From Acinetobacter sp. WCHAc010034 (lineage in GTDB: Bacteria > Pseudomonadota > Gammaproteobacteria > Pseudomonadales > Moraxellaceae): a stretch of DNA of 64,000 nucleotides. Below the pieces are notes generated by a model. That model saw nothing but the letters and a program-made list of their open reading frames with translations. It was not told where the DNA came from and searched no databases. The stretch lies in contig NZ_CP032279.1 of assembly GCF_001696615.3 (NCBI RefSeq), positions 3,348,001-3,412,000 on the forward strand, in the 5' to 3' direction. The translations under genes were made by a program, and so were the position numbers. Of this stretch, positions 1 through 64,000 are shown piece by piece (the stretch's first letter is position 1; the number at the start of each line of letters is the position of its first letter).

Positions 1-864
1 ATGCGCGGAAACGGTTTATGTGCAAAGTGCCATGCGCTTAAACAGCCCGCAACACTATAAAAGCAGAAGGTGATATTCTGCATGCGGTCAATGCCGATGG
101 CGGTGAAAAAGGGGAGCGGATCGGTATATAAAAAGCAGAAGCTGTAAATGACCTATCCTGCGCCAGTCATGGCGAACCAGAAAAAGGCCTTTTCTTTGCG
201 GTTGGCCAGCCAGGCTAAAAAATAAAAAACACCTACGACAATATTGACGATGGTGTTGAGGATAGGCAGCGTCCGCTTTTCCAGCAGCCATGTTTTATAA
301 ATTTTGTAAGTTTCAGGATAACTGCCTAAAACGGCATGCCCTAGGCCGGATTTCTGGGTAAAGCTTCCATAGGCTTGAATCCATAGCGTATTTTGGCCTT
401 GCCGCAAACTGGATGCCGGAAGGTTCCATAAGCGGGGCACGTATTGGCTGCGTGATGCAGGCGCTTTTACAGAGAGATCCTGCCACAGCAGGTCATCATT
501 TAAAAAGACTCTGCCGCTTTGGGTGATGCCTTCTATGGCGAAGGAAAGCGGCTGGTCTTGCAGATTATCCGCGCATTCATAGCTAAAGTGGATTTTATAC
601 CACGCCATGCCGTGAAAGTCCGGCCAGCGTTTTTCCAAGCTTGACCCAGCCATCGGCAGGGCGCTGCATTTCCTGCTTTAAATCGCCTTTAGCGGTTTCA
701 ATGCGCTGTATTTCCGCCTGACATGGCGGAGCGCTATTTTGAGCGGGCGCAGATGCAAATGCTGTGCTGGGGAACTGAATAAATACGGCAAAACAGGCGA
801 AGAGCAGCATGATGGCGCTGTAATGGCTCAGCTCTGATGAATATTGAGAGAATCCCCGCGCCAT
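1..864 (-). pseudogene. Broken membrane sensor protein (signal peptide, jelly-roll-like periplasmic domain, membrane segments), 3' end outside window
   Basis: Reading leftward from an ATG at 864 (GGGGA about 9 bases upstream), the product starts with a hydrophobic signal segment ending in FASA, then a periplasmic region. Near 640 the frame changes: one frame reads through DGWVKL, and the natural continuation EKRWPDFHGMAWYKIHF lies in the next frame, so a one-base indel is inferred. The second frame carries a beta-rich domain resembling the sugar-binding jelly roll of membrane sensors, then a membrane segment (LPILNTIVNIVVGVFYFLAW). At about 149-151 an in-frame TAG sits where Trp is likely (MTGAG*VIYSFCFLY), after which hydrophobic reading continues to base 1. 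Two independent lesions make this a pseudogene. The intact gene was probably a sensor kinase or diguanylate cyclase, but the output domain is not visible. Confidence 0.75.
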
Positions 865-1135
865 GACACTTGTTCCCCTATATTTATTTTTAAAACTGCA
901 TAAAGATGCTGCTGAGCCAAAAATGAATGAAGCAGCAAAATCCAATGCTGATGTGGCGGATTATAATTTTTCTGAGGAAAAATATATAGATGAATTTTAT
1001 CAGTCTGCAAATAGGAATAGCTGGATGGCGCTGCATGCGGCGCTGAAATTAAAAGAAAATTCAATCAATCCGCTTTTGATTAAGGCCGGCCAGCGGTCGC
1101 AGCCCTGCTTACTGGCCTGCATCGCTTATGGCTGA
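863..1135 (+). pseudogene. Short ORF with ankyrin-like segment, probable gene remnant
   Basis: A 90-codon reading frame starts almost back to back with the broken sensor gene. The middle (NSWMALHAALKLKENSINPL followed by LIKAG) has the spacing of an ankyrin repeat (W/T-ALH-A...LL-GA), but only one repeat is visible and the frame then ends in residues with no ankyrin character. No ribosome binding site of note precedes the ATG. It may be the 5' piece of a decayed ankyrin-repeat protein, or a chance frame. Bases 1136-1300 hold nothing else that I recognise. Confidence 0.3.
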
Positions 1136-1300
1136 AAAGGGGGGGATTTACCGGCGCATCGCTGCGGATATGTGAATATGCGGCGTTTGCCAAAGCATCG
1201 CCTTTTCCGCCAAACGGCAATCATGCGCATGGCGAATCATCATCTGGAAAAAATCAGCGCAGATTGACTTGAAAAATTCCGTGATTTAGACAATATTCAA

Positions 1301-1335
1301 AGCGTAAATGTTTTTTTATGCATTTACGCTTTTTT
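1301..1335 (+). terminator. Rho-independent terminator, perfect 10-bp stem
   Basis: AGCGTAAATG and CATTTACGCT form a perfect 10-bp stem around a T-rich loop and are followed by a run of T. It lies between the ankyrin-like scrap and the GST gene. Confidence 0.75.
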
Positions 1336-1413
1336 GCAATTTACGGGTTCGATTACTTGAAAGTTTGCCAGAAGCGATTTAAAACATTAATAGTTTAATA
1401 ACAAGGATCAGAT

Positions 1414-2025
1414 ATGAAGCTATATTATTCTCCGGGCGCATGCTCTTTAGCGTCGCATATTATTTTAAATGAAATTAATGTTGATTTTGATTTGGTTCGC
1501 GTTGACCTAAAAACACATAAAACAGAAAAAGGCGCAGATTATTACGAAATTAATCCTAAAGGCTATGTGCCGGCGCTGGAAATCAATCCAGGCTTGATCC
1601 TTACTGAAAACGTGGCGATTCTGCCGTTTCTTGCCCAGCATGATCCGAAACAGGACTTAATTCCGCCTTCAGGCTTGGGCCGCGCCAAGGTGCTGGAATG
1701 GCTGGGCTATCTGAATTCTGAACTGCATGACGCTTATTCGGTGTTCTTTGGCGGGCCGCTCAGCGCAGAGGCGAAGGAAAAAGCCTATGCGGAGATTGAC
1801 CGCTTGCTCAGCTATATTGAGAAAAGCATCGGCGAATCAGACAACGGTTATCTGGTGGATGACAACTTTGGCCCGGCGGATGCATATTTATTTGTGCTGA
1901 CCAACTGGTCGAAGGGCATTGGCCATGACTTGACGCCGTATAAGAATATCATTGCTTTGCGCCATAAAATTGCAGAACGCCAGTCGGTGCAGATTGCAAT
2001 GCGCGACGAAGGCTTAATTCCTTAA
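1414..2025 (+). CDS. gstA: Glutathione S-transferase, beta class (GstA-like)
   Basis: The 203-residue protein begins MKLYYSPGACSLASHI, which is the signature N-terminus of bacterial beta-class GSTs (E. coli GstA begins MKLFYKPGACSLASHI); the Cys at residue 10 is the usual active-site residue. The thioredoxin-like domain ends after the cis-Pro segment GYVPALEI, and LTENVAI matches the glutathione gamma-glutamyl binding stretch. The helical C-terminal domain carries NFGPADAYLFVLTNW, the N-capping/hydrophobic staple region of the fold. It would conjugate glutathione to electrophiles in the cytoplasm. It is monocistronic, with an AAGGA ribosome site before the ATG and its own terminator. Confidence 0.93.
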   Translation: MKLYYSPGACSLASHIILNEINVDFDLVRVDLKTHKTEKGADYYEINPKGYVPALEINPGLILTENVAILPFLAQHDPKQDLIPPSGLGRAKVLEWLGYLNSELHDAYSVFFGGPLSAEAKEKAYAEIDRLLSYIEKSIGESDNGYLVDDNFGPADAYLFVLTNWSKGIGHDLTPYKNIIALRHKIAERQSVQIAMRDEGLIP

Positions 2026-2049
2026 TTAAGGAAATATGCCGGACAAGAG

Positions 2050-2070
2050 AACGCCTCCGGGCGTTTTTTT
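2050..2070 (+). terminator. Terminator of gstA
   Basis: AACGCC-TCCG-GGCGTT followed by seven T, 25 bases after the gstA stop codon. Confidence 0.85.
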
Positions 2071-2185
2071 ATATTTGGGGTTGATTCGTGATTTTTAATC
2101 AATAATGTTTTGCTTGCTGATGTATTTTTTGCAATAAAAATTGCCTTTATAGTGCCTGCATAAATCAAGGCTGAAGGTTTTTTAC

Positions 2186-2767
2186 ATGAGCAATATCTTA
2201 ATTATCAATGGCGCTAAAACGTTTGCGCATTCCGGCGGCGAATTGAACGACACCTTGGCTGCATTGGCAAAGGCGGTGTTAGGTGAATTAGGCCACAGCG
2301 TTCAAATGACGCGCGCAGACAGTCTGTATGATGCTGCTGAGGAAGTTCAAAAATATCTTTGGGCGGATACGGTTATTTATCAGATGCCGGGCTGGTGGAT
2401 GGGCGCGCCGTGGACGGTGAAAAAATATATTGATGATGTCTTTACTGCCGGGCATGGCAGCCTCTATGCAAATGACGGCCGCTCGCGTTCTGACGCATCT
2501 AAAAAATACGGTTCAGGCGGGCTGATTCACGCTAAAAAATACATGCTGTCCCTGACATGGAATGCGCCAGTCGAAGCATTTTCCGCGCCTGATCAGTTTT
2601 TTCATGGCGCCGGCGTAGACGGCGTGTATCTGCCATTTCATAAAGCCAATCAATTTTTAGGCATGCAGGCGCTGCCGACATTCATGGTCAATGATGTGAT
2701 TAAGGCGCCGGAGGCTGATGCCTATCAAGCGCAATACCGCAGCCACTTGATGCAGGCATTTGCCTAA
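2186..2767 (+). CDS. mdaB: NADPH:quinone reductase MdaB family
   Basis: The 193-residue flavodoxin-like protein has the same length as E. coli MdaB. The N-terminus ILIINGAKTFAHSGGELN is the FMN/FAD phosphate-binding loop of this family, and MPGWWMGAPWTVKKYIDDVF is the characteristic MdaB segment near residues 67-86. The family reduces quinones by two electrons, limiting semiquinone and oxidative stress. The next gene is a YgiN-like monooxygenase, the same pairing as mdaB-ygiN in E. coli, where the partner is proposed to re-oxidise the quinol. The downstream start lies 13 bases after this stop, so co-transcription is likely. Confidence 0.93.
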   Translation: MSNILIINGAKTFAHSGGELNDTLAALAKAVLGELGHSVQMTRADSLYDAAEEVQKYLWADTVIYQMPGWWMGAPWTVKKYIDDVFTAGHGSLYANDGRSRSDASKKYGSGGLIHAKKYMLSLTWNAPVEAFSAPDQFFHGAGVDGVYLPFHKANQFLGMQALPTFMVNDVIKAPEADAYQAQYRSHLMQAFA

Positions 2768-2780
2768 TAGGGAGATGGCC

Positions 2781-3089
2781 ATGCTGACGGTTATTGCGGA
2801 AATTCTGTGCTATTCAGAAGATGACTTTAAAACGGTTTTAGCGTCTTTTAAAACCATTAGGCCGCTGGTGCTGCAGGAACAAGGCTGCCATGGCTATGAT
2901 GTGCATATAGATGCCGCTGCAGAAAGCGCAATGCAAACCAAAGTGCCTTATTCCATTGTGATGTATGAAAAATGGGAAACTGCGCAGGATTTGGAAAGGC
3001 ATATGCAAAGCGCCCATATGCAGGCGCATCAGCAGGCAGCGCTGGGTGCGGTGTCTAAAGTGTCAGTGCGCATTCTGGAAAAGGTTTAA
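2781..3089 (+). CDS. Antibiotic biosynthesis monooxygenase (ABM) domain protein, YgiN-like
   Basis: The protein of about 102 residues has one ABM fold: an N-terminal strand LTVIAEILCY, a long helix, then YSIVMYEKWETAQDLERHMQ and HMQAHQQ, the typical W-x(n)-H pattern. The frame stays open upstream to a TTG at 2760 inside mdaB, but AGGGAG (2769-2774) is correctly spaced for the ATG at 2781 (ATG 2775 overlaps it), so 2781 is preferred. By position after mdaB it is the YgiN counterpart, a quinol monooxygenase in a quinone redox cycle. Substrate is not shown by the sequence. Confidence 0.85.
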   Translation: MLTVIAEILCYSEDDFKTVLASFKTIRPLVLQEQGCHGYDVHIDAAAESAMQTKVPYSIVMYEKWETAQDLERHMQSAHMQAHQQAALGAVSKVSVRILEKV

Positions 3090-3125
3090 GGCGCTTGCAG
3101 TATTAGGAAAACAGCCTTTCTGCAG

Positions 3126-3315
3126 TAATGCTGATCAGTTAAGCGTAATTTCATTATTACTGATTGATAAATCTCCCCTAACCCCTCTTTGAAAAAGAGG
3201 GGAACACTCTTGAATTCAATATGGTATTGAATTTCAAAACGCTCCCTCCTTTGAAAAAGGTGAGCAGCACTGCTGCGCAAGGGGAGGATTAAAAATCCTT
3301 AACTGACTGGCATTA
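3126..3315. mobile_element. MITE-like element 1, 18-bp imperfect terminal inverted repeats
   Basis: The left end reads TAATGCTGATCAGTTAAG (3126-3143). The right end (3298-3315) is the inverted TAATGCCAGTCAGTTAAG, 15 of 18 bases matching. The 190-bp interior has no ORF but several internal hairpins: CCCCTCTTTG-AAAAAGAGGGG, ATTCAAT-ATGGT-ATTGAAT, and an outer AATC(T)CCCC / GGGGAGGATT pair. The same 18-base right end recurs exactly as the left end of the element at 56692, so this is a repeat family rather than a chance palindrome. No transposase or clear target duplication was seen. Confidence 0.65.
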
Positions 3316-3332
3316 CCTTTCCGCAGGCTGTT

Positions 3333-4046
3333 TTATTTAAACTCATAATGCTCATTGAATTTGACCTGTTCCAGGTTGAGTGAATATTTATTTTTCAGCT
3401 TTGTCCATTCAGTTTTGACGGGCTGCCGGCTTTCTGCAAATTCATTTTTGCCTGAAGTGCTTTTCACTTTTCCGGTTAAGAAATTAATGCTCCGCTCTGT
3501 AATATCGCCGGAAGCGCGGTGGAAATCATTGCTGTCATATCCAATCAGCTTAAAAGACTGATCTTGATATCTGAATGTGTAGAGATGATTGGTCACATAC
3601 CAGGAGCCGCAGCTGAGCCAGTAATGCAGGCCAATTTTAAGCAGGCCATTTTTGATGGCTAAAGCTTCGCCTTCAGCTAAAGGATCAGCAAGGCAGGGCG
3701 ATTCGGCATCGCCTTCGGACGGCAGGAAGTCGTTGCTGGCTGCCAGCTGATAGGCTTGCGGCTTTTTAAACAAAACCAGCAGCTTCCGTGGGTTTAAATT
3801 CAGTTCGGGGCTGCCCAGGCTGTCATTCTTGACGATATTTTCAGGGCTGGTATTTTCAATAATGAGCGCAAGATCGGCCTGGCCATCGCCATTTAAATCG
3901 CCTTGAACTTTTTCCAGAAGTTTCCAGTTGTGGGGAATGAATGCCTGATATCCGGCCTTGGTTTCAGCCTTTGCCCACGCTGCATTGATCAGCGTATTGG
4001 CTAAAAGGCAGGTTGTCAGCAGACAGCCGATTTTCTGTTTTAGCAT
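3333..4046 (-). CDS. Secreted protein of unknown function with one FG-GAP/EF-hand-like motif
   Basis: The 237-residue product begins with a cleavable signal peptide (MLKQKIGCLLTTCLLANTL...AWA). Near residue 50 it carries GDLNGDGQADLALII, the calcium-loop pattern DxNxDGxxD seen in FG-GAP/VCBS-type secreted proteins. Two Cys (in SPCLADP and LSCGSWY) could form a disulfide in the periplasm. It reads as a monocistronic gene. I do not recognise a specific family, and the function is unknown. Confidence 0.75.
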   Translation of the reverse strand: MLKQKIGCLLTTCLLANTLINAAWAKAETKAGYQAFIPHNWKLLEKVQGDLNGDGQADLALIIENTSPENIVKNDSLGSPELNLNPRKLLVLFKKPQAYQLAASNDFLPSEGDAESPCLADPLAEGEALAIKNGLLKIGLHYWLSCGSWYVTNHLYTFRYQDQSFKLIGYDSNDFHRASGDITERSINFLTGKVKSTSGKNEFAESRQPVKTEWTKLKNKYSLNLEQVKFNEHYEFK

Positions 4047-4197
4047 GAATTTAATCCTGATCCGTTATTTATATTTTTGCAAAAATCAAAGAAGAACTTA
4101 AATTGCGTATCCGATATTATTTTACTTAACTTTTAAAATTCAATCAGTTTAACGCTTTTTTTCGTTGAATCAGCGCGGTTCAGCGGTATTCAGCGCT

Positions 4198-4224
4198 ATA
4201 AAAAAGGATTCCGAAGAATCCTTT
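4198..4224 (-). terminator. Terminator of thiS-thiG operon
   Basis: On the minus strand GGATTC-TTCG-GAATCC is followed by TTTTT, about 30 bases after the thiG stop. Confidence 0.8.
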
Positions 4225-4251
4225 AGCTAAAGCGTAGAAGCATGATCAGGC

Positions 4252-5034
4252 TTATTTAAAGAAATAGCCGGTTTCCGGCGAGCTGGCATTCGCCATGCGC
4301 TTGCGCGGCATGCGCCCGGCCAGGAAGGCTTCACGGCCCGCTTCAACTGCCTTCTTCATGGCGGATGCCATCAGTACAGGGTTTTGCGCGGCGGCAATGG
4401 CGGTATTCATCAGCACGCCGTCACAGCCCAGCTCCATGGCAATGGCGGCATCGCTTGCTGTGCCTACGCCGGCATCTACCAGTACCGGAACTTTGGCATT
4501 TTCTTTAATAATAGAAAGGGTATGCGGGTTCAAAATGCCCAAGCCTGAGCCAATTAAGCTGCCCAAAGGCATAATCGCCACGCAGCCCATGCTTTCCAGT
4601 TCCTGCGCCACAATCGGGTCATCCGAAGTGTAGACCATGATTTCAAAACCGTCATCAATCAGCGTGCGGGCGGCTTTTAATGTTGCTGTGACATTTGGGT
4701 ACAGCGTTTTTTCATCGCCCAAAACTTCCAGTTTCACCAAATTGTGGCCGTCTAAAAGTTCACGCGCCAGCATGCAGGTGCGCACAGCGCTGTCGGCGTC
4801 AAAGCAGCCGGCGGTATTCGGCAGGATGGTGTATTTTTCCGGCGGCACCACAGAAAGCAGATTCGGCTGATCCGGGTGCTGGCCAATATTCACACGGCGG
4901 ATGGCGACAGTGACAATCTCTGCGCCGCTGGCTTGAATGGCCAGATCGGTTTCGTGCAGATCCTTGTATTTGCCCGTGCCCACCAGCAAGCGTGAATTGA
5001 ATGTGCGTGAACCAATTTTAAATGTATCTTCCAT
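4252..5034 (-). CDS. thiG: Thiazole synthase ThiG
   Basis: The 260-residue TIM-barrel protein makes the thiazole phosphate moiety of thiamine from deoxyxylulose phosphate, dehydroglycine and ThiS thiocarboxylate. It begins [19 protein letters not shown], the standard ThiG start. [22 protein letters not shown] and [15 protein letters not shown] include the Schiff-base Lys region, and [20 protein letters not shown] is the phosphate-binding end of the barrel. It lies 11 bases downstream of thiS, its sulfur-carrier partner, in the same orientation. No TPP riboswitch is visible upstream of this pair. Confidence 0.96.
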
Positions 5035-5045
5035 GGGAGCTCCAG

Positions 5046-5243
5046 TTAACCGCCGCCAACGGCATGTATGATTTCAATGCGGTCTGCATCGCAAATAGCT
5101 GTCTGTTCCAGCTTGCTTTTGGGAATGATCATTTCATTCTTTTCAACGGCAAAGCGCTTGCCTTCCAGCGCCAATTCCTGAATCAGTTCCAGTAAATTGC
5201 GGCATGAAGTCTGCTGCGGTTCGCCATTCAGGTAAATCTGCAT
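5046..5243 (-). CDS. thiS: Sulfur carrier protein ThiS
   Basis: The 65-residue ubiquitin-like protein begins [14 protein letters not shown] and ends in Gly-Gly(-Gly), the C-terminus adenylated and thiocarboxylated during thiazole synthesis. The frame continues 16 codons upstream, but homologous ThiS proteins start at this Met. Spacing of 11 bases to thiG supports a thiS-thiG unit. Together with thiE at 43921 this covers two steps of thiamine synthesis in the window. Confidence 0.92.
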
Positions 5244-5263
5244 TTCAGAAAATTCCGGGTGTA

Positions 5264-5629
5264 TTATTTTGCGTATTTCATTGCGCTCCAAGCCAGCGCC
5301 AGCCAGCCTGCAATCATCAGCGCGCCGCCAATCGGGGTGATGGCGCCTAAGCCGCGCGGCAGGCCCAAAGCCATAATATATAAGGAGCCGCAGAAGAAGA
5401 AAATGCCGACTTGAATCAGCAGGAAACTGGCTTTAATGGGAAGCTGGGGAATCACTTTGCTGAGAACGGCAAGCGCCAGCAGCCCTAAAGCATGGTAGAA
5501 GAAGTAATCTGTAGCCGTTTGCCACCAGCCCAGCTGCGCTTCCGTGGCGCGGGCTTTCAAGCCATGCGCGCCAAAAGCGCCCAGCATGACCGCAAGGGCT
5601 AAATTCAGGGCTGAAATTGCGATCCACAT
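5264..5629 (-). CDS. DUF423 family small membrane protein (YgdD-like)
   Basis: Four hydrophobic segments fill the 121-residue product, and FNLALA-type start plus LGAFGAHGLK is the DUF423 signature; GLGAITPIGGALMIAGWLALAW closes the domain. The longer frame begins at 5671, but family members start at MWIAISALNLALAV, with a weak AAGG upstream, so 5629 is chosen. It is an inner-membrane protein of unknown function lying 20 bases before thiS on the same strand, possibly co-transcribed. Confidence 0.82.
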   Translation of the reverse strand: MWIAISALNLALAVMLGAFGAHGLKARATEAQLGWWQTATDYFFYHALGLLALAVLSKVIPQLPIKASFLLIQVGIFFFCGSLYIMALGLPRGLGAITPIGGALMIAGWLALAWSAMKYAK

Positions 5630-5725
5630 GGGCAAGCTAACCTTGGCGAAATTTGCGCTCAACCATAGCATATTTTGAGCAGCAGATTAAAGATCACATC
5701 CCGCCATGTGCATAAATTTGCCCCT

Positions 5726-5757
5726 AAAAAAAGCCGCTTAATCAGCGGCTGTTTTTA
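5726..5757 (-). terminator. Bidirectional terminator after rpoH
   Basis: AGCCGCT and AGCGGCT flank a 5-base loop, with an A run on one side and a T run on the other. On the minus strand it follows the rpoH stop at 5798 and separates rpoH from DUF423. Confidence 0.8.
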
Positions 5758-5797
5758 AAGGGCGGATCATGAAGCGCTTCCTGCGCAGGCTAGGCTG

Positions 5798-6667
5798 CTA
5801 ATTGGAAGACATCGCCACTTTAATTTTTTCCATGGCGTTTTTTTCCAGCTGGCGGATGCGCTCAGCGGAAACATTGTACTCGGCTGCCAGCTCATGCAGG
5901 GTGGATTTTTCATCATCCAGCCAGCGGCGCTGCAGGATGTTGCGCGAGCGGTCATCCAGCTGCTCCATCGCATCATGCAGGGCAGACGTGCTTTGCTCCT
6001 CATAGTCTTCATTTTCAATCAGACGGGCAGGGTCATAGCGGTTGTCTTCCAGATAAAGCGCCGGCGCAACATGCGTTGAGCCTTCATCGTCATCATCGCC
6101 CTGCGCTTCAAAGGCGGCGTCGTAGGCGGTGAGGCGGCCTTCCATTTCCAGCACTTGCTCTGCGGTCACGTTTAAATCGTCAGCAATGGACTGCGCTTCC
6201 GCCAGCGTTAATTTTTTTGATGATTTTTTCAGGCTGCGCAGGTTGAAGAATAATTTGCGCTGCGCTTTGGTGGTCGCAATTTTGACAATGCGCCAATTGC
6301 GGATCACATATTCATGAATTTCAGCTTTAATCCAGTGCACGGCAAAAGACACCAGGCGCACGCCCATATTCGGGTCAAAGCGCTTGACGGCTTTCATTAA
6401 GCCCAAGTTGCCTTCCTGAATCAGGTCGCCCTGAGGCAGGCCATAGCCCGCATAGCTGCGCGCAATATGAACCACAAAGCGCAAATGCGACATGACCAGC
6501 ATTTTGGCCGCGTCTAAATCCTGATCGTAATAATAGCGTTCCGCCAGCTCTTTTTCTTGGTCGGCTGTCAGAATAGGAATCTGGTTGACAGTACTGATAT
6601 AAGCACCAAGATTAACCCCGGGTGCCGATAATGACAGGGGCATCAATTGATTGCTGCTGTCACTCAT
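5798..6667 (-). CDS. rpoH: RNA polymerase sigma-32 factor RpoH
   Basis: The 289-residue protein is a group 3 sigma factor directing heat-shock transcription. Region 2 is clear: [19 protein letters not shown] then [23 protein letters not shown]. The RpoH box QRKLFFNLR follows at about residues 136-144 and separates it from other sigma factors. Region 4.2 is [27 protein letters not shown]. The acidic insert QGDDDDEG is typical of Moraxellaceae length. The start has AAGGAGAAC immediately upstream. It is monocistronic, with a strong terminator. Confidence 0.96.
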
Positions 6668-6808
6668 GTGTTCTCCTTAAGAGTAAAAGGGTTTAGCCCA
6701 ATAATTAAGTTTTATCTTAATCCAATATTTACCTGAATTATGGAAAATTGGGTAGCGAAATGTAAACTTTAATAAAGTTTTGAGGGCTTTAAGTTTAATT
6801 GAAAATAT

Positions 6809-7045
6809 TTAAGATTCAATTAAGTAGTGATATTCATTATCCGCTATTTTATCCAGCCGGCAGGCTAAGGCATGCACCTGGCAATAGCGCAAAACATCCT
6901 GCTGGCTGTGCGGGTCCGATGACTTTAATAAAAAGCTCTGGCCGGCATGCTGTTTTAAGGCTTTTTTGAGCATTAAGAGCGGCATAGGGCACGGTTTTCC
7001 CATTGCATCAACAACAATGGCGGCTGCGGCTGAATTTTCACTCAT
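6809..7045 (-). CDS. tusA: TusA-family sulfurtransferase
   Basis: This 78-residue protein has the family core VDAMGKPCPMPLLMLKKALK, with the catalytic Cys in the CPxP motif that accepts persulfide from IscS-type desulfurases. The frame begins four codons earlier (7057), but the ATG at 7045 (MSENSAAAA) is the likely start. The TusA role is relay of sulfur to tRNA 2-thiouridine or other acceptors in the cytoplasm. No Tus partners are adjacent, so assignment between TusA and a generic TusA-like protein is not settled. Confidence 0.82.
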   Translation of the reverse strand: MSENSAAAAIVVDAMGKPCPMPLLMLKKALKQHAGQSFLLKSSDPHSQQDVLRYCQVHALACRLDKIADNEYHYLIES

Positions 7046-7057
7046 GTTAAAATCCAA

Positions 7058-7430
7058 TCACGGTTTTTAAAAAAGAACAGAAATATTAGCAAATTGGCCG
7101 GCAAAGCCCAAACAATTTGCAATTTATTTATAATCAGCAGTTAAGGAAAACAAACGCAAAGCTTGTGAAAAAATATTGTGAGATAAAATGAAGAATGATG
7201 AAAAAAATCTATTAATTGTCATGAACCCATGTTAAGCTCGATGCGTATTTGGGATTTCAGATAAACAAAAGTTGTTTTTCGCCCAAATGCAAATGGATGT
7301 AACCGGGATTTTGTTAATAGTTTTACAGAATGATTACAAGCTTAGAAATAAAAACATTTTTAAACTTTGTTTGCTCTGCTGTTTGCAACACCGGGTTGTC
7401 CTTTTTATGCAATACAATGAGGATTAACTT
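7058..7430. other. 373-base intergenic region holding the long leader of the cold-shock gene
   Basis: No gene is visible. TTGTGA (7163-7168) and TAAAAT (7184-7189) are a possible promoter with a short 15-base spacer; if used, the cold-shock mRNA would carry a leader of about 235 bases, which is typical of cspA-type thermosensing leaders. The promoter of tusA must lie at the left edge. GAGGA precedes the cold-shock ATG. Confidence 0.4.
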
Positions 7431-7643
7431 ATGACAGCACGTGAACAAGGCGTTGTTAAATGGTTCAACGACACTAAAGGTTTCGGCTTTATTCAACGTA
7501 ACGGCGGCGACGATGTATTCGTTCACTTCCGCGCTATCCAAGGTGACGGCCACCGTTCACTTCGTGACGGCCAACGCGTTGAATTCAGCGTAGTAAAAGG
7601 TCAAAAAGGCTTCCAAGCTGAAGAAGTTCAGCCTTTAGACTAA
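7431..7643 (+). CDS. Cold-shock protein, CspA family
   Basis: The 70-residue protein is a single OB-fold cold-shock domain with both RNA-binding motifs: KGFGFIQ (RNP1) and DVFVHFRAI (RNP2). [10 protein letters not shown] is the canonical start of the fold. It binds single-stranded RNA and acts as an RNA chaperone. An ATG preceded by GAGGA is unambiguous. The RNA helicase gene follows after a terminator, so the two likely act in the same RNA-remodelling physiology without sharing a transcript. Confidence 0.95.
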
Positions 7644-7661
7644 TCGTCTAAGCAGTCTGAA

Positions 7662-7693
7662 AAACGCTCCAATGTAAATTGGGGCGTTTTTTG
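7662..7693 (+). terminator. Terminator of the cold-shock gene
   Basis: AACGCTCCAAT and ATTGGGGCGTT form a long stem followed by six T, about 20 bases after the stop codon. Confidence 0.88.
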
Positions 7694-7742
7694 TTTATAA
7701 TGGTTGAAGTTTTCTTGATTACTAACGTTCGAGCGCATTTAT

Positions 7743-8894
7743 ATGTCATCTGGTTTTGAAACCTTAAATTTACATCCGCAATTGAAACAGGCAATTGATG
7801 CTTTAGGTTTCAAAGAAATGACGCCAATTCAGCAGAAAGTCCTGAAATATACTTTGGCTGGACATGACGCTATTGGCCGTGCACAGACCGGTACGGGTAA
7901 AACGGCTGCATTTCTGGTCAGCGTGATCAATGATCTGCTGAATAATCCGGTTCAAGAGCAGCGCTACCGCGGCGAGCCGCGCGCCTTAATTCTGGCGCCT
8001 ACACGCGAACTGGCTTTGCAGATTGAAAGTGATGCAAAAGAATTGACCAAATTCAGCAATCTGCATGTGGTGACGCTGCTGGGCGGCGTCGATTTTGACA
8101 AGCAGAGAGCGCAGCTCAATAAGAATTTTGTCGACATTATTGTGGCGACGCCTGGCCGTTTAATCGACTTGGTTGAGCAAAAGGAAGTCTGGCTGGATCA
8201 AATTGAATTTTTAGTGATTGATGAGGCTGACCGCCTGCTGGATATGGGCTTCATTCCTTCAGTGAAGCGGATTGTGCGTTATTCTCCGCGCAAGGAGCAG
8301 CGCCAGACGCTGATGTTCTCTGCAACATTCAGTTACGATGTTTTGAACTTGGCGCAGCAGTGGCTGTTCGAGCCGGTGACTGTGGAAATTGAGCCGGAAA
8401 AGAAAACCAATGCGGACGTGGAACAGCGCGTGTACATGGTTGCGAAATCAGATAAGTACAAGCTGCTGCAGGAAATTCTGCGCGATGAGCCGATTGAAAA
8501 AGTCATGATCTTTGCCAACCGTCGCGATCAGGTGCGCCGCCTGTATGATCATTTGAAGAAAGACGGCTATCAGGCCGTAATGCTGTCCGGTGAAATTGCG
8601 CAGGACAAGCGCCTGAAGATGCTGGATCAGTTCAAAAACGGCAAGCACAACATTATGATTGCGACTGATGTGGCCGGCCGCGGCATTCATGTCGACGGCG
8701 TTTCGCATGTGGTGAACTTTACCCTGCCGGAACAGTCTGATGACTATGTGCATCGCATTGGCCGGACTGGCCGTGCCGGCGCACGCGGCGTCAGCATCAG
8801 CTTCCTGTCAGAAGACGATGCGTTCTACCTGCCGGAAATTGAAAAAGCCATTGGCCAGAAATTGCCTTTAACCCGCTTGGAAGGCTATTGCTGA
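7743..8894 (+). CDS. DEAD-box RNA helicase (RhlB/RhlE-type)
   Basis: All core helicase motifs are present in the 383-residue product: Q motif [10 protein letters not shown], Walker A AQTGTGKT (about 46-53), PTREL, TPGR, DEAD as VIDEADR, SAT, and the C-terminal [15 protein letters not shown] and [10 protein letters not shown]. There is essentially no C-terminal extension, which suits RhlB-like degradosome helicases rather than DeaD or SrmB. It unwinds short RNA duplexes using ATP in the cytoplasm. The exact orthology (rhlB against rhlE) cannot be fixed from the sequence alone. Confidence 0.92.
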
Positions 8895-8907
8895 TTTCAT
8901 TCTGCAA

Positions 8908-8940
8908 TAAAAAAACCGCTCAAATGAGCGGTTTTTTTGG
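8908..8940 (+). terminator. Bidirectional terminator between helicase and lipoprotein genes
   Basis: ACCGCTC-AAAT-GAGCGGT is flanked by an A run on the left and a T run on the right and sits between convergent genes. Confidence 0.85.
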
Positions 8941-8961
8941 CTTCTTTTTCAGGCTGAATGC

Positions 8962-9345
8962 TTATTTAGCCTGACAGGTGAAGGTGAGGACGGTTTGATA
9001 GTCATCATCCTTGCTGATGTCGGCATTGCTTCCGGTGATTGAGCCTAAAATGCCGGCTGCCGCTTGCACCATTTGACCGGTTTTTTCATCAAAAACGCCC
9101 TTCAGCGCGCCATTGTAGCTGCTTTTTTCATCGACAACAATCGGGGAGGCGTTTCTGCCGCAGGTGCTGTTGGCTGCTGCAATGGCATTGTTTTTGGCCG
9201 CAAGGCTGGTTTTGCCAACGGCAGTGACTTCATATTGATTGTTCGGCTTTTGAATGGCTAAAGACTTGGTTGGCGCATTTGATGCGCAGGCGCTCAGCAG
9301 GAGTGCAGATGCAATTGCGGTACAGGTGAGCAGCTGTTTTTTCAT
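8962..9345 (-). CDS. Small lipoprotein of unknown function
   Basis: The 127-residue product has a lipoprotein signal: MKKQLLTCTAIASALLLSAC, with the lipobox LSAC giving a lipidated Cys. The mature part is Ala/Asn-rich with a conserved pair of Cys (STCGRNA and FTCQAK) that could be bridged in the periplasm. No enzymatic motif is recognised. It is convergent to the helicase and probably monocistronic. Confidence 0.8.
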   Translation of the reverse strand: MKKQLLTCTAIASALLLSACASNAPTKSLAIQKPNNQYEVTAVGKTSLAAKNNAIAAANSTCGRNASPIVVDEKSSYNGALKGVFDEKTGQMVQAAAGILGSITGSNADISKDDDYQTVLTFTCQAK

Positions 9346-9551
9346 GATTTTTTCCCCGTTTGGTAAATTTTCTATATTTGAACACAGCTTCTGGGCATGA
9401 GCGCGTGAAAGCTGTATGAGTTGTGCTGCTTTTTATTGCCGGCCTGTGAGGCGGTGCGGCCGAATAAATTGAAACTTCACGGCGCCAACCGTATGGAGTA
9501 AGTGCTTGAGAATATGCTAATCTTGGGTTGGATTTATTAAAGCGGTATAAA

Positions 9552-10133
9552 ATGTCAATGTCAGAGTTAGCGGTTGAAACAGTTCATCAAAACATTCATC
9601 AGCGTCAATCGATTGGGCATTTGGCTGAGCCGGCGCCGGATGCCGCGCAGCTGGAAAGGGCATTTCAAGCGGCTTTGACTGCGCCGGATCATCACCGTTT
9701 AAAGCCCACCCGCTTTGTGGTGGTGCATGAAGCGCAGCGTGAAGCGTTCGGCGAGCTGCTGTCGCAGGCGCTGGCGGATACTGGTCAGACGGAAGCTGCA
9801 CAGCTGGAGCGCGTGAAGCATCATCCATTCCGCGCGCCGCTGCTGGTATTGGCTTTAACCCAGCTGCAGGAGCATCCTAAAGTGCCTCATTTTGAGCAGA
9901 TTCTAAGCACCGGCGCGGCTGTGCAGAATTTCCTGCTGTCTTTGCAGGCTCAAGGCTTTTCAACCATGTGGCGCAGCGGCGCAGTGGTGGAGTCCGCTTT
10001 ATTTAAGAAGGCTTTGGGCTTGACCGAGGCGGACTTGATTTCAGGCATTATTTACATTGGCACAGCGGTTAAGGCGATTCCGCCCCGCGCAGCCATGCAG
10101 ACTTCAGAATTTGTCAGTGATTGGAAAAAATAA
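9552..10133 (+). CDS. Nitroreductase family protein (YdjA-like)
   Basis: This FMN-dependent oxidoreductase of 193 residues shows IHQRQSIGHLAEPAP (FMN phosphate-binding Arg-Ser region), TAPDHHRLKPTRFVVV, and the family's GAAVQNFLLSLQAQGFSTMWRSG. The size and HHRLKPTRF pattern match the compact YdjA subgroup. The frame opens at a TTG at 9528, but ATG 9552 is the probable start; no strong ribosome site helps decide. gpsA starts 36 bases after the stop, so transcription may continue into gpsA. Physiological substrate is unknown. Confidence 0.87.
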   Translation: MSMSELAVETVHQNIHQRQSIGHLAEPAPDAAQLERAFQAALTAPDHHRLKPTRFVVVHEAQREAFGELLSQALADTGQTEAAQLERVKHHPFRAPLLVLALTQLQEHPKVPHFEQILSTGAAVQNFLLSLQAQGFSTMWRSGAVVESALFKKALGLTEADLISGIIYIGTAVKAIPPRAAMQTSEFVSDWKK

Positions 10134-10169
10134 GCGCTAGCATTAAGAGCGCATCAGGAAATAAAAACA

Positions 10170-11243
10170 ATGTCAGAACTTAAATTTTCAGATTTAGTCG
10201 AAACGGCGGCGCCAGCGGACAAAACCGCCCTGAGAGTCACCGTGCTGGGCGGCGGCAGTTTCGGCACAGCCATGGCCAATACGGCAGTGCGCAACGGCTG
10301 CGACACTATTATCTGGATTCGGGATGGGGAAGCGGCTGCCGATATCAATGCAACGCATATCAATAAGCGCTATCTTCCGGATTTCCAGCTGGAGGCCGGC
10401 CTGCATGCGACTTCAAATCTGGAAGAGGCGGTCTGCAGCCGCGACATTATTTTTGTCGCGATTCCAAGCCATTCATTCCGCAGCGTTCTGGAACAGATTA
10501 AGCCTTTCATCACTTCGCAGGCCGTGGTGTCATTAACCAAAGGCATTGAAGCGAAAACCTTCAGCTTTATGAGCGACATTATCCGTGAAGTGCTGCCGGA
10601 AGTGCCGTATGGCGTGCTGTCCGGGCCGAATTTAGCCAAGGAAATTATCGCCGGCCAGCCGGCTGGAACAGTAATTGCCAGCCAGTCTGAGCTGGTGCGC
10701 TATGCGGTGCAGCAGGCGCTGCACAGTGCGCTGTTCCGCGTATTTTCCAGCGATGATGTGCACGGCGTGGAGCTGGGCGGCGCGCTGAAGAATATTTATG
10801 CCGTGGCGATGGGCATGGCGGCGGCTTATGGCGTAGGCGAAAATACCAAGAGCATGATTTTAACCCGCGCCCTGGCGGAAATGAGCCGCTTTGCGGTGGA
10901 ACTGGGCGCCAATCCGCTGACCTTCCTCGGGCTGTCCGGCGTTGGCGATTTGTTTGCGACCTGCAGCAGCCCGCTCAGCCGCAACTATCAGGTCGGTTTC
11001 GCCTTGGGTTCGGGAAAATCGCTGGAACAGGCGGCGAAAGAGCTGGGGCAGACTGCGGAAGGCATCAATACTATTGTGCAGGTTAAGGCCCGCTCAGAAG
11101 AGCTGAATGTCTATATGCCGATTACCAGCGCATTGTATGATGTGATTTATAACGGCGCGCCGCCTCTGAGCATTGCGCTGTCATTAATGAAAAATGGCCA
11201 CCGCAGCGATGTGGAATTCGTGCTGCCGCATCAGCAGGCTTGA
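10170..11243 (+). CDS. gpsA: Glycerol-3-phosphate dehydrogenase [NAD(P)+] GpsA
   Basis: GpsA reduces dihydroxyacetone phosphate to sn-glycerol-3-phosphate, the backbone of phospholipids. The 357-residue protein shows the Rossmann loop VLGGGSFGTAMA, LSGPNLAKEI, the catalytic-Lys segment GGALKNIYAVAMGMA, and LTRALAEM with LSGVGDLFATC. It is slightly longer than E. coli GpsA because of about 20 extra N-terminal residues. It follows the nitroreductase and precedes sixA. Confidence 0.96.
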   Translation: MSELKFSDLVETAAPADKTALRVTVLGGGSFGTAMANTAVRNGCDTIIWIRDGEAAADINATHINKRYLPDFQLEAGLHATSNLEEAVCSRDIIFVAIPSHSFRSVLEQIKPFITSQAVVSLTKGIEAKTFSFMSDIIREVLPEVPYGVLSGPNLAKEIIAGQPAGTVIASQSELVRYAVQQALHSALFRVFSSDDVHGVELGGALKNIYAVAMGMAAAYGVGENTKSMILTRALAEMSRFAVELGANPLTFLGLSGVGDLFATCSSPLSRNYQVGFALGSGKSLEQAAKELGQTAEGINTIVQVKARSEELNVYMPITSALYDVIYNGAPPLSIALSLMKNGHRSDVEFVLPHQQA

Positions 11244-11319
11244 AATAAAACAGCGCTTGATGAAAACAGAATTGTCATGAACTATGTATATAATGCGCCA
11301 CAGTAAATAAGGAAATTTT

Positions 11320-11775
11320 ATGCAACTGACTTTAGTACGCCACGGGGAAGCAGCCCGGCCTGTGATGGGCAATGACAGCGCGCGCCCGCTGACGGAGCGC
11401 GGCCATCTGCAGGCGGAGCAGACTGCGGACTTCTTAAAGGATATTATCCGCCCGGAAGTGTTTGTAGTCAGCCCGCTGCTGCGCGCGCAGGAAACGCTGG
11501 CGCACTTGCAGAAGCATTTTCCCGATGTGCCTGTGGTGGTGTGCAATACCATTAAGCCGGACGATGATGCCAAAACAGCGGTAGAGTGGCTTTCACAGTT
11601 GCCTTATGAGTCAATTGCCGTGGTTTGCCATATGAATGTAGTGGCGCATATTGCGTCCATTCTGCTTTCAGAGTCATTCAACCCTTATGCGCTGGCGGAA
11701 GCCCGCATCTATGAGCAGGCGGTGATTGCATCAGGGCTGTCCACTCAAATAAAAAGTTTTATTCCGGCAGCATAA
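11320..11775 (+). CDS. sixA: Phosphohistidine phosphatase SixA
   Basis: A histidine-phosphatase-fold protein of 151 residues: LVRHGEA carries the catalytic His, SPLLRAQET is the second Arg motif, and CHMNVVAH the second His. The length is that of SixA rather than of phosphoglycerate mutases. It dephosphorylates phosphohistidine on HPt or PTS proteins. AAGGAAA lies before the ATG. gspL begins 30 bases downstream, so the three genes sixA-gspL-gspM may form one unit. Confidence 0.9.
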   Translation: MQLTLVRHGEAARPVMGNDSARPLTERGHLQAEQTADFLKDIIRPEVFVVSPLLRAQETLAHLQKHFPDVPVVVCNTIKPDDDAKTAVEWLSQLPYESIAVVCHMNVVAHIASILLSESFNPYALAEARIYEQAVIASGLSTQIKSFIPAA

Positions 11776-11805
11776 TAAATTAATTAAAACGGCAGAAAAG
11801 CACCG

Positions 11806-12945
11806 ATGTTGTATTTATGGATACCTGAGGCCAATGGGGTTTGGCAATGGTCGGATGGAGAGTGCTGGAAGCAGTCTTCAAATATTGAACAGCTGATTCA
11901 AGACCTGCGCGAGCATCACGGCAAAGAGGCTGTGGTGTTTTTTTCAAGCAGCAATGTGCAGATCATTCAGCAGGCCTTCCCGAAAGCGCAGTACAAGAAG
12001 CTTGGGCAGGATGGGGTGAAATATCTGCTGGAAGAGTATGTGATTCTGCCTTTGGATTTAATGAAGGTGCTGCATCATTTTCAGAATCCGGATCAGCTGA
12101 CGGTTTTAGGCATTGCAAACTCTGCGGTGGAAACGCTGCAGCATGCGCTGACTTTAATTCCGGTCAAGACCGTGTCCCTGCTGCCGGATTTTCTGCTGCT
12201 GCCTGCGCCGGAAGTGGGGCAGACAGTCTTGGGCAACATTGGCGGGCGCCTGCTGGTGCGCGAAAATGAATTTTCCGGCCAGTCTGTTGATGATTTGGCG
12301 CTGTTTCTGGATTATCAGCCGGAGCATCCAGCCTATAAGATCACCAATCTAACAGCAGAACAGATGCATAGCCTGGAAGCTGTGGTCACGCAGGACCGGC
12401 TGGAAAGCTTTCATTATGCGGTGCCGGAGATTAAAAAAGCCAAGCAGCATCCATTCAATGTGCTGCCGAAAGCGAAAAGCAGCGCCGGGGTATCCGGCTA
12501 CTGGAAAGCCTGCGCTGCCGTGCTGCTGGGCCTGCTGGTTGTGCAGTTCAGCTATGACGCTATCCGCTGGCATCAGAACAAGAAAGTGGCCAATGCCATG
12601 GCCGCGCAGGCGGTTGAGCAGTTTAAATACTGGTTCGGGCAGAACTATCCGGTGACGGAGCAGACCCTGAAAAGCCAGTTTGAAAGCCAGATGCGCCAAA
12701 GCCAGACCGGCAGTACGCAGGCTTTGTCTTTGCTCAGCCGGGTCGGCCCCGTGCTGATGCAGAATCAGGTTGTGGCGAACCGCGTGGCGTATGACAGTTC
12801 TACGCTGAATATGGAGCTGAAGGCGGGGTCGTCTGAAATTTTGCAGAACCTGACCCAGCAGCTGAACCAGCAGGGCTTTAAGGTGGAGCTGGGAAATATT
12901 CAGCCGAATAATTCCGGCGTTGTTGGATTGGTGAAAATACAATAA
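11806..12945 (+). CDS. gspL: Type II secretion system protein GspL
   Basis: This 379-residue protein has an actin-like cytoplasmic half (residues 1 to about 220), one membrane helix (YWKACAAVLLGLLVVQFSYDA, about 233-253), and a periplasmic ferredoxin-like domain. That is the GspL layout, linking the GspE ATPase to the inner-membrane platform. The terminal codon overlaps the gspM start by one base (TAATG), which indicates translational coupling. Other gsp genes are not in the window. Confidence 0.92.
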   Translation: MLYLWIPEANGVWQWSDGECWKQSSNIEQLIQDLREHHGKEAVVFFSSSNVQIIQQAFPKAQYKKLGQDGVKYLLEEYVILPLDLMKVLHHFQNPDQLTVLGIANSAVETLQHALTLIPVKTVSLLPDFLLLPAPEVGQTVLGNIGGRLLVRENEFSGQSVDDLALFLDYQPEHPAYKITNLTAEQMHSLEAVVTQDRLESFHYAVPEIKKAKQHPFNVLPKAKSSAGVSGYWKACAAVLLGLLVVQFSYDAIRWHQNKKVANAMAAQAVEQFKYWFGQNYPVTEQTLKSQFESQMRQSQTGSTQALSLLSRVGPVLMQNQVVANRVAYDSSTLNMELKAGSSEILQNLTQQLNQQGFKVELGNIQPNNSGVVGLVKIQ

Positions 12946-13424
12946 TGAAAGCATTTGAACAAATACAGCAGTCGCTTGATCAGCGTGCAGAAAAAATTGC
13001 AGACTATTTGGAGCGGCTGTCGCTGCGCGAGCGCATCATGGTGGTATCGGCCGCCATTGTTGTGATTGTGGCGGCTGTCGGCTCTGCGCTGTTTTACATG
13101 CATAAGGCGGCCGAGTTTCAGCAAAAGCGCTTAAACGGCCTAAAAGACACCATTATCTGGATGCAAAGCAATGCGGTCACCATGAAGCCGGCGGGAGATG
13201 CTGAGCTGTCGGCTGCGGACAAGGTGCAGCGGGCTGCGCAGCAGCAGGGGCTTTCGGTCGCTTCGCAGCAGTCCGGCGGGCAGATTCAGATTGCGGTGAT
13301 GCATGAAAATTATGCAGTGCTGGCGAATTTTCTGACGCAGCTGGCGCAATTGGGCCTAAGTATTGAAAAAATGGAATTAAGTTCAGAGGCCGGGCAGATT
13401 AAATTAACAGCTTCTGTACAATAA
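12945..13424 (+). CDS. gspM: Type II secretion system protein GspM
   Basis: The 159-residue protein has a short cytoplasmic start (QIQQSLDQRAEKIADYLERL), one membrane helix (IMVVSAAIVVIVAAVGSALFYM) and a periplasmic ferredoxin-like domain, as in GspM. GspM pairs with GspL in the inner-membrane platform of type II secretion. Its start codon overlaps the gspL stop. Confidence 0.9.
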   Translation: MKAFEQIQQSLDQRAEKIADYLERLSLRERIMVVSAAIVVIVAAVGSALFYMHKAAEFQQKRLNGLKDTIIWMQSNAVTMKPAGDAELSAADKVQRAAQQQGLSVASQQSGGQIQIAVMHENYAVLANFLTQLAQLGLSIEKMELSSEAGQIKLTASVQ

Positions 13425-13514
13425 TCGGCGGAAATAAAGAAGGCCTAAGCATGGCGTTTTCGCTGGGCTATGCCTATAATACGGCGACTTAAAAAGCAGT
13501 AGACTTTTGCAGAT

Positions 13515-14516
13515 ATGTTGTATTCTCTTGCCCGCCCTTTGTTGTTTACTTTAGCACCAGAGCGTGCACATGAGCTGACATTATCCCTATTGAAATCATC
13601 CCACAAGCTGGGCTTGATGCGCCAGGCTGTTGCATCTAAGCCTGTGACCTGCATGGGGATAGAGTTTCCTAATCCGGTCGGCTTGGCTGCCGGCTTAGAC
13701 AAAAACGGCGCGTATATTGATGCGCTGGCCAGCCAGGGCTTCGGCTTTATTGAAATTGGCACCATTACGCCAAAGCCTCAGCCGGGCAACCCTGAACCGC
13801 GCCTGTTCCGCCTGCCGCAGGCCAAAGCTATTATTAACCGCATGGGCTTTAATAATGACGGCGTAGATCAGCTGGTTGAAAACGTCAAAGCTTCCAAGTT
13901 CAAAGGCGTGCTGGGCATCAATATCGGCAAAAACGCTGCCACCGCTGTTGAAGATGCGGTAGATGATTATCTGATTTGCCTGGAAAAAGTCTATAATTAC
14001 GCTTCTTATATTACCGTCAATATTTCCTCTCCAAACACAAAAAACCTGCGCAGCCTGCAAAGCGGTGATGCGCTGACTGAGCTGCTGGAAACTTTAAAGA
14101 ACCGCCAGCTTGAATTGGCGGAAGAAAACCAGCACTATGTGCCATTGGTGCTGAAAGTTGCGCCGGATTTAGAGCCTGAAGATATTCAGTTTATTGCGCA
14201 GCAGCTGCTGACCTTTAAAATTGACGGCCTGATTGTCACCAATACCACGCTTTCGCGTGAAGGCGTCGAGAATTTAGAGCACGGCAATGAGGCCGGCGGC
14301 TTGTCCGGCGCGCCGGTCTTTGCCAAAAGCACCGCTTGCCTGGCTGCCTTTGCGGAAGCGCTGCAGGGGCAAATTCCATTGATTGGCGTCGGCGGCATTT
14401 TGTCGGGCGCAGACGCGCTGGCCAAGAAAAATGCCGGCGCAGCCCTTGTGCAAATTTACAGCGGCCTCATATATACTGGACCCAAGCTGATTAAAGACTG
14501 CGTAGACGCGCTGTAA
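13515..14516 (+). CDS. pyrD: Dihydroorotate dehydrogenase (quinone), class 2
   Basis: PyrD oxidises dihydroorotate to orotate in pyrimidine synthesis, passing electrons to quinone at the inner membrane. The N-terminal amphipathic region ([18 protein letters not shown]) marks the membrane-bound class 2 type. [42 protein letters not shown] and NINISSPNT-like [15 protein letters not shown] contain the FMN-binding and catalytic Ser region, and GVGGI and [10 protein letters not shown] bind the FMN phosphate. cvpA begins 5 bases after the stop, and purF follows, so pyrimidine and purine genes sit in one likely operon. Confidence 0.96.
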
Positions 14517-14521
14517 AGATC

Positions 14522-15106
14522 ATGAACACCATTGATGTCTTTATACTGATTATTCTGCTCACTGGAGGGCTCAACGGTTTGCGTCAAGGATTTATTAAAG
14601 CCTTTGCGAACTTGACGGGATGGATTCTGGCATTAATTGTTGCGGCAAAATATGCATCCGTTCTGGCACCTTCGATGAGCTCACTCAGTTCAGACCCTGT
14701 GGTGCAGAAAATTGCGGCCTTCGCATTCATTGTCCTGATGATTGTGGTGCTGACATGGCTGGTGACGTATTTGCTGAACGGCATTTTAAAGACGCTGAAG
14801 CTGGGCCCGCTTAACCGTTTGGCGGGCGGCGTGTTCGGCGGCTTGAAAGGCCTGCTGGTTGTGCTGATTACCATTCAGGGTGTTGGGCCCTGGGTGGAAA
14901 GCTCGCCGCACTGGAAACAGTCCAAATTCATACAGGCTTTATTGCCCTACGCGCCTTGGGCGGCGCAAATGTCCAAGGAAGCGGCCAATGAAGCGCTGCA
15001 TCATATTCATGCTGAAGATGAGCATAAATCTTCAGCTGCATCGCCTGAAACGCTGAACAGGAAAGAGCGTCCGTCAGGTGAGTCAACAAATAATCCTTTT
15101 TATTAA
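14522..15106 (+). CDS. cvpA: CvpA family membrane protein
   Basis: Four hydrophobic segments occupy residues 1-120, starting with the CvpA pattern DVFILIILLTGGLNGLRQGF, and the C-terminal tail is charged. Family members are inner-membrane proteins linked to colicin V production and envelope stress. They often precede purF, as here, 24 bases upstream. Molecular function remains unclear. Confidence 0.92.
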   Translation: MNTIDVFILIILLTGGLNGLRQGFIKAFANLTGWILALIVAAKYASVLAPSMSSLSSDPVVQKIAAFAFIVLMIVVLTWLVTYLLNGILKTLKLGPLNRLAGGVFGGLKGLLVVLITIQGVGPWVESSPHWKQSKFIQALLPYAPWAAQMSKEAANEALHHIHAEDEHKSSAASPETLNRKERPSGESTNNPFY

Positions 15107-15130
15107 TCCTAGCGTGTCTGCGAGGTTGCT

Positions 15131-16672
15131 ATGTGTGGAGTAGTTGGTATAGCTGGTAAATCACCCGTTAACCAAATGTTGTTTGATGCATTAACGATGT
15201 TACAGCATCGTGGACAAGATGCCGCCGGGATCGTAACTTGCCATGAGGGCCGCCTGTATCTGCGCAAAGATACCGGCATGGTTCGGGATGTGTTCCATAC
15301 CCGCCACATGCGCGCATTGCAGGGCAACTACGGCATTGGCCATGTGCGCTATCCGACTGCGGGTTCATCCAGCAGCGCAGAGGCGCAGCCGTTCTATGTG
15401 AACTCGCCTTACGGCATTACTTTGGCGCATAACGGCAACCTGACCAATGCTGCCGAAATTCATGATGACCTGTTCAAAACAGACTTGCGCCACATGAATA
15501 CCGATTCAGACTCGGAAGTGCTGCTGAACGTATTTGCGCATGAGCTGCAGAAGCGCAGCAAGCTCACTGCATCTGCAGAGGATATTTTTGAAGTTGTCGC
15601 GCGCGTGCATGAGCGCTGCAAAGGCGGCTATGCGGTGGTGACCATGATTACCGGCCAGGGCCTGGTCGGATTCCGTGATCCGAATGGCATCCGCCCGCTG
15701 ATTTACGGCTCGCGTGAAACAGAGCAGGGCAAAGAGTACATCATTGCTTCTGAATCTGTTGCGATTACCGCTTTAGGCTTTAAAGTCGAGCGTGATATTG
15801 CGCCGGGCGAAGCGATTTTCATTACCGCAAAAGGCGAGCTGTTCACCAAGCAGTGCGCTGCTGAGCCGGCATACCGCCCATGCATTTTTGAATATGTGTA
15901 TTTTGCGCGCCCGGATGCCACCATTGACGGCATTTCAGTGTATAAAGCCCGCCTGAAAATGGGTGAAAAGCTGGCGCAGAAAATTCTGCGCGAATGGGGC
16001 GAAGAGCACGATATTGATGTGGTGATTCCAATTCCGGATACATCGCGGACTTCTGCGCTTGAGCTGGCTAATATGCTTGGTGTGAAATTCCGCGAAGGCT
16101 TTATGAAGAACCGCTATATCGGCCGCACCTTCATTATGCCGGGCCAGCAGCAGCGCGAAAAATCTGTGCGCCAAAAGCTGAACCCGGTTGAGCTGGAATT
16201 CCAGGGCAAAAACGTGCTGCTGGTGGATGACTCGATTGTCCGCGGCACAACCTGTAATGAAATCATTCAGATGGCGCGTGATGCCGGCGCGAAAAAAGTA
16301 TTCTTCGCTTCAGCTGCGCCAATGGTGAAATACCCGAATGTTTACGGCATTGATATGCCGGCGAAGGCTGAACTGATTGCGTCCAGCCGCAGCGTAGAAG
16401 AAATCCGTGAAATTATCGGCGCTGACCGTCTGGTATTTCAGGATTTGGAAGACCTGAAAGCTGCGGTGCGCACCACCAAAGTGCCGGCGCTGCAGGAATT
16501 TGACTGTTCAGTATTTGACGGTGTTTACGTGGCGGGCGGCATTGATGACGCTTATCTGGCGGAGCTTGAGAAGAAGCGCAGCGATTCTGCGAAGCTGGAA
16601 AAGAAAGACAAGTATATTGATGTCAATGTCGATGCAGCCTCGGTTGACCTGACGGGAGTCCGCGAAGAATAA
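15131..16672 (+). CDS. purF: Amidophosphoribosyltransferase PurF
   Basis: PurF makes phosphoribosylamine from PRPP and glutamine, the first step of purine synthesis. The protein starts MCGVVGIAG, so removal of Met exposes the Cys nucleophile of the N-terminal glutaminase domain. [18 protein letters not shown] and NGNLTNA follow. The phosphoribosyltransferase half has the PRPP loop [13 protein letters not shown]. Length is 513 residues, within the normal range. GAGG is placed upstream of the ATG. A terminator follows. Confidence 0.97.
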
Positions 16673-16691
16673 TTGCTTCGGGACTCTGTGA

Positions 16692-16716
16692 AAAGCGGGA
16701 ATTTCCCGCTTTTTTC
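16692..16716 (+). terminator. Terminator of pyrD-cvpA-purF
   Basis: AAGCGGGAA and TTCCCGCTT form the stem, followed by T residues, 20 bases after purF. Confidence 0.85.
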
Positions 16717-16762
16717 ATTTATGATGGCTGAACAAAAGACAATGTTGTTTTAAGGGATTGCA

Positions 16763-18652
16763 TTGAAACGAGTTGGCTACGGCTTTATAAAAAACAAAAA
16801 TATGTTCTGGCCTGCTTCGATCTGCGTGGCGGCGGTTTTATTAACCATAGCGATCATTAATGCGGTTGCCGGGCTGCTGGTTTTCTATACGGATTCTACC
16901 CAGCCGGTGTACTGGCATGTGCTCAGCCCTTATCTGGTTGCGCTGCTGCTGCTGATCATGTCGGTTTCGGTTTTGTACGAATTCTATATTTTCAGGATGG
17001 GCGGCCACTCTCTAGCGAAACAGCTTGGCGCGCGGCGCTTGAGCTTGATTGAGAGCGTTCCGGAAGAAAGCGTGGCGCTGAAAATTACAGAGCGGTTGGC
17101 GGAAACCTTTTTAATTGATACTCCCGCGCTGTATGTGCTGCCGGATGAAGTCGGGGTGAATGCGCTGACGGCCGGTTTTTACCCGCGCGATACAGTGATC
17201 ATTCTAACCTGGGGCGCGCTGCAGAATCTGGATGAGATGGAGCTGTATGGCTTGCTCAGCCATGAGTTCAATAAAATCCTTTCCGGCGAAGCGGCTGAAA
17301 ATACCCGTCTGAAAATCCTGTACAGCGGTTTAACCAGCTTCAGCCAGTGGGGAAGCAAAATCGCCAAGCGCGGCTTTTACCGCCGCGGCTATGTGCGTGA
17401 AAATAAATTTGAAACGGTCTTTGTCGCCATTGGCGCCATCATCTGGCTGGTCGGCAGCCTGGGGGTGCTGATCACCCGCTTCATTAAGTTTATTACGCTG
17501 GGCGGGCGGACCTATAAAAATGATCAGAAAACCAAGCGCCTGATTCAGAATGACGCCAATATCCAGACCCTGCTGCGCATTTATGTGCACCATTCAGGCT
17601 CGCAGATTCACAGCGAATATGCGGAGGCGATTTCGCATATGTGCTTTGCCAATGCGCTCAGCCCGCAAAGCTGGATGAACATCCATCCCAAAATTGCGCA
17701 GCGGATTTTTGAGCTGAATCCCGCAATGATTCAGGACCTGCAGCTGGAAAATCTGAAAAAGCTGAAAAACCAGCCATTGTTCAACTTATTCCGCTCGCTG
17801 GAGGAGATCAGCCCTGATCTGGCTGTGCCGTGGAGTTCTCCGCAGCCGCTGCCGCTGCTCAGGCTGTCGCCCATCAGCTTCGCGATTAAAGACGCCATTA
17901 AGCCATTGAAGCCGGAAATCCGCGAAAATTGGCAGCGCCCGGAGCTGATTGACCGCGCGCTGCAGACTGCAACCGGTTCGCGCGAAGTCATGGTGGCGAT
18001 TCTGATGATCCGGCAGTACCGCGAGTTTATTCCGACTGAGGCTGAGGTCAGCCGCGCCATTGTGGACTCGCTGCTGCATTTGGATGGCCGCGTGCATATT
18101 GCGATTTTTCAGGAGGCCTGCAAGAACATCGGCGGCATGCCGGCAACCATTGCGCGCCAGTTCCTGATGAAGCTGGCGCGGATTATTCAGGAAGACGGCG
18201 AAATTGGCCTGCTGGACGCCTTGCTGCTGGAGCGGGTCAAGTTTGAGCTGCATTTGATGCCGATTCATGCGGCAACCGCGCTGGAAGACGTCAAGCCGAG
18301 CATTGTGCGCCTGATTGACGCGCTGCTGCATGTGCAGCAGATTAACAGCGACAGCCAGCTGGAAGTGCGCGAGATGATTCTGACGCGCATTCTGAGCCAG
18401 CAGGAGCTGGAGCTGTACAGTGAAATTTCTGATGAGCCGATTGATTTGGCGGAAATTCTCAATGACATTTCGGGCCTGCTGCTGCGCGACCGCTTCAGTA
18501 TTCTGGCGGTGGCGGAAATCTGCCTGTGGAATGACCGGGTCATCACGCAGGATGAGCTGGATGTTCTGGAACTGCTGTATTGGCGGCTGGGCTTTGAGGC
18601 GGCAGAGATGATTGACCTGATGCAGAAGAAAAACAGCCTGACGATTATTTAG
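16763..18652 (+). CDS. M48-like membrane protein with a degenerate zinc motif
   Basis: The 629-residue product has two N-terminal membrane helices (about 14-40 and 52-75), an M48-type region (VLPDEVGVNALTAGF, corresponding to the Asn-Ala-Phe strand of HtpX-like proteases), another hydrophobic pair (about 220-250) and a long helical C-terminal half. Where active M48 proteases have HExxH, this protein reads SHEFNKIL at about 166-173: the second zinc His is replaced by Lys. The later Glu/Asp ligand region is also not recognisable. It is thus probably a pseudoprotease. The start is TTG at 16763, with AAGGGA six bases upstream. Role unknown. Confidence 0.8.
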   Translation: MKRVGYGFIKNKNMFWPASICVAAVLLTIAIINAVAGLLVFYTDSTQPVYWHVLSPYLVALLLLIMSVSVLYEFYIFRMGGHSLAKQLGARRLSLIESVPEESVALKITERLAETFLIDTPALYVLPDEVGVNALTAGFYPRDTVIILTWGALQNLDEMELYGLLSHEFNKILSGEAAENTRLKILYSGLTSFSQWGSKIAKRGFYRRGYVRENKFETVFVAIGAIIWLVGSLGVLITRFIKFITLGGRTYKNDQKTKRLIQNDANIQTLLRIYVHHSGSQIHSEYAEAISHMCFANALSPQSWMNIHPKIAQRIFELNPAMIQDLQLENLKKLKNQPLFNLFRSLEEISPDLAVPWSSPQPLPLLRLSPISFAIKDAIKPLKPEIRENWQRPELIDRALQTATGSREVMVAILMIRQYREFIPTEAEVSRAIVDSLLHLDGRVHIAIFQEACKNIGGMPATIARQFLMKLARIIQEDGEIGLLDALLLERVKFELHLMPIHAATALEDVKPSIVRLIDALLHVQQINSDSQLEVREMILTRILSQQELELYSEISDEPIDLAEILNDISGLLLRDRFSILAVAEICLWNDRVITQDELDVLELLYWRLGFEAAEMIDLMQKKNSLTII

Positions 18653-18816
18653 CATTGCGGGATGGCGCCTGCGGCCAGCCGGCGCTTTTCCGGCAAAAAT
18701 CAGCTGGCGCTTAATCGGGCAAGAGCTGCGCACAGATTAAGCTGTATGGCGATAAAAGTTCTGCAAAGCGGCGCTATTCCCGATAGAATGATAAGCCTGA
18801 ATTTGGTGATGATGAA

Positions 18817-19470
18817 ATGATGATTGGGCATCAGCGTGACATAATGGCGGCATTGGGAATTGATGTCTGGATTCCTAAGGGCGCAGTGTGTCAGCCGCAT
18901 CAGCCGTCTGCATGGCGCGATCAGGCGCCGCCTGAAGCGCTTTCTGAAATCATTCTGCCTAAAGCGCCGGCAAGGCTAGCGCAGGCGCTGCCTCAATTCA
19001 AGGCGGAACCTCCGCCCAAAGCTGAAGCTGTCCCGGAAAAGCCGGCGGCCGCGGAGGCTGCTGCGCCCAAGCAGGCTGAGCCCGCTGAACTGGTGCCTGC
19101 GCTGCAGATTTCCGCATTTTCCATAGAAGCCGTCAGCCTGCCGCATTGCGTGCTGCTGGTGGATGCCAGCCATATAAGCGCCGAGCAGCAGCAGCTGTGG
19201 AAAAATATTCAGCGCGCGGTTCAGGCGGAATTCCATGCCTTGCAGTGGCCGTTTGCATGGCCGAACATGCAGGATGGGCGCGGCGCAGCGTCTTATGTGC
19301 AGGGCTTTTTGGATGCGCTCAGCGCGGAAAAAAATGTGCTGTGCCTGGGCGGAATTCCGCATTTGCAGTCTTCAAAATGCATCCAGCTGGCTTCGCTGCA
19401 GGACATGCTGGATCAGCCTTTGCTGAAAAAGCGCCTGTGGCAATTTATGCAGAATAAAATCAGGGATTGA
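18817..19470 (+). CDS. Uncharacterised protein with HolD-like ends (possible DNA polymerase III psi)
   Basis: The 217-residue product starts GHQRDIMAALGIDVWIPK, similar to the HolD start in which a short RDxxLxxLGIxxW peptide binds HolC. Its C-terminal half (LPHCVLLVDAS, later NVLCLGGIPHL and PLLKKRLWQFM) follows the HolD order of core strand, strand and final helix. Between them lies an Ala/Pro/Glu linker of about 60 residues absent from E. coli HolD. The ghrB-like gene starts 8 bases later. The assignment rests on short motifs, so it is tentative. Confidence 0.5.
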   Translation: MMIGHQRDIMAALGIDVWIPKGAVCQPHQPSAWRDQAPPEALSEIILPKAPARLAQALPQFKAEPPPKAEAVPEKPAAAEAAAPKQAEPAELVPALQISAFSIEAVSLPHCVLLVDASHISAEQQQLWKNIQRAVQAEFHALQWPFAWPNMQDGRGAASYVQGFLDALSAEKNVLCLGGIPHLQSSKCIQLASLQDMLDQPLLKKRLWQFMQNKIRD

Positions 19471-19477
19471 CGGACGC

Positions 19478-20446
19478 ATGAAGAAGAAAGTTGTAGTTTT
19501 TAGCCAAATTGATTCTGAAATTCTGACCAGGCTGCAGCAGCGCTATCATGTAGTTCAGGTTCATCCTAAGCTGGGCGATGTCAATCAGCAGATTTTAGCG
19601 CAGAGCCAGGACGCAGACGGCATGATTGGCGCCGGCCGCGTGCTGAATGAAAGCAATTTAAAGCATGCGGAAAAATTAAAAGTCATTTCCAGCGTCAGCG
19701 TCGGCTATGACAATTACGACCTGTCTTATTTAAATCAAAGAAAAATTCTGCTGACGCATACCCCGCATGTGCTGACGGAAACCACTGCGGACTTGGCTTT
19801 TGCGCTGCTGATGAGCGCGGCGCGCAAAGTGCCGTCACTTGAGCGCTGGACCAAGCAGGGGCAGTGGGCAAGGACTGCCGGCCCGGAGCAGTTCGGGCAG
19901 GATATTTTTGGCAAGACCTTAGGCATTATCGGCTTGGGGTATATTGGCGCAGCCGTTGCCCGGCGCGGATTTTACGGCTTCAACATGAATGTGCTATACC
20001 ATAACCGGCGCGAAAAGCCTGAAGCGGCTGAACAGTTTAAAGCGCAGTTCTGCGCGCTGGATGACTTGCTGCGCCGTTCGGATTTTGTGGTGATTGCGGT
20101 GGATTTAAACGCCGCTTCAAAATCGCTGATTGGCGCGCGTGAGCTGGAACTGATGCAGGCGCATGCGGTTTTTGTGAATATTTCCCGCGGTTCGGTAGTT
20201 GATGAGCAGGCGCTGATTGAGGCTTTAAAAAATAAAACTATATTTGCTGCCGGCTTGGATGTTTATGAAAAAGAGCCGCTGCAGGCCTCAGAGCTGTTTG
20301 CGCTGGATAATGCGGTGACGCTGCCGCATGTCGGTTCCGCAACTGTGCAGACGCGTAGGCGTATGGCGGAATTGGCCTATCAAAATCTGCTGGATGCTTT
20401 GGAAGGCGGCGCGCCGCGCTGCGCGGTTAACCCCGGCTTCGGTTAA
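19478..20446 (+). CDS. ghrB: D-isomer-specific 2-hydroxyacid dehydrogenase (GhrB-like glyoxylate/hydroxypyruvate reductase)
   Basis: The 322-residue enzyme has SVSVGYDNYDL, the NAD-binding LGIIGLGYIGAAVARR, the substrate Arg within VFVNISRGSVVDEQAL, the catalytic Glu in AAGLDVYEKEPL and the catalytic His in TLPHVGSAT. This combination and length fit GhrB, which reduces glyoxylate and hydroxypyruvate in the cytoplasm. The gene is 8 bases after the preceding ORF and probably co-transcribed. Confidence 0.88.
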   Translation: MKKKVVVFSQIDSEILTRLQQRYHVVQVHPKLGDVNQQILAQSQDADGMIGAGRVLNESNLKHAEKLKVISSVSVGYDNYDLSYLNQRKILLTHTPHVLTETTADLAFALLMSAARKVPSLERWTKQGQWARTAGPEQFGQDIFGKTLGIIGLGYIGAAVARRGFYGFNMNVLYHNRREKPEAAEQFKAQFCALDDLLRRSDFVVIAVDLNAASKSLIGARELELMQAHAVFVNISRGSVVDEQALIEALKNKTIFAAGLDVYEKEPLQASELFALDNAVTLPHVGSATVQTRRRMAELAYQNLLDALEGGAPRCAVNPGFG

Positions 20447-20527
20447 AGAATTAATAACACTTTCTTTCATAACTGCTCTATTTTCAATGCTATATTCCTT
20501 TTAAACAGGCTTAACCGGAATTTGAAA

Positions 20528-21967
20528 TTGAAAAGATTTTTGCTGGCATGCGGTTTGGGGTTGTGCTCAAGTCTTGCGCAAACCCAGACTGTAGAATTCA
20601 ATGCCGCATCGCAATTTTCTGTGCCGGATATCGGCGGCGGTGTCGGGCTTTTAGACCAGCAAAAAGAAAAATCCATTGGCGAAAAAGTTTTCCGCGAAGT
20701 CAATAAGCAGATGCCTGTCACGCAGAATCCGTGGCTGGAAGACCGCCTGTTTGCGGTCTTTTCGCATATTCTCAGCCAGACGCAGCTGAATCAGCCGGTT
20801 GGGCTGCTGATTATCAATGACCCGCAAATCAATGCTTTTGCTGTTCCCGGCGGCCTGTTCGCCTTAAATACCGGTTTAATCAATTCTGCGCGCAATATGG
20901 ATGAAGTGGCGGGCGTGATGGCGCATGAAATTGCCCATGTGACGCAGCGCCATTACAGCCGCTCGCAGGAGGCGTTTAAGGGGCAGGGCCTGCTGTCACT
21001 GGCGGGAATTCTGGTGGGCGCCTTGGTGGCGTCTCAGGCTGACGGTGATGTTGGGGCGGCGGTCATGCTGGGTTCGCAGGCGGCGCTGATGGATAAGCAG
21101 CTGACCTACAGCCGCAATCAGGAGCGTGAGGCGGACCGCATCGGCATGCAGTATATGTACGCCTCCGGCTATAATCCGCAAAGCATGGCGGATTTTTTTG
21201 AGGTGATGCACCGCGCGACCAGCAGCGTCAGCTTTTTGCCGGACTTCTGGCTGACCCATCCCTTAACCACGCAGCGCATGAGCGAGGCGCGATTAAGGGC
21301 GAACCAGCTGCCTAAGGTTAAGCCGAACCTGAACAACGATGATTTTGATGTCATTAAATGGTACAGCCGGGTGATTTCCGGGCAAGCCAATGAACAGCAG
21401 CTGCAGTCCTTGGCGGATCAAAACAGTTTTGCCGGGATGCTGGCGCTGGCGGCTTTTCAGGCGCAGCATGGCGATTATGCCGCGGCGCAGGCGGTATTGG
21501 AGCGTGCAAAAAAGCTGAAATCTGACCATGTGCTGATGACTTTGCTGCAAACCGACATTTATCTTGGGCAAAATAAGCTGGATGAGGCTTTAAGCGGCAT
21601 CCGCCGCGCGGCGGCGGTTATGCCGGAAAGCCGCGCATTAAATTACAAATATGCGGAGGCGCTGATCCGCAATCAGCAGCCTGCTCAGGCGCAAAGCGCT
21701 GTGCAGCCGTTTTTGCGCAATAACCCGCGCGATGTCAATGGCTGGAGGCTGATGCAGCAGGCGGCGAATGCGGACAGCGCTTCGCCGTTAAGGCCTGTCA
21801 ATGTCTTGCGCTACCGCGCTGAAGTTGAATTCTGGTCGGGCTATGAAGAAAATGCAATCAAGTCGCTGCTGCATGCGCAGCGTTTGGCGAAGGAAAACAA
21901 AGCCTTATTCGCAACAATTAATCAGCGCCTGAGCGTAATGCAGAAAGAGCGCCAATTGAAAATTTAG
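20528..21967 (+). CDS. bepA: Periplasmic M48 metalloprotease with TPR domain (BepA/YfgC-like)
   Basis: After a signal peptide (KRFLLACGLGLCSSLAQ) the protein has the M48 zinc motif MAHEIAHVTQRH and the downstream Glu in NQEREADRIGMQYM, all intact. TPR-like helices fill the C-terminal half (GDYAAAQAVLERAKKL, NKLDEALSGIRRAAAVMP). This is the BepA layout, a chaperone-protease that quality-controls outer-membrane LptD and BAM substrates. Two TTG starts compete: 20522 and 20528. GGAA at 20517-20520 is better spaced for 20528. Confidence 0.9.
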   Translation: MKRFLLACGLGLCSSLAQTQTVEFNAASQFSVPDIGGGVGLLDQQKEKSIGEKVFREVNKQMPVTQNPWLEDRLFAVFSHILSQTQLNQPVGLLIINDPQINAFAVPGGLFALNTGLINSARNMDEVAGVMAHEIAHVTQRHYSRSQEAFKGQGLLSLAGILVGALVASQADGDVGAAVMLGSQAALMDKQLTYSRNQEREADRIGMQYMYASGYNPQSMADFFEVMHRATSSVSFLPDFWLTHPLTTQRMSEARLRANQLPKVKPNLNNDDFDVIKWYSRVISGQANEQQLQSLADQNSFAGMLALAAFQAQHGDYAAAQAVLERAKKLKSDHVLMTLLQTDIYLGQNKLDEALSGIRRAAAVMPESRALNYKYAEALIRNQQPAQAQSAVQPFLRNNPRDVNGWRLMQQAANADSASPLRPVNVLRYRAEVEFWSGYEENAIKSLLHAQRLAKENKALFATINQRLSVMQKERQLKI

Positions 21968-22137
21968 GGCGGCTTGGAAGTCAAGGCAGCCGGTTCTTAG
22001 ACTAAAGAATTGGCATATAAGGCGCAGAGCTGCCGGTTTTTTATCTGTATGCGCGGCCTTTGAGATATGCGCTGAAAGCAGCTGGTGCTACAATGCGCCC
22101 TGCAGAGTTTTCTGATTTGATTACAAAGACTTAATAG

Positions 22138-22500
22138 ATGAAAAGATTTATATTCGCAGTATTTGCATTGGGTTTGGGTGTGCAGCTGGCTTCGGCCGCC
22201 GGTGCGGAGCAGTATGTGCTGGCGGTGCAGCAGATCAATGAAAGCTACAAAAAAGACACGCGGGATTTTTTCAATACGCTCAATCCGATGCAGCAGGGCT
22301 TCAGCAGCGCGCAGCAGGCGAAATTTTGCGGAATTGTCAGCCAATATGCCGACAATCTGTATCAGGCAGCGCATGAGAACCGAGCCTATTTAGACCGTCA
22401 ATATGCAGGCATTACTAAGCAGGATGTGATTAAGCAGGTAATGTCATCTAAAGAAATGCAGATGCTGAAAAAGTATAATGTGCAGTGCGATTTGCGCTGA
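22138..22500 (+). CDS. Small secreted protein, unknown function
   Basis: The 120-residue product has a signal peptide cut after LASAA and a helical mature region with two Cys (KFCGIV and VQCDLR) that may pair in the periplasm. No family is recognised. It stands alone downstream of the BepA-like gene and is convergent with yqeY. Confidence 0.7.
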   Translation: MKRFIFAVFALGLGVQLASAAGAEQYVLAVQQINESYKKDTRDFFNTLNPMQQGFSSAQQAKFCGIVSQYADNLYQAAHENRAYLDRQYAGITKQDVIKQVMSSKEMQMLKKYNVQCDLR

Positions 22501-22584
22501 TTGAATTTTTATAATGCTGCGGAAGAACTGTCTTTGCAATTAAAGGCAGTTCAACGCTAAAGATAAGACTTTATTAGACAGGGA

Positions 22585-23031
22585 TTAAGCAAGCTTGGCT
22601 TTAATTTTAGCTGAAACTTGTGCAGGATCGGCACGCCCGGCTATGAGCGGACGCAGAGAGTTCATCACCTTACCCATATCTTTCATGCTAGTAGCTTCTT
22701 GCGCAACAATAGTTTGCGCAATGATAGAATCAAGCTCTTCCTCAGTCATAGCTTCTGGTAGAAATTGAGAGAGAATCTCAATTTCGGCTTGTTCTTTACT
22801 AGCTAAATCTTCTCGGCCAGCGCCTTCAAAGGCTTTAACCGATTCTTTACGTTGTTTGATTTGCTTTTCAATGACCGCAAGAACCTGAGCATCGTCAAGC
22901 TCAATGCGCTCATCGACTTCAATTTGCTTGATTGCTGCCTGCAGACTGCGGATTACCGTCAACTTATTCATTTCTTTGGCACGCATGGTGGCCTTCAAAA
23001 CATCAGTGATTTGGTTTTTTAAAGCAGTCAT
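22585..23031 (-). CDS. yqeY: GatB/YqeY domain-containing protein
   Basis: The 148-residue helical protein matches the YqeY family along its length: LKNQITDVLKATMRAKEMNKLTVIR, KQRKESVKAFEGAGREDLASKEQAEIEILSQFLP and SMKDMGKVMNSL. The domain resembles the tail of GatB that contacts tRNA, but the stand-alone protein has no settled function. It follows rpsU by 39 bases on the same strand, a common arrangement (rpsU-yqeY). Confidence 0.93.
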   Translation of the reverse strand: MTALKNQITDVLKATMRAKEMNKLTVIRSLQAAIKQIEVDERIELDDAQVLAVIEKQIKQRKESVKAFEGAGREDLASKEQAEIEILSQFLPEAMTEEELDSIIAQTIVAQEATSMKDMGKVMNSLRPLIAGRADPAQVSAKIKAKLA

Positions 23032-23070
23032 TTTATTGTCCAGGTTGAGTCAATCAATCACAAATTAATC

Positions 23071-23286
23071 TTAGTACAGGCGAGTAGTACGTACTGATTC
23101 GCGCGCCAATTTCTTTTGGTAGCGTTTAACAGCAGCAGCTTTTTTGCGCTTACGTTCTTGAGTTGGTTTTTCGTAGAATTCGCGTTTGCGAACGTCAGCT
23201 AAAACACCCGCTTTTTCGCAAGAGCGCTTGAAACGGCGGATGGCTACGTCTACTGGTTCGCCTTCTTTCAATTTAACTTGTGGCAT
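23071..23286 (-). CDS. rpsU: 30S ribosomal protein bS21
   Basis: The 71-residue basic protein begins [28 protein letters not shown] and ends with the basic tail of S21, near-identical in pattern to E. coli RpsU. It binds the 30S platform near the anti-Shine-Dalgarno sequence. It is divergent from tsaD, as in many gammaproteobacteria. Confidence 0.97.
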
Positions 23287-23432
23287 GAAGAATCCTCATT
23301 AAGTTATGGATAAGATCTGAGCAGTATTGCCCGAGATCACAAGTGAAGGTCAGTATTTTACTCATTTACATCTCATATCACAAGCCTATAATAGGCCTTG
23401 CAATAGATTTGATACAGGTTATAGGCAGTTTA

Positions 23433-24449
23433 ATGATCGTTTTAGGCTTAGAAACATCTTGTGATGAAACAGGGCTTGCACTGTATGACAGCGAGTTGGG
23501 TTTGCGCGGGCAAGTGCTGTATAGCCAAATTAAACTGCATGCGGAATACGGCGGCGTGGTGCCGGAGCTGGCTTCGCGCGACCACGTGCGCAAGCTGATT
23601 CCATTAATGAACCAGCTGCTGGAAGAAAGCCAAATCAAGAAATCCGAGATTGATGCAGTGGCCTATACCCGCGGCCCGGGCTTAATGGGCGCATTGATGA
23701 CCGGCGCGCTGTTTGGCCGAACTTTAGCCTTTGCGCTGAATAAGCCGGCGATTGGCGTACACCATATGGAAGGCCATATGCTGGCGCCTTTATTGTCTGA
23801 AAAGCCGCCTGAGTTTCCGTTTGTGGCGCTTCTAGTGTCCGGCGGCCATACTCAGCTGATGGCAGCCTATGGCATTGGCCAGTATGAGCTGCTGGGCGAA
23901 TCCATTGATGATGCCGCCGGCGAAGCCTTTGATAAAGTTGCCAAAATGATGGGACTGCCGTATCCGGGCGGCCCGAATATTTCCAAGCTGGCGGCCGATG
24001 GCGATATGAATGCCTTTGCATTTCCGCGCCCGATGCTGCATCAGGGCCTGGACTTTTCTTTCAGCGGCCTGAAAACTGCTGTTTCTGTACAGCTGAAAAA
24101 AGTTGCAGGCGAGGGCCGTGAAGCGGATATTGCGGCTTCATTTCAGGAAGCGCTGGTCGATACGCTGGTGAAAAAATCTGTAAAAGCCATGAAGCAGACA
24201 GGCTTAAAGCGTTTGGTGATTGCCGGCGGGGTAAGCGCCAACAAGCGCCTGCGTGAACGCTTGGAAGCAGATTTGGCTAAAATCCGCGCCCATGTGTTTT
24301 ATGCCGAACCTGCTTTATGTACAGACAATGGCGCGATGATTGCTTTTGCGGGCTATCAGCGCTTAAAGGCGGGGCAGCATGATGGCTTGTCTGTGACGAC
24401 TACACCGCGCTGGCCGATGACGGAGTTGACCAATCCCGCGGAAGCGTAG
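23433..24449 (+). CDS. tsaD: tRNA N6-adenosine threonylcarbamoyltransferase TsaD
   Basis: The 338-residue ASKHA-fold enzyme completes t6A37 formation on ANN-decoding tRNAs. It starts [29 protein letters not shown] carries the metal-binding His pair, and [30 protein letters not shown] and [13 protein letters not shown] are the nucleotide-binding motifs. The frame is open 30 codons further upstream to a GTG at 23343, but homology places the start at the ATG at 23433. Confidence 0.96.
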
Positions 24450-24455
24450 AAATTG

Positions 24456-24480
24456 AAAAGAGGCGGAAGCCTCTTTTTTA
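24456..24480 (+). terminator. Terminator of tsaD
   Basis: AAAGAGGC-GGAA-GCCTCTTT then T residues, directly after the tsaD stop. Confidence 0.85.
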
Positions 24481-24554
24481 TTGGGCGTTTAAGGCATTCA
24501 GATGCGGCAAATAAAAGCATCTGAAAGAAGGCCTGAATAAAACGGAAAATTTGA

Positions 24555-24584
24555 AATAAAAACCCCCGGCATCCTGCCGGGGTT
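24555..24584 (-). terminator. Terminator of the candidate small RNA
   Basis: An 8-bp CCCCGGCA / TGCCGGGG stem encloses only GGA (minus strand), followed by TTTTTATTT. Confidence 0.8.
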
Positions 24585-24684
24585 TTCCGTATTGGTTCGC
24601 TCGGTATAGCTCCTGCCGTACCTTACAGTCCTTGTGCGTATCTATGTTCTTATTCTTATCTGGAGCATCCTGCTCTCTATGTCC
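24556..24684 (-). ncRNA. Candidate CsrA/RsmA-sequestering small RNA (RsmY/RsmZ/CsrB type)
   Basis: Read on the minus strand from about 24684, this stretch of about 130 bases has no ORF and carries six GGA triplets (plus-strand TCC at 24682, 24668, 24629, 24611, 24586 and 24572). Several are displayed in hairpin loops: GAGCA-GGA-TGCTC (24663-24675), a weak ACA-AGGAC-TGT (24625-24635), GGC-AGGA-GCT inside a GGTA/TACC stem (24601-24621 region), and the terminator itself, CCCCGGCA-GGA-TGCCGGGG followed by a T run (24555-24584). GGA in apical loops is the recognition pattern of CsrA/RsmA, and repeats of it define the CsrB/RsmZ class. A -10-like TACTAT (24695-24690) lies just upstream, with no good -35. 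The RNA would titrate CsrA. No homologue was searched. Confidence 0.65.
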
Positions 24685-24689
24685 CCATC

Positions 24690-24755
24690 ATAGTAAATTG
24701 CAGAGGGGGCAGCATAGAGGCAAAGCGCCTGAATTAATGTGCGCCAGAGCGTACA
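24690..24755 (-). promoter_or_regulatory. Promoter region of the small RNA with a GacA-like upstream palindrome
   Basis: On the minus strand TGTACG (24755-24750), six bases, then CGCACA (24743-24738) copies the layout of the GacA upstream activating site, TGTAAG-N6-CTTACA: the outer TGT...ACA and the spacing match, the inner bases differ. Its centre is about 62 bases upstream of the expected RNA start, close to the position used by Pseudomonas rsmY/rsmZ. TACTAT at 24695-24690 serves as -10, and no consensus -35 is seen, as expected for an activated promoter. Confidence 0.45.
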
Positions 24756-24784
24756 ATGCTGGCTTTTTTTTATTCCGCTCGTGG

Positions 24785-24996
24785 GGATTTTACTTATCCA
24801 AGATGGGGTGGGCTTTTTCTTTAGTATCCTGGCTTGCTGAACTGTTGCAGGCAGGTAGAAATATCAATAGAAGTATATGAAATTTATGCAATCTCATAGT
24901 GCACCTTTAGAGGATTTTAGCCTGCATTTTTGGTCAACTCTCTAAGCTGCAGCATGGTTTTTCTGGGTTTAAGCTGATTGTGTTCTAAGCCTAATC
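24785..24996. other. Intergenic stretch before an orphan plus-strand terminator
   Basis: No established gene is visible. A 25-codon frame at 24803-24880 (MGWAFSLVSWLAELLQ...) lacks a ribosome site. Because a strong plus-strand terminator closes the stretch at 25032 and tsaD already has its own terminator, a short unannotated transcript may run here. Confidence 0.3.
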
Positions 24997-25032
24997 GCTA
25001 AATAATGGCACTGCTCCATTATTTAGCTTTTT
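24997..25032 (+). terminator. Strong plus-strand terminator without an upstream gene
   Basis: GCTAAATAATGG and CCATTATTTAGC form a perfect 12-bp stem with a 7-base loop, followed by TTTTT on the plus strand. The minus strand lacks a T run, so it does not serve the convergent DUF815 gene well. Confidence 0.75.
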
Positions 25033-25059
25033 AAGCGCTGCTTCAAAGAGCAAAAGGAA

Positions 25060-25932
25060 TTACAGATTTTTCAGCTGCTGCGAACCAATCCAGTGCTTGG
25101 AAAACTGGTAAGCGGCGCGGCCCGAACGCTGCCCACGGGCCTGGCACCATCTTAAAGCTTCAGCGCGCGTTTCTTCCGGCATCGGCATATCCGCCTTAGC
25201 CAAATAGTGCGCCACAATTTCCAGATACAGCTTTTGATCCATCGGGTAGAACGACAGCCACAAGCCGAAACGGTCAGACAGTGAAATTTTTTCCTCAACC
25301 GCTTCCTGCGGGTGCAGTTCCGTATGCTGAGGCACATCGGCGCGGGTTACAGGCGTGTTCTCATGCATGAATTCCGGCAGCAGATGGCGGCGGTTGCTGG
25401 TGGCATAAATAATGAAATTGCTGGCGCCTGACTGCAGCGAGCCGTCTAAAACGCTCTTTAAGCTGCGGTAATTTTCATCTTCCGCATTAAAAGCCAGATC
25501 ATCACAGTACACAATGAACTTTTCCGGGCGGCCGGCAATCAGTTTCTGAATTTCCGGCAAATCAGACAAATCATCCCGCTCAATTTCAATCAGGCGCAGC
25601 CCTTGCGCTTCATACTCGGTTAGCAGGGCGCGGACAATTGACGATTTTCCGGTGCCGCGCGAGCCTGTCAGCAAAACGTCATTGGCCGGCAAGCCTTGTA
25701 AAAACTGCAGGGTGTTTTGAATGACTTTGCCTTTCTGCTTTTCAATGCCTTTTAGGTCATCCAGATAAATCTTTTTCGGCTGCTGAATGGCTTTGAGCTG
25801 CTTGTCCTGCCATTTATAGGCCCCTGCGGAAAAATCCGGAGCCTGCCTGATTTCCGGCAGAGCCTGCTGCAGCTGCAAAAGCACATCAGAAAGAGATTTT
25901 AAAATATTATCAGGTAAATCAAGAGTTGCCAT
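25060..25932 (-). CDS. DUF815 family AAA-type ATPase
   Basis: The 290-residue protein has Walker A LTGSRGTGKSSIV (about 86-98), Walker B KFIVYCDDLAF and a sensor segment IIYATSNRRHLLPEFM, in the order found in DUF815 ATPases. ISLSDRFGLWLSFYPMDQ is another conserved DUF815 block. Members are single-domain P-loop ATPases of unknown role. It is monocistronic and divergent from the patatin gene. Confidence 0.9.
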   Translation of the reverse strand: MATLDLPDNILKSLSDVLLQLQQALPEIRQAPDFSAGAYKWQDKQLKAIQQPKKIYLDDLKGIEKQKGKVIQNTLQFLQGLPANDVLLTGSRGTGKSSIVRALLTEYEAQGLRLIEIERDDLSDLPEIQKLIAGRPEKFIVYCDDLAFNAEDENYRSLKSVLDGSLQSGASNFIIYATSNRRHLLPEFMHENTPVTRADVPQHTELHPQEAVEEKISLSDRFGLWLSFYPMDQKLYLEIVAHYLAKADMPMPEETRAEALRWCQARGQRSGRAAYQFSKHWIGSQQLKNL

Positions 25933-26112
25933 GAATATTCAGCTTGTGATTAATCGATGAATAGATGTAATTTTACAGCAACACTGTATAGTATTTCTGC
26001 ATAATGTGCCAATTGATGCAAACTTTTAGCTATTGAACTGAAGGTTGAATTTTGCAACAGTTTCAGCAGATGAGAAATGCAATGTATAAAAAGCTAGCGC
26101 TGAGGGATAGAT

Positions 26113-27624
26113 ATGCTATTACAAGATTTCGCACGGGATATTAATCCGCATCAGGCGTACCGCATCAAAAAATTAAAGCGCCAGCTGGAAACTGCGGAAA
26201 GCTATGAGGAATGGAAAGATATTGCGCTGAAAATAGATGAAGAGTCGGGCGCGCAGGAGTGGAAGCTGGATAACCGCTCGCCTTATTTTGATGCGGAAAT
26301 TATTGCGTACCGGCTGTCCTTCCTGAAGCGCTACAGGGCGCAAAAGCGCACGCGTGACCTGATGTACATGCTGAGCGAAGGCCTGACCTATGATATTGCC
26401 AACATTGCCCATCCGCTGCTGTTTTCCGTGACCTATGTCGGCACCAAAAAAATTATTGAAGATTATGTGGCTGAAGTCAGCGAAGGGCTGGCTTTTATTG
26501 CTTCAGAGCAGTGCGAATGCTTAACCGTGCAGGAAAAAATCGCGTTCTTTAAGCAGAGCCAGAAGGCTTTTGGCCAGCCGGCGCTGATGTTTTCAGGCGG
26601 CGCAACTTTAGGGCTGTTTCATACCGGCGTATGCAAAGCGCTGATGGAGCAGGATTTAATGCCTAAAGTGCTATCAGGCTCAAGCTCGGGCGCAATTATG
26701 ACCGCGATGCTGGGCGTTTCCAAGCCTTCGGCCTTTATGGAGATACTGAAAGGGCAGAACTTTTACAGTGAGGCTTTCCGCTTCAGAAAGCTCAGCGACT
26801 TGCTTAAAGGCAATGGCGGCCTGGCGGATGTCCGCTATTTGAAAAAATTCCTGATGGAGAATTTGGGTGACATGACGTTTGCGGAGGCGCAGCAGGCTTC
26901 CGGGCTGAATATCAATATTGCCGTCGCGCCTTATGACGCTTCGCAGGATGCGCGCATTATGAATGCCTATACATCTCCAGACTTGCTGGTCTGGAGCGCT
27001 GCGCTGGCGTCCTGCGCGGTGCCTATTTTATTCCCGCCGGTCAGGCTGACCAGCAAGCGCTATGATGGGGAATACACGCCCTATATGGCGGCGACCCACT
27101 GGGTGGATGGCAGCGTGCGCAGCGACTTCCCGCAGGAAAAAATGGCGCGCCTGTACAATATTAATTACACCATTGCCAGCCAGGTCAACCCGCACATTGT
27201 GCCGTTCATGCAGGATGAAGTTTCACGCTTCCGCAAAGACATGCTGAGCTGGCCGGAGCGCATTATCCGCAGGCAGGGCAAGGTCATTACCAAAGGCGTG
27301 ATGGACTTTGCCCGCGAGCGGGTCGGCAAGGTGCCGCCGGTGCGCCGCCTGCTGGATCACGGCTATGGCGTGGTGGACCAGCTTTATTACGGCAATGTGA
27401 ATATTGTCGGCAACCACAGCCTGCGCCACTACAGCTATATGCTGCAGAATCCGCGCCCGTATTTGTTTAAAATTCTGCAGCGTGAAGGCGAGCGCGCAAC
27501 ATGGCCGAAAATTTCACTGATTGAAATCCATGCGCGCGTAGGGAAAACCATTCAGCACTGCCTGGAGCTGCTGAATTACCAGAATGCGCCAGATCAGCAG
27601 CATGCAGAATACATTGCAATTTAA
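26113..27624 (+). CDS. Patatin-like phospholipase with N-terminal DUF3336
   Basis: The 503-residue protein has a helical N-terminal DUF3336-type region (to about 140), then the patatin lipase domain: oxyanion motif SGGATLGLFHTGV (about 159), the nucleophile elbow GSSSG (189-193) and the catalytic Asp in WVDGS (about 335). The Ser-Asp dyad is therefore intact. The family hydrolyses acyl lipids. The next gene overlaps the 3' end, so the two are probably translated together. Confidence 0.92.
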   Translation: MLLQDFARDINPHQAYRIKKLKRQLETAESYEEWKDIALKIDEESGAQEWKLDNRSPYFDAEIIAYRLSFLKRYRAQKRTRDLMYMLSEGLTYDIANIAHPLLFSVTYVGTKKIIEDYVAEVSEGLAFIASEQCECLTVQEKIAFFKQSQKAFGQPALMFSGGATLGLFHTGVCKALMEQDLMPKVLSGSSSGAIMTAMLGVSKPSAFMEILKGQNFYSEAFRFRKLSDLLKGNGGLADVRYLKKFLMENLGDMTFAEAQQASGLNINIAVAPYDASQDARIMNAYTSPDLLVWSAALASCAVPILFPPVRLTSKRYDGEYTPYMAATHWVDGSVRSDFPQEKMARLYNINYTIASQVNPHIVPFMQDEVSRFRKDMLSWPERIIRRQGKVITKGVMDFARERVGKVPPVRRLLDHGYGVVDQLYYGNVNIVGNHSLRHYSYMLQNPRPYLFKILQREGERATWPKISLIEIHARVGKTIQHCLELLNYQNAPDQQHAEYIAI

Positions 27625-28465
27625 TGAGCGCGCGCTGCAGTCTGCACAGTTTGTTTTGAAAACCAAGGCCAGAAGCCTGTCTTTTGGCCGGAGGCTGTAT
27701 CAGTTTCAGGCTGCGGAGGATGGCTTGGGCGGCGCGCAGCCGCTGTTTTGGCTGAAAGCGCAGCGCTCCAGTGATTCATCCAGCAGCCCGGTTCATTATT
27801 CAGCGCAGGCGGAAGCCGGCTTTCAGCATGAGTTAAGCTTGTATCAGGCGCTGCAGCGCCAGCGCGCCGGCTTTCTGCTGCCTTTTCAGATTATTCAAGC
27901 CGATTGCTTAAATGCTGCAGAAGCGCTGTATCCGCAGGCATTGATCTTGCCGGATGCGCAGCCGCTGTTCAGCATTGACCCGCGGCGGCTGAGCGCCGCG
28001 CAGATTCAAGCGAAGCTGCTGCATGCGGCGGATGCGCTGGATCAGCTTGCGCAGCTGGGCTGGCTGCATGCAGATATCAAGCAGGAGCACTTTGTGCAGC
28101 ATGCAGGGCAGGTCAGGCTGATTGACTTGGAGCAGGCGCAGTCCATTCATGCGCCGCCTCCGCCTGTGCTGAATGCAACACCGCGCTATATGGCGCCGGA
28201 ATTGTTTCAGGGGTGGCCGAAAAGCCTGCAAAGCGATCTTTATGCGTTTGGCATTGTGCTGTATGAATGGCTGACTGGACAGCGCCTTGAGGCGCTGCAT
28301 TATGAAGATTGGGCATATTTGCATTGCCAGCGCTTAAATATTGATCTTCCTCAGCAATTCCGATGCTTTCAGCCTATGCTGCTGGCCATGTTGGCCAAGC
28401 GAAAAAGTCAAAGAATGCGTGATTTTTCCCAAGTAAAAACACGCTTAATCACTGAAATTGCTTAG
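27584..28465 (+). CDS. Protein-kinase-like protein overlapping the patatin gene
   Basis: The 293-residue product has a kinase C-lobe: LGWLHADIKQEHFVQHAGQV corresponds to the catalytic loop HxDxKxxx(N/H), LIDLEQAQ stands at the DFG position as DLE, and TPRYMAPELFQGWPKSLQSDLYAFGIVLYEWLTG matches the APE and helix-F region. The N-lobe is short, with no clear glycine loop. It could be a Ser/Thr or small-molecule kinase, or a pseudokinase. Two starts are possible: ATG 27584, which overlaps the patatin stop by 41 bases, or ATG 27602. Confidence 0.78.
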   Translation: MRQISSMQNTLQFNERALQSAQFVLKTKARSLSFGRRLYQFQAAEDGLGGAQPLFWLKAQRSSDSSSSPVHYSAQAEAGFQHELSLYQALQRQRAGFLLPFQIIQADCLNAAEALYPQALILPDAQPLFSIDPRRLSAAQIQAKLLHAADALDQLAQLGWLHADIKQEHFVQHAGQVRLIDLEQAQSIHAPPPPVLNATPRYMAPELFQGWPKSLQSDLYAFGIVLYEWLTGQRLEALHYEDWAYLHCQRLNIDLPQQFRCFQPMLLAMLAKRKSQRMRDFSQVKTRLITEIA

Positions 28466-28532
28466 AAAAAATACAAAAAACACAATTTTGTTTTTTATTT
28501 AAGCAAACAAGGCGCTTTTTTATAAAAAGTGC

Positions 28533-28559
28533 TTGTCATGCCCAGGTGATCTCTATAAT
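28533..28559 (+). promoter_or_regulatory. Promoter of the tRNA cluster
   Basis: TTGTCA (28533-28538) and a perfect TATAAT (28554-28559), 15-base spacer, 14 bases before the first tRNA. Confidence 0.6.
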
Positions 28560-28572
28560 ATACACAGCCATC

Positions 28573-28657
28573 GGGGACGTGGCGAAATTGGTAGACGCAC
28601 TGGATTTAGGTTCCAGCGCCGCGAGGTGTGAGAGTTCGAGTCTCTCCGTCCCCACCA
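28573..28657 (+). tRNA. tRNA-Leu (anticodon TAG), copy 1
   Basis: The acceptor GGGGACG pairs with CGTCCCC, and the anticodon arm CTGGA-TTTAGGT-TCCAG gives TAG. It has a long variable arm and an encoded CCA; 85 bases. Confidence 0.96.
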
Positions 28658-28693
28658 CTTAAAGCTTAAGCAATAGTTTGAGTATTAAGTTAC

Positions 28694-28767
28694 AGAGGAT
28701 TGGTGTAATGGTAGCATGACGGTCTCCAAAACCGTTCGTCAAGGTTCGAATCCTTGATCCTCTGCCA
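28694..28767 (+). tRNA. tRNA-Trp (anticodon CCA) with a short weak D arm
   Basis: The acceptor AGAGGAT pairs with ATCCTCT, the anticodon stem ACGGT/ACCGT encloses CTCCAAA, so positions 34-36 are CCA (28726-28728), and the T arm is CAAGG/CCTTG. Discriminator G and encoded CCA follow. The D arm (GTG/CAT, loop TAATGGTAG) is only 3 bp with a G-T pair and looks more like tRNA-Gly or tRNA-Gln than usual tRNA-Trp. Trp is the only reading I can support from the loop. Confidence 0.8.
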
Positions 28768-28804
28768 AGTTTTAAAAAGTCTGATGTTATATCAGCACCC
28801 TGAT

Positions 28805-28889
28805 GGGGACGTGGCGAAATTGGTAGACGCACTGGATTTAGGTTCCAGCGCCGCGAGGTGTGAGAGTTCGAGTCTCTCCGTCCCCACCA
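28805..28889 (+). tRNA. tRNA-Leu (anticodon TAG), copy 2
   Basis: Identical over all 85 bases to the copy at 28573. Confidence 0.96.
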
Positions 28890-28993
28890 TCAAATATTAA
28901 GCTGGATCAAAAACAAGCTTAATGTTGTAAAAACTTCAATGTTCAGTTGATGTTTTTAAAAAATAAAGTCCAATGCAAATTGGCATCCTAAAT

Positions 28994-29078
28994 GGGGATG
29001 TGGCGGAATTGGTAGACGCACTGTGTTCAGGTCGCAGCGCCGCAAGGTGTAAGAGTTCGAGTCTCTTCATCCCCACCA
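28994..29078 (+). tRNA. tRNA-Leu (anticodon CAG), copy 1
   Basis: The acceptor GGGGATG pairs with CATCCCC, and the anticodon arm CTGTG-TTCAGGT-CGCAG gives CAG. Encoded CCA; 85 bases. Confidence 0.96.
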
Positions 29079-29181
29079 TCAGGTATCAGGCAAAGTCAAA
29101 AAAGACTTTTTATTGAAGAATATTCAATGCTTGGCTGGTGTTTTTGGAAGTTTAAGCCCAATGCAAATTGGCACCCTAAAT

Positions 29182-29266
29182 GGGGATGTGGCGGAATTGG
29201 TAGACGCACTGTGTTCAGGTCGCAGCGCCGCAAGGTGTAAGAGTTCGAGTCTCTTCATCCCCACCA
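29182..29266 (+). tRNA. tRNA-Leu (anticodon CAG), copy 2
   Basis: Identical to the copy at 28994. The 20 or so bases upstream of both (ending GGCAT/CCCTAAAT) are also shared, so spacer and tRNA were duplicated together. Confidence 0.96.
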
Positions 29267-29277
29267 AATTTAAAAAA

Positions 29278-29304
29278 GCAAGGCATAGCGCCTTGCTTTT
29301 TTTA
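29278..29304 (+). terminator. Terminator of the tRNA cluster
   Basis: GCAAGGC-ATAGC-GCCTTGC followed by seven T, 11 bases after the last tRNA. Confidence 0.88.
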
Positions 29305-29588
29305 TTGCCTGAAAAAAAGTGGCTTGATAGCAAAGAGCGGGGGGAATGACAGGCGCCTTTATCTGAGCCACGATGAGCTGTTCAGGCATTTTGGCTTCCA
29401 TCGTTTTTGGCTATTCAGGGTGGAGCGCTGCTTTTATCTGCATCTGCAGAAGCGGGAGAATAAAGTTTAGCCGAAGAAGCATCTTGCTGCGCTTAAGCGG
29501 TATTCTCTGCAAAAAAAAAGCAGTTCATTTTAAGCGCTGCCTTGCGCGGCGGATAAAGCCGCCATTGTTCCAATAAGCCTGCAATTGT
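29305..29588. other. Intergenic region without recognised content
   Basis: No gene, tRNA or repeat that I can support lies here. The short frame at 29373 has no ribosome site and no protein-like character. Confidence 0.4.
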
Positions 29589-29626
29589 AAAAAATAAAAA
29601 GCCGGCCAATTGCCCAATTGACCGGC
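29589..29626 (-). terminator. Terminator of the 67-residue protein gene
   Basis: On the minus strand GCCGGTCAATTG-GGC-AATTGGCCGGC is followed by TTTTTATTTTTT. Confidence 0.8.
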
Positions 29627-29689
29627 ATGATGCATTTGAATGCGGTGTTTTTAAAAATCCATTTTTTCTCGATCAAAGCTTGGGCGCTG

Positions 29690-29893
29690 TTAAGCCTTTA
29701 AGTGGTCCTCAAATTCTTCGCCCAGCTGCATGGCTAAAGCATTGCCTGCAAGGTCGCAGGTGACCAGTCCATATTCCTTTTTAAAGCTGAAGCTGAAACC
29801 GCGGTTATCCGCCAAGGTGCGGACGTTGTATCCTAATTTTTCCAGCCAAAGCCGGAAGGCGATAAGGTTTTTTGCTTTAACCACTTTTTTCAC
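29690..29893 (-). CDS. Small hypothetical protein, 67 residues
   Basis: The start is GTG at 29893, because AAGGAG stands seven bases upstream. The product (KKVVKAKNLIAFRLWLEKLGYNV... ending EFEDHLKA) is a mix of a basic N-terminal helix and a beta-strand region without membrane segments. A strong ribosome site and its own terminator support a real gene. Function unknown. Confidence 0.7.
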   Translation of the reverse strand: MKKVVKAKNLIAFRLWLEKLGYNVRTLADNRGFSFSFKKEYGLVTCDLAGNALAMQLGEEFEDHLKA

Positions 29894-30436
29894 GAGCGAA
29901 CTCCTTATTCATTGTTAGATATTTAATAGGGGTGTTTAAATATCTTTTAAAGGGCCAATTTCCATATTTTTTATAAATTATTTACTTTTGATTAAAAAAT
30001 AAACCTGCTGATGCGGAAGATTGGGCTGAAGTTTTGCTAAATGATTGATTTTAATTTAGATGAATATAATGTAACGAATTATGATGGGTGTTTAGGAGGT
30101 TAAGATAAATTGGAACGGTGATTGCATTTTGGGTTGTTATGGGAAAGCGCGGTTTTTTGTTTATGTAAGCAAATATATTTTTCATAAACTGACTTTGGAG
30201 GTGATGAAATTATAGTTTGAACCATTTTCTTTTTGCTCATTTAATTGCTTATAAAATTCATATAATTATTTTTACTTTTGTTATTGCTGTTTTTTTGACT
30301 GAACAGAAGATCATATAATTTCTTCTAAGTAAATAAAATCATTGTATATATTTTGAAGAAAATTAAACACTGCTATAATGTGCTGGATTTAGCTTTTATA
30401 TAGATTAATGTTAATTAATACTTCTATTTTTTTGGG
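29894..30436. other. AT-rich intergenic region of about 540 bases
   Basis: No gene I can support. It holds an AGGAGG at 30094-30099 followed nine bases later by an ATT-started 19-codon frame (30109-30168) and a GGAGGTG directly abutting ATG-AAA-TTA-TAG at about 30197. Both could be decayed or leader peptides. A direct repeat begins at 30416, described separately. Confidence 0.35.
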
Positions 30437-30442
30437 GTGGCA

Positions 30443-31000
30443 ATGCTAAATAATACTTCTATTTTTTTTTGGGCGGTTTTGGGGTTAACGCTTTCGAGTG
30501 CAGTTGGGGCAGCCTCTATAAGCGTTAAAAATGATCGGTTGGGCTATCTGATTCAGCGTGTAGATTATCAGCGCATAGATGATTCAATTGAGAAATCTGA
30601 AAATCAGCTTTTAGGGCGCGCAAGCTGGAATATTCAATGCTGGGTAAAAGCTGGTGAAGACACCAAAATTTGCACCATGCGCAAGAATCATATTACGGTT
30701 ATGCGCATGAATGATCATTACAGCTTGAGTGTAGGCATGAAACCGGCAAAAAATTCGATTACTGTGCTGACAGTGGACGACAACAGCGCTTTGCAGGCGC
30801 GAGAAGGCTTATACCGTGACGCGCAGCCGATTATTGATCAGTTCAAGCGCGGCGCTCAAGTCAAAACCGAGTTTAAGGCATCCAATACAGCGAAAACGGT
30901 GATGAATGAAATTTCACTGGTCGGCTTTACGGATGCATTTAATGACATGCAGCAGCAGTACAGCAGGCTGGACAGCTTCGATCCGCTGCGCCGGCTCTAA
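30443..31000 (+). CDS. Secreted protein of unknown function
   Basis: The product of 185 residues has a signal peptide (IFFWAVLGLTLSSAVGAA) and a mature region rich in beta-strand patterns with two Cys (IQCWVKAGEDTKICTM) spaced to form a disulfide in the periplasm. The open frame starts with GTG at 30437; the ATG two codons later follows GGGGTGG, so 30443 is taken. Flanked by AT-rich sequence. No family is recognised. Confidence 0.7.
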   Translation: MLNNTSIFFWAVLGLTLSSAVGAASISVKNDRLGYLIQRVDYQRIDDSIEKSENQLLGRASWNIQCWVKAGEDTKICTMRKNHITVMRMNDHYSLSVGMKPAKNSITVLTVDDNSALQAREGLYRDAQPIIDQFKRGAQVKTEFKASNTAKTVMNEISLVGFTDAFNDMQQQYSRLDSFDPLRRL

Positions 31001-31057
31001 GGCGCCATTTGACAGCGCGGGGCGCAATCCACTTCCAAGCCGTTTATTGCCAGTTCG

Positions 31058-31102
31058 CAGGGCAAATGCATTCCATGTCGCTGAACGGAATGCATTTGCC
31101 TG
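31058..31102. repeat. Near-perfect 16-bp hairpin between convergent genes
   Basis: CAGGGCAAATGCATTCC and GGAATGCATTTGCCTG pair except for one extra G, with a 12-base loop. It has no T run, so it is not a standard terminator. It lies between the secreted protein gene and gloB. Confidence 0.5.
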
Positions 31103-31135
31103 AAGCAAGGGACTTTGCTGTGCGGCATAGCGCAT

Positions 31136-31867
31136 TTAAAAATTATCTTTCCATTCTCTCAGGCGCTGGAATTCTTCAGCGCTGTCTGCGCGGATAAACG
31201 GGTTGGTTTCCAGCTCCAGTTCAATGGTGCTGGGCAGGGTGCATTGCCCCAGCATACGCTGGGCTTCGACCCGGTCAAAGCGTTCCTGAAGCGCAAGATT
31301 GTCCGGTTCCGCCTGGCGCGCAAACTGCGCATTGGCCAGGGTATATTCATGCGTGCAGTAGACTTTTGTGCGCGCCGGCAGGGCAGCCAAGCGGGAAAGC
31401 GAGGCGTACATCTGCTGATGCGTTCCCTCAAATACGCGGCCGCAGCCCATGGCGAACAGCGTATCGCCGCAAAACAGGACATCCAAAGCATCGATAAAAT
31501 AAACAATGTGGCCCAGGGTATGCCCGGGAACCGCAATGATATCGACATTCAGGCCATGAAATTCAAACTTGTCTTGATCTTCCAGCGGCAGGCTGATGCA
31601 GGGGATCTTGCTCAGTTCACCGCGCGGGCCATAAACCGGAATATTGCGGCTGGCGATCAGTTCCGGCACGCCGCCAATATGGTCTTTATGCCAATGAGTC
31701 AGCCAGATCTGCGCCAGCTTCAGCTGATGCGCGCTGCAGTACTGCTCGACTAAGCCGGCTTCGGTCGGGTCAACCGCAATAACTTCGCGGGAAGCCTCAT
31801 GCTCCAGTAGCCAAATGTAGTTCTGCAGTGAATTTTTGACGTCTATGCAGTGGATTTTAAAAGACAT
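31136..31867 (-). CDS. gloB: Hydroxyacylglutathione hydrolase (glyoxalase II)
   Basis: The 243-residue metallo-beta-lactamase-fold enzyme has the metal motif THWHKDHIGG (THxHxDH), the next His in VPGHTLGH, the Asp of LFCGDTLFAMGCGR, and TKVYCTHEYTLANAQFA near residue 170, the glyoxalase II C-terminal binding block. It hydrolyses S-lactoylglutathione in methylglyoxal detoxification. It is monocistronic on the minus strand. Confidence 0.94.
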   Translation of the reverse strand: MSFKIHCIDVKNSLQNYIWLLEHEASREVIAVDPTEAGLVEQYCSAHQLKLAQIWLTHWHKDHIGGVPELIASRNIPVYGPRGELSKIPCISLPLEDQDKFEFHGLNVDIIAVPGHTLGHIVYFIDALDVLFCGDTLFAMGCGRVFEGTHQQMYASLSRLAALPARTKVYCTHEYTLANAQFARQAEPDNLALQERFDRVEAQRMLGQCTLPSTIELELETNPFIRADSAEEFQRLREWKDNF

Positions 31868-31982
31868 AGGGCAAACTTCTGATCAGCTTTAAATTATCTT
31901 TTAAGGTAGCACGAATTGATTGGGTTGAATAATGTTGCTGCCCGCCATGCATTGCCGCGGCGGGCGCGCAGGAATCCCGGGC

Positions 31983-32573
31983 TTATTCTGCAGCGTCCGC
32001 GTCTACAGCGCTGACCGCTTCGCCAATGGTGTAAAACTGGCCGCCTGCCACATGATGCAGGCTTTTCCATTCATCGCCGGCATCCTGATAATGCCAGCGC
32101 CCATCACGGAAAATGCGCTCATCGGCATAGGCGCCGATGACTTTGCCGATGAATAAATCATGCGCCTGCTGATTATGCGGTTCCGGAATCAGCTCGCATA
32201 ACAGCCAAGCCGCGCAGCCTGCGACTGCTGGAATCTTGGAATGCGGGAAATTGAATAACTCCACCCCGCATTGGCGCAGTTTTTCCGGCGCATCGTTCAG
32301 GCTGATCATGCCGAGCGCATAGACCATTTTCAGTTGCCTGAGCGTGGGCACCTGCAGCGCAAAGCAGCCGGAATTTTCAATAATCCTGCGTGTTTTTGAA
32401 CTTTTGTCCAAGACCACAGTCACTTTGGCGGGGCTGAATTCCAGAGCGCAGGCCCATGCGGCGGTCATCACGCCGGTATCCTGATGGTCTTGGGCAGAGA
32501 CAAGAACTGTCGGGCCATGATTCAGCAGGCGGTAAGATTTTTCTAATTCAACGGGCAGAAGATGATTAAGCAT
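31983..32573 (-). CDS. Flavin reductase family protein
   Basis: The protein of about 196 residues begins MLNHLLPVELEKSYRLLNHGPTVLV and continues with the FMN-binding flavin-reductase fold (VMTAAWACALEFSPAKVTVVLDKSSKTRRII, then GCFALQVPT). The frame extends 39 codons upstream, but that part has no protein character, and family members start near 32573. It likely reduces FMN for a partner oxygenase or acts on small substrates. No partner is adjacent. Confidence 0.85.
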   Translation of the reverse strand: MLNHLLPVELEKSYRLLNHGPTVLVSAQDHQDTGVMTAAWACALEFSPAKVTVVLDKSSKTRRIIENSGCFALQVPTLRQLKMVYALGMISLNDAPEKLRQCGVELFNFPHSKIPAVAGCAAWLLCELIPEPHNQQAHDLFIGKVIGAYADERIFRDGRWHYQDAGDEWKSLHHVAGGQFYTIGEAVSAVDADAAE

Positions 32574-32749
32574 GATGTTGAGCCTGTATATATTTAAAAC
32601 TCGCCGGAATACGCTATCCGGATACGAAATATACAAAAAATGAATGGAGGTTAATCTATTGAATATATAGACATCGTCATTACAAAACAATCATAAGCAG
32701 CCGCTGGAGTGCAGGCGTATAATATAAAAATGAGATTGAAGGAAAGAAC

Positions 32750-34138
32750 ATGAACATGCCGGTCGTGCTGAATATAGCCATTTTTATTGCGCTGTTAATC
32801 TTGCTTGCGCAAACACATAGAACGCAGTGGAGCCTGTCGAAAAAAGTATTTGCAGGCCTTGGGCTAGGGGTGGCTTTTGGCTTGGGGCTGCATGCGCTTT
32901 ACAGCGATTCGCCGGCTGTTTTAGCCGAGTCGATGCAATGGTTCAACATTGTCGGCAACGGCTATGTGAAGCTGCTGCAAATGGTGGTGATGCCGCTGGT
33001 TTTTATTTCTATTCTTGGCGCAGTAGTGCGCCTGCATGATGCCAGCTCTTTGGGCAAAATCAGCTTTTTAAGCATCGGCACGCTGCTCATCACCACGTTT
33101 ATTGCGGCGCTGGTCGGGGCGGCTGTGACCAACCTGTTCGGGCTGACGGCTGCCGGGCTGGTGCAGGGCACGCAGGAAACTGCGCGCCTGGCGCAGCTGA
33201 ACGCAGACTATATGGCGAAAGTGACCGACCTGAATGTGCCGAATTTTGTGCTGTCATTTATTCCAAGCAACCCTTTTGCTGAGCTGACGGGCGCCAATCC
33301 CACTTCCATTATCAGTGTGGTGATTTTTGCGGCGCTGCTGGGCATGGCGGGCCTCCAGCTGATGAAGGACGATGCGCCTAAAGGGCAGCGTGTGCTGGCG
33401 GCGATTGAAACCCTGCAGGCTTGGGTGATGAAGCTGGTGCGCCTGGTGATGCTGCTGACCCCGTATGGCGTATTTGCCCTCATTACCAAAGTGGTGGCCA
33501 GTTCAAAACTGGCGGATATCCTGAATCTTGGCGGCTTTCTGGTTGCATCCTATATCGGGATTGCGCTGATGTTCGCCGTGCATGCGCTTATTTTGGCGAT
33601 GACCGGCATCAATCCGGTTAAATTCTTTAAAAAAGTCATGCCGGTGCTGGCTTTCGCCTTTACCAGCCGCTCCAGCGCAGCCAGCATTCCGCTGAATATT
33701 GAAGCGCAGACCCGGCGCATAGGCGTGCCGCAGTCGATAGCCAGCTTTTCGGCTTCATTCGGCACCACCATTGGCCAAAACGGCTGTGCAGGGCTGTATC
33801 CAGCCATGCTGGCGGTGATGGTTGCGCCGACGGTCGGCATTAACCCGCTGGACCCGCTGTGGATTTTAACTCTGGTTTGCGTGGTCACGCTCAGCTCAAT
33901 CGGTGTTGCCGGCGTTGGCGGCGGGGCGACCTTTGCTGCCTTAATCGTCTTGCCGATTATGGGCCTGCCGGTCACGCTGGTGGCGCTGCTGATTTCAATT
34001 GAACCGCTGATTGACATGGGGCGCACAGCGCTGAATGTCAGCGGCTCAATGACTGCGGGCACAGTTACCAGCCAGCTGCTGGGGCAAACCAACAAGACAG
34101 TTTTTAATCAGGATGATGTAGATTTAACGCAGGTTTAA
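32750..34138 (+). CDS. tcyP: Dicarboxylate/amino acid:cation symporter, L-cystine type (TcyP-like)
   Basis: The 462-residue inner-membrane protein has the DAACS fold: multiple hydrophobic segments, the [16 protein letters not shown] motif, the re-entrant [15 protein letters not shown] loop, and the [21 protein letters not shown] and [14 protein letters not shown] segments. These signature loops are those of E. coli YdjN/TcyP rather than GltP or DctA. It would import cystine. A CysB-type site was not identified. Confidence 0.88.
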
Positions 34139-34169
34139 AGCCACAATCAGAACGCACGGTTAAATTTTA

Positions 34170-34200
34170 AAAGCCAATACTGCAGTATTGGCTTTTATTT
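34170..34200 (+). terminator. Terminator of the cystine transporter gene
   Basis: The palindrome AAAGCCAATACTG-CAGTATTGGCTTT is followed by a T-rich tail. Confidence 0.82.
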
Positions 34201-34250
34201 TTAAAGATGATGAATAATGATAAATCAGCAATCAGGACTGGAAAAAACAG

Positions 34251-35114
34251 ATGAAAATGTATCAGGTCGATGCCTTCAGCGCGCAGCTTTTTAAAGGCAA
34301 CCCCGCTGCCGTGATTGTGCTGGATCAGTGGCTGGATGAAGCCTTAATGCAAAGCATTGCCATGGAAAACAACCTGTCTGAAACGGCGTTTGTCAAAAGG
34401 TTGCATGCGGAAAATGACGGCGAAAACACGGATGGCGAAAGCTATGAAATCCGCTGGTTTACGCCGGCCACGGAAGTTGACTTCTGCGGCCATGCCACGC
34501 TTGCGGCCAGCTATGTGCTGTTTAAGGACTATACTGCAGCCAAAACAATTCAATTTCATGTGAAGAATTTAGGCATATTCACCGTTCAGCAGGCGCAGGA
34601 CGGCAAAATTAAAATGAATTTCCCGGTGCGCCGCGCAGAGGCTTTAGCGGTTTATCCCGATTTGCTGAGGCAGGCGCTGAGCAAGTCGTTCAAGCAGGTG
34701 TATTTAAATGCGCAGGCTTATATTGTGGAATATGAAACGGCGCAGGATGTGCTGGATGAGCAGCCGGATTTTGAACTGCTGAAGCAACTGGGGCGCATCC
34801 GCACAGCCATTACTGCATCTGGGCATGGCGCAGCTATGGATGTCGCAATTACCGCTTTGGGCCAGCAGTATGACTGCGTATCGCGCTATTTTGCGCCAGC
34901 CAACGGCATTAATGAAGATCCGGTGACCGGCTCAATCCATACCGGCATTGCGCCGCTTTGGGCGGAAAAGCTGGGCAAAACGGAATTGCTGGCCTATCAG
35001 GCGTCTGAACGCGGCGGAGAATTGCACTGCGCCATGCTGGAAAATGAACGTATTGAAATTTCAGGCTATGCCAAGCTGTATATGCAGGCTGAGATTTATC
35101 TGGATGCGCAGTAA
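34251..35114 (+). CDS. PhzF family isomerase/epimerase-like protein
   Basis: The 287-residue product starts MKMYQVDAFSAQLFKGNPAAV and has NNLSETAFV with the catalytic Glu, then RWFTPATEVDFCGHATLAAS, and the second-half EDPVTGSIHTGIAPLW: the two-fold diaminopimelate-epimerase-like fold of PhzF proteins. In Pseudomonas PhzF acts in phenazine synthesis, but most members are of unknown substrate. There are no phenazine genes here. Confidence 0.9.
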   Translation: MKMYQVDAFSAQLFKGNPAAVIVLDQWLDEALMQSIAMENNLSETAFVKRLHAENDGENTDGESYEIRWFTPATEVDFCGHATLAASYVLFKDYTAAKTIQFHVKNLGIFTVQQAQDGKIKMNFPVRRAEALAVYPDLLRQALSKSFKQVYLNAQAYIVEYETAQDVLDEQPDFELLKQLGRIRTAITASGHGAAMDVAITALGQQYDCVSRYFAPANGINEDPVTGSIHTGIAPLWAEKLGKTELLAYQASERGGELHCAMLENERIEISGYAKLYMQAEIYLDAQ

Positions 35115-35185
35115 AATTGCGCCCTGACCGCATCCGCTTGCAGCTGCCGGCGCAATATCCGGCAGCATCTTAAAAAAACACTTTA

Positions 35186-35204
35186 TATAATGAGAATCAT
35201 TCTC
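35186..35204. promoter_or_regulatory. Fur box upstream of the M16 protease gene
   Basis: The 19-base site TATAATGAGAATCATTCTC matches the Fur consensus at 16 of 19 positions and is palindromic about the centre. It overlaps a TATAAT (35186-35191) that could be the -10, so iron-loaded Fur would block the promoter. Confidence 0.75.
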
Positions 35205-35258
35205 TAATATTGTCTGCATAACAAATTTACATTCTTTATTATTGGAAATATCAAGTTC

Positions 35259-38027
35259 ATGCGTTTTAAACAGCTTACACTTTCACTTTTTTTTCTCGGT
35301 TTCAGCAGTGCGGTTTTTGCTCAGCCTGTTTTGGTTAAAACAGAGCAGAATATTGAAGAATATAAATTAGACAACGGTTTCCGCATCATTCTTGCGCCTA
35401 ACGATAAAGAAAATAAAATTTTCATGAATACGGTGTATATGACCGGCTCGCTGAATGACCCGCAAGGCAAGGGCGGCTTGGCGCATCTGCTGGAGCATTT
35501 GGCGTTTAAAGGCACGCAGAATGTCAAAGGCGAAGAATTCCAGCGCCGGCTGGATCAGCATACTTTATCGGCCAATGCCAGCACAGATTATTATTCAACC
35601 AAATATACCAGCCTGATCCGCCCGGAACAGGCTGCGATTGATGCCGTGATTCATCTGGAAGCGGAGCGCATGGATAAGCTGGTGCTGCAGGAAAAATACG
35701 TGCCTTCAGAAATCGCGATTGTAAAGCGCGAGCGCGAAGTGCGCCTGGATCATCCCTTTGCTGTCCTGATTGAGCAGATTTTTAAAAGCGCATACGGCAA
35801 TCAGCATTTAGGCCGCCTGCCGATTGGCGATCTGAAGGAGCTGCAGTCGATTAATATGCAGGAGCTGAACAAATTCTACCGCAGCTGGTATGCGCCGAAT
35901 AATGCAGTGATGGTGCTTTCAGGCAAGTTTGACAAGGCCGCGGTGCTGAAGCAGATTGATGCGCAGTTCAGCCCAATTGCTGCGCGCGCCGTGCCTGCGC
36001 AGGCTGCGGTGCCTAAGCTGGACGGCAGCAAGCTTAAGCAGCGCCAGTTCAGCGTGCAAAAAGGCAGCGACTTGGCCAAATTCAATATCTATCTGAATGG
36101 CGCAGATCAGCCGATTGTGCCTGCTTTGGCGGCATCACCGGCGCTGTATACCCTGCAGCCGAGCGGGCATTTATATCAAAGCATCGTAGAAACGGGTTTG
36201 GCGACGGGCACATCGGCATCGACTTGGCTGGACCGCGACTTTAATCTGGTATTTATGGGCGCGGTTTATGCGCCGAACCATGACGCTGCGCGGGTGCAGA
36301 ATGAACTGAACAAAGGCGTGGAGCAAAGCAAGGGCTTTAATGAAACCGAGCTGAACCGCATCAAGGGCATAACCCGCAATCAGGCGGACAGCATTAAGAA
36401 TAACGCCGCGGCTTTAGGCTCACGCCTCAGCGATTACTATGTGGCGCGTCAGGGCGACTGGACGCAGTATTTCAAGGATTTAGAGGATATTCAGCAGCTG
36501 ACGCCGGCGGATGTAAATCAGGTCTATAAGGCTTTCTTAAAGCCTGAGCACCGCATAACCGGCGATATTCTGCCGACGCCGGAAGAGCAGAAAAAGGCGC
36601 TGGCGCAGAAAAAGCCTGAACCTGCAAAACCGCTGGATCAGCAAGCAGCTGCAGAGGAGCCGTTGAAGGACGCAAGCGTTTATAAGGCTGAAGTGCAGCA
36701 ATATGTGCAGCAGTCTAAAGCCTATCTGGAGCAAAAAGAAAAGCAGATTCAGCGCGGCAAGCTGAAAAACGGCATTCAGTATGCGCTGTTCCCGACAACA
36801 ATCCGCGATGATAAGACTTATGCGTCAATTTCACTGGATTTCGGCACAGCGGAATCGCTGATGAATAAAGATGTGACTTTGGATTTGACCGCTTATTTGC
36901 TGTTCCGCGCTTCTGAGCAGCAAAGCCTGCAGCAGATTGCGGACAAGATCATTGAATCAGGCGGGTCTGCCAGCGTCAGCGCCAGCGGCAATGGCTTTAA
37001 CATGCAGATTTCCGCTAAAAAAGACCAGTTTGAGGATTTCTTCAAATATATCCTGAATGTGATGAAAAGCCCGGCCTTTGAGCAGGCGCAGTTTGATTTG
37101 ATTAAGTCGCAAAGCCTGGCCAGCCTGGACCGCCCATATACCGAGCCGGACACTGTGGCTGCTTTAACGCTGGCGCGCTTGCTTGAAACGCATCAGCCAG
37201 GCGATTTGCGCTATCACTTTGAGCCAGAGCTGGCGAAACAGCAGTATCAGGCCGCCACGCGCGAACAGGTGCAGCAGCTGTATCAGCAGTTCTTTAAAAC
37301 CAATCACGCGAATATTGCCATTAGCGGCGAGTTTGACGCCAAGCGCATGCGGAAGCTGTTAACAGCCGAATTTGGCAGCTGGAAAACAGCAGAGCCTTAT
37401 GCGCGCCTGAACGATGGCTATACGGCCTATAAGGCGCAGAAAGTTCATGCGCTGTCAGAACAGCGCGAGTTCGGCAGCTATCAGGCGTTATTGACCGTGC
37501 CTGTGGGCAGCGATAATCCAGACATGCCGGCGCTGCAAGTCTTCCGCCATATTTTGGGCGATTCGCAGCTGTCTTCACGCCTGGCGCAGGAGCTGCGTGA
37601 AAAGAATGCACTGGTTTACGGCTTTGGCGCAAATATGAACTTTGACAGCTGGACAGAGTCCGGCGCGCTGATGATCAGCGCGAATTATACGGCGGGCAAA
37701 TCTGCACAGGTTTCGCAGACGGTGCATCAAGTGCTGCAGGCTTTATTGGACAAGGGTGTGACGGAGCAGGAGCTGGAAGCTGCAAAGGCGTCTATGCTGA
37801 AAAAGCGTGTAACTGCTTTGGAAGATGAACGCCGTATTCACAGCATGCTGATCCCTCAGCTTGAAAAAGGGCGTGATTTGCTTGACCGTGAAAAGCGTGA
37901 TCAAGACATTGCGAAATTAACCAAGGCAGATGTCGATGCTGCGATTAAGAAATATATCCGCGTAGATCAGCTGGTTGAAGTGATGGCGGATCAGTATGGA
38001 CAGGCGCAGGCTGCTGTGAAAAAGTAA
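35259..38027 (+). CDS. Periplasmic M16 zinc metalloprotease (PqqL/FusC-like), iron regulated
   Basis: The 922-residue protein has a signal peptide (LTLSLFFLGFSSAVFAQ) and two M16 halves. The first carries the inverted zinc motif HLLEH (His76, Glu79, His80) and the downstream Glu in KREREVRLDHP; the second half (from about 500) lacks this motif, as usual for the inactive lobe. The size fits PqqL or FusC, Fur-controlled M16 proteases that degrade imported iron proteins such as ferredoxin in the periplasm. Here the strong Fur box upstream supports an iron-acquisition role. No TonB receptor is adjacent, so the substrate is inferred only. Confidence 0.85.
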   Translation: MRFKQLTLSLFFLGFSSAVFAQPVLVKTEQNIEEYKLDNGFRIILAPNDKENKIFMNTVYMTGSLNDPQGKGGLAHLLEHLAFKGTQNVKGEEFQRRLDQHTLSANASTDYYSTKYTSLIRPEQAAIDAVIHLEAERMDKLVLQEKYVPSEIAIVKREREVRLDHPFAVLIEQIFKSAYGNQHLGRLPIGDLKELQSINMQELNKFYRSWYAPNNAVMVLSGKFDKAAVLKQIDAQFSPIAARAVPAQAAVPKLDGSKLKQRQFSVQKGSDLAKFNIYLNGADQPIVPALAASPALYTLQPSGHLYQSIVETGLATGTSASTWLDRDFNLVFMGAVYAPNHDAARVQNELNKGVEQSKGFNETELNRIKGITRNQADSIKNNAAALGSRLSDYYVARQGDWTQYFKDLEDIQQLTPADVNQVYKAFLKPEHRITGDILPTPEEQKKALAQKKPEPAKPLDQQAAAEEPLKDASVYKAEVQQYVQQSKAYLEQKEKQIQRGKLKNGIQYALFPTTIRDDKTYASISLDFGTAESLMNKDVTLDLTAYLLFRASEQQSLQQIADKIIESGGSASVSASGNGFNMQISAKKDQFEDFFKYILNVMKSPAFEQAQFDLIKSQSLASLDRPYTEPDTVAALTLARLLETHQPGDLRYHFEPELAKQQYQAATREQVQQLYQQFFKTNHANIAISGEFDAKRMRKLLTAEFGSWKTAEPYARLNDGYTAYKAQKVHALSEQREFGSYQALLTVPVGSDNPDMPALQVFRHILGDSQLSSRLAQELREKNALVYGFGANMNFDSWTESGALMISANYTAGKSAQVSQTVHQVLQALLDKGVTEQELEAAKASMLKKRVTALEDERRIHSMLIPQLEKGRDLLDREKRDQDIAKLTKADVDAAIKKYIRVDQLVEVMADQYGQAQAAVKK

Positions 38028-38241
38028 CTCAGCTTGAGGGTAAAAGTGCCTAAACAGAAAGAGCCGGTCAGCTAGCTGACAGGCTCTTTGCTTTTGTTTT
38101 GTACAGAAAAGGCAGATTATTCATGCGCTTTTAAGCTTGAGCGCCTGCATTGCCTTATTTTTCCTTTAAAACGCTTAATGCCTTTGCTGAGGTTATTCTA
38201 CTCAACTGCGGGGCAGCAATCGCCCCGCAAGGCTTTAAAGC

Positions 38242-38637
38242 TCAGTGCTTGTGGTCGTGATCGTGTTTATTGGCGTGAAATTCTTCATTGTGGCGGAAGC
38301 GCAAATAGTTCTCGAACTGTTCGCAGTATTCATCATAATTGTCTTCCAGCATCATCTGAAACTGCTGCAGCACATAGGACATAACCTGTTCTTTGGCTTC
38401 GCGCATTTCCTCGCCGTCTTTAAAGCCGTTGGCAGCGACCCAGGTATTGAAGCGGGCGGTAGCGAACAGCATGGCAGCGCTGACTTGGCCGCGCATTTCA
38501 GCCGGCTTGACGGAAGAACCTTTTTCAACACGGCAAAATTCATTGGCTAGCTTGATAAATTCATCTGCGCGTTCAAAGAATGCCGCATTTAACGCTTCTT
38601 CTTCGGTGACATCGGTTGCTTCAATCTTTTGAACCAT
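38242..38637 (-). CDS. DUF3144 family protein with His-rich tail
   Basis: The 131-residue protein is helical (FFERADEFIKLANEFCR ... EMRGQVSAAMLFATARFNTWVAANGF ... YVLQQFQMMLEDNYDEYCEQFE) and ends in a His-rich tail (HANKHDHDHKH), which may bind metal. The core matches DUF3144, a family of unknown function. It is convergent with the M16 gene and divergent from the following gene. Confidence 0.82.
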   Translation of the reverse strand: MVQKIEATDVTEEEALNAAFFERADEFIKLANEFCRVEKGSSVKPAEMRGQVSAAMLFATARFNTWVAANGFKDGEEMREAKEQVMSYVLQQFQMMLEDNYDEYCEQFENYLRFRHNEEFHANKHDHDHKH

Positions 38638-38745
38638 GAATTTTTCCTGACATGAAAATCTTAAAGGCTAATTATAGGCAAAGCCTTGCAGAAACAAAAC
38701 CATTGACTTAATCTAAAAATAGCCTAAGCATAAATGGAATCCTTC

Positions 38746-39378
38746 ATGCAAGATGCAATTGCGGTACAAAGCTTAAAAAGCGACATCGCCTTGCTGCGCC
38801 AGAATATCTGGCCGCCGGCAAATTTAGCCAATGTCGAAGGCTTGCCGATCTATTACGGCATCCAGTCCGAAGTCGCTGAATACTATAAGCAATGGGCTGG
38901 CCTGATTGAGCGGGCGCAGGAGCTGTTTCAGCCCTTTATGGAAGATGAGGCCATCGACGCCGTGCATTTGCCCAGCCATTTGAACCTGCCGCTGTTTTAT
39001 TTTCATGTCGACCGCATCCGCATTAATAAAACCCGCGCCAAAGAGTCCAAAACGTTCCGCGGCATTGCCAGCCTGATGGACAAATGCGGCAAGTTTGAAA
39101 CCGGGGAAACCGCAGCCATGCATCACTGGCTGGACAGTGATGACACCGCGGTTTTGGTTGCGCACCGTGAGTTTATTGACCTGCGCACTTATGTATTCCA
39201 GTACGGGCAAAGCGAATATACCCGGACGCGGTTCTATGTCAATGGCATTGTGCTCAGCGTTGAAGATGACTTTAAACTGGTGGATGCCCGCGACAAGCCC
39301 CGCAAGCAGCGCAATGACAGCTACAGCGACCCTCTGGCGGACAATAACACTTGGAAAGTTTTCGGAAAATACCGCTAG
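38746..39378 (+). CDS. Conserved hypothetical cytoplasmic protein
   Basis: The product of about 210 residues has no signal or membrane segment. Its N-terminal third is helical and its C-terminal half holds strands (RTYVFQYGQSEYTRTRFYVNGIVLSVEDDF). The frame starts at ATG 38734; ATG 38746, nine bases after GGA, is equally likely and used here. No family is recognised. Confidence 0.68.
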   Translation: MQDAIAVQSLKSDIALLRQNIWPPANLANVEGLPIYYGIQSEVAEYYKQWAGLIERAQELFQPFMEDEAIDAVHLPSHLNLPLFYFHVDRIRINKTRAKESKTFRGIASLMDKCGKFETGETAAMHHWLDSDDTAVLVAHREFIDLRTYVFQYGQSEYTRTRFYVNGIVLSVEDDFKLVDARDKPRKQRNDSYSDPLADNNTWKVFGKYR

Positions 39379-39570
39379 CTGAACTATCCGCAGCGAATCG
39401 GCAGGCAGATGAAATGGCCGGCTTCCAGTTCAGGAGCAGGCCGATACGGATCGTAAAAAAGCTGAGGGCTGTCCCGCATTGCCGTGATGGAAAACGCGTG
39501 GCATAAATGCCGCACGCGAGTATCTGAAGTTTATTTTATTCAGCTATGGGGCAGCAATATGAGGCTAGCG

Positions 39571-41022
39571 CTACTTCCAGAAGCACTGCGCTTGGCAAAA
39601 TGCGGTTAACTCCTGCTGAATCTGCTGTTCGATATGATGCTGCTCAGCTGCAATCCAGCCCAGCACAAACCAAGACTGCGGCTGCTGGCTGACGCTTTTT
39701 TCAAACAGCGCCTGCGCTACAGTCAAGTCATTAAAGCGGCCCAGGCTTTCCTGCAAAGGCTTCAGCGCTTTCAAATACGGCTTCATTGCGCTTTGCGGAT
39801 AAAGCGAGGCGATAAATTCCACGCTGTAGCGCAGGCGCTTGACGCGTTTGCGCAGGCGGTGCTTTTCTTCAGCCTGCAGCTGCTCAAATGCGCTTTCCGC
39901 TTGGCAGATCTGCTGATGCATTTTATTCAGCTGCTTGCGGCTCTGCTTTTTCAGCCTGCTTTTGCCGTCTTGCGGCTGGTGCGAAAACTCAATCAGTTCA
40001 AGCAGCAAAAGGGTAGTTTTGGGCGCCCTGAACAGCGCGCTGATATCTTCTTCAACCGCTTCGGCCTGCGCGGGCAGTTCTGAAACAGGCGAGCCGGCCA
40101 GCTGCAGCTGCGGAATTAAGCTTGCCGCCAAAGCATCACGGTCGCGGGTTGCGCCCAATTGCCTGAACAGTTCGGCCAGCTGATCCTGCCAAGCCTGCGT
40201 ATCGCGGCCGGCCCATTGCCCAAAGGTTTTCAATGCGCTGCGCATGCGCCGTATCGCGACGCGCGCCTGATGCACATGGCCGGCTTCATACTGCTGGCCG
40301 GCAATTGCGCTGGAATTCGGCAGCAGATGCTCAAGGCAGTTGGCAATGATTTTTGCCAGCGCCGCGCCAACATGGTCATCCGCATGCAGCGCCAAGCTGC
40401 TTTGATACTGCACCGGCGCAGCCTGAAGCGCCTGCTGCAGCATCTGGCCTTTCAAGGCTTTGCTGCTGCTGTCCAGCCAGATCTGGTATTTTTCAACCCA
40501 CGGCTGCACCGACTGAATCAGCGCATGAATGCTGCCTTGCTTGAGTTCAAATTCAATTTCATTTACTGGTGCGCTGCGCTGGCCGGCAATGATTTCGCCT
40601 TGGTCAAAAGCCAGTTCAATTTCGCTGTCCGCAATTTTCTGGATAAAGCGCTGGCGCTGTACCCGGGTTTCAAACTGAAGCTGCAGCGGGTTTTGCGGCT
40701 GAAGCACCGGCTCCAGCAGCTTTTTCAGCTTCGCATCCTGCAGGTACATTGCAAGGTCAATAGCTGCGGGTTCCTGTTCGCCCAGCTCAGATTCTATTTC
40801 TAGGCGTTCAATGGCGTTTTTCGGCGCTTTCAGCGTCTGCATCCAGGTGTGATTTTCCAGACGCTGCCGGAGCGCAATTTTGCGCTGCTGCAGGCAGCAG
40901 TCTGCGGTGTCGAAATATTTGGCCTGAAGCTGTACAGTTTCAGGCTTTTTACGCTGAAAGGCGAGGCAGAATGCTTTGTGCTTTTGTGCAGGAATTTGAA
41001 ATTTAAGCTCAATTTCTGACAT
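39571..41022 (-). CDS. CYTH-CHAD domain protein (inorganic triphosphatase-like), copy A
   Basis: The 483-residue protein starts with the CYTH tunnel motif EIELKFQ (ExExK) and continues with LRQRLENHTWMQTLKAP, ERLEIESEL and EIEFELKQG, all metal/triphosphate contacts. The second half is a CHAD domain: VHQARVAIRRMRSALKTFGQW and LRKRVKRLRYSVEFIASLYP keep the conserved His and Arg residues expected to bind polyphosphate. This is the arrangement of E. coli YgiF. Lies directly downstream of a diverged paralogue. Confidence 0.88.
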   Translation of the reverse strand: MSEIELKFQIPAQKHKAFCLAFQRKKPETVQLQAKYFDTADCCLQQRKIALRQRLENHTWMQTLKAPKNAIERLEIESELGEQEPAAIDLAMYLQDAKLKKLLEPVLQPQNPLQLQFETRVQRQRFIQKIADSEIELAFDQGEIIAGQRSAPVNEIEFELKQGSIHALIQSVQPWVEKYQIWLDSSSKALKGQMLQQALQAAPVQYQSSLALHADDHVGAALAKIIANCLEHLLPNSSAIAGQQYEAGHVHQARVAIRRMRSALKTFGQWAGRDTQAWQDQLAELFRQLGATRDRDALAASLIPQLQLAGSPVSELPAQAEAVEEDISALFRAPKTTLLLLELIEFSHQPQDGKSRLKKQSRKQLNKMHQQICQAESAFEQLQAEEKHRLRKRVKRLRYSVEFIASLYPQSAMKPYLKALKPLQESLGRFNDLTVAQALFEKSVSQQPQSWFVLGWIAAEQHHIEQQIQQELTAFCQAQCFWK

Positions 41023-41139
41023 AGGGAAAGCCTTGCGTAGACGAAGTCACAAAGCTGACTATAAAGCAGTTTGCTTAAAAAATAAACACTGAAGATCAGC
41101 CCAGCAAGCCGGCTGAAGCGCCTGCAGCAACGCGCGGCA

Positions 41140-42600
41140 TTACTTCAAGAACTTCCGGCTGACCAAGAACTGCTCGGTCGCTTCCAGCAGTTTCTGCGCA
41201 TAAACTTCCTGCTTTGCAGTCAGCCAGCCCAGCACAAACCAGTCGCTGGCTTCAAGTTCGGTCTGCTGAATATAGACTGCCGATGAGGCTAAGATCTGAT
41301 ATTCATTGGCCGCCAGTTGGGCATCATTCAGCGCCTTGCTGTATTTCTGCAGATTTTTGACATCATAGATTGAGGTTAAAATCGGGAAGCTGAATTTCAG
41401 TTCCTGAATTTTTAAAGCTAGCGTGTCCAGGCTTTCAAAATCCGTTGCGGTGGCGCCATGCAGGCTTTCCTGCAGGGCTTTGTACTGATTCTGCAGGGTA
41501 TTTTGCGCAAACCATTTCAGGTCATGCGGTTGCGGCTGGTCATCGGTATTCAGGCTGAACATCAGCAGTTCTAAATAGTGATGCACATTTAAAGTGGATT
41601 TGACCAGATTCTGCAGCTTTTCTTTGGCGAAAAGAATGTCTTTAGCCAGATTTTCAGAGGTTGTGCGGTTCTGCAGAAAGGCGCCCAGCGTATTCTGCAT
41701 ATGCTCGAAATGCTGCAGCTGGCTGAACTGCTGCCTGAAGGCTTCCAGCTGATAGCCCCATTTGTCTGAAATATCCGCATTCCAGTCTTTAAACAGCGAC
41801 AGGGTCAGCTGCAGATGATGCAAGGCCTGCTGCGCTTCATCAATATGCGCCTGTTCAGCCGTCTGCGCAGACATGGCGGCGATATTCGGCAGCAGGTGCT
41901 GCAGCTGCTGCGCCACCAGCAGGCGCAGGTTTTTATTGGCTGGATCTTTTTTGCTGAGCTGGAATTCCTTGGCTTTGACTGCCGGGCTGGCCGGCTGCTG
42001 CAGCGCCAGCAAATTGCCCAGTTCGGCCTTGCTGCGCACATCCAGCCACAGCTGATATTTCTTCACCCATTCAGCGCTGAACGCCAGCAGCGCCTGAATT
42101 GAACCGCTTTTCAGCTCAAACTCAACTTCATGCACTTGCTGTTCCGCATGCGCAGTGCGGATGCAGCCGACATCCAGGCTGACTTCAATTTCCGCATCCT
42201 GAAATGCAATGACGCGCAAGGTGCGGACAATATCCGTTTCAAACTGCAGCGTCAGCTGGTCCTGCCTGCCGCCCAAGGCATCCTGCAGAATAGCCTGCGC
42301 TTCAGGATGCTGGCTGTAAACCGCCAAATCCAGATCGGGCGCCTGATCCAGCTCGCCTAAATCCAGATTGTGCTCAAAGCGCTCAATCGGGCTTTTTCCG
42401 GCCGCCTTCAGGGTCTGAATCCAGCGCGCGCCTTCCAGCCGCTGGCGCAGGGCGGCATGCTTTTGCGCCATCAGGCGCTCAGCAGTGTCGTAATACTTGG
42501 CTTTCAGTTGAAGCTGCTGTGACTTTTTGGGATCAATCGCCTTCAGCAGCGCCGCGCGGCGCGCTTCAGGGATTTGAAATTTCAATTCAACTTCGACCAT
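41140..42600 (-). CDS. CYTH domain protein with degenerate CHAD, copy B
   Basis: The 486-residue protein has an intact CYTH start VEVELKFQIP and LRQRLEGARWIQTLKAAGKSP followed by VHEVEFELKSGS. In the CHAD half the segment equivalent to VHQARVAIRRMRSALK reads IDEAQQALHHLQLTLS, so the conserved His and Arg residues are gone, and the second CHAD signature is also missing. It therefore probably keeps triphosphate-tunnel function while the polyphosphate-binding half decays. Same strand and 117 bases upstream of copy A, from an old tandem duplication. Confidence 0.85.
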   Translation of the reverse strand: MVEVELKFQIPEARRAALLKAIDPKKSQQLQLKAKYYDTAERLMAQKHAALRQRLEGARWIQTLKAAGKSPIERFEHNLDLGELDQAPDLDLAVYSQHPEAQAILQDALGGRQDQLTLQFETDIVRTLRVIAFQDAEIEVSLDVGCIRTAHAEQQVHEVEFELKSGSIQALLAFSAEWVKKYQLWLDVRSKAELGNLLALQQPASPAVKAKEFQLSKKDPANKNLRLLVAQQLQHLLPNIAAMSAQTAEQAHIDEAQQALHHLQLTLSLFKDWNADISDKWGYQLEAFRQQFSQLQHFEHMQNTLGAFLQNRTTSENLAKDILFAKEKLQNLVKSTLNVHHYLELLMFSLNTDDQPQPHDLKWFAQNTLQNQYKALQESLHGATATDFESLDTLALKIQELKFSFPILTSIYDVKNLQKYSKALNDAQLAANEYQILASSAVYIQQTELEASDWFVLGWLTAKQEVYAQKLLEATEQFLVSRKFLK

Positions 42601-42914
42601 GGGTATGTCCTAATTCTTCATTTGGATTGCAGCGCTAAAACGGCGCAGCCTTGACGGCGCATAGCGCTTAAAAACAGTTCCTGGCGCAAAAATGCGCGTG
42701 TAATTTTTTAAAGCCTGATTTTAACCAAAAACCAAATGCATGTAAGGCTTGACGATGCAGATAAGCCGGTTAATTGCGCAGAGATTGGCAAAGCCGCTTC
42801 CAGGCTGGCTATGCCTGCATGGCCTGAAGCCGGTGTTCAGCGTGCCCTTGGCGCTGATCAGATCTGCCTTTTCATGGCCTGAAATTTGCGCTATGGTGTG
42901 GAAAAAACATCAGG

Positions 42915-43307
42915 ATGATGACTATGAATGCTCAAGCGCCAGTTCCGGCGGATCAGCAGCCCGAAGCGCCGGCCGCCATGCCAATTCAAAACTATGCGGA
43001 TTTTTACCGTTTTTATTTAACCGAGCACCGCAATATCATGAGCCGGCGCCTGCATGTTGCGGGCAGCGCCGCTGGCCTGTACTTTTTTTCTAAAGCCCTG
43101 CGCCGGCGCCAGCCCAAGTATTTTCTGTATGGCCTGGCATCCGGCTACGCTTGCGCATGGATTGGCCATTTTGTTTTTGAAAAAAATAAGCCCGCCAGCT
43201 TTAAGCAGCCGCTGTACAGCTTTATTTCTGACTGGCGCATGCTGGCCGATGTTGCGCGCGGCAATTTGAGCCTGCTGGAGCGCAGCCGGGATAAAATTGA
43301 CAGCTGA
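42915..43307 (+). CDS. DUF962/Mpo1-like membrane protein
   Basis: The 130-residue product has IQNYADFYRFYLTEHRNIMSRRLHVAGSAAGLYFF, with the conserved His of the family, and GHFVFEKNKPASFKQPLYSFISDWRML, typical of DUF962. Two short membrane segments are predicted. Yeast Mpo1 of this family is a 2-hydroxy-fatty-acid dioxygenase, so a similar role is possible. It starts at ATG 42915 and is followed by a terminator. Confidence 0.86.
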   Translation: MMTMNAQAPVPADQQPEAPAAMPIQNYADFYRFYLTEHRNIMSRRLHVAGSAAGLYFFSKALRRRQPKYFLYGLASGYACAWIGHFVFEKNKPASFKQPLYSFISDWRMLADVARGNLSLLERSRDKIDS

Positions 43308-43351
43308 TGCCGGCGCGCTGAATGCAGGACGAAAGCGCTGAGGAATTGCAG

Positions 43352-43382
43352 ATCCGCCTTAACCGGCGGATTTTAATTTTTT
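43352..43382 (+). terminator. Terminator of the DUF962 gene
   Basis: ATCCGCC-TTAACC-GGCGGAT followed by TTTAATTTTTT, 45 bases after the stop. Confidence 0.72.
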
Positions 43383-43389
43383 GCTGAAA

Positions 43390-43528
43390 TATAATCAGAA
43401 CTTAAGCGCTAAGCCGGAGAAATGATATTGCATTTTTAAAGTTATTGTTCTAATAATGTTCCTGTTGCATTCAAGATGATAGATTTTAAAGTTTTCCAAG
43501 CCTAGAGCGACCTTCTCTAGGCTTTTTT
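43390..43528 (+). ncRNA. Possible small RNA between DUF962 and thiE
   Basis: A TATAAT at 43390-43395 is followed about 100 bases later by a strong terminator, AGCCTAGAG-CGACCTT-CTCTAGGCT with seven T (43499-43528). No ORF lies between, so a short transcript of about 125 bases is plausible. There is no convincing -35 and no recognised RNA family, so this is only a candidate. Confidence 0.4.
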
Positions 43529-43607
43529 TATTGCATGGAACAAAAAAAGATTATCAGGCCAATGATTTGAAAATAGAAAAATACTAGGTGATGGATTTAA
43601 ATAGGGC

Positions 43608-43666
43608 AGGCCTTTTGATGGTTTATACGTTTCCCCGTACGCTTAACATAAACCATCAAAAGACCT
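43608..43666. repeat. 19-bp hairpin with 21-base loop, function unknown
   Basis: AGGCCTTTTGATGGTTTAT (43608-43626) and its inverted copy (43648-43666) pair at 18 of 19 positions; the loop runs from ACGTTTCCCC to CTTAAC. No T run follows, so it is not an ordinary terminator. The rest of 43529-43840 holds nothing else that I recognise. Confidence 0.55.
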
Positions 43667-43884
43667 AATATCGCGCTGATTTGATTATTATTAAGTATTT
43701 ATCGTTATAGTTATGCATGTCATTTTACGTTTTTAAGGCTGCTGCGCTATCCCCAGAATTGGGTATTTTTCTAACAAAAGCAGGAAAAAGCAGTTTATTT
43801 GATGCAAGCTGCTGGCCAGGCAGCGTAGCGTTCTATTTCACTTGAGAAGTGCATATTCTTGGCCCGGTTCCGCGCAGTTCAGCC

Positions 43885-43890
43885 TATAAT
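43885..43890 (+). promoter_or_regulatory. Probable -10 element of thiE-hemL
   Basis: A perfect TATAAT 31 bases before the thiE start. The best -35 (TTGGCC, 43859) has a long 20-base spacer. No TPP riboswitch sequence is present. Confidence 0.45.
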
Positions 43891-43920
43891 AGCCCTAAGT
43901 TTGATTCAGTGACTGTTAAT

Positions 43921-44541
43921 ATGCGCGGTTTATACCTTATCACCAATGATGATCCCTTGGCTGTGCTGCTCCCGAAATTGGACGCCGCTTTGGCGCCGGG
44001 CGCAGTTAAAATTCTGCAGTACCGCCGTAAAAAAGTGCTTAAGGCAGATCAGCCTGATGAAGTGGAGCAGATCAAGGCGCTTTGCGAACGCCATCAGGTG
44101 CCGTTTGTGATTAATGATGACTTGGCGCTGGCTGCGCAGTTCGGGCTGGGCGTGCATTTGGGCCAAAGCGATGGTGAAATCCGTGACGCTGCGCAGGGCT
44201 TGCAGCCGGGTGCGATTATTGGCCGCACCTGTGAAAACTCAATGCAGCTGGCTGAGCAGGCGATTGCCGATGGCGCCAGTTATGTGGCCTTTGGCGCCAT
44301 TTATGCGACCAGCACCAAGCCGGAAGCGGGCAAGATCGGCTTGGAAGCTTTAAAGCAGGCTTCCGCCAAATTTGACCTGCCGATTTGCGCCATTGGCGGC
44401 TTAACGGTTGAAAACTCAAGGATCGTGCTGGAGTCCGGCGCAGACCTCTGCGCCGTGATTAGTGATATATTAGGCAAAACAGCCGAAGATATTCCCGCGC
44501 GCGTTCAGGCATGGGCGGACTTATTTGCGCAAACGGCATAA
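43921..44541 (+). CDS. thiE: Thiamine-phosphate synthase ThiE
   Basis: The 206-residue TIM-barrel enzyme joins the pyrimidine diphosphate and thiazole phosphate to give thiamine phosphate. GLYLITND, VKILQYRRK (family LQxRxK), FVINDDLALAAQFGLGVHLGQSD, IGRTCEN and YVAFGAIYATSTKP are the substrate-binding motifs. The frame starts 24 codons earlier, but ATG 43921 is the homologous start. hemL follows 45 bases downstream, as seen in other Acinetobacter-type genomes. Confidence 0.95.
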   Translation: MRGLYLITNDDPLAVLLPKLDAALAPGAVKILQYRRKKVLKADQPDEVEQIKALCERHQVPFVINDDLALAAQFGLGVHLGQSDGEIRDAAQGLQPGAIIGRTCENSMQLAEQAIADGASYVAFGAIYATSTKPEAGKIGLEALKQASAKFDLPICAIGGLTVENSRIVLESGADLCAVISDILGKTAEDIPARVQAWADLFAQTA

Positions 44542-44586
44542 ACGCTTTTACTTTATTACTTTTAGATATTTCAGTTGAGTGATTTC

Positions 44587-45888
44587 ATGAGCTTATCTCC
44601 AAAGCAAGAACAATTGTTTAAACAGGCCAGCAAGCATATTCCTGGCGGTGTGAACTCGCCTGTGCGCGCGTTTAACAGTGTGGGCGGTACGCCGGTATTT
44701 ATTGAAAAAGCTCAAGGCGCTTATCTTTATGACGTAGACGGCAAGCGCTATGTGGACTATGTCGGCTCATGGGGGCCAATGATTTTAGGCCATGCGCAGC
44801 CGGATATTATCAAGGCGGTGCAAACCGCTGCTGTAGACGGCTTGAGTTTTGGCGCGCCGACGGTGCATGAAACCACGCTGGCCGACATTATCTGTGAAAT
44901 TATGCCGTCAATTGAGCTGGTGCGCATGACCAACTCAGGCACTGAAGCGACCATGACGGCGATCCGCCTGGCGCGCGGCTATACAGGCCGTGACAAAATT
45001 GTGAAATTTGAAGGCTGCTATCACGGCCATTCAGACTCGCTTTTGGTGAAAGCCGGTTCAGGCCTGCTGACCAACGGCGAAGGGGAAGCGACTTCTGCGG
45101 GCGTGCCGGCGGACTTTGCCAAGCATACTTTAACGCTGCCGTATAATGACATTGCGACTTTAAAGGAATGCTTCGCTAAATTCGGTTCTGAAATTGCCGG
45201 CGTGATTGTTGAGCCTGTGGCAGGCAATATGAATCTGGTGAAGCCGGTGGACGGTTTCCTGCAGGCGATCCGCGATGTCTGCGATGAGCACGGTTCAGTC
45301 TTTATTATTGATGAAGTGATGACCGGTTTCCGTGTTGGCTTAGGCGGCGCGCAGGCGCACTACAATGTTAAGCCGGATTTGACTACGCTGGGCAAAATCA
45401 TTGGTGCAGGCCTGCCGGTCGGCGCATTTGGCGGCAAGCGTGAAGTTATGGAATGCATCGCGCCATTGGGCAAAGTTTACCAAGCAGGCACACTTTCCGG
45501 CAATCCGCTGGCAATGCGCGCAGGCATTGAAATGTTCAAGCATCTGCGCCAGCCGGGCTTTTATGAAGCGCTAACAGCTAAGCTGGAAGGCTTGCTGGCT
45601 GGCCTGCAGGCAGCTGCGGATGAAGAGGGCATTGCGTTTAAGACTCAGCAAGTAGGCGGCATGTTCGGCCTTTACTTTACCGATCAGGACGACATTACCA
45701 GCTTCGACTCCATGCTGAAATGCGATGTGGATGCATTCCGCAAGTTCTTCCACGGCATGCTCAGCCGCGGCGTGAATCTGGCGCCTTCCGCTTTTGAAGC
45801 AGGCTTTATTTCCAGCGCGCATAGCGATGAAGACATTGCATTTACGATTGAAATGGCGAAAGAAACATTTGCGGAAATGAAAGCTTAA
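44587..45888 (+). CDS. hemL: Glutamate-1-semialdehyde 2,1-aminomutase HemL
   Basis: The 433-residue PLP enzyme makes 5-aminolevulinate for haem. [44 protein letters not shown] and the PLP Lys in [18 protein letters not shown] are all canonical. The frame is open to a TTG at 44575, but ATG 44587 gives the standard start [11 protein letters not shown]. Confidence 0.97.
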
Positions 45889-45911
45889 AAGCGGTTAAGC
45901 TCTTTAGGCTA

Positions 45912-45943
45912 AAGCCCGCGGCGCGATGCTGCGGGCTTTTTTG
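45912..45943 (+). terminator. Terminator of hemL
   Basis: AGCCCGC(GG) pairs with (TG)GCGGGCT around a GCGCGATG loop region, followed by six T. Confidence 0.85.
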
Positions 45944-46007
45944 TTTTCATGTTTTTTAACTTTTCCTAACGGCAGGTGATTCAGGCTTTTTAGCGTAAGC
46001 GCATTAA

Positions 46008-46044
46008 AAACTTTAGCTTAGAAAGCATTTCTAAGCTAAAGTTT
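46008..46044. repeat. Perfect 17-bp inverted repeat with 3-base loop
   Basis: AAACTTTAGCTTAGAAA and TTTCTAAGCTAAAGTTT pair without mismatch around GCA. It stands at the border between the hemL terminator and the AT-rich island. No T run follows. The rest of 45944-46172 holds no gene. Confidence 0.6.
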
Positions 46045-46172
46045 ATAAAAGCGTGGAGCTTTGATTGAAAAATAAGCGTGGAACGTGAATAATAATTAAA
46101 AAGCAGTTTCAAGGTGCTGAACCCTGGAACAGCCTTGACTAAGGTGTTGATGTTTATGAATAAATTTCAAGA

Positions 46173-46200
46173 ATTTCGCATAGCGTGTATTATGTTAATT
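46173..46200 (+). other. dif-like XerC/XerD site 1
   Basis: XerC arm ATTTCGCATAG, centre CGTGTA, XerD arm TTATGTTAATT; 21 of 28 positions match E. coli dif. It stands 34 bases before the first island gene and is followed by TTAGA, like sites 2 and 3. Confidence 0.7.
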
Positions 46201-46234
46201 TTAGAGAAAATTAAAAATATAAAAGGGAATTAAT

Positions 46235-46663
46235 ATGGAAATTGATTTCAAGGTTAAATCCGTTTCAGGCTTAATTGGATCTTTAAATATTCAAATTATT
46301 CCTACTGATCTAAATAGAAATGCCAGTTGTCTAAATTCGATCGTAATTAATGAAGTTGCCTTTTCGTTGGTTGAAAATTTTTTTAATAGGAATAAGGAGG
46401 AATATTTTCATTGGGGAAATACCTATATTAGTTCTGAAACGATTGGAGGTATCGTTAAAGATTTATACTATTTTCATAGTTTTATAGCTAAAAGTAATAA
46501 ATTTGACAGAACATTGAAACTGATCTTTAGTGAGGAGACAGAGTTTTTTGACGAGAATTTTTTAAGTTTGAAGCCTAAAGTCTTAATTATGATCAGTGAA
46601 ATAATTAATTTTCTAGAAAATATTGAGAATCAAAAAGATGGCATTACAGTTCTTGGTGTTTAA
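46235..46663 (+). CDS. Island gene 1, hypothetical protein of 142 residues
   Basis: An AT-rich gene unlike its neighbours in base use. The acidic product has no signal or membrane segment: N-terminal strands (DFKVKSVSGLIGSLNIQII), a middle with YFHWGNTYISSETIGGIV and a helical C-terminus. It could be a small immunity- or stress-type protein, but I do not recognise the family. GGGAATTAAT before ATG gives a fair ribosome site. It is flanked by dif-like sites 1 and 2, the layout of a mobile cassette. Confidence 0.65.
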   Translation: MEIDFKVKSVSGLIGSLNIQIIPTDLNRNASCLNSIVINEVAFSLVENFFNRNKEEYFHWGNTYISSETIGGIVKDLYYFHSFIAKSNKFDRTLKLIFSEETEFFDENFLSLKPKVLIMISEIINFLENIENQKDGITVLGV

Positions 46664-46677
46664 GAAGCAAATTAGCA

Positions 46678-46705
46678 TGGGCTGTTAATTCGTATTGTGT
46701 TAATT
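46678..46705 (+). other. dif-like XerC/XerD site 2, XerC arm degenerate
   Basis: XerD arm TTGTGTTAATT and centre TTCGTA (the same centre as site 3) are preserved; the XerC arm TGGGCTGTTAA keeps little beyond TAA. It lies 29 bases before island gene 2. Confidence 0.5.
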
Positions 46706-46733
46706 TTAGAAATATTTAATAGCTGGAAGTAAT

Positions 46734-46928
46734 ATGACTAAAAATCCGGAATGGGTCACACGTGGTAAAAGTATCAAGCAATTAATTGAAGAATTAGAAT
46801 CTTTCGAAGATCAAAACCTATTAGCTGAGATATCTTTTGACGATGGAGAAACATCCAAGCCTATAAGTTTAGTTAGTAAAATTGATGGTAAATGTATTCT
46901 ACTGAATTGTGAAAACTCAACAAAGTAA
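46734..46928 (+). CDS. Island gene 2, small acidic protein of 64 residues
   Basis: The product reads WVTRGKSIKQLIEELESFEDQN, then EISFDDGETSKPISLVSKIDG and CILLNCE: a basic helix followed by strands. The pattern resembles small proteins I recall from gene cassettes, but this is unverified. AT-rich. It stands between sites 2 and 3, again cassette-like. Function unknown. Confidence 0.68.
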   Translation: MTKNPEWVTRGKSIKQLIEELESFEDQNLLAEISFDDGETSKPISLVSKIDGKCILLNCENSTK

Positions 46929-46987
46929 TACCCATTATTTAAAATAATAGATGTCATAAGTCAAAAAATGTAAAAACGTGGATCTAC

Positions 46988-47015
46988 GTTTCGCATAATT
47001 CGTATGATGTTAATT
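46988..47015 (+). other. dif-like XerC/XerD site 3
   Basis: XerC arm GTTTCGCATAA, centre TTCGTA, XerD arm TGATGTTAATT; 21 of 28 positions match E. coli dif. It is preceded by the small palindrome AACGT-GGATCT-ACGTT and lies 31 bases before island gene 3. Confidence 0.7.
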
Positions 47016-47046
47016 TTAGACAAACTACAATGTAATCATTAAAGCT

Positions 47047-47484
47047 ATGGAAAGAAACGAATACCAAGAAGAAAAGCATACTAAGTTTCTTTATTCGAAT
47101 AAAAGACGCATTCAGCGAAGAGTTCTACAATTAGAAAAATCTACAGCTGAAGCGATTCATAGTTATATTCAGTTTAACTATAGAGATGAATGGTTTGAAA
47201 GCAACTTTGCTATCTTAAGTTGTTGGAAATTTTCAAAAATAGATTTTGGTAAGCCTGACACTTTTTGGTGTGATACGATTTATTTTGAAGATTTTCATAT
47301 AGAAAATAATAGAAAATTTGTTTTTAGTGGACACGCTTGGATTGGTTTATCAAGCAATGTTGGATCAGAATGGAAAGTTCCAGTTACAGGAAAATTTTGT
47401 ATCAGCCCGACAGGGAAAATATTAAAAAATTATACCCTAATTTTTTACAATGGAAGTCAGAGATTAATTTTATCGAAACAATAA
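47047..47484 (+). CDS. Island gene 3, hypothetical protein of 145 residues
   Basis: The product has a basic, helical N-terminus (SNKRRIQRRVLQLEKSTAEAI) and a beta-rich, aromatic C-terminal part (DTFWCDTIYFEDFHIENN, FVFSGHAWIGLSS, SPTGKILKNYTLIFYNG). No signal or membrane segment, no recognised family. Strongly AT-rich. It lies between site 3 and the inverted site 4, so it forms a module bounded by opposed Xer sites. Confidence 0.65.
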   Translation: MERNEYQEEKHTKFLYSNKRRIQRRVLQLEKSTAEAIHSYIQFNYRDEWFESNFAILSCWKFSKIDFGKPDTFWCDTIYFEDFHIENNRKFVFSGHAWIGLSSNVGSEWKVPVTGKFCISPTGKILKNYTLIFYNGSQRLILSKQ

Positions 47485-47505
47485 AAAAACCTTAAATCAT
47501 TCTCC

Positions 47506-47533
47506 ATTTAACATAATGGGCGTTATACGAAAT
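47506..47533 (-). other. dif-like XerC/XerD site 4, inverted, near-perfect
   Basis: On the minus strand: XerC arm ATTTCGTATAA, centre CGCCCA, XerD arm TTATGTTAAAT. The XerD arm equals that of E. coli dif at all 11 positions, and the whole looks like the pdif sites of Acinetobacter plasmids. Confidence 0.8.
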
Positions 47534-47661
47534 CAATGGAAATACTGTTTTAATTTCCTGTTGGAAAACCACGAAGCATCCATTGTATGCCCCATAATAC
47601 AGTTAGAATTAAGACTACTGAAACCACGATTTTTCATTCATGCAGTTTTAAGTATTCCTGA

Positions 47662-47689
47662 AATTAACATAATACATGTGATACAAAAG
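47662..47689 (-). other. dif-like XerC/XerD site 5, inverted
   Basis: On the minus strand: XerC arm CTTTTGTATCA, centre CATGTA, XerD arm TTATGTTAATT. The 128 bases between sites 4 and 5 hold no credible gene. Confidence 0.6.
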
Positions 47690-47709
47690 GCCCAATTCAT
47701 AGGCCTTTC
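47686..47709 (-). terminator. Possible terminator of the oxidoreductase operon
   Basis: On the minus strand AAAGGCC-TATGAATTG-GGCCTTTT. It partly overlaps Xer site 5. Confidence 0.45.
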
Positions 47710-47787
47710 AATCACTTATTTAACCTAAAATCTTTTATACTAAATTAGAATATTAGAATCCAATATCTGATCTGCATTCTGTTGATT

Positions 47788-48963
47788 TTAGGCAATCTTC
47801 ACGCCATTCTCTTTCTGACGAATAGGGAACCAGCCATTTCTTGCCTTGATTTCATTCCATAGCTGATCAGGTATGCGCAATTCAGGATTTCTTTCGGTCT
47901 CCAATTCTGTTGAAATCCGGCTTGCTTCCTTATTTCCTGCCAGTTCAACCCAGTCAGGATTCATGACAATGGCCTTGCCAATTGCAATCAGAGGCAATCC
48001 TAATGCCAGCGCTTGTTCGGCTTGACTTGGTGTTCGAATCTTCCCGGCAGAAATCAGAGGAATTCTATGATTTAAATGTTTCACTATGCGTTGAATTGTA
48101 AGTTCATCATCTGTGCGATCAACAGGCTGGCTATTCAAAACGTCTGTGAGTGAAACATGAAGATAATCAATACCGGCTGCAACTAAACGGTCAATCAGCT
48201 GCAAGCTGTCACTGATCCGCAGACCATGTTCCTCGTATTCTTCCACAGAGATGCGATAGCCCAATGCAAACGGTTTTTGCGCATATTGCTTGATGACACG
48301 TTGCACTTCATTCACCACAGCCAAAGGAAAATTCATGCGCTTTTCAAGCGTTCCTCCCCATTCATCCACCCGCTGATTAAACAATGGTGAAAAAAAGTTC
48401 TGAATGAGAAAGCCATGAGCGCCATGCAGTTCAATTCCGTCAAATCCAGCTGCAATCGCTCTTCGTGCCGTTTCGCCAAAGGCATGAACCATATCTAAAA
48501 CTTCTTGATCAGATAAAGCGCGAGTAGTCATTTGGCTGTCGATAAAAGAACCGGCTGGTGTACGCAGCGCACTGGCACTCACCACATCTCTATTCGGGAT
48601 TAAATCAGGCAAGGCTTTGTTGCCTGCATGGAAAATCTGCAGGATCGCCGGCGCGCCTCCGCTTTGGGCTGCCTGGGCTAAGTTTTTTAAACTGGGAATA
48701 AAACGGTCATCAAATGCCGCAAATTCATTGGTAAATCCAATCCCGTTTTCCAGTACATGGGTGCAGCCTGTAATGACCAAGCCAACGCCTTGTACACGCT
48801 GGCGAAGATATTGCAGTTCTTGTTCTGAAACTGTCCCATCATCATTCGCTGACCATGTCGTCATGGGTGCCATAATGATTCGGTTCCGTAAAGTTAGGTC
48901 TGGGGTGAATGGGAAAGGCTGAAATAATTTAGAATCTTGCATCGCCATGAATGTATCCAGCAT
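47788..48963 (-). CDS. NADH:flavin oxidoreductase, Old Yellow Enzyme family
   Basis: The 391-residue TIM-barrel flavoenzyme has NRIIMAPMTT, FDGIELHGAHGFLIQNFFSPLFNQRVDEWGG (active-site His and Asn region) and the FMN phosphate loop near LISAGKIRTPSQAEQAL. It would reduce activated alkenes with NAD(P)H. The start is uncertain: ATG 48963 or a Met seven codons later. It is the last gene of a three-gene unit with a hydrolase and an SDR-like protein, divergent from a LysR regulator. Confidence 0.88.
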   Translation of the reverse strand: MLDTFMAMQDSKLFQPFPFTPDLTLRNRIIMAPMTTWSANDDGTVSEQELQYLRQRVQGVGLVITGCTHVLENGIGFTNEFAAFDDRFIPSLKNLAQAAQSGGAPAILQIFHAGNKALPDLIPNRDVVSASALRTPAGSFIDSQMTTRALSDQEVLDMVHAFGETARRAIAAGFDGIELHGAHGFLIQNFFSPLFNQRVDEWGGTLEKRMNFPLAVVNEVQRVIKQYAQKPFALGYRISVEEYEEHGLRISDSLQLIDRLVAAGIDYLHVSLTDVLNSQPVDRTDDELTIQRIVKHLNHRIPLISAGKIRTPSQAEQALALGLPLIAIGKAIVMNPDWVELAGNKEASRISTELETERNPELRIPDQLWNEIKARNGWFPIRQKENGVKIA

Positions 48964-49039
48964 ATTGAGCTTTCTAAGAAAAGGTGGTCTTCACCATGAA
49001 ACAAGGCATTAAATCTGATGCTTTGTTTCAGGCTTTCAC

Positions 49040-49954
49040 TTACAGATTTGCTTTGTAGAATGGAATCAGTTTATCCAGCGCTGTTTTCACAGGCTCAGGC
49101 TTGTCATAAAGATCGTAATGCGACCAGCCCTCTACAACAACCAGCTCTTTATTGGCCGATGCGGCGCGGTTGATAATCTCAAAACCATCACGATATGCGC
49201 CAAAACCGCCCGGTTTGCTGCCCACGATAATCATGAGAGGCTGAGTCAGCAGAACTTCTGCTAAATGGAAGGCATCCCATCCCACAGCGGCGGCATTGCG
49301 TGAAAATAAGGTTTTATTCACGCCATTCGGCTTTTCGCCGCGCGCTGTACGGTAATATTCGGTCGCTTCCAGCGGGTCGATGTCGGCATGATCCGCTTTG
49401 GCTGCTTCTACAGTCGGATACAGCCCTTGATCGACACGAAGCGGAGCGCCTTTTGCCTCAGCAGTGCGTTGAGCAGCAATTGCTTCCAGAAATGCGACAG
49501 GATTGCCGCCGCTTGCTTCACGCATGACACGGCCATAGTTTGCACCGGTAATTGTGCCTACCGCTTTAATTCTGCGTTCAGTCATTGCAGCATTAATGGA
49601 ATAACCGCCGCCGCCGCAAATGCCTAGAACGCCGATGCGGTTTTCATCGACATAATCTAAAGTGACAAGATAATCAGCAACCAGGCTGAAATCCTCAACA
49701 CGGAGGGCCGGATCTTCAATATAGCGCGGCTCACCGCCGCTTTCGCCTTGAAAGCTTGCATCAAAGGCAATCACAACAAAACCGGCTTTCGCTAAGGCAG
49801 CACCGTAGACATTGCCGGAGGTCTGTTCCTTGCAGCTCCCAATCGGATGGGCGCTGATAATGGCAGGGTATTTTTTACTTTCATCAAAATCATCAGGGAA
49901 ATATAAATCAGCTGCAATTTCCCAGTAGGGCGCTTTTACTTTTACACTTTTCAT
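49040..49954 (-). CDS. Alpha/beta hydrolase with Cys nucleophile elbow
   Basis: The 304-residue protein has the hydrolase core KYPAIISAHPIGSCKEQ (oxyanion region), AFDASFQGESGG, and the nucleophile elbow GICGGGGYS, where Cys stands in place of Ser as in dienelactone hydrolases; the His is in VEGWSHYDLYD. No signal peptide. Substrate unknown. It lies between the OYE and the SDR-like gene in the same direction. Confidence 0.85.
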   Translation of the reverse strand: MKSVKVKAPYWEIAADLYFPDDFDESKKYPAIISAHPIGSCKEQTSGNVYGAALAKAGFVVIAFDASFQGESGGEPRYIEDPALRVEDFSLVADYLVTLDYVDENRIGVLGICGGGGYSINAAMTERRIKAVGTITGANYGRVMREASGGNPVAFLEAIAAQRTAEAKGAPLRVDQGLYPTVEAAKADHADIDPLEATEYYRTARGEKPNGVNKTLFSRNAAAVGWDAFHLAEVLLTQPLMIIVGSKPGGFGAYRDGFEIINRAASANKELVVVEGWSHYDLYDKPEPVKTALDKLIPFYKANL

Positions 49955-49987
49955 CGTTCATTTACCTTGTATTTTTAACTGCATGGA

Positions 49988-50623
49988 TTACATAAAGTAG
50001 GGTTTGTCTGCATCAGAATGAGGCTTGCTGACACCTAAATTTTCTTTTGCATATAACGCTGGGTTGGCAATAATTTGAGTCACTAAGTGAGCAACACTTT
50101 TTCTGGATACTACCGTACCTTTAAAAGCCTCACCTTTATGTGTGATTTCAAAATCGACTTCGTTTTCATCTGTTAACCAGGCTGCTCTCAGAATGGTGTA
50201 ATCCAAACTGGAGCTTTCAATTAAGTCTGCAGACTTGCGGTATGGAGGAAAATATTCACCGATTTCCTGATTATTCCACTCGCTAAACGCGCCTGGAACT
50301 TCATTGTAAATTCCAAGTGTGTTAATGGAAATCAGGCGCTGAATATTTAGCGTATTCATTACTTTAATGATATTTTCAGCTTGCCCCTCCATATCGCCGG
50401 CAAGGTTTGCATACACCATATCTTGCCCTTGCATGGCATCGGTTAATTGCTCTATGTTGAGAACATCACCTTCAATAATCCGAGTATTTGCCAGAGGCAG
50501 GGGAGCTAACTTGCTTTTATCCCTCGCAAAGAGTGTCAGCGCAATTTCAGGCTGACTCTTTAGCGAATCAATAGCCCATTGAGCGATTTGCCCTGCAGCG
50601 CCAAGTACCAAAACCTTTTTCAT
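49988..50623 (-). CDS. NAD(P)-binding SDR-like protein
   Basis: The product of 211 residues starts MKKVLVLGAAGQIAQWAIDSL, a Rossmann loop GAAGxxA, followed by IEGDVLN, VYANLAGD and the dehydrogenase-like YTILRAAWLTDENEVDFEIT. It fits the atypical SDR group of NAD(P)H-binding reductases. The frame is open to 50698, but the ATG at 50623 is the natural start. First gene of the operon, divergent from the LysR gene. Confidence 0.86.
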   Translation of the reverse strand: MKKVLVLGAAGQIAQWAIDSLKSQPEIALTLFARDKSKLAPLPLANTRIIEGDVLNIEQLTDAMQGQDMVYANLAGDMEGQAENIIKVMNTLNIQRLISINTLGIYNEVPGAFSEWNNQEIGEYFPPYRKSADLIESSSLDYTILRAAWLTDENEVDFEITHKGEAFKGTVVSRKSVAHLVTQIIANPALYAKENLGVSKPHSDADKPYFM

Positions 50624-50738
50624 AGCGATGTTCCGCAATTTCTTTGATGGAATTGATCTTATCAAGCTATGGCTTTCATGATTAGAGGCTATAATCATAT
50701 TGTTTTAATTAGCATCTCTTATTAATTGGCTCATTTTT

Positions 50739-51626
50739 ATGAAAACAAACTTGAATGATTTGCATGCTTTTATTGCTGTAGTTCAGAATGGGAACTTCAC
50801 CAAAGCGGCTGCGGCTCTCGGTACGACACAATCGGCTGTGAGCCAAAGTATTGGCAATCTTGAACAAAATTTAGAATTAAAACTATTTAACAGAACAACC
50901 AGAAGCGTCACTTTGACTGAGGCTGGAGAAAAACTGTTTGACTATGTTGGCCATCAGTTAGAGGACATTGCCTTAGGACTGGAACGCCTGAGTTTAATGA
51001 AAAATAAACCGCATGGCCGGGTCAGAATCACCGCGGATGATTTTTCGATAAAATATTATATTTACAGTAAAATCAAAAAAATAGTGAAAGAATACCCAGA
51101 GATTACCATTGAGCTTATTTCGGATAATCGGCAGGTGGATATTGCCCAGGAAGGCTATGATGCGGGTGTCCGTCTGGGACTGTCTATTGAAAAAGATATG
51201 ATCGCCGTGCCGATTAGCCATCCAATTCAAATGTGTTTAGTTGCATCGCCTGAATATATGCAGGGTAAAGCTGAAATCAAAAGCATTCAGGATCTCAACC
51301 AGCATCATTGCCTAGGCATTAAGCTGCTGACGAGCAATTCATTATTGGCCTGGAATTTTATGCAAGGTGACAAGCAAATTGCTTATAAAATAGAGAGCCA
51401 TTTAATTTTTACCGGTGTAGATCGGGTGCTTGATGCTGCCATTGATGGATTAGGTGTCGCCTATTTACCGCTTGATATCGTGCAAGATTTTTTGGCTGAA
51501 GGGAAGCTGCTCAGTTTTTTAAATGAAAGCGCTTCGACCTATCCGCCGCTTTATCTTTTTTATACGAGCCGCCGCTTCAATTCCCCTGCATTTCAGATCG
51601 TGTGTAATGCGCTGAAGGAAAGTTAA
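50739..51626 (+). CDS. LysR family transcriptional regulator
   Basis: The 295-residue protein has the LysR HTH at residues 1-60 (LHAFIAVVQNGNFTKAAAALGTTQSAVSQSIGNLEQNLELKLF) and a periplasmic-binding-type effector domain (GVRLGLSIEKDMIAVPI; LGIKLLTSNSLLAWNF). It is divergent from the SDR/hydrolase/OYE operon across 115 bases and likely controls it. No exact T-N11-A operator was assigned. Confidence 0.93.
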   Translation: MKTNLNDLHAFIAVVQNGNFTKAAAALGTTQSAVSQSIGNLEQNLELKLFNRTTRSVTLTEAGEKLFDYVGHQLEDIALGLERLSLMKNKPHGRVRITADDFSIKYYIYSKIKKIVKEYPEITIELISDNRQVDIAQEGYDAGVRLGLSIEKDMIAVPISHPIQMCLVASPEYMQGKAEIKSIQDLNQHHCLGIKLLTSNSLLAWNFMQGDKQIAYKIESHLIFTGVDRVLDAAIDGLGVAYLPLDIVQDFLAEGKLLSFLNESASTYPPLYLFYTSRRFNSPAFQIVCNALKES

Positions 51627-51830
51627 TAGACCGCATATCGGCGCTGCTGCAAAGCAAATTTAAGCGATCAGCAGCAATTGCTTCCGGCTGAATTTTAAAA
51701 CAGGGCCAATTGAAAATATTTTTGCCGCAAATCGGAAAAAACATGCGCAATTCGGGCTTTTCGCATTGTATTTCTTGGCTAAGCTTTTTATCATTGCGCC
51801 CTTATTTTCGCGATTGGCCTGGATTGAACA

Positions 51831-52475
51831 TTGAATAGTTTTCTGACAGAACATCTGATTCATCGTGATGAAGATTTTATGGTGATCCATAAGCCGGCCG
51901 GCTTGCTCACTGTTCCAGGAAAAACAGCAGATCTGCAGGATTGCCTGATCAATCGCTTAGTGAAAGAAGAACCTAAGACTTTATTGATTCACCGTCTGGA
52001 CCGCGACACCTCAGGCATTTTGGTTTTTGGCTTGTCAAAGCTGGGCCAGAACCGCATCTCCCGCCAGTTTCAAGAGCGCCAAACCGCTAAAACCTATCAG
52101 GCCATTGTGGCCGGGACTTTAGAAGGCGAGGGTACTGTTGATGTGCCTGTGGTGTATGATCCGTCGCGCCCGCCACTGCATATTGCAGACCCTGCGCATA
52201 ACAAGCCCGCGCTGACGTATTGGCAGGCCCTTGAGCATTTTCAGATCAATGGCGCGGCCGTGACGCGCGTTACGCTGACGCCTATTACCGGCCGCTCCCA
52301 TCAGCTTCGCGTGCACATGCAGTATTTGGGCCATCCAATTGTCGGCGATACCTTATATGCAGATGAGCAGCAGCAGGCCTTAATGCCGCGCCTGTGCCTG
52401 CATGCGGAACGCTTGAGCTTTCATCATCCGAAAACAGAGCAGGCCGTAGAATTTACCTGTCCTGCGCCATTCTAG
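51831..52475 (+). CDS. RluA-family 23S/tRNA pseudouridine synthase
   Basis: The 214-residue protein has the RluA catalytic motif HRLDRDTSGILVFG with the nucleophile Asp, FQERQTAKTYQAIVAG, and the C-terminal RSHQLRVHMQYLGHPIVGDTLYA. There is no S4 domain, so it resembles RluA rather than RluC or RluD. The start is taken at TTG 51831, since no ATG precedes the conserved region. Target uridine not determined. Confidence 0.9.
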   Translation: MNSFLTEHLIHRDEDFMVIHKPAGLLTVPGKTADLQDCLINRLVKEEPKTLLIHRLDRDTSGILVFGLSKLGQNRISRQFQERQTAKTYQAIVAGTLEGEGTVDVPVVYDPSRPPLHIADPAHNKPALTYWQALEHFQINGAAVTRVTLTPITGRSHQLRVHMQYLGHPIVGDTLYADEQQQALMPRLCLHAERLSFHHPKTEQAVEFTCPAPF

Positions 52476-52625
52476 AAAATACCCTTGAAACATTCGAAAT
52501 GAGCCTCACTTTTTAGTGGGCTTTATGTCAAAATACATTGCTATTCGGTGCGGATTTTTGCTCAAATATCAAACACTATTTGGGCCTGAAATTTGCAGTC
52601 CTTACTTAAGATAAAGGTGGAAAAA

Positions 52626-55454
52626 TTGCAGCAGTTTGCTATTGGTCAACGTTGGTTATCGGACACGGAAACAGAGCTTGGATTAGGAGTTCTTATTGAT
52701 GTAGATGAGCGATCGGTCAGCATTTTATTCCCAAAGAGCGATGAAACGCGTGTATACGCGCGTCACAATGCGCCTTTATCCCGCATCGTATTTAACGCAG
52801 GCGATGAAGTTCAGGATCAGGAAGGCGTCATCTGGGCTGTAGAATCGGCAGAAGACCGCAGCGGCGTGCTGCGCTACAACGTTATCCGCACCAAAGAAGA
52901 CGGTACGGAAGAGCGCAAATCCTTAAATGAAACCCGCATTGGCGCCAACATTCAGCTGTCTAAGCCGCTGGACCGCCTGCTGGCCAGCCAGATTGACTAT
53001 AAAGAATGGTATGACCTGCGCATTGAGTCTTTGCTGATGCAGGCTAATATGCAGTCCAGCCCTTTGCGCGGCTTAGTCGGTTCGCGCGTTGGCCTGATTC
53101 CGCACCAGCTGTATATTGCGCACGAAGTCGGCAAGCGCTTTGCGCCGCGCGTGCTGCTGGCCGATGAAGTCGGCCTGGGCAAAACCATTGAAGCTGGCCT
53201 GATCATTCATCAGCAGCTGAAAACCGGCCGTTCTGAACGCATCCTGATTTTAGTGCCGGATTCGCTGCAGTATCAGTGGATGATTGAAATGCGCCGCCGC
53301 TTCAATCTTGAATTCTCCCTGTTTGATTTGACCCGCACCGCATCAATCAAAGAGCATGATCCGGAACAGAATCCGTTTTTAACTGAACAGCGGATTATTG
53401 CCAGCATTGACTTGATGATTGACCACGATGATCTGCGCGAGCAGGCTTTGGAAGCCGGCTTTGACCTGCTGGTGGTCGATGAAGCGCATCATCTGATGTG
53501 GAATGAAGAGGAAGGCGGCAACGACCGTTACGACCTTGTTGAAGAACTTTCGCAGCAGACCGCCGGTGTGCTGCTGCTGACAGCAACGCCGGAACAGCTG
53601 GGCGTGGAAAGCCACTTTGCGCGCATGCGCCTGCTGGACCCGCAGCGCTTCAGCTCGCTTGAGCGCTTTCTGGATGAAGAAGAAAAGTACCAGCATACGG
53701 CAAAAATTGCAGAAGTGCTGATGTCGGATCTGCCGCTGGAAGCCGCGCATTTAGACGCGGTGGAACAGCTGCTTGGACAGCGCATTGACGATAATCCTGA
53801 ACAGCGTTTCCGCGCAATTCACGAAATTTTAGACCGCCATGGCACTGGCCGGATTTTATTCCGCAATACCCGCGAAGCGATTCAGGGCTTCCCGGGCCGT
53901 GACTGCCAGCCGGCGCCATTGCCGGCGCCGGAAAACTGGTCTAAAGACGGCAAGCTGCGCGAGCAGATGTGGCCGGAAGAAGCGCAGCTGGATGGCGCAT
54001 GGATGGAAACAGATCCGCGCGTAATGTGGCTGATGGAAAAACTGCGCACAGACTTGAAGCACAATAAAGTGCTGCTGATTGCGCGCAGCGGCCCGGTGGT
54101 TGAAGCGCTGGAAAATGTATTGCGCCTGCACGCTGGCATCCGCACCGCCATGTTCCATGAAGGCATGAGCCTGCTGGAGCGCGATCAGGCGGCAGCCTAC
54201 TTTGCTGAAGAATCTTACGGCGCGCAGATTCTGCTGTGCTCTGAAATCGGTTCTGAAGGGCGCAACTTCCAGTTTGCTTCTGACCTGATTTTATTTGATT
54301 TGCCGGCAAACCCGGATGTGCTGGAACAGCGTATCGGCCGTCTGGACCGCATTGGCCAGGAAAACCGCATTCAAATTCATGTGCCGTATCTGGCCGGCAC
54401 TGCGCAGGAGCGCATGTTCCGCTGGTACAACGAAGGCCTGAACATTTTCAGCAATATTTCGCCAACTGCGCAAACGCTGCAGGAAAACTTCATTGTCAGC
54501 CTGAAAGACTGCCTGCTGGCGGATTTGGGCCAGCAGTTTGAAGACCTGCTGGAAGAAGTTTCAGTGCAGCGTGAAGCGCTGGAAGCGGAACTGCAGGCCG
54601 GCCGTGACCGCCTGCTGGAATACAACTCCTGCCGTCCAATTGTGGCGCAGGAAATTGTGCAGGCGCTGGAAGATTACGACGACAACACCACATTGCCCAT
54701 GTTCATGAAGCGCTTTATGGCGGCCACGAACATTGATTTTGATGAGCAGAGCAACGGCACGGTGATCATTAAGCCGACCGACCAAATGCAGGTTCAGGGC
54801 CTGACTTTGGATGAAGAAGGCATGACTGCAACCTTCTACCGCGATCAGGCGCAGGTGCGCGAAGACGCGCAGTACCTGACGCTGGAGCATCCATTCACCG
54901 AAAGCGTGATGGAAATGATCAATACCCAAGGCTTCGGCAGCACCAATGTCGCTGTGCTGAAATCGGCCGCTTTGCCGCAGGGTTCGGTGCTGATTGAAGT
55001 ATGGTTTAAAGTGGATGTGATTGCGCCTAAAGCCTTGAACCTGCCTTCAAGCCTGCCGCAGCAGCTGATCCGCGTTCTGCTCAGCGAAAAAGGCCAGGAC
55101 TTGTCCGTTAAGATTGCGCCGGAAATTCTCAAGCCGTATCTGCACCATTTAGACAGCAACAGCTGCCGTCAAGTGGTGAAAGCGCGCCGTGAAGTGATTG
55201 AAGAGCGTTACGGCCAGGCATTGGAAATTGCCAAATCTGCATTGCCGAACTTCAAGCAGCAGGCGAAAGAAGTGTACGGCAGCAAATGGCAGTATGAAAT
55301 TGACCGCCTGACCTACTTGAAGCAGTTCAATCCAAGCATCCGCGAAGACGAAATCTCCCGCCTGCAGAAGCTGCAGAAAGAAGGCTTAAGCCTGCTGGAC
55401 GGGCTTTCGGTAACGCCGGAAGCCATTCAGGTGATGGTGGTGGTTAAGCCTTAA
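52626..55454 (+). CDS. rapA: RNA polymerase-associated ATPase RapA
   Basis: The 942-residue SWI2/SNF2 protein recycles stalled RNA polymerase. It starts LQQFAIGQRWLSDTETELGLG, and has Walker A LLADEVGLGKTIEAG, the DEAH-box VVDEAHH, LLTATP, and SEIGSEGRNFQFA with RIGRLDRIGQ in the C-lobe. The start is TTG at 52626: AAGGTGG is well placed, while the longer frame from 52593 has no ribosome site. Its own terminator follows. Confidence 0.96.
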   Translation: MQQFAIGQRWLSDTETELGLGVLIDVDERSVSILFPKSDETRVYARHNAPLSRIVFNAGDEVQDQEGVIWAVESAEDRSGVLRYNVIRTKEDGTEERKSLNETRIGANIQLSKPLDRLLASQIDYKEWYDLRIESLLMQANMQSSPLRGLVGSRVGLIPHQLYIAHEVGKRFAPRVLLADEVGLGKTIEAGLIIHQQLKTGRSERILILVPDSLQYQWMIEMRRRFNLEFSLFDLTRTASIKEHDPEQNPFLTEQRIIASIDLMIDHDDLREQALEAGFDLLVVDEAHHLMWNEEEGGNDRYDLVEELSQQTAGVLLLTATPEQLGVESHFARMRLLDPQRFSSLERFLDEEEKYQHTAKIAEVLMSDLPLEAAHLDAVEQLLGQRIDDNPEQRFRAIHEILDRHGTGRILFRNTREAIQGFPGRDCQPAPLPAPENWSKDGKLREQMWPEEAQLDGAWMETDPRVMWLMEKLRTDLKHNKVLLIARSGPVVEALENVLRLHAGIRTAMFHEGMSLLERDQAAAYFAEESYGAQILLCSEIGSEGRNFQFASDLILFDLPANPDVLEQRIGRLDRIGQENRIQIHVPYLAGTAQERMFRWYNEGLNIFSNISPTAQTLQENFIVSLKDCLLADLGQQFEDLLEEVSVQREALEAELQAGRDRLLEYNSCRPIVAQEIVQALEDYDDNTTLPMFMKRFMAATNIDFDEQSNGTVIIKPTDQMQVQGLTLDEEGMTATFYRDQAQVREDAQYLTLEHPFTESVMEMINTQGFGSTNVAVLKSAALPQGSVLIEVWFKVDVIAPKALNLPSSLPQQLIRVLLSEKGQDLSVKIAPEILKPYLHHLDSNSCRQVVKARREVIEERYGQALEIAKSALPNFKQQAKEVYGSKWQYEIDRLTYLKQFNPSIREDEISRLQKLQKEGLSLLDGLSVTPEAIQVMVVVKP

Positions 55455-55471
55455 CCGCAGCATGCAAAATG

Positions 55472-55494
55472 AAAGCGCCTCCGGGCGCTTTTTT
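55472..55494 (+). terminator. Terminator of rapA
   Basis: AAGCGCC-TCC-GGGCGCTT followed by TTTT, 18 bases after the stop. Confidence 0.85.
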
Positions 55495-55507
55495 AATCGC
55501 TTTCGTC

Positions 55508-55909
55508 CTAACCATTTTCATCCATCGGCATCTGCATATAGGTATGCAGCAGGCGCAGCACCGCATCTTCAAAGCTGACGTCAGCGCCGAGCAGGTCAAA
55601 CTTTTCAGACAGCGCTGCATGGTCGGGGTGCGCGCTGTCCAGCTGTATCAGCAGCTGATGCCGGCTTGCCAGCTGTTCAGGGCGGACATGCTGCATGCAG
55701 GGCTGCTGCAGAGCCACGCTGCAAAATGGCATGCGATGGAGGGCGGCCAGAACATAATCCGCTTCTTCGCCTGCAGCGCTCAACACTTCCGGATCATAGG
55801 CATGGCAGTGCTGAACGATCTCCTGCACAATCTGTTCAGGGCGCTGATTCAGGTTTAAGCGGATATGGCGCTCAGGTTCCGCGCTGTTAAAGCTGTCAAT
55901 TAGCCGCAT
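55508..55909 (-). CDS. Hypothetical protein, 133 residues
   Basis: The soluble product begins LIDSFNSAEPERHIRLNLNQRPEQIVQEIV and ends in VLRLLHTYMQMPMDENG. It is helical, rather His- and Cys-containing, with no known motif. Its start lies 7 bases after the stop of the DUF1871-like gene, so the two are co-transcribed. Confidence 0.7.
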   Translation of the reverse strand: MRLIDSFNSAEPERHIRLNLNQRPEQIVQEIVQHCHAYDPEVLSAAGEEADYVLAALHRMPFCSVALQQPCMQHVRPEQLASRHQLLIQLDSAHPDHAALSEKFDLLGADVSFEDAVLRLLHTYMQMPMDENG

Positions 55910-55916
55910 ATGCGCC

Positions 55917-56204
55917 TCAGGCTAAAAATTCTTCAAAATACTGCCAGATTTTCCCGGCGGCTTCTTCTGCGCGGGCAGGGTTCTTTGCCAGCCCCATATA
56001 GTCATGCTCAATAGCCTGCAGGCAGTCTGCAATTTCGGCAGCCGTCGCCTGCTCATTTTCCAGAATATCCAGAATGTCGGCAATATAGGCGTCATATTCA
56101 TCCTGCATGGATGCGTCTTTGCGGATATTGATAGGGTCCCAGTCATGCAGCAGCACGTTTTGAATCTGCTGAATAAATAAATCAGACTTCTGTTCTTCGC
56201 TCAT
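55917..56204 (-). CDS. DUF1871-like small helical protein
   Basis: The 95-residue protein (LFIQQIQNVLLHDWDPINIRK, DEYDAYIADILDILENE, AIEHDYMGL) resembles the DUF1871 group: VxxEWDPxxI...DEYDxxxxxI. Function unknown. The frame runs upstream to 56378, but GGAG spaced seven bases before the ATG at 56204 decides the start. Close to an orphan PAAR gene, divergently placed. Confidence 0.75.
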   Translation of the reverse strand: MSEEQKSDLFIQQIQNVLLHDWDPINIRKDASMQDEYDAYIADILDILENEQATAAEIADCLQAIEHDYMGLAKNPARAEEAAGKIWQYFEEFLA

Positions 56205-56404
56205 AAGCTTGCTCCAAATGCGGATATCTTGCGTTTCCGCCATTATATCGCGAACCGGGTGAAAATCCTGTTTATTGCAGCGCCAGCGGCGGGCGCCGCA
56301 TAGGCGCCTATCCGGCCAAATCCGCAAGCCGTCTGAGGATGCTGGAGCAAAGGCGCGGCTTCGGTTAAAATGCCTCAAAAAATAAACAGCGGATGATAAA
56401 AATT

Positions 56405-56671
56405 ATGGCAAAAGCGCTCATTACCCTCGGGTCGGCAACATCGCATGGCGGCGTAGTAACAGAATGTGACAGCTCCTTCCTGATTAACGGCATTGCGGTG
56501 CATTTGAACGGCATGAAGCATTACTGTCCAAAGTGCCAAGCTGCAGTTGCTGCCATTGCGGCGGACCTGTCCGTTACGGTAAAAGGGCGCGCCGTGGTCG
56601 TTGCCGGCGATAAAGCCACATGCGGCGCCATTTTTCTGCCCAGTCAGCACTTGGCGGTATCGGCCAAATAG
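56405..56671 (+). CDS. PAAR-domain protein (type VI secretion spike tip), orphan
   Basis: The 88-residue product is essentially one PAAR domain: ALITLGSATSHGGVV, NGIAVHLNGMKHYCPKC and GRAVVVAGDKATCGAIFLPSQH, with the zinc-binding His and Cys residues expected at the spike apex. No C-terminal toxin extension or adjacent VgrG is present. Starts at 56393 and 56405 are both possible. A terminator formed with the following MITE end lies 25 bases after the stop. Confidence 0.83.
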   Translation: MAKALITLGSATSHGGVVTECDSSFLINGIAVHLNGMKHYCPKCQAAVAAIAADLSVTVKGRAVVVAGDKATCGAIFLPSQHLAVSAK

Positions 56672-56691
56672 GAAAAGCATCCCGGCATCAG

Positions 56692-57067
56692 TAATGCCAG
56701 TCAGTTAAGAAACTGATTGGCTTTTTCTTTTTAAACTCTAGAATTTATTTGATACGCGGAAGCGTCATCCGCAACCTGAGCAAGAATAAAAGCACTGCTT
56801 TTATTCGAAGCGCAAGTCTTTGAAATGGACTGTTTTTGCGATGAAAGCTGTTCAGTGCAGAAAGTGAACAGGTTTCGCGGTGAGGCGCATTGCGCCACAA
56901 GATGCTTTCCTTGCGAAGCTTCGCTTCTCATTTGGCGAATGAGAAACATTGTTTCGCAAGGAACAAAACGAGCTCCAAAAATTCGATTTCAAAACGGTAA
57001 GACTCCGCCGTGAATAATCCAAAAGGTTAAGAAGTTTGCAGCAAAACTCCTTAACTGATCAACATTA
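56692..57067. mobile_element. MITE-like element 2, ends shared with element 1
   Basis: The left end TAATGCCAGTCAGTTAAG (56692-56709) is identical to the inverted right end of the element at 3126. The right end (57050-57067) is the inverted TAATGTTGATCAGTTAAG. The 376-bp interior, unlike that of element 1, has another hairpin (CCTTGCGAA and AATGAGAA-type arms around 56908-56962) and no ORF. The left end also serves as the terminator of the PAAR gene. Confidence 0.62.
56696..56726 (+). terminator. Terminator of the PAAR gene inside the MITE end
   Basis: GCCAGTCAGTT-AAGA-AACTGATTGGC followed by TTTTTC; 11-bp stem with one G-T pair. Confidence 0.65.
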
Positions 57068-57194
57068 TTCTGGCATCAGGCATTATTCTGCGGGCTGAGT
57101 GACTCGCCATTCAGCAATAAGCGCAGAACTGCAATTATCAAAAGCGCTTTTGCAGCATAGGCTGGACGCATTCAAGAACAGACTGTATTTCAGC

Positions 57195-58010
57195 ATGACT
57201 CAACCGATACATTTTACCCATGCCAACGGCATTCCCTCCGCCAGCTATCAAAAGTTTTTTCAGGCTTTTGGAGCCGGCTATAATGTGAAAGCGATTCCGC
57301 TGATCGGCATGAACGCTGAATTTCCCGTGACTTACCGCTGGACGCATCTGGTGGATCAGGTGATTCAGGACATTCAGCGGCAGTTTCCCAATCAGCAAGT
57401 CATTGGCTTGGGGCATTCTTTCGGATCGCTGGTCACGCTGATGTGCGCCTATAAGCGCCCTGAGCTGTTTTCGCAGCTGGTGATGATGGACCCGCCTTTT
57501 GTGATTGGCGGAAAATCCGCTATTTTTGAAGGGCTGCAGAAATTAAAGCTGCAGACCGTAGACCGGATTACCCCGGCGGGCATTACCATGAAGCGCAAAG
57601 ACCATTGGCCTAGCCGTGAAGACGCTTATCATTCATTGCGCAATAACCGCTTATTCAAGCACTTTGATGCGCAGTGCTTTGATGATTTTTTTGCCAGCGG
57701 CGTCAGGGCCGATCAAGAGCGGGGCGGGATGACCCTAAGCATTCCGAAAACTGCCGAAGCTGAAATCTTCCGCACTGTGCCGGCATGGTGGTGGCGGACG
57801 CCGCGCAAAGCGCCGCCGATGCCTGTGCATGTGATTACCGCGCAGCAAAGCCATTTCTACAGGCAAGGCCTGCCGCAGGGCATGAAGAAAACTTATGGCA
57901 TTGAGTTCAGCGTGGTGGAAGGCGGGCATATGTTCCCGCTGGAGAAGCCGGAGGCTGCAGCGCAGTATGTGAAAAAAATGATAGAGATGCACAAGGTATC
58001 AGATGTTTGA
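57195..58010 (+). CDS. Alpha/beta hydrolase
   Basis: The 271-residue protein has IHFTHANGIPS (oxyanion strand), the nucleophile motif GLGHSFGS with Ser, MMDPPF, and a C-terminal His in VEGGHMFPLEKPEAAAQYV. No signal peptide. It is probably an esterase or lyase of unknown substrate. The frame opens at 57099, but MTQPIHFTHANG at 57195 is the plausible start. Ten bases after the stop an IS remnant begins. Confidence 0.85.
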   Translation: MTQPIHFTHANGIPSASYQKFFQAFGAGYNVKAIPLIGMNAEFPVTYRWTHLVDQVIQDIQRQFPNQQVIGLGHSFGSLVTLMCAYKRPELFSQLVMMDPPFVIGGKSAIFEGLQKLKLQTVDRITPAGITMKRKDHWPSREDAYHSLRNNRLFKHFDAQCFDDFFASGVRADQERGGMTLSIPKTAEAEIFRTVPAWWWRTPRKAPPMPVHVITAQQSHFYRQGLPQGMKKTYGIEFSVVEGGHMFPLEKPEAAAQYVKKMIEMHKVSDV

Positions 58011-58020
58011 AATTAATATG

Positions 58021-58766
58021 GGGGCTTAGGAAGTTAAAGAGGGCTGTTACGAAGTAATTTAAGCAAATCAAGGTACAAATTATCATGCTGATGATTGAAG
58101 AGATACTCCGTTTCTTTCAGATGCAAACAGATGCAAATAAAACATCTTTCTTTCAATACCCTTGAATTTGATCAGCCGCTTTTTGGCATAGCACCAAAAT
58201 GATTTTATGCTGTCAATATGCCACTCCCCGCAAGCAAATTCATTGTCACCATGATTCACTCTTAAATGCTTGTCAAAGCCAATATCAACCAAACCATCAT
58301 AGCCTCTCTATTCATCTGTGTTGATCACTGAATCAAGCTTAATATGCCAACGGATAATGCCTTGTAGCTTAGCTTTGGAGCAATCAGGCACAATTTCGTC
58401 ATACACATTTTCAGCTCGTTTGAGCAGGCTAAATATAATTATTTTTCCTGATGTACCACGGCTTTTTTCTGCAAATACGACGAGCCCCGAAGTAAGATTC
58501 ATCCAGTTCAACAACACCATTGAAAGGAGAAATTTCATCGCATTGAGCAGCAATTGTTTGATGTAGCTTGATGTAAATTATATTGATGGAACGTACTGAG
58601 ATATTAGTGAGTTTAGCTGTATCTGAGGCAGTGAAATCTATGGCAAAAAAGCGAATAATCTGCCTGAATTTTACTTCATTGATTCTTGAGCGGGAATAGT
58701 ATCTATTTTTTGCTTTAATATAAGGACGTTACCATACTTTTTAATATGCTTAACTTCCTAGGCCCC
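58021..58766 (-). mobile_element. IS1595-type element with decayed transposase
   Basis: Terminal inverted repeats GGGGCTTAGGAAGTTAA (58021-58037) and its inverse (58750-58766, one mismatch) bound 746 bp. Inside, read leftward, are pieces of an ISXO2-domain transposase: RSRINEVKFRQIIRFFAID, ELDESYFGARRI (first catalytic Asp), DGLVDIGFDKHLRVNHGDNEF and SFWCYAKKRL. No 8-bp target duplication is visible, which fits deletion next to the element. Confidence 0.78.
58090..58745 (-). pseudogene. ISXO2-domain (IS1595 family) transposase, frameshifted and with a nonsense codon
   Basis: The reading frame is broken after ELDESYFGARRI, where translation continues in another frame as RGTSGKIIIFSLLKRAENVYDEI, and again by an in-frame TAG in VINTDE*RGYDGLVD, where TGG (Trp) is expected. 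The order of conserved blocks is otherwise that of IS1595 transposases, ending in WHIDSIKSFWCYAKKRL. The protein cannot be made, so the element is inactive. Confidence 0.75.
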
Positions 58767-58767
58767 T

Positions 58768-58848
58768 AAGAAAACTTATCAAAAACTGGAGGTCAATTCG
58801 CGCACCAAAGCCGTGCATCTGGCGAAGCAGATCGGCTTATTAAGCTAG
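58768..58848 (+). pseudogene. C-terminal tail of a LuxR/MalT-type regulator
   Basis: Directly after the IS end the plus strand reads KKTYQKLEVNSRTKAVHLAK then QIGLLS and a stop, which is the last helix of a LuxR-type HTH (cf. xxIYxKLxVxxRTxAVxxA). Only about 26 codons remain; the rest of the gene was lost, presumably with the IS-mediated rearrangement. Confidence 0.65.
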
Positions 58849-58872
58849 CGCACGCGCTGCGGCGCCAAGCGG

Positions 58873-59562
58873 TCAGCGGATGCGGGCTTCATCCAAATGG
58901 CGCGCGCCTTCCAGAATCATCCGGATCATGATCATGGTTTGCTCTGCAACCGCTTTGCGTTCTTCCGGCGGCAGGTCAATCACCTTGGCGCCCATATTGA
59001 ACACCAGCTGCGTGATGCCTTTGGCGACAATGTCCGGGTGCGCCAGTTTGCTTTGGTTGAGCCTTTCCAGAACAATCAGGTCTTCTTTCAATTCCTGCTG
59101 GAAAAAATTCAGCTGGCGTTCAACCGCCTGCTTGTACGACGCCGAACCGGTATAGCCTTCGCGCAGCAGCAGGCTTAGGTTGCCTTCATCGACATTCAGC
59201 TGCGCAATAAATACCTCCACTGAACTGCGGATAATGCTGTTCTGCTTGGATGCCTTGAGGCGCGCTTCATGCAGGATTTTACGCAGCGCCAGGCCGGAGC
59301 GCTCAATCAGCTCAATGGCCAGTTCATCAATATCTTTAAAATGGCGGTAAAAGCTGTTCGGCGCAATGCCGGCTTCACGCGCGACTTCACGCAGGCTCAA
59401 AGACGCAATGCTTTTTTGCGGGCCAATTAAATGCAGGGCTGCCTGAAACAGTTCTTCTTTTGTAATTGTAGCTTTGCGGCCGACTGTGCGGACAGCTGCT
59501 GTTTCAGGGACAGTTTGAGGTTGGAGCATGGTGCCTAGATTCGCTTTCAATGCAGACCGAGT
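58873..59562 (-). CDS. desT: TetR-family regulator of the desaturase operon (FabR/DesT-like)
   Basis: The 229-residue protein has the TetR HTH (TKEELFQAALHLIG, SLSLREVAREAGIAPNSFYRHFKDIDELA). Its size, the sequence GRKATITKEELF and its position divergent from a ferredoxin reductase and a fatty acid desaturase fit the DesT/FabR group that senses acyl-CoA saturation. The ATG at 59562 is chosen over a TTG four codons earlier. Gene symbol is by context. Confidence 0.82.
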   Translation of the reverse strand, partial: TRSALKANLGTMLQPQTVPETAAVRTVGRKATITKEELFQAALHLIGPQKSIASLSLREVAREAGIAPNSFYRHFKDIDELAIELIERSGLALRKILHEARLKASKQNSIIRSSVEVFIAQLNVDEGNLSLLLREGYTGSASYKQAVERQLNFFQQELKEDLIVLERLNQSKLAHPDIVAKGITQLVFNMGAKVIDLPPEERKAVAEQTMIMIRMILEGARHLDEARIR

Positions 59563-59642
59563 CATATTTTTCAAGGAATTGTAAACCTTAACATATTATC
59601 GCGGAAGCTTACAGCCTTTGTCGGGTTTAGATTAAATGCACG

Positions 59643-59674
59643 AATATATATACAAATATATATACATGTGTATA
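59643..59674. promoter_or_regulatory. Candidate operator between the TetR gene and the desaturase operon
   Basis: Two adjoining copies of AATATATATACA (59643-59654, 59655-59666) run into the perfect palindrome TATACATGTGTATA (59661-59674). It lies in the 144-base divergent region and is the best candidate binding site for the TetR regulator. Confidence 0.45.
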
Positions 59675-59706
59675 ATAATTAAAAATTGCGATGAGATGTC
59701 TCTGCT

Positions 59707-60777
59707 ATGCATGCACTTCAAAAAACAAAACAGCCCTTCAGTTTCTTTACGGAAAGCGTGGTCGATTTGAATGCAGTCAATTTCTGGCTGCAGAAGTTCA
59801 ACCCGCTGTGGTCTAGCAATCAGGCGCTGGGCAAAGTTGTACAGAAGGAAATGGCGGCCGAGGATATGGTCAGCTTAACGCTGCAGGTCAACCGGCATTT
59901 TAAATTCGGCCAGGCAGGACAGCATCATCCGGTATTTATTACGATTGGCGGCGTGCGCTATGAGCGCACCTACAGCCTGACCCGGCTGGACAGCCAGCAT
60001 GTGCTGCTCAGCGCAAAAAAAGTCACTGCGGGCAAAGCCAGCGCCTGGCTGGCTGATCAGGCCAAAGCCGGCGACATTATTGAGTTTGGCCTGCCTTTTG
60101 GCGACATGACTTTGCCTGCGCAAAACAGCCCGCTGGCGCTGCTGGCAGCCGGCAGCGGCATTACCCCAATGTTCAGCCTGTTGAAAGCGCTGAGCCAAAC
60201 AGGGCAGATGGGCGCGCAACCTGTGCAGCTGCTGTACTGGGTCAAGCGCCATGAAGATGTGGCCTTTAGCGCGCAGTTTGAAAAGCTGGCGCAGCTGCAT
60301 GCAAATTTCACATTCAAAATTTACTATACGCAAGACGCTGAAGCGGATGCGCGCTTAAACGAAACGCATGCTGCGCAGATTGCGGATCTTGCCGGCAGCA
60401 CTGTTTATGCATGCGGGCCTGCCGGATTTGCGGCCAAAGCGGAAGAGCTGTTTGCACAGTCCGCGCAGGCATTTCAAAGCGAAGCCTTCAGCATGAACCT
60501 TGCGCCGGTAGATGACATCGGCTTTGTGAATGTCACGCTGGCCAAATCCAATAAAGTCGTCAGCATTCCAAAAGGCCAGTCCATTTTAGTGAGCCTGGAA
60601 CAGCAGAATATCAGGCCGGAGCATGGCTGCCGCATGGGCATCTGCAACAAATGCGTCTGTAAAAAAGCGGAAGGCGCAACCAGAAATTTAGTGAACGGCG
60701 CGCAGCATGCTGAGCCGGGCAGCTTGCTTAAGCTGTGTGTCAATTCAGCGCAGACTGATCTCATCATTGATTTATAA
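59707..60777 (+). CDS. Ferredoxin reductase with fused 2Fe-2S domain, electron donor for the desaturase
   Basis: The 356-residue protein has an FAD-binding segment (YERTYSLTRLDSQHVLL), the NAD(P)H-binding LLAAGSGITPMFSLL and YACGPAGF, and a C-terminal plant-type 2Fe-2S domain with EHGCRMGICNKCVCKKAEG and a last Cys in LKLCVNSAQ. The layout is that of the DesC-type oxidoreductase in the Pseudomonas desCB system. The desaturase begins 15 bases downstream. Confidence 0.9.
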   Translation: MHALQKTKQPFSFFTESVVDLNAVNFWLQKFNPLWSSNQALGKVVQKEMAAEDMVSLTLQVNRHFKFGQAGQHHPVFITIGGVRYERTYSLTRLDSQHVLLSAKKVTAGKASAWLADQAKAGDIIEFGLPFGDMTLPAQNSPLALLAAGSGITPMFSLLKALSQTGQMGAQPVQLLYWVKRHEDVAFSAQFEKLAQLHANFTFKIYYTQDAEADARLNETHAAQIADLAGSTVYACGPAGFAAKAEELFAQSAQAFQSEAFSMNLAPVDDIGFVNVTLAKSNKVVSIPKGQSILVSLEQQNIRPEHGCRMGICNKCVCKKAEGATRNLVNGAQHAEPGSLLKLCVNSAQTDLIIDL

Positions 60778-60792
60778 GGTAGGACAATATTC

Positions 60793-61887
60793 ATGAACAT
60801 GCCTGTAAAACTGCAATATTTTAAAAATCCAAAGAACCGCGAACTGACTCAGGCGGACTTAGATGAGCTGGCCCGCGAGCTGGATGCCATCCGGCAGGAA
60901 GTTGTGGATGATATTGGCGAAAAAGACGCCAAGTACATCCGCCGTGTCTATTCAGCTGTCCGCTATTCTTCCCTGGCTGGCCGCGCGCTGCTGTTTGCAG
61001 GCTGGTTCCCGCCGGCGTGGGTGCTGGGCACAGGCTTGCTCAGTTTTTCCAAAATTATGGAAAACATGGAGCTGGGGCATAATGTCATGCATGGCCAGTA
61101 CGACTGGATGAATGACCCTAAATTCAACGGCCCAAGCTATGAATGGGATATTGTCGGCACGGCGGACAACTGGCGCCAAACGCATAATTACAAGCACCAT
61201 ACCTATACCAACATTAAAGGCATGGATGATGATATCGGCTATGGCCTTGTGCGCTTATTTCCGGAACAGCGCTGGAAGCCGGGCTTTCTGCTGCAGCCGC
61301 TTTACAGCATTCCGTTCTGCCTGCTGTTCCAGTGGGGCGTAGCCATACAGAATCTGGAAATCGGCAAGGTCTGGTTTGGGCGCAAGTCTAAGGCGGAACT
61401 GAAAGAAGAATGGATGCCGCTGCAGAAAAAGATCTCTAAGCAGCTGTTTAAGGATTATGTATTCTTCCCGCTGATTGCCGGCCCGGCAGCGCTGCCGGTA
61501 TTTGCCGGAAATTTAGTGGCGAATGGCGTGCGCAATATCTGGACATTCAGCATTATTTTCTGCGGCCATTTTACAAAGGATGTGGAAGTCTTTCCGAAAG
61601 CCGTGCTGCAGAATGAAAGCCGCGGCCACTGGTACATGCGCCAGATCCGCGGTTCATCCAACTTGACCGGTTCAGAGGCTTTTCATATTTTGACGGGCCA
61701 TTTAAGCCATCAGATTGAGCATCATTTATACCCAGATGTTCCGGCGCGCCGCTACCGTAAAATGGCGCCGAAAGTTCAGGCAGTATGTGAAAAATACGGC
61801 CTGAACTACAACAATGCCAGCCTGGTAAAGCAGTACGGCAGCGTGCTGAAGCGGATTGTGAAATATGCGTTTCCTTTTAAAAAGTAA
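60793..61887 (+). CDS. Acyl-CoA/acyl-lipid delta-9 type fatty acid desaturase
   Basis: The 364-residue membrane protein has three His boxes for the diiron centre: ELGHNVMHGQYDW, NYKHHTYTN and HLSHQIEHHLYPD, with hydrophobic segments around WVLGTGLLSFSK and DYVFFPLIAGPAALPVFAG. It would insert a cis double bond using electrons from the preceding reductase, under the control of the divergent TetR gene. A terminator follows. Confidence 0.93.
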   Translation: MNMPVKLQYFKNPKNRELTQADLDELARELDAIRQEVVDDIGEKDAKYIRRVYSAVRYSSLAGRALLFAGWFPPAWVLGTGLLSFSKIMENMELGHNVMHGQYDWMNDPKFNGPSYEWDIVGTADNWRQTHNYKHHTYTNIKGMDDDIGYGLVRLFPEQRWKPGFLLQPLYSIPFCLLFQWGVAIQNLEIGKVWFGRKSKAELKEEWMPLQKKISKQLFKDYVFFPLIAGPAALPVFAGNLVANGVRNIWTFSIIFCGHFTKDVEVFPKAVLQNESRGHWYMRQIRGSSNLTGSEAFHILTGHLSHQIEHHLYPDVPARRYRKMAPKVQAVCEKYGLNYNNASLVKQYGSVLKRIVKYAFPFKK

Positions 61888-61920
61888 GCTGCATTAAGTT
61901 TTTGATATTAAAGTAAACAG

Positions 61921-61951
61921 GAGCAATTGCCTCAGGCGGTTGCTCTTTTTT
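61921..61951 (+). terminator. Terminator of the desaturase operon
   Basis: GAGCAATTGCC-TCA-GGCGGTTGCTC followed by six T. Confidence 0.85.
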
Positions 61952-62356
61952 ATGAGCAACTGGCCTGTTTACTATTTGTGATTTCTTGTAAGAAAAAATT
62001 ATACAGGCCGGAAATATTTGAGCATTTTTGCCAATTGAATAATTGTATAAAATATGATCTAAAAAATAATACTCTGGCGGAGTATATGCTGCGCAGCCGT
62101 AAGGCTGCATTTTATTTATGACATTTGCGCTTTTATTGATTTGAAAATAAGAAGAAATAAATTTTAAGTTTAACGGCCAGTATAAAATTTAGGAATGTCC
62201 GGCTGCAGCGGATGATTCTTTTTACTAAATGATAATGCCTGCCAAATAATAATGTTTTTTAACTTGAGGATTAATCACTGTATTTTTTTGACAGCATGAA
62301 TTTTATATTGATCATGCTAGATTTTAAATAATAACAACAACTGCTTGAGCAATAAT
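61952..62356. other. AT-rich intergenic region before the minor pilin operon
   Basis: No gene is supported here. TTGACA at 62286-62291 could be a -35 for the pilin operon, but I see no well-spaced -10. A short frame at 61927 has no ribosome site. Confidence 0.4.
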
Positions 62357-62806
62357 ATGACTAAAAAGCAAGCAAGAACTATTAGAATTTCCAATGCGGG
62401 GTTTACGCTGCTGGAAATCATGGTGACCGTTGTAATTATTGCAATTCTAGCCATGATCGCCATGCCCATGTACTCAAACTATATCACCAAGTCCAAAGCC
62501 CGCAGCGCAGGAGCTGATCTGGTTGCGCTGGGCCTGGTCATTGAAAGCCTGTATCAGCGCAATCTCAGCTACCCTGTGCCTGCTGTGAATCCGACTGTTT
62601 CTACAGCAAAAACGCAGGAATATGCAAGCGCGTGGCAGCCGGCGGAAACTGACACTTTTGACTATACGGCAAATGCCGCCGCCACATCCTATACGCTTAC
62701 TGCCACAGGAAAGGGGCGGAATGCGGGATGCAATTTAACGCTCACCAATAAGAACATACGCACCATTAGCGGCGGTTCAGGCTGCGGAGGATTATCGTCA
62801 TGGTAA
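62357..62806 (+). CDS. pilE: Type IV pilin-like protein (PilE family minor pilin)
   Basis: The 149-residue prepilin has a leader cut at NAG|FTLLEIMVTVVIIAILAMIAM, with Glu at position 5 of the mature chain, then a globular domain with Cys residues in GCNLTL and SGCGGL that probably form the C-terminal loop. The frame opens at TTG 62345; ATG 62357 is the more likely start. It leads the cluster of minor pilin genes that follows. Confidence 0.88.
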   Translation: MTKKQARTIRISNAGFTLLEIMVTVVIIAILAMIAMPMYSNYITKSKARSAGADLVALGLVIESLYQRNLSYPVPAVNPTVSTAKTQEYASAWQPAETDTFDYTANAAATSYTLTATGKGRNAGCNLTLTNKNIRTISGGSGCGGLSSW

Positions 62807-63252
62807 GCCTGCCGCGGGGGATCACCCTGATAGAGCTTCTGATTACGGTCGCGCTGATTGCAATTTTGGCGATGTCCGCTTTGCCGCTGGGGCGGGCCTG
62901 GGTGGCCAATGCGCAAATCACCAAAACTGAAAAGCTGTTTCTGGAAGCCTATAGCCGCGCCAGAAATGAGGCGATCCGCAACCCGAATGCCGTGAAAATT
63001 GACGGCACAGCGCCGGCTGCGGTCTTAATTATCGACAACACCGCTAAAACCATGACGGTCAGAAATAAAGATGACAGCGCGGCCGACTCAATTGTTCTGC
63101 AGTCCGCAATTGAACCCACGGTTACGGTGACCCTTTCCACAGAATGCAATAATAAAATTCCGCTGAATAATAATGCTTATGTGCTCACTGCAGATTGCAA
63201 AGTCTACACAATAACCGCAAGTGGAGGTACAAATGCAGCAGGTGCCTTATAG
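62800..63252 (+). CDS. fimT: GspH/FimT-type minor pseudopilin
   Basis: The 150-residue product starts with a short leader, then PRG|ITLIELLITVALIAILAMSALP, and a GspH/FimT-like globular part (NAQITKTEKLFLEAYSRARNEAI ... Cys in STECNNK and TADCK). The ATG overlaps the stop of the pilE gene by 7 bases (translational coupling). Confidence 0.86.
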   Translation: MVSLPRGITLIELLITVALIAILAMSALPLGRAWVANAQITKTEKLFLEAYSRARNEAIRNPNAVKIDGTAPAAVLIIDNTAKTMTVRNKDDSAADSIVLQSAIEPTVTVTLSTECNNKIPLNNNAYVLTADCKVYTITASGGTNAAGAL

Positions 63253-63673
63253 AAAAACGCAGCATCGGGCGCATCAGCAGGGGATTACGCTGATCGAGGT
63301 GCTGGTTTCAGTTGCAATGATGGCGATTATTGGCCTGGGGGCGGCTTATATTGCCGGCCGCACAGCGGTCATTCACCGCGATCAGAATATTCATTTATAT
63401 ACAGTTAACCAGTTCCGCCAGCAGCTGGAAAACACCGGGCAGTGCAGCAGCAAAGCGGTAGGAACGCATAATGTGCAGGTGGATGTTGCCGGCGCAAGCG
63501 TGCAGGCGGTCTGTTCGGTAAAAAAAGAAACGTTCAGCGTTACAGCGAGAGACGGCTCCGGCAATCAGAACAATGGGGTCGCTGCCGGAACAGTAGATGT
63601 AACTTATGCGGATATTCAGGTCAGTACAGCGGACAGTTCGATTGTTCCGATAAAAGTAAAAATATCGCCTTAA
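63233..63673 (+). CDS. pilV: Minor pilin PilV
   Basis: A prepilin of 146 residues with leader cut at QQG|ITLIEVLVSVAMMAIIGLGAAYIAG and a compact globular domain with Cys residues in TGQCSSK and AVCSVKK. GGAGGT spaced well before ATG 63233 decides the start. It overlaps the end of fimT by 20 bases and precedes pilW. Confidence 0.85.
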   Translation: MQQVPYRKTQHRAHQQGITLIEVLVSVAMMAIIGLGAAYIAGRTAVIHRDQNIHLYTVNQFRQQLENTGQCSSKAVGTHNVQVDVAGASVQAVCSVKKETFSVTARDGSGNQNNGVAAGTVDVTYADIQVSTADSSIVPIKVKISP

Positions 63674-63683
63674 GGGGGTCATT

Positions 63684-64000
63684 ATGATTCATTCACGCTC
63701 TCAGCGGGGTATTTCTTTAATTGAAATTCTGATTGCGCTGGCTTTATCTATTCTGATTATTCTAGCGATGCTCCGCGCCTTTGTGACGACGGGCGCAGTA
63801 ACCTCAGAATCCTCGGCTGGCGCCAAAGCGGACAGCAGCATGATGCTGGGCTTTATTGCCGCTGACCGCATTCTGCAAGGAATGGGGTTTGGGCTAAGCA
63901 ATACCTCGGCTGGGTACGGGACGAATTTTCAGGTGCTGGATAAAGACGGCAGCCCGGTTGCAATTGGGACTGCAGGCAAGTATCTGGTTTGGAAAAGCTC
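63684..64000 (+). CDS. pilW: Minor pilin PilW, partial at window end
   Basis: The frame runs open from ATG 63684 (AAGGGGGTC upstream) to the window end, about 105 codons: SQRG|ISLIEILIALALSILIILAML, then GFIAADRILQGMGFGLSNTS, the PilW pattern. Ten bases after pilV. Downstream pilX and pilY1 are expected outside the window. Confidence 0.88.
   Translation, partial: MIHSRSQRGISLIEILIALALSILIILAMLRAFVTTGAVTSESSAGAKADSSMMLGFIAADRILQGMGFGLSNTSAGYGTNFQVLDKDGSPVAIGTAGKYLVWKS

Follow-up and report, generated by a model that had tools for sequence, protein, structure and literature searches.

Chromosomal dif modules at a putative docking site downstream of hemL in Acinetobacter, carrying probable orphan immunity genes

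The array and its dif-like sites

The window, that is, the whole stretch of 64,000 nucleotides of Acinetobacter sp. WCHAc010034 analysed here, lies within a 3.63-Mb contig (C13) of a genome of 13 contigs. Between a gene that we take to be hemL and one for a flavin oxidoreductase (Pfam Oxidored_FMN) it contains an array of three small genes and a series of dif-like sites, the latter at C13:3394173-3395745. The features are as follows.

44575..45888, + strand: hemL (Pfam Aminotran_3, 5e-74), the conserved neighbour that anchors the locus
46045..46172, + strand: Element 1 (E1), about 130 bp, on the XerC side of site 1
46173..46200, + strand: site 1, class 1, spacer CGTGTA, one deviation in the XerC arm
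46235..46663, + strand: gene 1, 142 aa, probable orphan immunity gene
46678..46705, + strand: "site 2", with the class-1 XerD side retained and the XerC arm lost, aligned with the intact sites of relatives
46734..46928, + strand: gene 2, 64 aa, probable orphan Ntox21 immunity gene
46937..46964, - strand: decayed inverted class-2 site that once closed gene 2, aligning with the intact class-2 sites of the plasmid copies
46988..47015, + strand: site 3, class 1, spacer TTCGTA, one deviation in the XerD arm
47047..47484, + strand: gene 3, 145 aa
47506..47533, - strand: site 4, class 2, spacer CGCCCA, closing the gene 3 module, no deviation
47662..47689, - strand: site 5, class 1, one deviation in the XerC arm
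47718..47745, - strand: site 6, imperfect and palindrome-like

When the window was searched for sites with at most 3 mismatches to TTTCGTATAANNNNNNTTATGTTAAWT, using 100 dinucleotide shuffles of the window as control, 5 matches were found (sites 1, 3, 4, 5 and 6) compared with 0 in the 100 shuffles, and all five fit the 28-bp dif layout of an 11-bp XerC arm, a 6-bp spacer and an 11-bp XerD arm with no more than 2 mismatches. The dif-like sites described in the first-pass annotation are thus present. That they arose by chance, or are vertically inherited intergenic sequence unrelated to Xer, has a negligible probability in view of this control and of the homology breaks at the sites described below. 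The orientation given for the sites, with sites 1-3 pointing one way and sites 4 and 5 the opposite way, was also found, and the statement that each gene is preceded by a site holds for sites 1 and 3. It does not hold for "site 2", which has no recognisable XerC arm and fails the 28-mer test, deviating at 5 of the 11 XerC-arm positions and at 1 XerD-arm position. The distance from site to ORF start is 34, 28 and 31 bases for sites 1, 2 and 3, respectively.

The earlier list of five sites was incomplete, since it lacks a sixth site (47718-47745) and the decayed remains of an inverted one (46937-46964). The score of the latter was equalled by 3 of 5000 shuffles, and in the alignment with relatives it is followed by 23 bases and then by site 3. 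After gene 1 no closing site was recognisable, the best candidate being equalled by 348 of 5000 shuffles, which does not set it apart from chance. The pair formed by sites 6 and 5 resembles a site pair on contig C7 of the same genome (2542 and 2598).

Across the whole genome, 29 forward and 30 reverse matches to the site pattern were obtained, and 1 + 1 with a reversed-pattern control. A simple rule sorted these sites into two classes, of which class 1 has mostly NNNGTA as spacer and a XerD arm ending in ATT, and class 2 mostly NNNCCA or GAGATT and a XerD arm ending in AAT. TTAG directly follows 21 of the 27 class-1 sites versus none of the 33 class-2 sites, so that the TTAGA-type flank noted in the array is real but not peculiar to it. 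Two clusters of dif sites by central sequence are already known, according to the accessible text of PMC6449649. Seven of the nine chromosomal site loci of this genome are located within ~322 kb of the likely main dif (dnaA is at 1,941,768). Clustering near the terminus as a general trend was rejected, as the lists for other genomes (28 searched, judged by eye among the matches listed) show none.

Modules and probable functions of the genes

The three genes had been described as orphans. All of them have relatives in genomes of the genus, and the patchiness of these relatives (12/175 genomes for gene 1, 6/173 for gene 2 and 37/175 for gene 3, own genome included) rules out fixed vertical inheritance of all three. 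Among the genomes listed, two of the three genes lie side by side, by their coordinates, in the own genome only.

The homology blocks of the window genes start and stop within or beside sites. Gene 1 occurs in a contig of IMG/VR (L135) as a class-1 site, the gene and an inverted class-2 site; it is identical to the window copy at 84% of residues and 90% of bases, and the homology (46185-46667) extends from within the spacer of site 1 to just past gene 1. The gene 1 module of this contig adjoins a phage-type integrase gene (Pfam). For gene 3, which alone is bounded by inverted sites within the window (sites 3 and 4), homology with genome G099 covers 47011-47479 and begins within site 3. Gene 2 is found in different contexts, namely plasmids and genomes G023, G049 and G062, with breaks at the sites. 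Plasmid CP033555 carries it between a class-1 site and an inverted class-2 site, and NZ_CP084302 and genome G049 carry the same form of module with imperfect closing sites. In six contexts of gene 2 the XerC-side half of the spacer varies (TTC, GGC, GGT, GGT, CGT, CTC) while the XerD-side half is always GTA. That this half stays with the module, and that breaks fall at the sites, support exchange by XerCD.

Modules of this type are not new. Published work covers dif modules, the fact that they occur in chromosomes and the rules for C, D and CD modules (accessible parts of PMC13141974, PMC12907356, PMC6449649 and PMC11705084); C and D modules alternate with inverted sites, fused CD modules being the known exception. 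The window array consists of chromosomal dif modules of this published kind, and its one-gene-one-site appearance is secondary. It results from the loss of the closing site of gene 2 and of the XerC arm of site 2, together with the lack of a recognisable closing site after gene 1, which leaves an array that seems to run one way.

The first-pass annotation had proposed an integron-like layout, in which a gene with one directly repeated site would form a cassette, be excised as a circle and be captured at site 1. In favour of this is the stretch from gene 2 through the decayed site to site 3 (46692-47020), a unit with sites in direct repeat. Another species, G023, has it at 94% identity on a contig of 12.9 kb, and there the homology stops at sites 2 and 3; E1 and site 1 would provide the fixed side. 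The sharing with G023 means that this fused form has itself moved. Nevertheless, the decayed inverted site between gene 2 and site 3 indicates that gene 2 is not a one-gene-one-site unit, genes 1 and 2 occur elsewhere as modules closed by inverted class-2 sites, as do most relatives, and site 2 has no XerC arm. In published experiments, according to the accessible text of PMC11705084, cointegrates formed, whereas neither gene exchange nor deletion between plasmid sites in direct repeat was detected. As had been noted, an integrase is absent: no ORF longer than 145 aa lies between hemL and the oxidoreductase gene, so that none fits. We therefore regard the integron-like reading as very improbable. 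The related proposal of a Xer-driven cassette platform survives with respect to a platform of sites with cassette-like cargo, and fails with respect to one-gene-one-site units.

As to function, the neighbours of relatives are informative. In A. dispersus NZ_CP041970, large toxin ORFs stand in tandem. The first ends in an Ntox21 domain (5.4e-31), and its end overlaps or touches a relative of gene 2 (68%); the second has a PT-HINT domain (8.8e-26) and an RHS repeat below the cut-off, and a relative of gene 1 (54%) follows its ORF after 12 bases. A toxin end of this strain also matches a CdiA chain (4ntq, 8e-8). Relatives of gene 2 directly follow Ntox21 in Rhizobium sp. C104 (5.5e-29) and Caballeronia SBC1 (1.9e-21) as well, so that this order is seen in three genera; in Psychrobacter, Moraxella and G143 the relatives of gene 2 had no recognised toxin alongside. 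For gene 1, a single-protein query gave 0 loci in genome contigs and an alignment query gave 8, only one of which has a toxin beside the gene. On plasmid CP033555 the unit adjoining gene 2 is an Imm42 gene, so named in CP119248. From these toxin neighbours we read genes 1 and 2, on sequence grounds, as most likely orphan immunity genes whose toxin is absent, gene 2 being better supported than gene 1.

We found no convincing relatives of genes 1, 2 and 3 among solved structures. Twenty further ORFs in or beside modules matched no immunity family; DUF6966, Abi_2, ankyrin and Sel1 scored over the cut-off, and the others gave weak matches or none. Six cargo proteins or fragments from other species gave no match over the cut-off. 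Immunity cargo as a general rule for modules was accordingly rejected, and the claim covers only gene 1, gene 2, the neighbouring Imm42 gene and SMI1/KNR4 genes. The last are named among the plasmid matches listed, and a pdif module with an SMI1/KNR4 gene, given as a protein of unknown function, is described in the accessible part of PMC12907356. Genes 1 and 3 were not found in the plasmid search, gene 2 was not found in the phage search, and genes 3 and 2 were not found among viral contigs.

The position downstream of hemL and Element 1

We compared the sequence downstream of hemL in 81 other species, chosen mainly as the best hemL scorers among 149 searched genomes (own included); 21 loci came from one search and 60 were fetched additionally, and for 24 of the 81 the stretch compared is only 705-2201 bp long. 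Counting class-1 sites with 0-3 deviations and leaving out those with more than 3, 19 of the 81 species have a site 642-735 bp downstream of hemL that is oriented as in the window, and 62 have no recognised site at this position. The figure of 19 is a lower bound, because in G009 and G043 cargo identical to that of locus L071 lies 2.2 and 3.1 kb from hemL, beyond the scanned stretch. In the first kb after hemL, the opposite orientation gave two weak matches only (L168, L182). The site follows an HbpS-like gene (Pfam 1.8e-28) at all 19 site-bearing loci; this gene is found in 62 of the 81 loci, and the site is missing from all 19 loci that lack the gene. In the window itself hbpS is absent and E1 comes directly after hemL.

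A profile HMM of E1 plus site, built from 8 plasmid copies of the own genome, scored 107 bits on the window copy and matched 23 of the 81 hemL loci, all in one orientation and within 1 kb, with no further match anywhere in the 81 stretches. Both the site pattern and the HMM match at 18 loci, and either does at 24. The E1 core and the site are 96 bp apart in the window. Both were found by pattern at 11 of the other loci, where the distance is 94-96 bp in ten and 72 bp in one (L086).

In a tree of hemL plus hbpS, covering the 62 loci that have hbpS, the site bearers are scattered widely and one part of 21 rows has none, so that this is probably an old site with losses. The same distribution is expected if the sites are inert remnants of Rep_3/OrfX plasmids integrated long ago, their position after hemL simply inherited and their cargo altered by the usual processes of homologous recombination, deletion and insertion of IS elements. 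The decay of several window sites and the nature of E1 as a plasmid backbone end would also fit such remnants.

The cargo argues against this. The comparison was limited to + sites within 1 kb with a XerD arm ending in TT. A closing site of class-2 type, in several cases imperfect, is present in 9 of the 19 loci, an inverted match in L182 not being counted, and the nine closed loci carry seven cargo families. Loci L071 and L156 have cargo that is 99.4% identical over 342 bases, compared with 76.0% for hbpS, 73.2% for the stretch from hbpS to the site and 63.7% past the closing site (91 aligned bases only). Counted per 50 bases, identity rises from 28 to 49 on crossing the first site and falls from 46 to 30 on crossing the second, each step taking place within 50 bases. 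For L166 and L179, the values are 94.7% for the cargo, 81.4% for hbpS and 70.0% past the closing site. Conversely, L068 and L071 are 94.0% alike in hbpS and have unrelated cargo. The L071 cargo is also present on plasmids NZ_CP071768 and CP079749 in the form class-1 site, gene, class-2 site (88% of residues). The steps at the sites in L071 and L156 and the plasmid modules with the same cargo indicate recent traffic in some species at least, and make inert remnants an unlikely explanation. One point in favour of the latter is that the shared cargo has a different closing spacer from case to case (TCGCCA, TGACCA, CAGCCA), unlike the module cases in the accessible text of PMC13141974, which needed identical or nearly identical spacers; homologous recombination inside the cargo could thus have helped. 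Altogether, the comparison of related genomes supported the Xer-site platform anticipated in the first-pass annotation, with the same place and orientation, differing cargo and identity steps at the sites.

E1 combines repeats of the CGTGGAAC type with a hairpin whose sequence varies and a stretch rich in AT (alignment of 31 rows, two identical ones having been removed from 33). It forms the end of the backbone of Rep_3/OrfX plasmids, whose dif (pdif) modules in Acinetobacter were reportedly described by Blackwell and Hall in 2017. The own genome has 23 stretches matching E1, the site or both. Seven own plasmid contigs have both rep and E1, and on five of them (C4, C6, C7, C8, C9) E1 is downstream of rep, as it is on CP033555 and on contig 36 of G023; on C10 and C11 it is on the other side. 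A relative of orfX lies between rep and E1 on C4, C7, C8, C9, CP033555 and contig 36 of G023, and OrfX has helix-turn-helix matches below the Pfam cut-offs. No rep or orfX match was found beside the chromosomal copies of E1. When any part of the array was allowed as query, 545 of 72,556 plasmid records matched, and E1 plus site 1 was the matched part in 35 of the 40 plasmid matches listed. Rfam gave two matches below the gathering score, neither within E1.

E1 may be a cis-acting accessory sequence beside the site, for which it is a candidate, or may simply be the terminator end of a plasmid backbone. The accessible text of PMC11705084 reports that accessory sequences were not found next to two of its plasmid sites. 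A further-reaching proposal, which we put forward tentatively and consider possible rather than probable, is that E1 and the class-1 site form a dedicated two-part attachment site, with a core and a XerC-side accessory perhaps read by OrfX, common to Rep_3/OrfX plasmids and the ancestral hemL locus. Species would then swap single genes, orphan immunity genes included, between plasmids and a fixed chromosomal slot by means of host XerC/XerD alone. If this were true, E1 plus site would be a recombinase-free counterpart of the integron for interbacterial defence.

A probable docking site for modules and its relation to known systems

The explanation that we consider probable is that the array is a chain of dif modules placed at a conserved docking site in the chromosome. 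Host XerC/XerD would serve this site, which would here have collected putative orphan immunity genes; recombination is deduced from sequence comparison. The fixed part would be the hemL side, consisting of E1 and the class-1 site with its XerC arm toward hemL, and the cargo would be placed on the XerD side, normally as one gene closed by an inverted class-2 site. Host XerC/XerD would recombine a plasmid site with the chromosomal site to give a cointegrate, and a second crossover at partner sites would resolve it, leaving the module behind. This chromosomal capture is modelled on the movement of modules proposed from plasmid to plasmid. Speaking against it are the unequal closing spacers of one cargo, the outcome in PMC11705084, where cointegrates formed but genes were not exchanged and direct repeats gave no deletion, and the 62 of 81 species in which no site was recognised after hemL. 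In the window, three modules would have accumulated in this way. As genes 1 and 2 are probable immunity genes without a toxin, the benefit is probably protection against the polymorphic toxins of rivals.

A search of the open-access literature (subscription papers lay outside it) found nothing on the hemL platform, on E1 at plasmid backbone ends or on immunity cargo. The conserved docking locus at hemL, the sharing of E1 with plasmid backbone ends and the relatives of genes 1 and 2 after toxins are thus apparently unreported. A fixed docking locus in multiple species offers a place to watch exchange between chromosome and plasmid, by PCR and in strain collections, and in E1 a specific stretch can be put forward as a possible cis-acting sequence. 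In Acinetobacter, dif modules are vehicles of resistance genes; with immunity genes as cargo, their movement would also serve an end unrelated to antibiotics.

The array resembles plasmid dif (pdif) modules in its 28-bp XerC/XerD sites, small modules, inverted sites and fused CD modules, and in that the same cargo appears in different contexts, gene 2 itself being a plasmid module. It differs from them in that it is chromosomal and occupies one conserved locus across species, and in that the window has probable immunity cargo and decayed inner inverted sites. With chromosomal dif sites and dif module islands it shares extra chromosomal sites with plasmid-like modules, whereas a fixed docking locus, E1 and immunity cargo are not described for these in the accessible texts of PMC6449649 and PMC12907356. 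Similarity to integrons is found in the fixed attachment side, the variable cargo and one directly repeated gene-site unit; unlike integrons, the hemL array has no integrase, its sites are dif-like and most units are inverted-site modules.

IMEX are integrative elements that exploit Xer at dif. The hemL array would likewise use the host XerC/XerD, but it is not located at the main dif, which is likely at C13:85566, ~322 kb away. Finally, acquired clusters of orphan immunity genes exist, for example in Bacteroides, and the array is similar to these in having probable immunity genes without a toxin gathered on mobile DNA. In contrast to the Bacteroides clusters, the genes are here carried between Xer sites, in an array that has no recombinase gene of its own.

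Surroundings of the module genes at the hemL locus

Sites 4 and 5 of the array, which are 28-bp dif-like XerC/XerD sites, are separated by 128 bases:
47506..47533, minus strand, site 4
47534-47661, stretch between the two sites
47662..47689, minus strand, site 5
By eye, the intervening stretch resembles the first part of a further module gene, cut short and running leftward from site 5.

In two other Acinetobacter genomes (G009 and G043; hemL loci L072 and L073), an identical copy of the cargo that lies between sites at the hemL locus of another species (L071) was found 2-3 kb away from hemL, and in L072 hemL is directly followed by sequence that appears transposase-like by eye.

Relatives of genes 1 and 3

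In L135, the IMG/VR contig carrying an 84% relative of gene 1 as a dif module, three more small ORFs (741-2624) precede that module, beside a phage integrase gene. One of the three gave a sub-threshold match to DUF596, and these ORFs are possibly further modules. Relatives of gene 3 (44-50%) adjoin a tandem paralogue in L108-L115, loci of genomes G065, G104, G096, G017, G170, G119, G141 and G124, and a metG-like gene, identified by eye, lies beside them in L108 and L113.

Chromosomal and plasmid sites of the genome that holds the window

Seven of nine chromosomal site loci are located no more than about 322 kb from the probable main dif (chromosomal contig C13, ~85,566); general clustering of this kind was not seen by eye in other genomes among the matches listed. 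Contigs C4-C11 (L035-L042) are small Rep_3-type plasmids with numerous dif modules, which hold toxin-antitoxin pairs and, judged by eye, resistance-like ORFs of ABC-F, macrolide phosphotransferase and aminoglycoside acetyltransferase types. Mutually related genes, beta-lactamase-like by eye, form single-gene modules both on the chromosome (C13:212147-213488, L047) and on plasmid C8 (L039:6887-8239).

At four class-2 sites, a class defined by spacer and XerD-arm end (C13:2648038, C13:3520670, C13:3563443 and C8:1187), a repeated sequence stops 5 bases short of the XerC arm, and this end resembles the reported insertion point of ISAjo2-type elements (PMC10132070).
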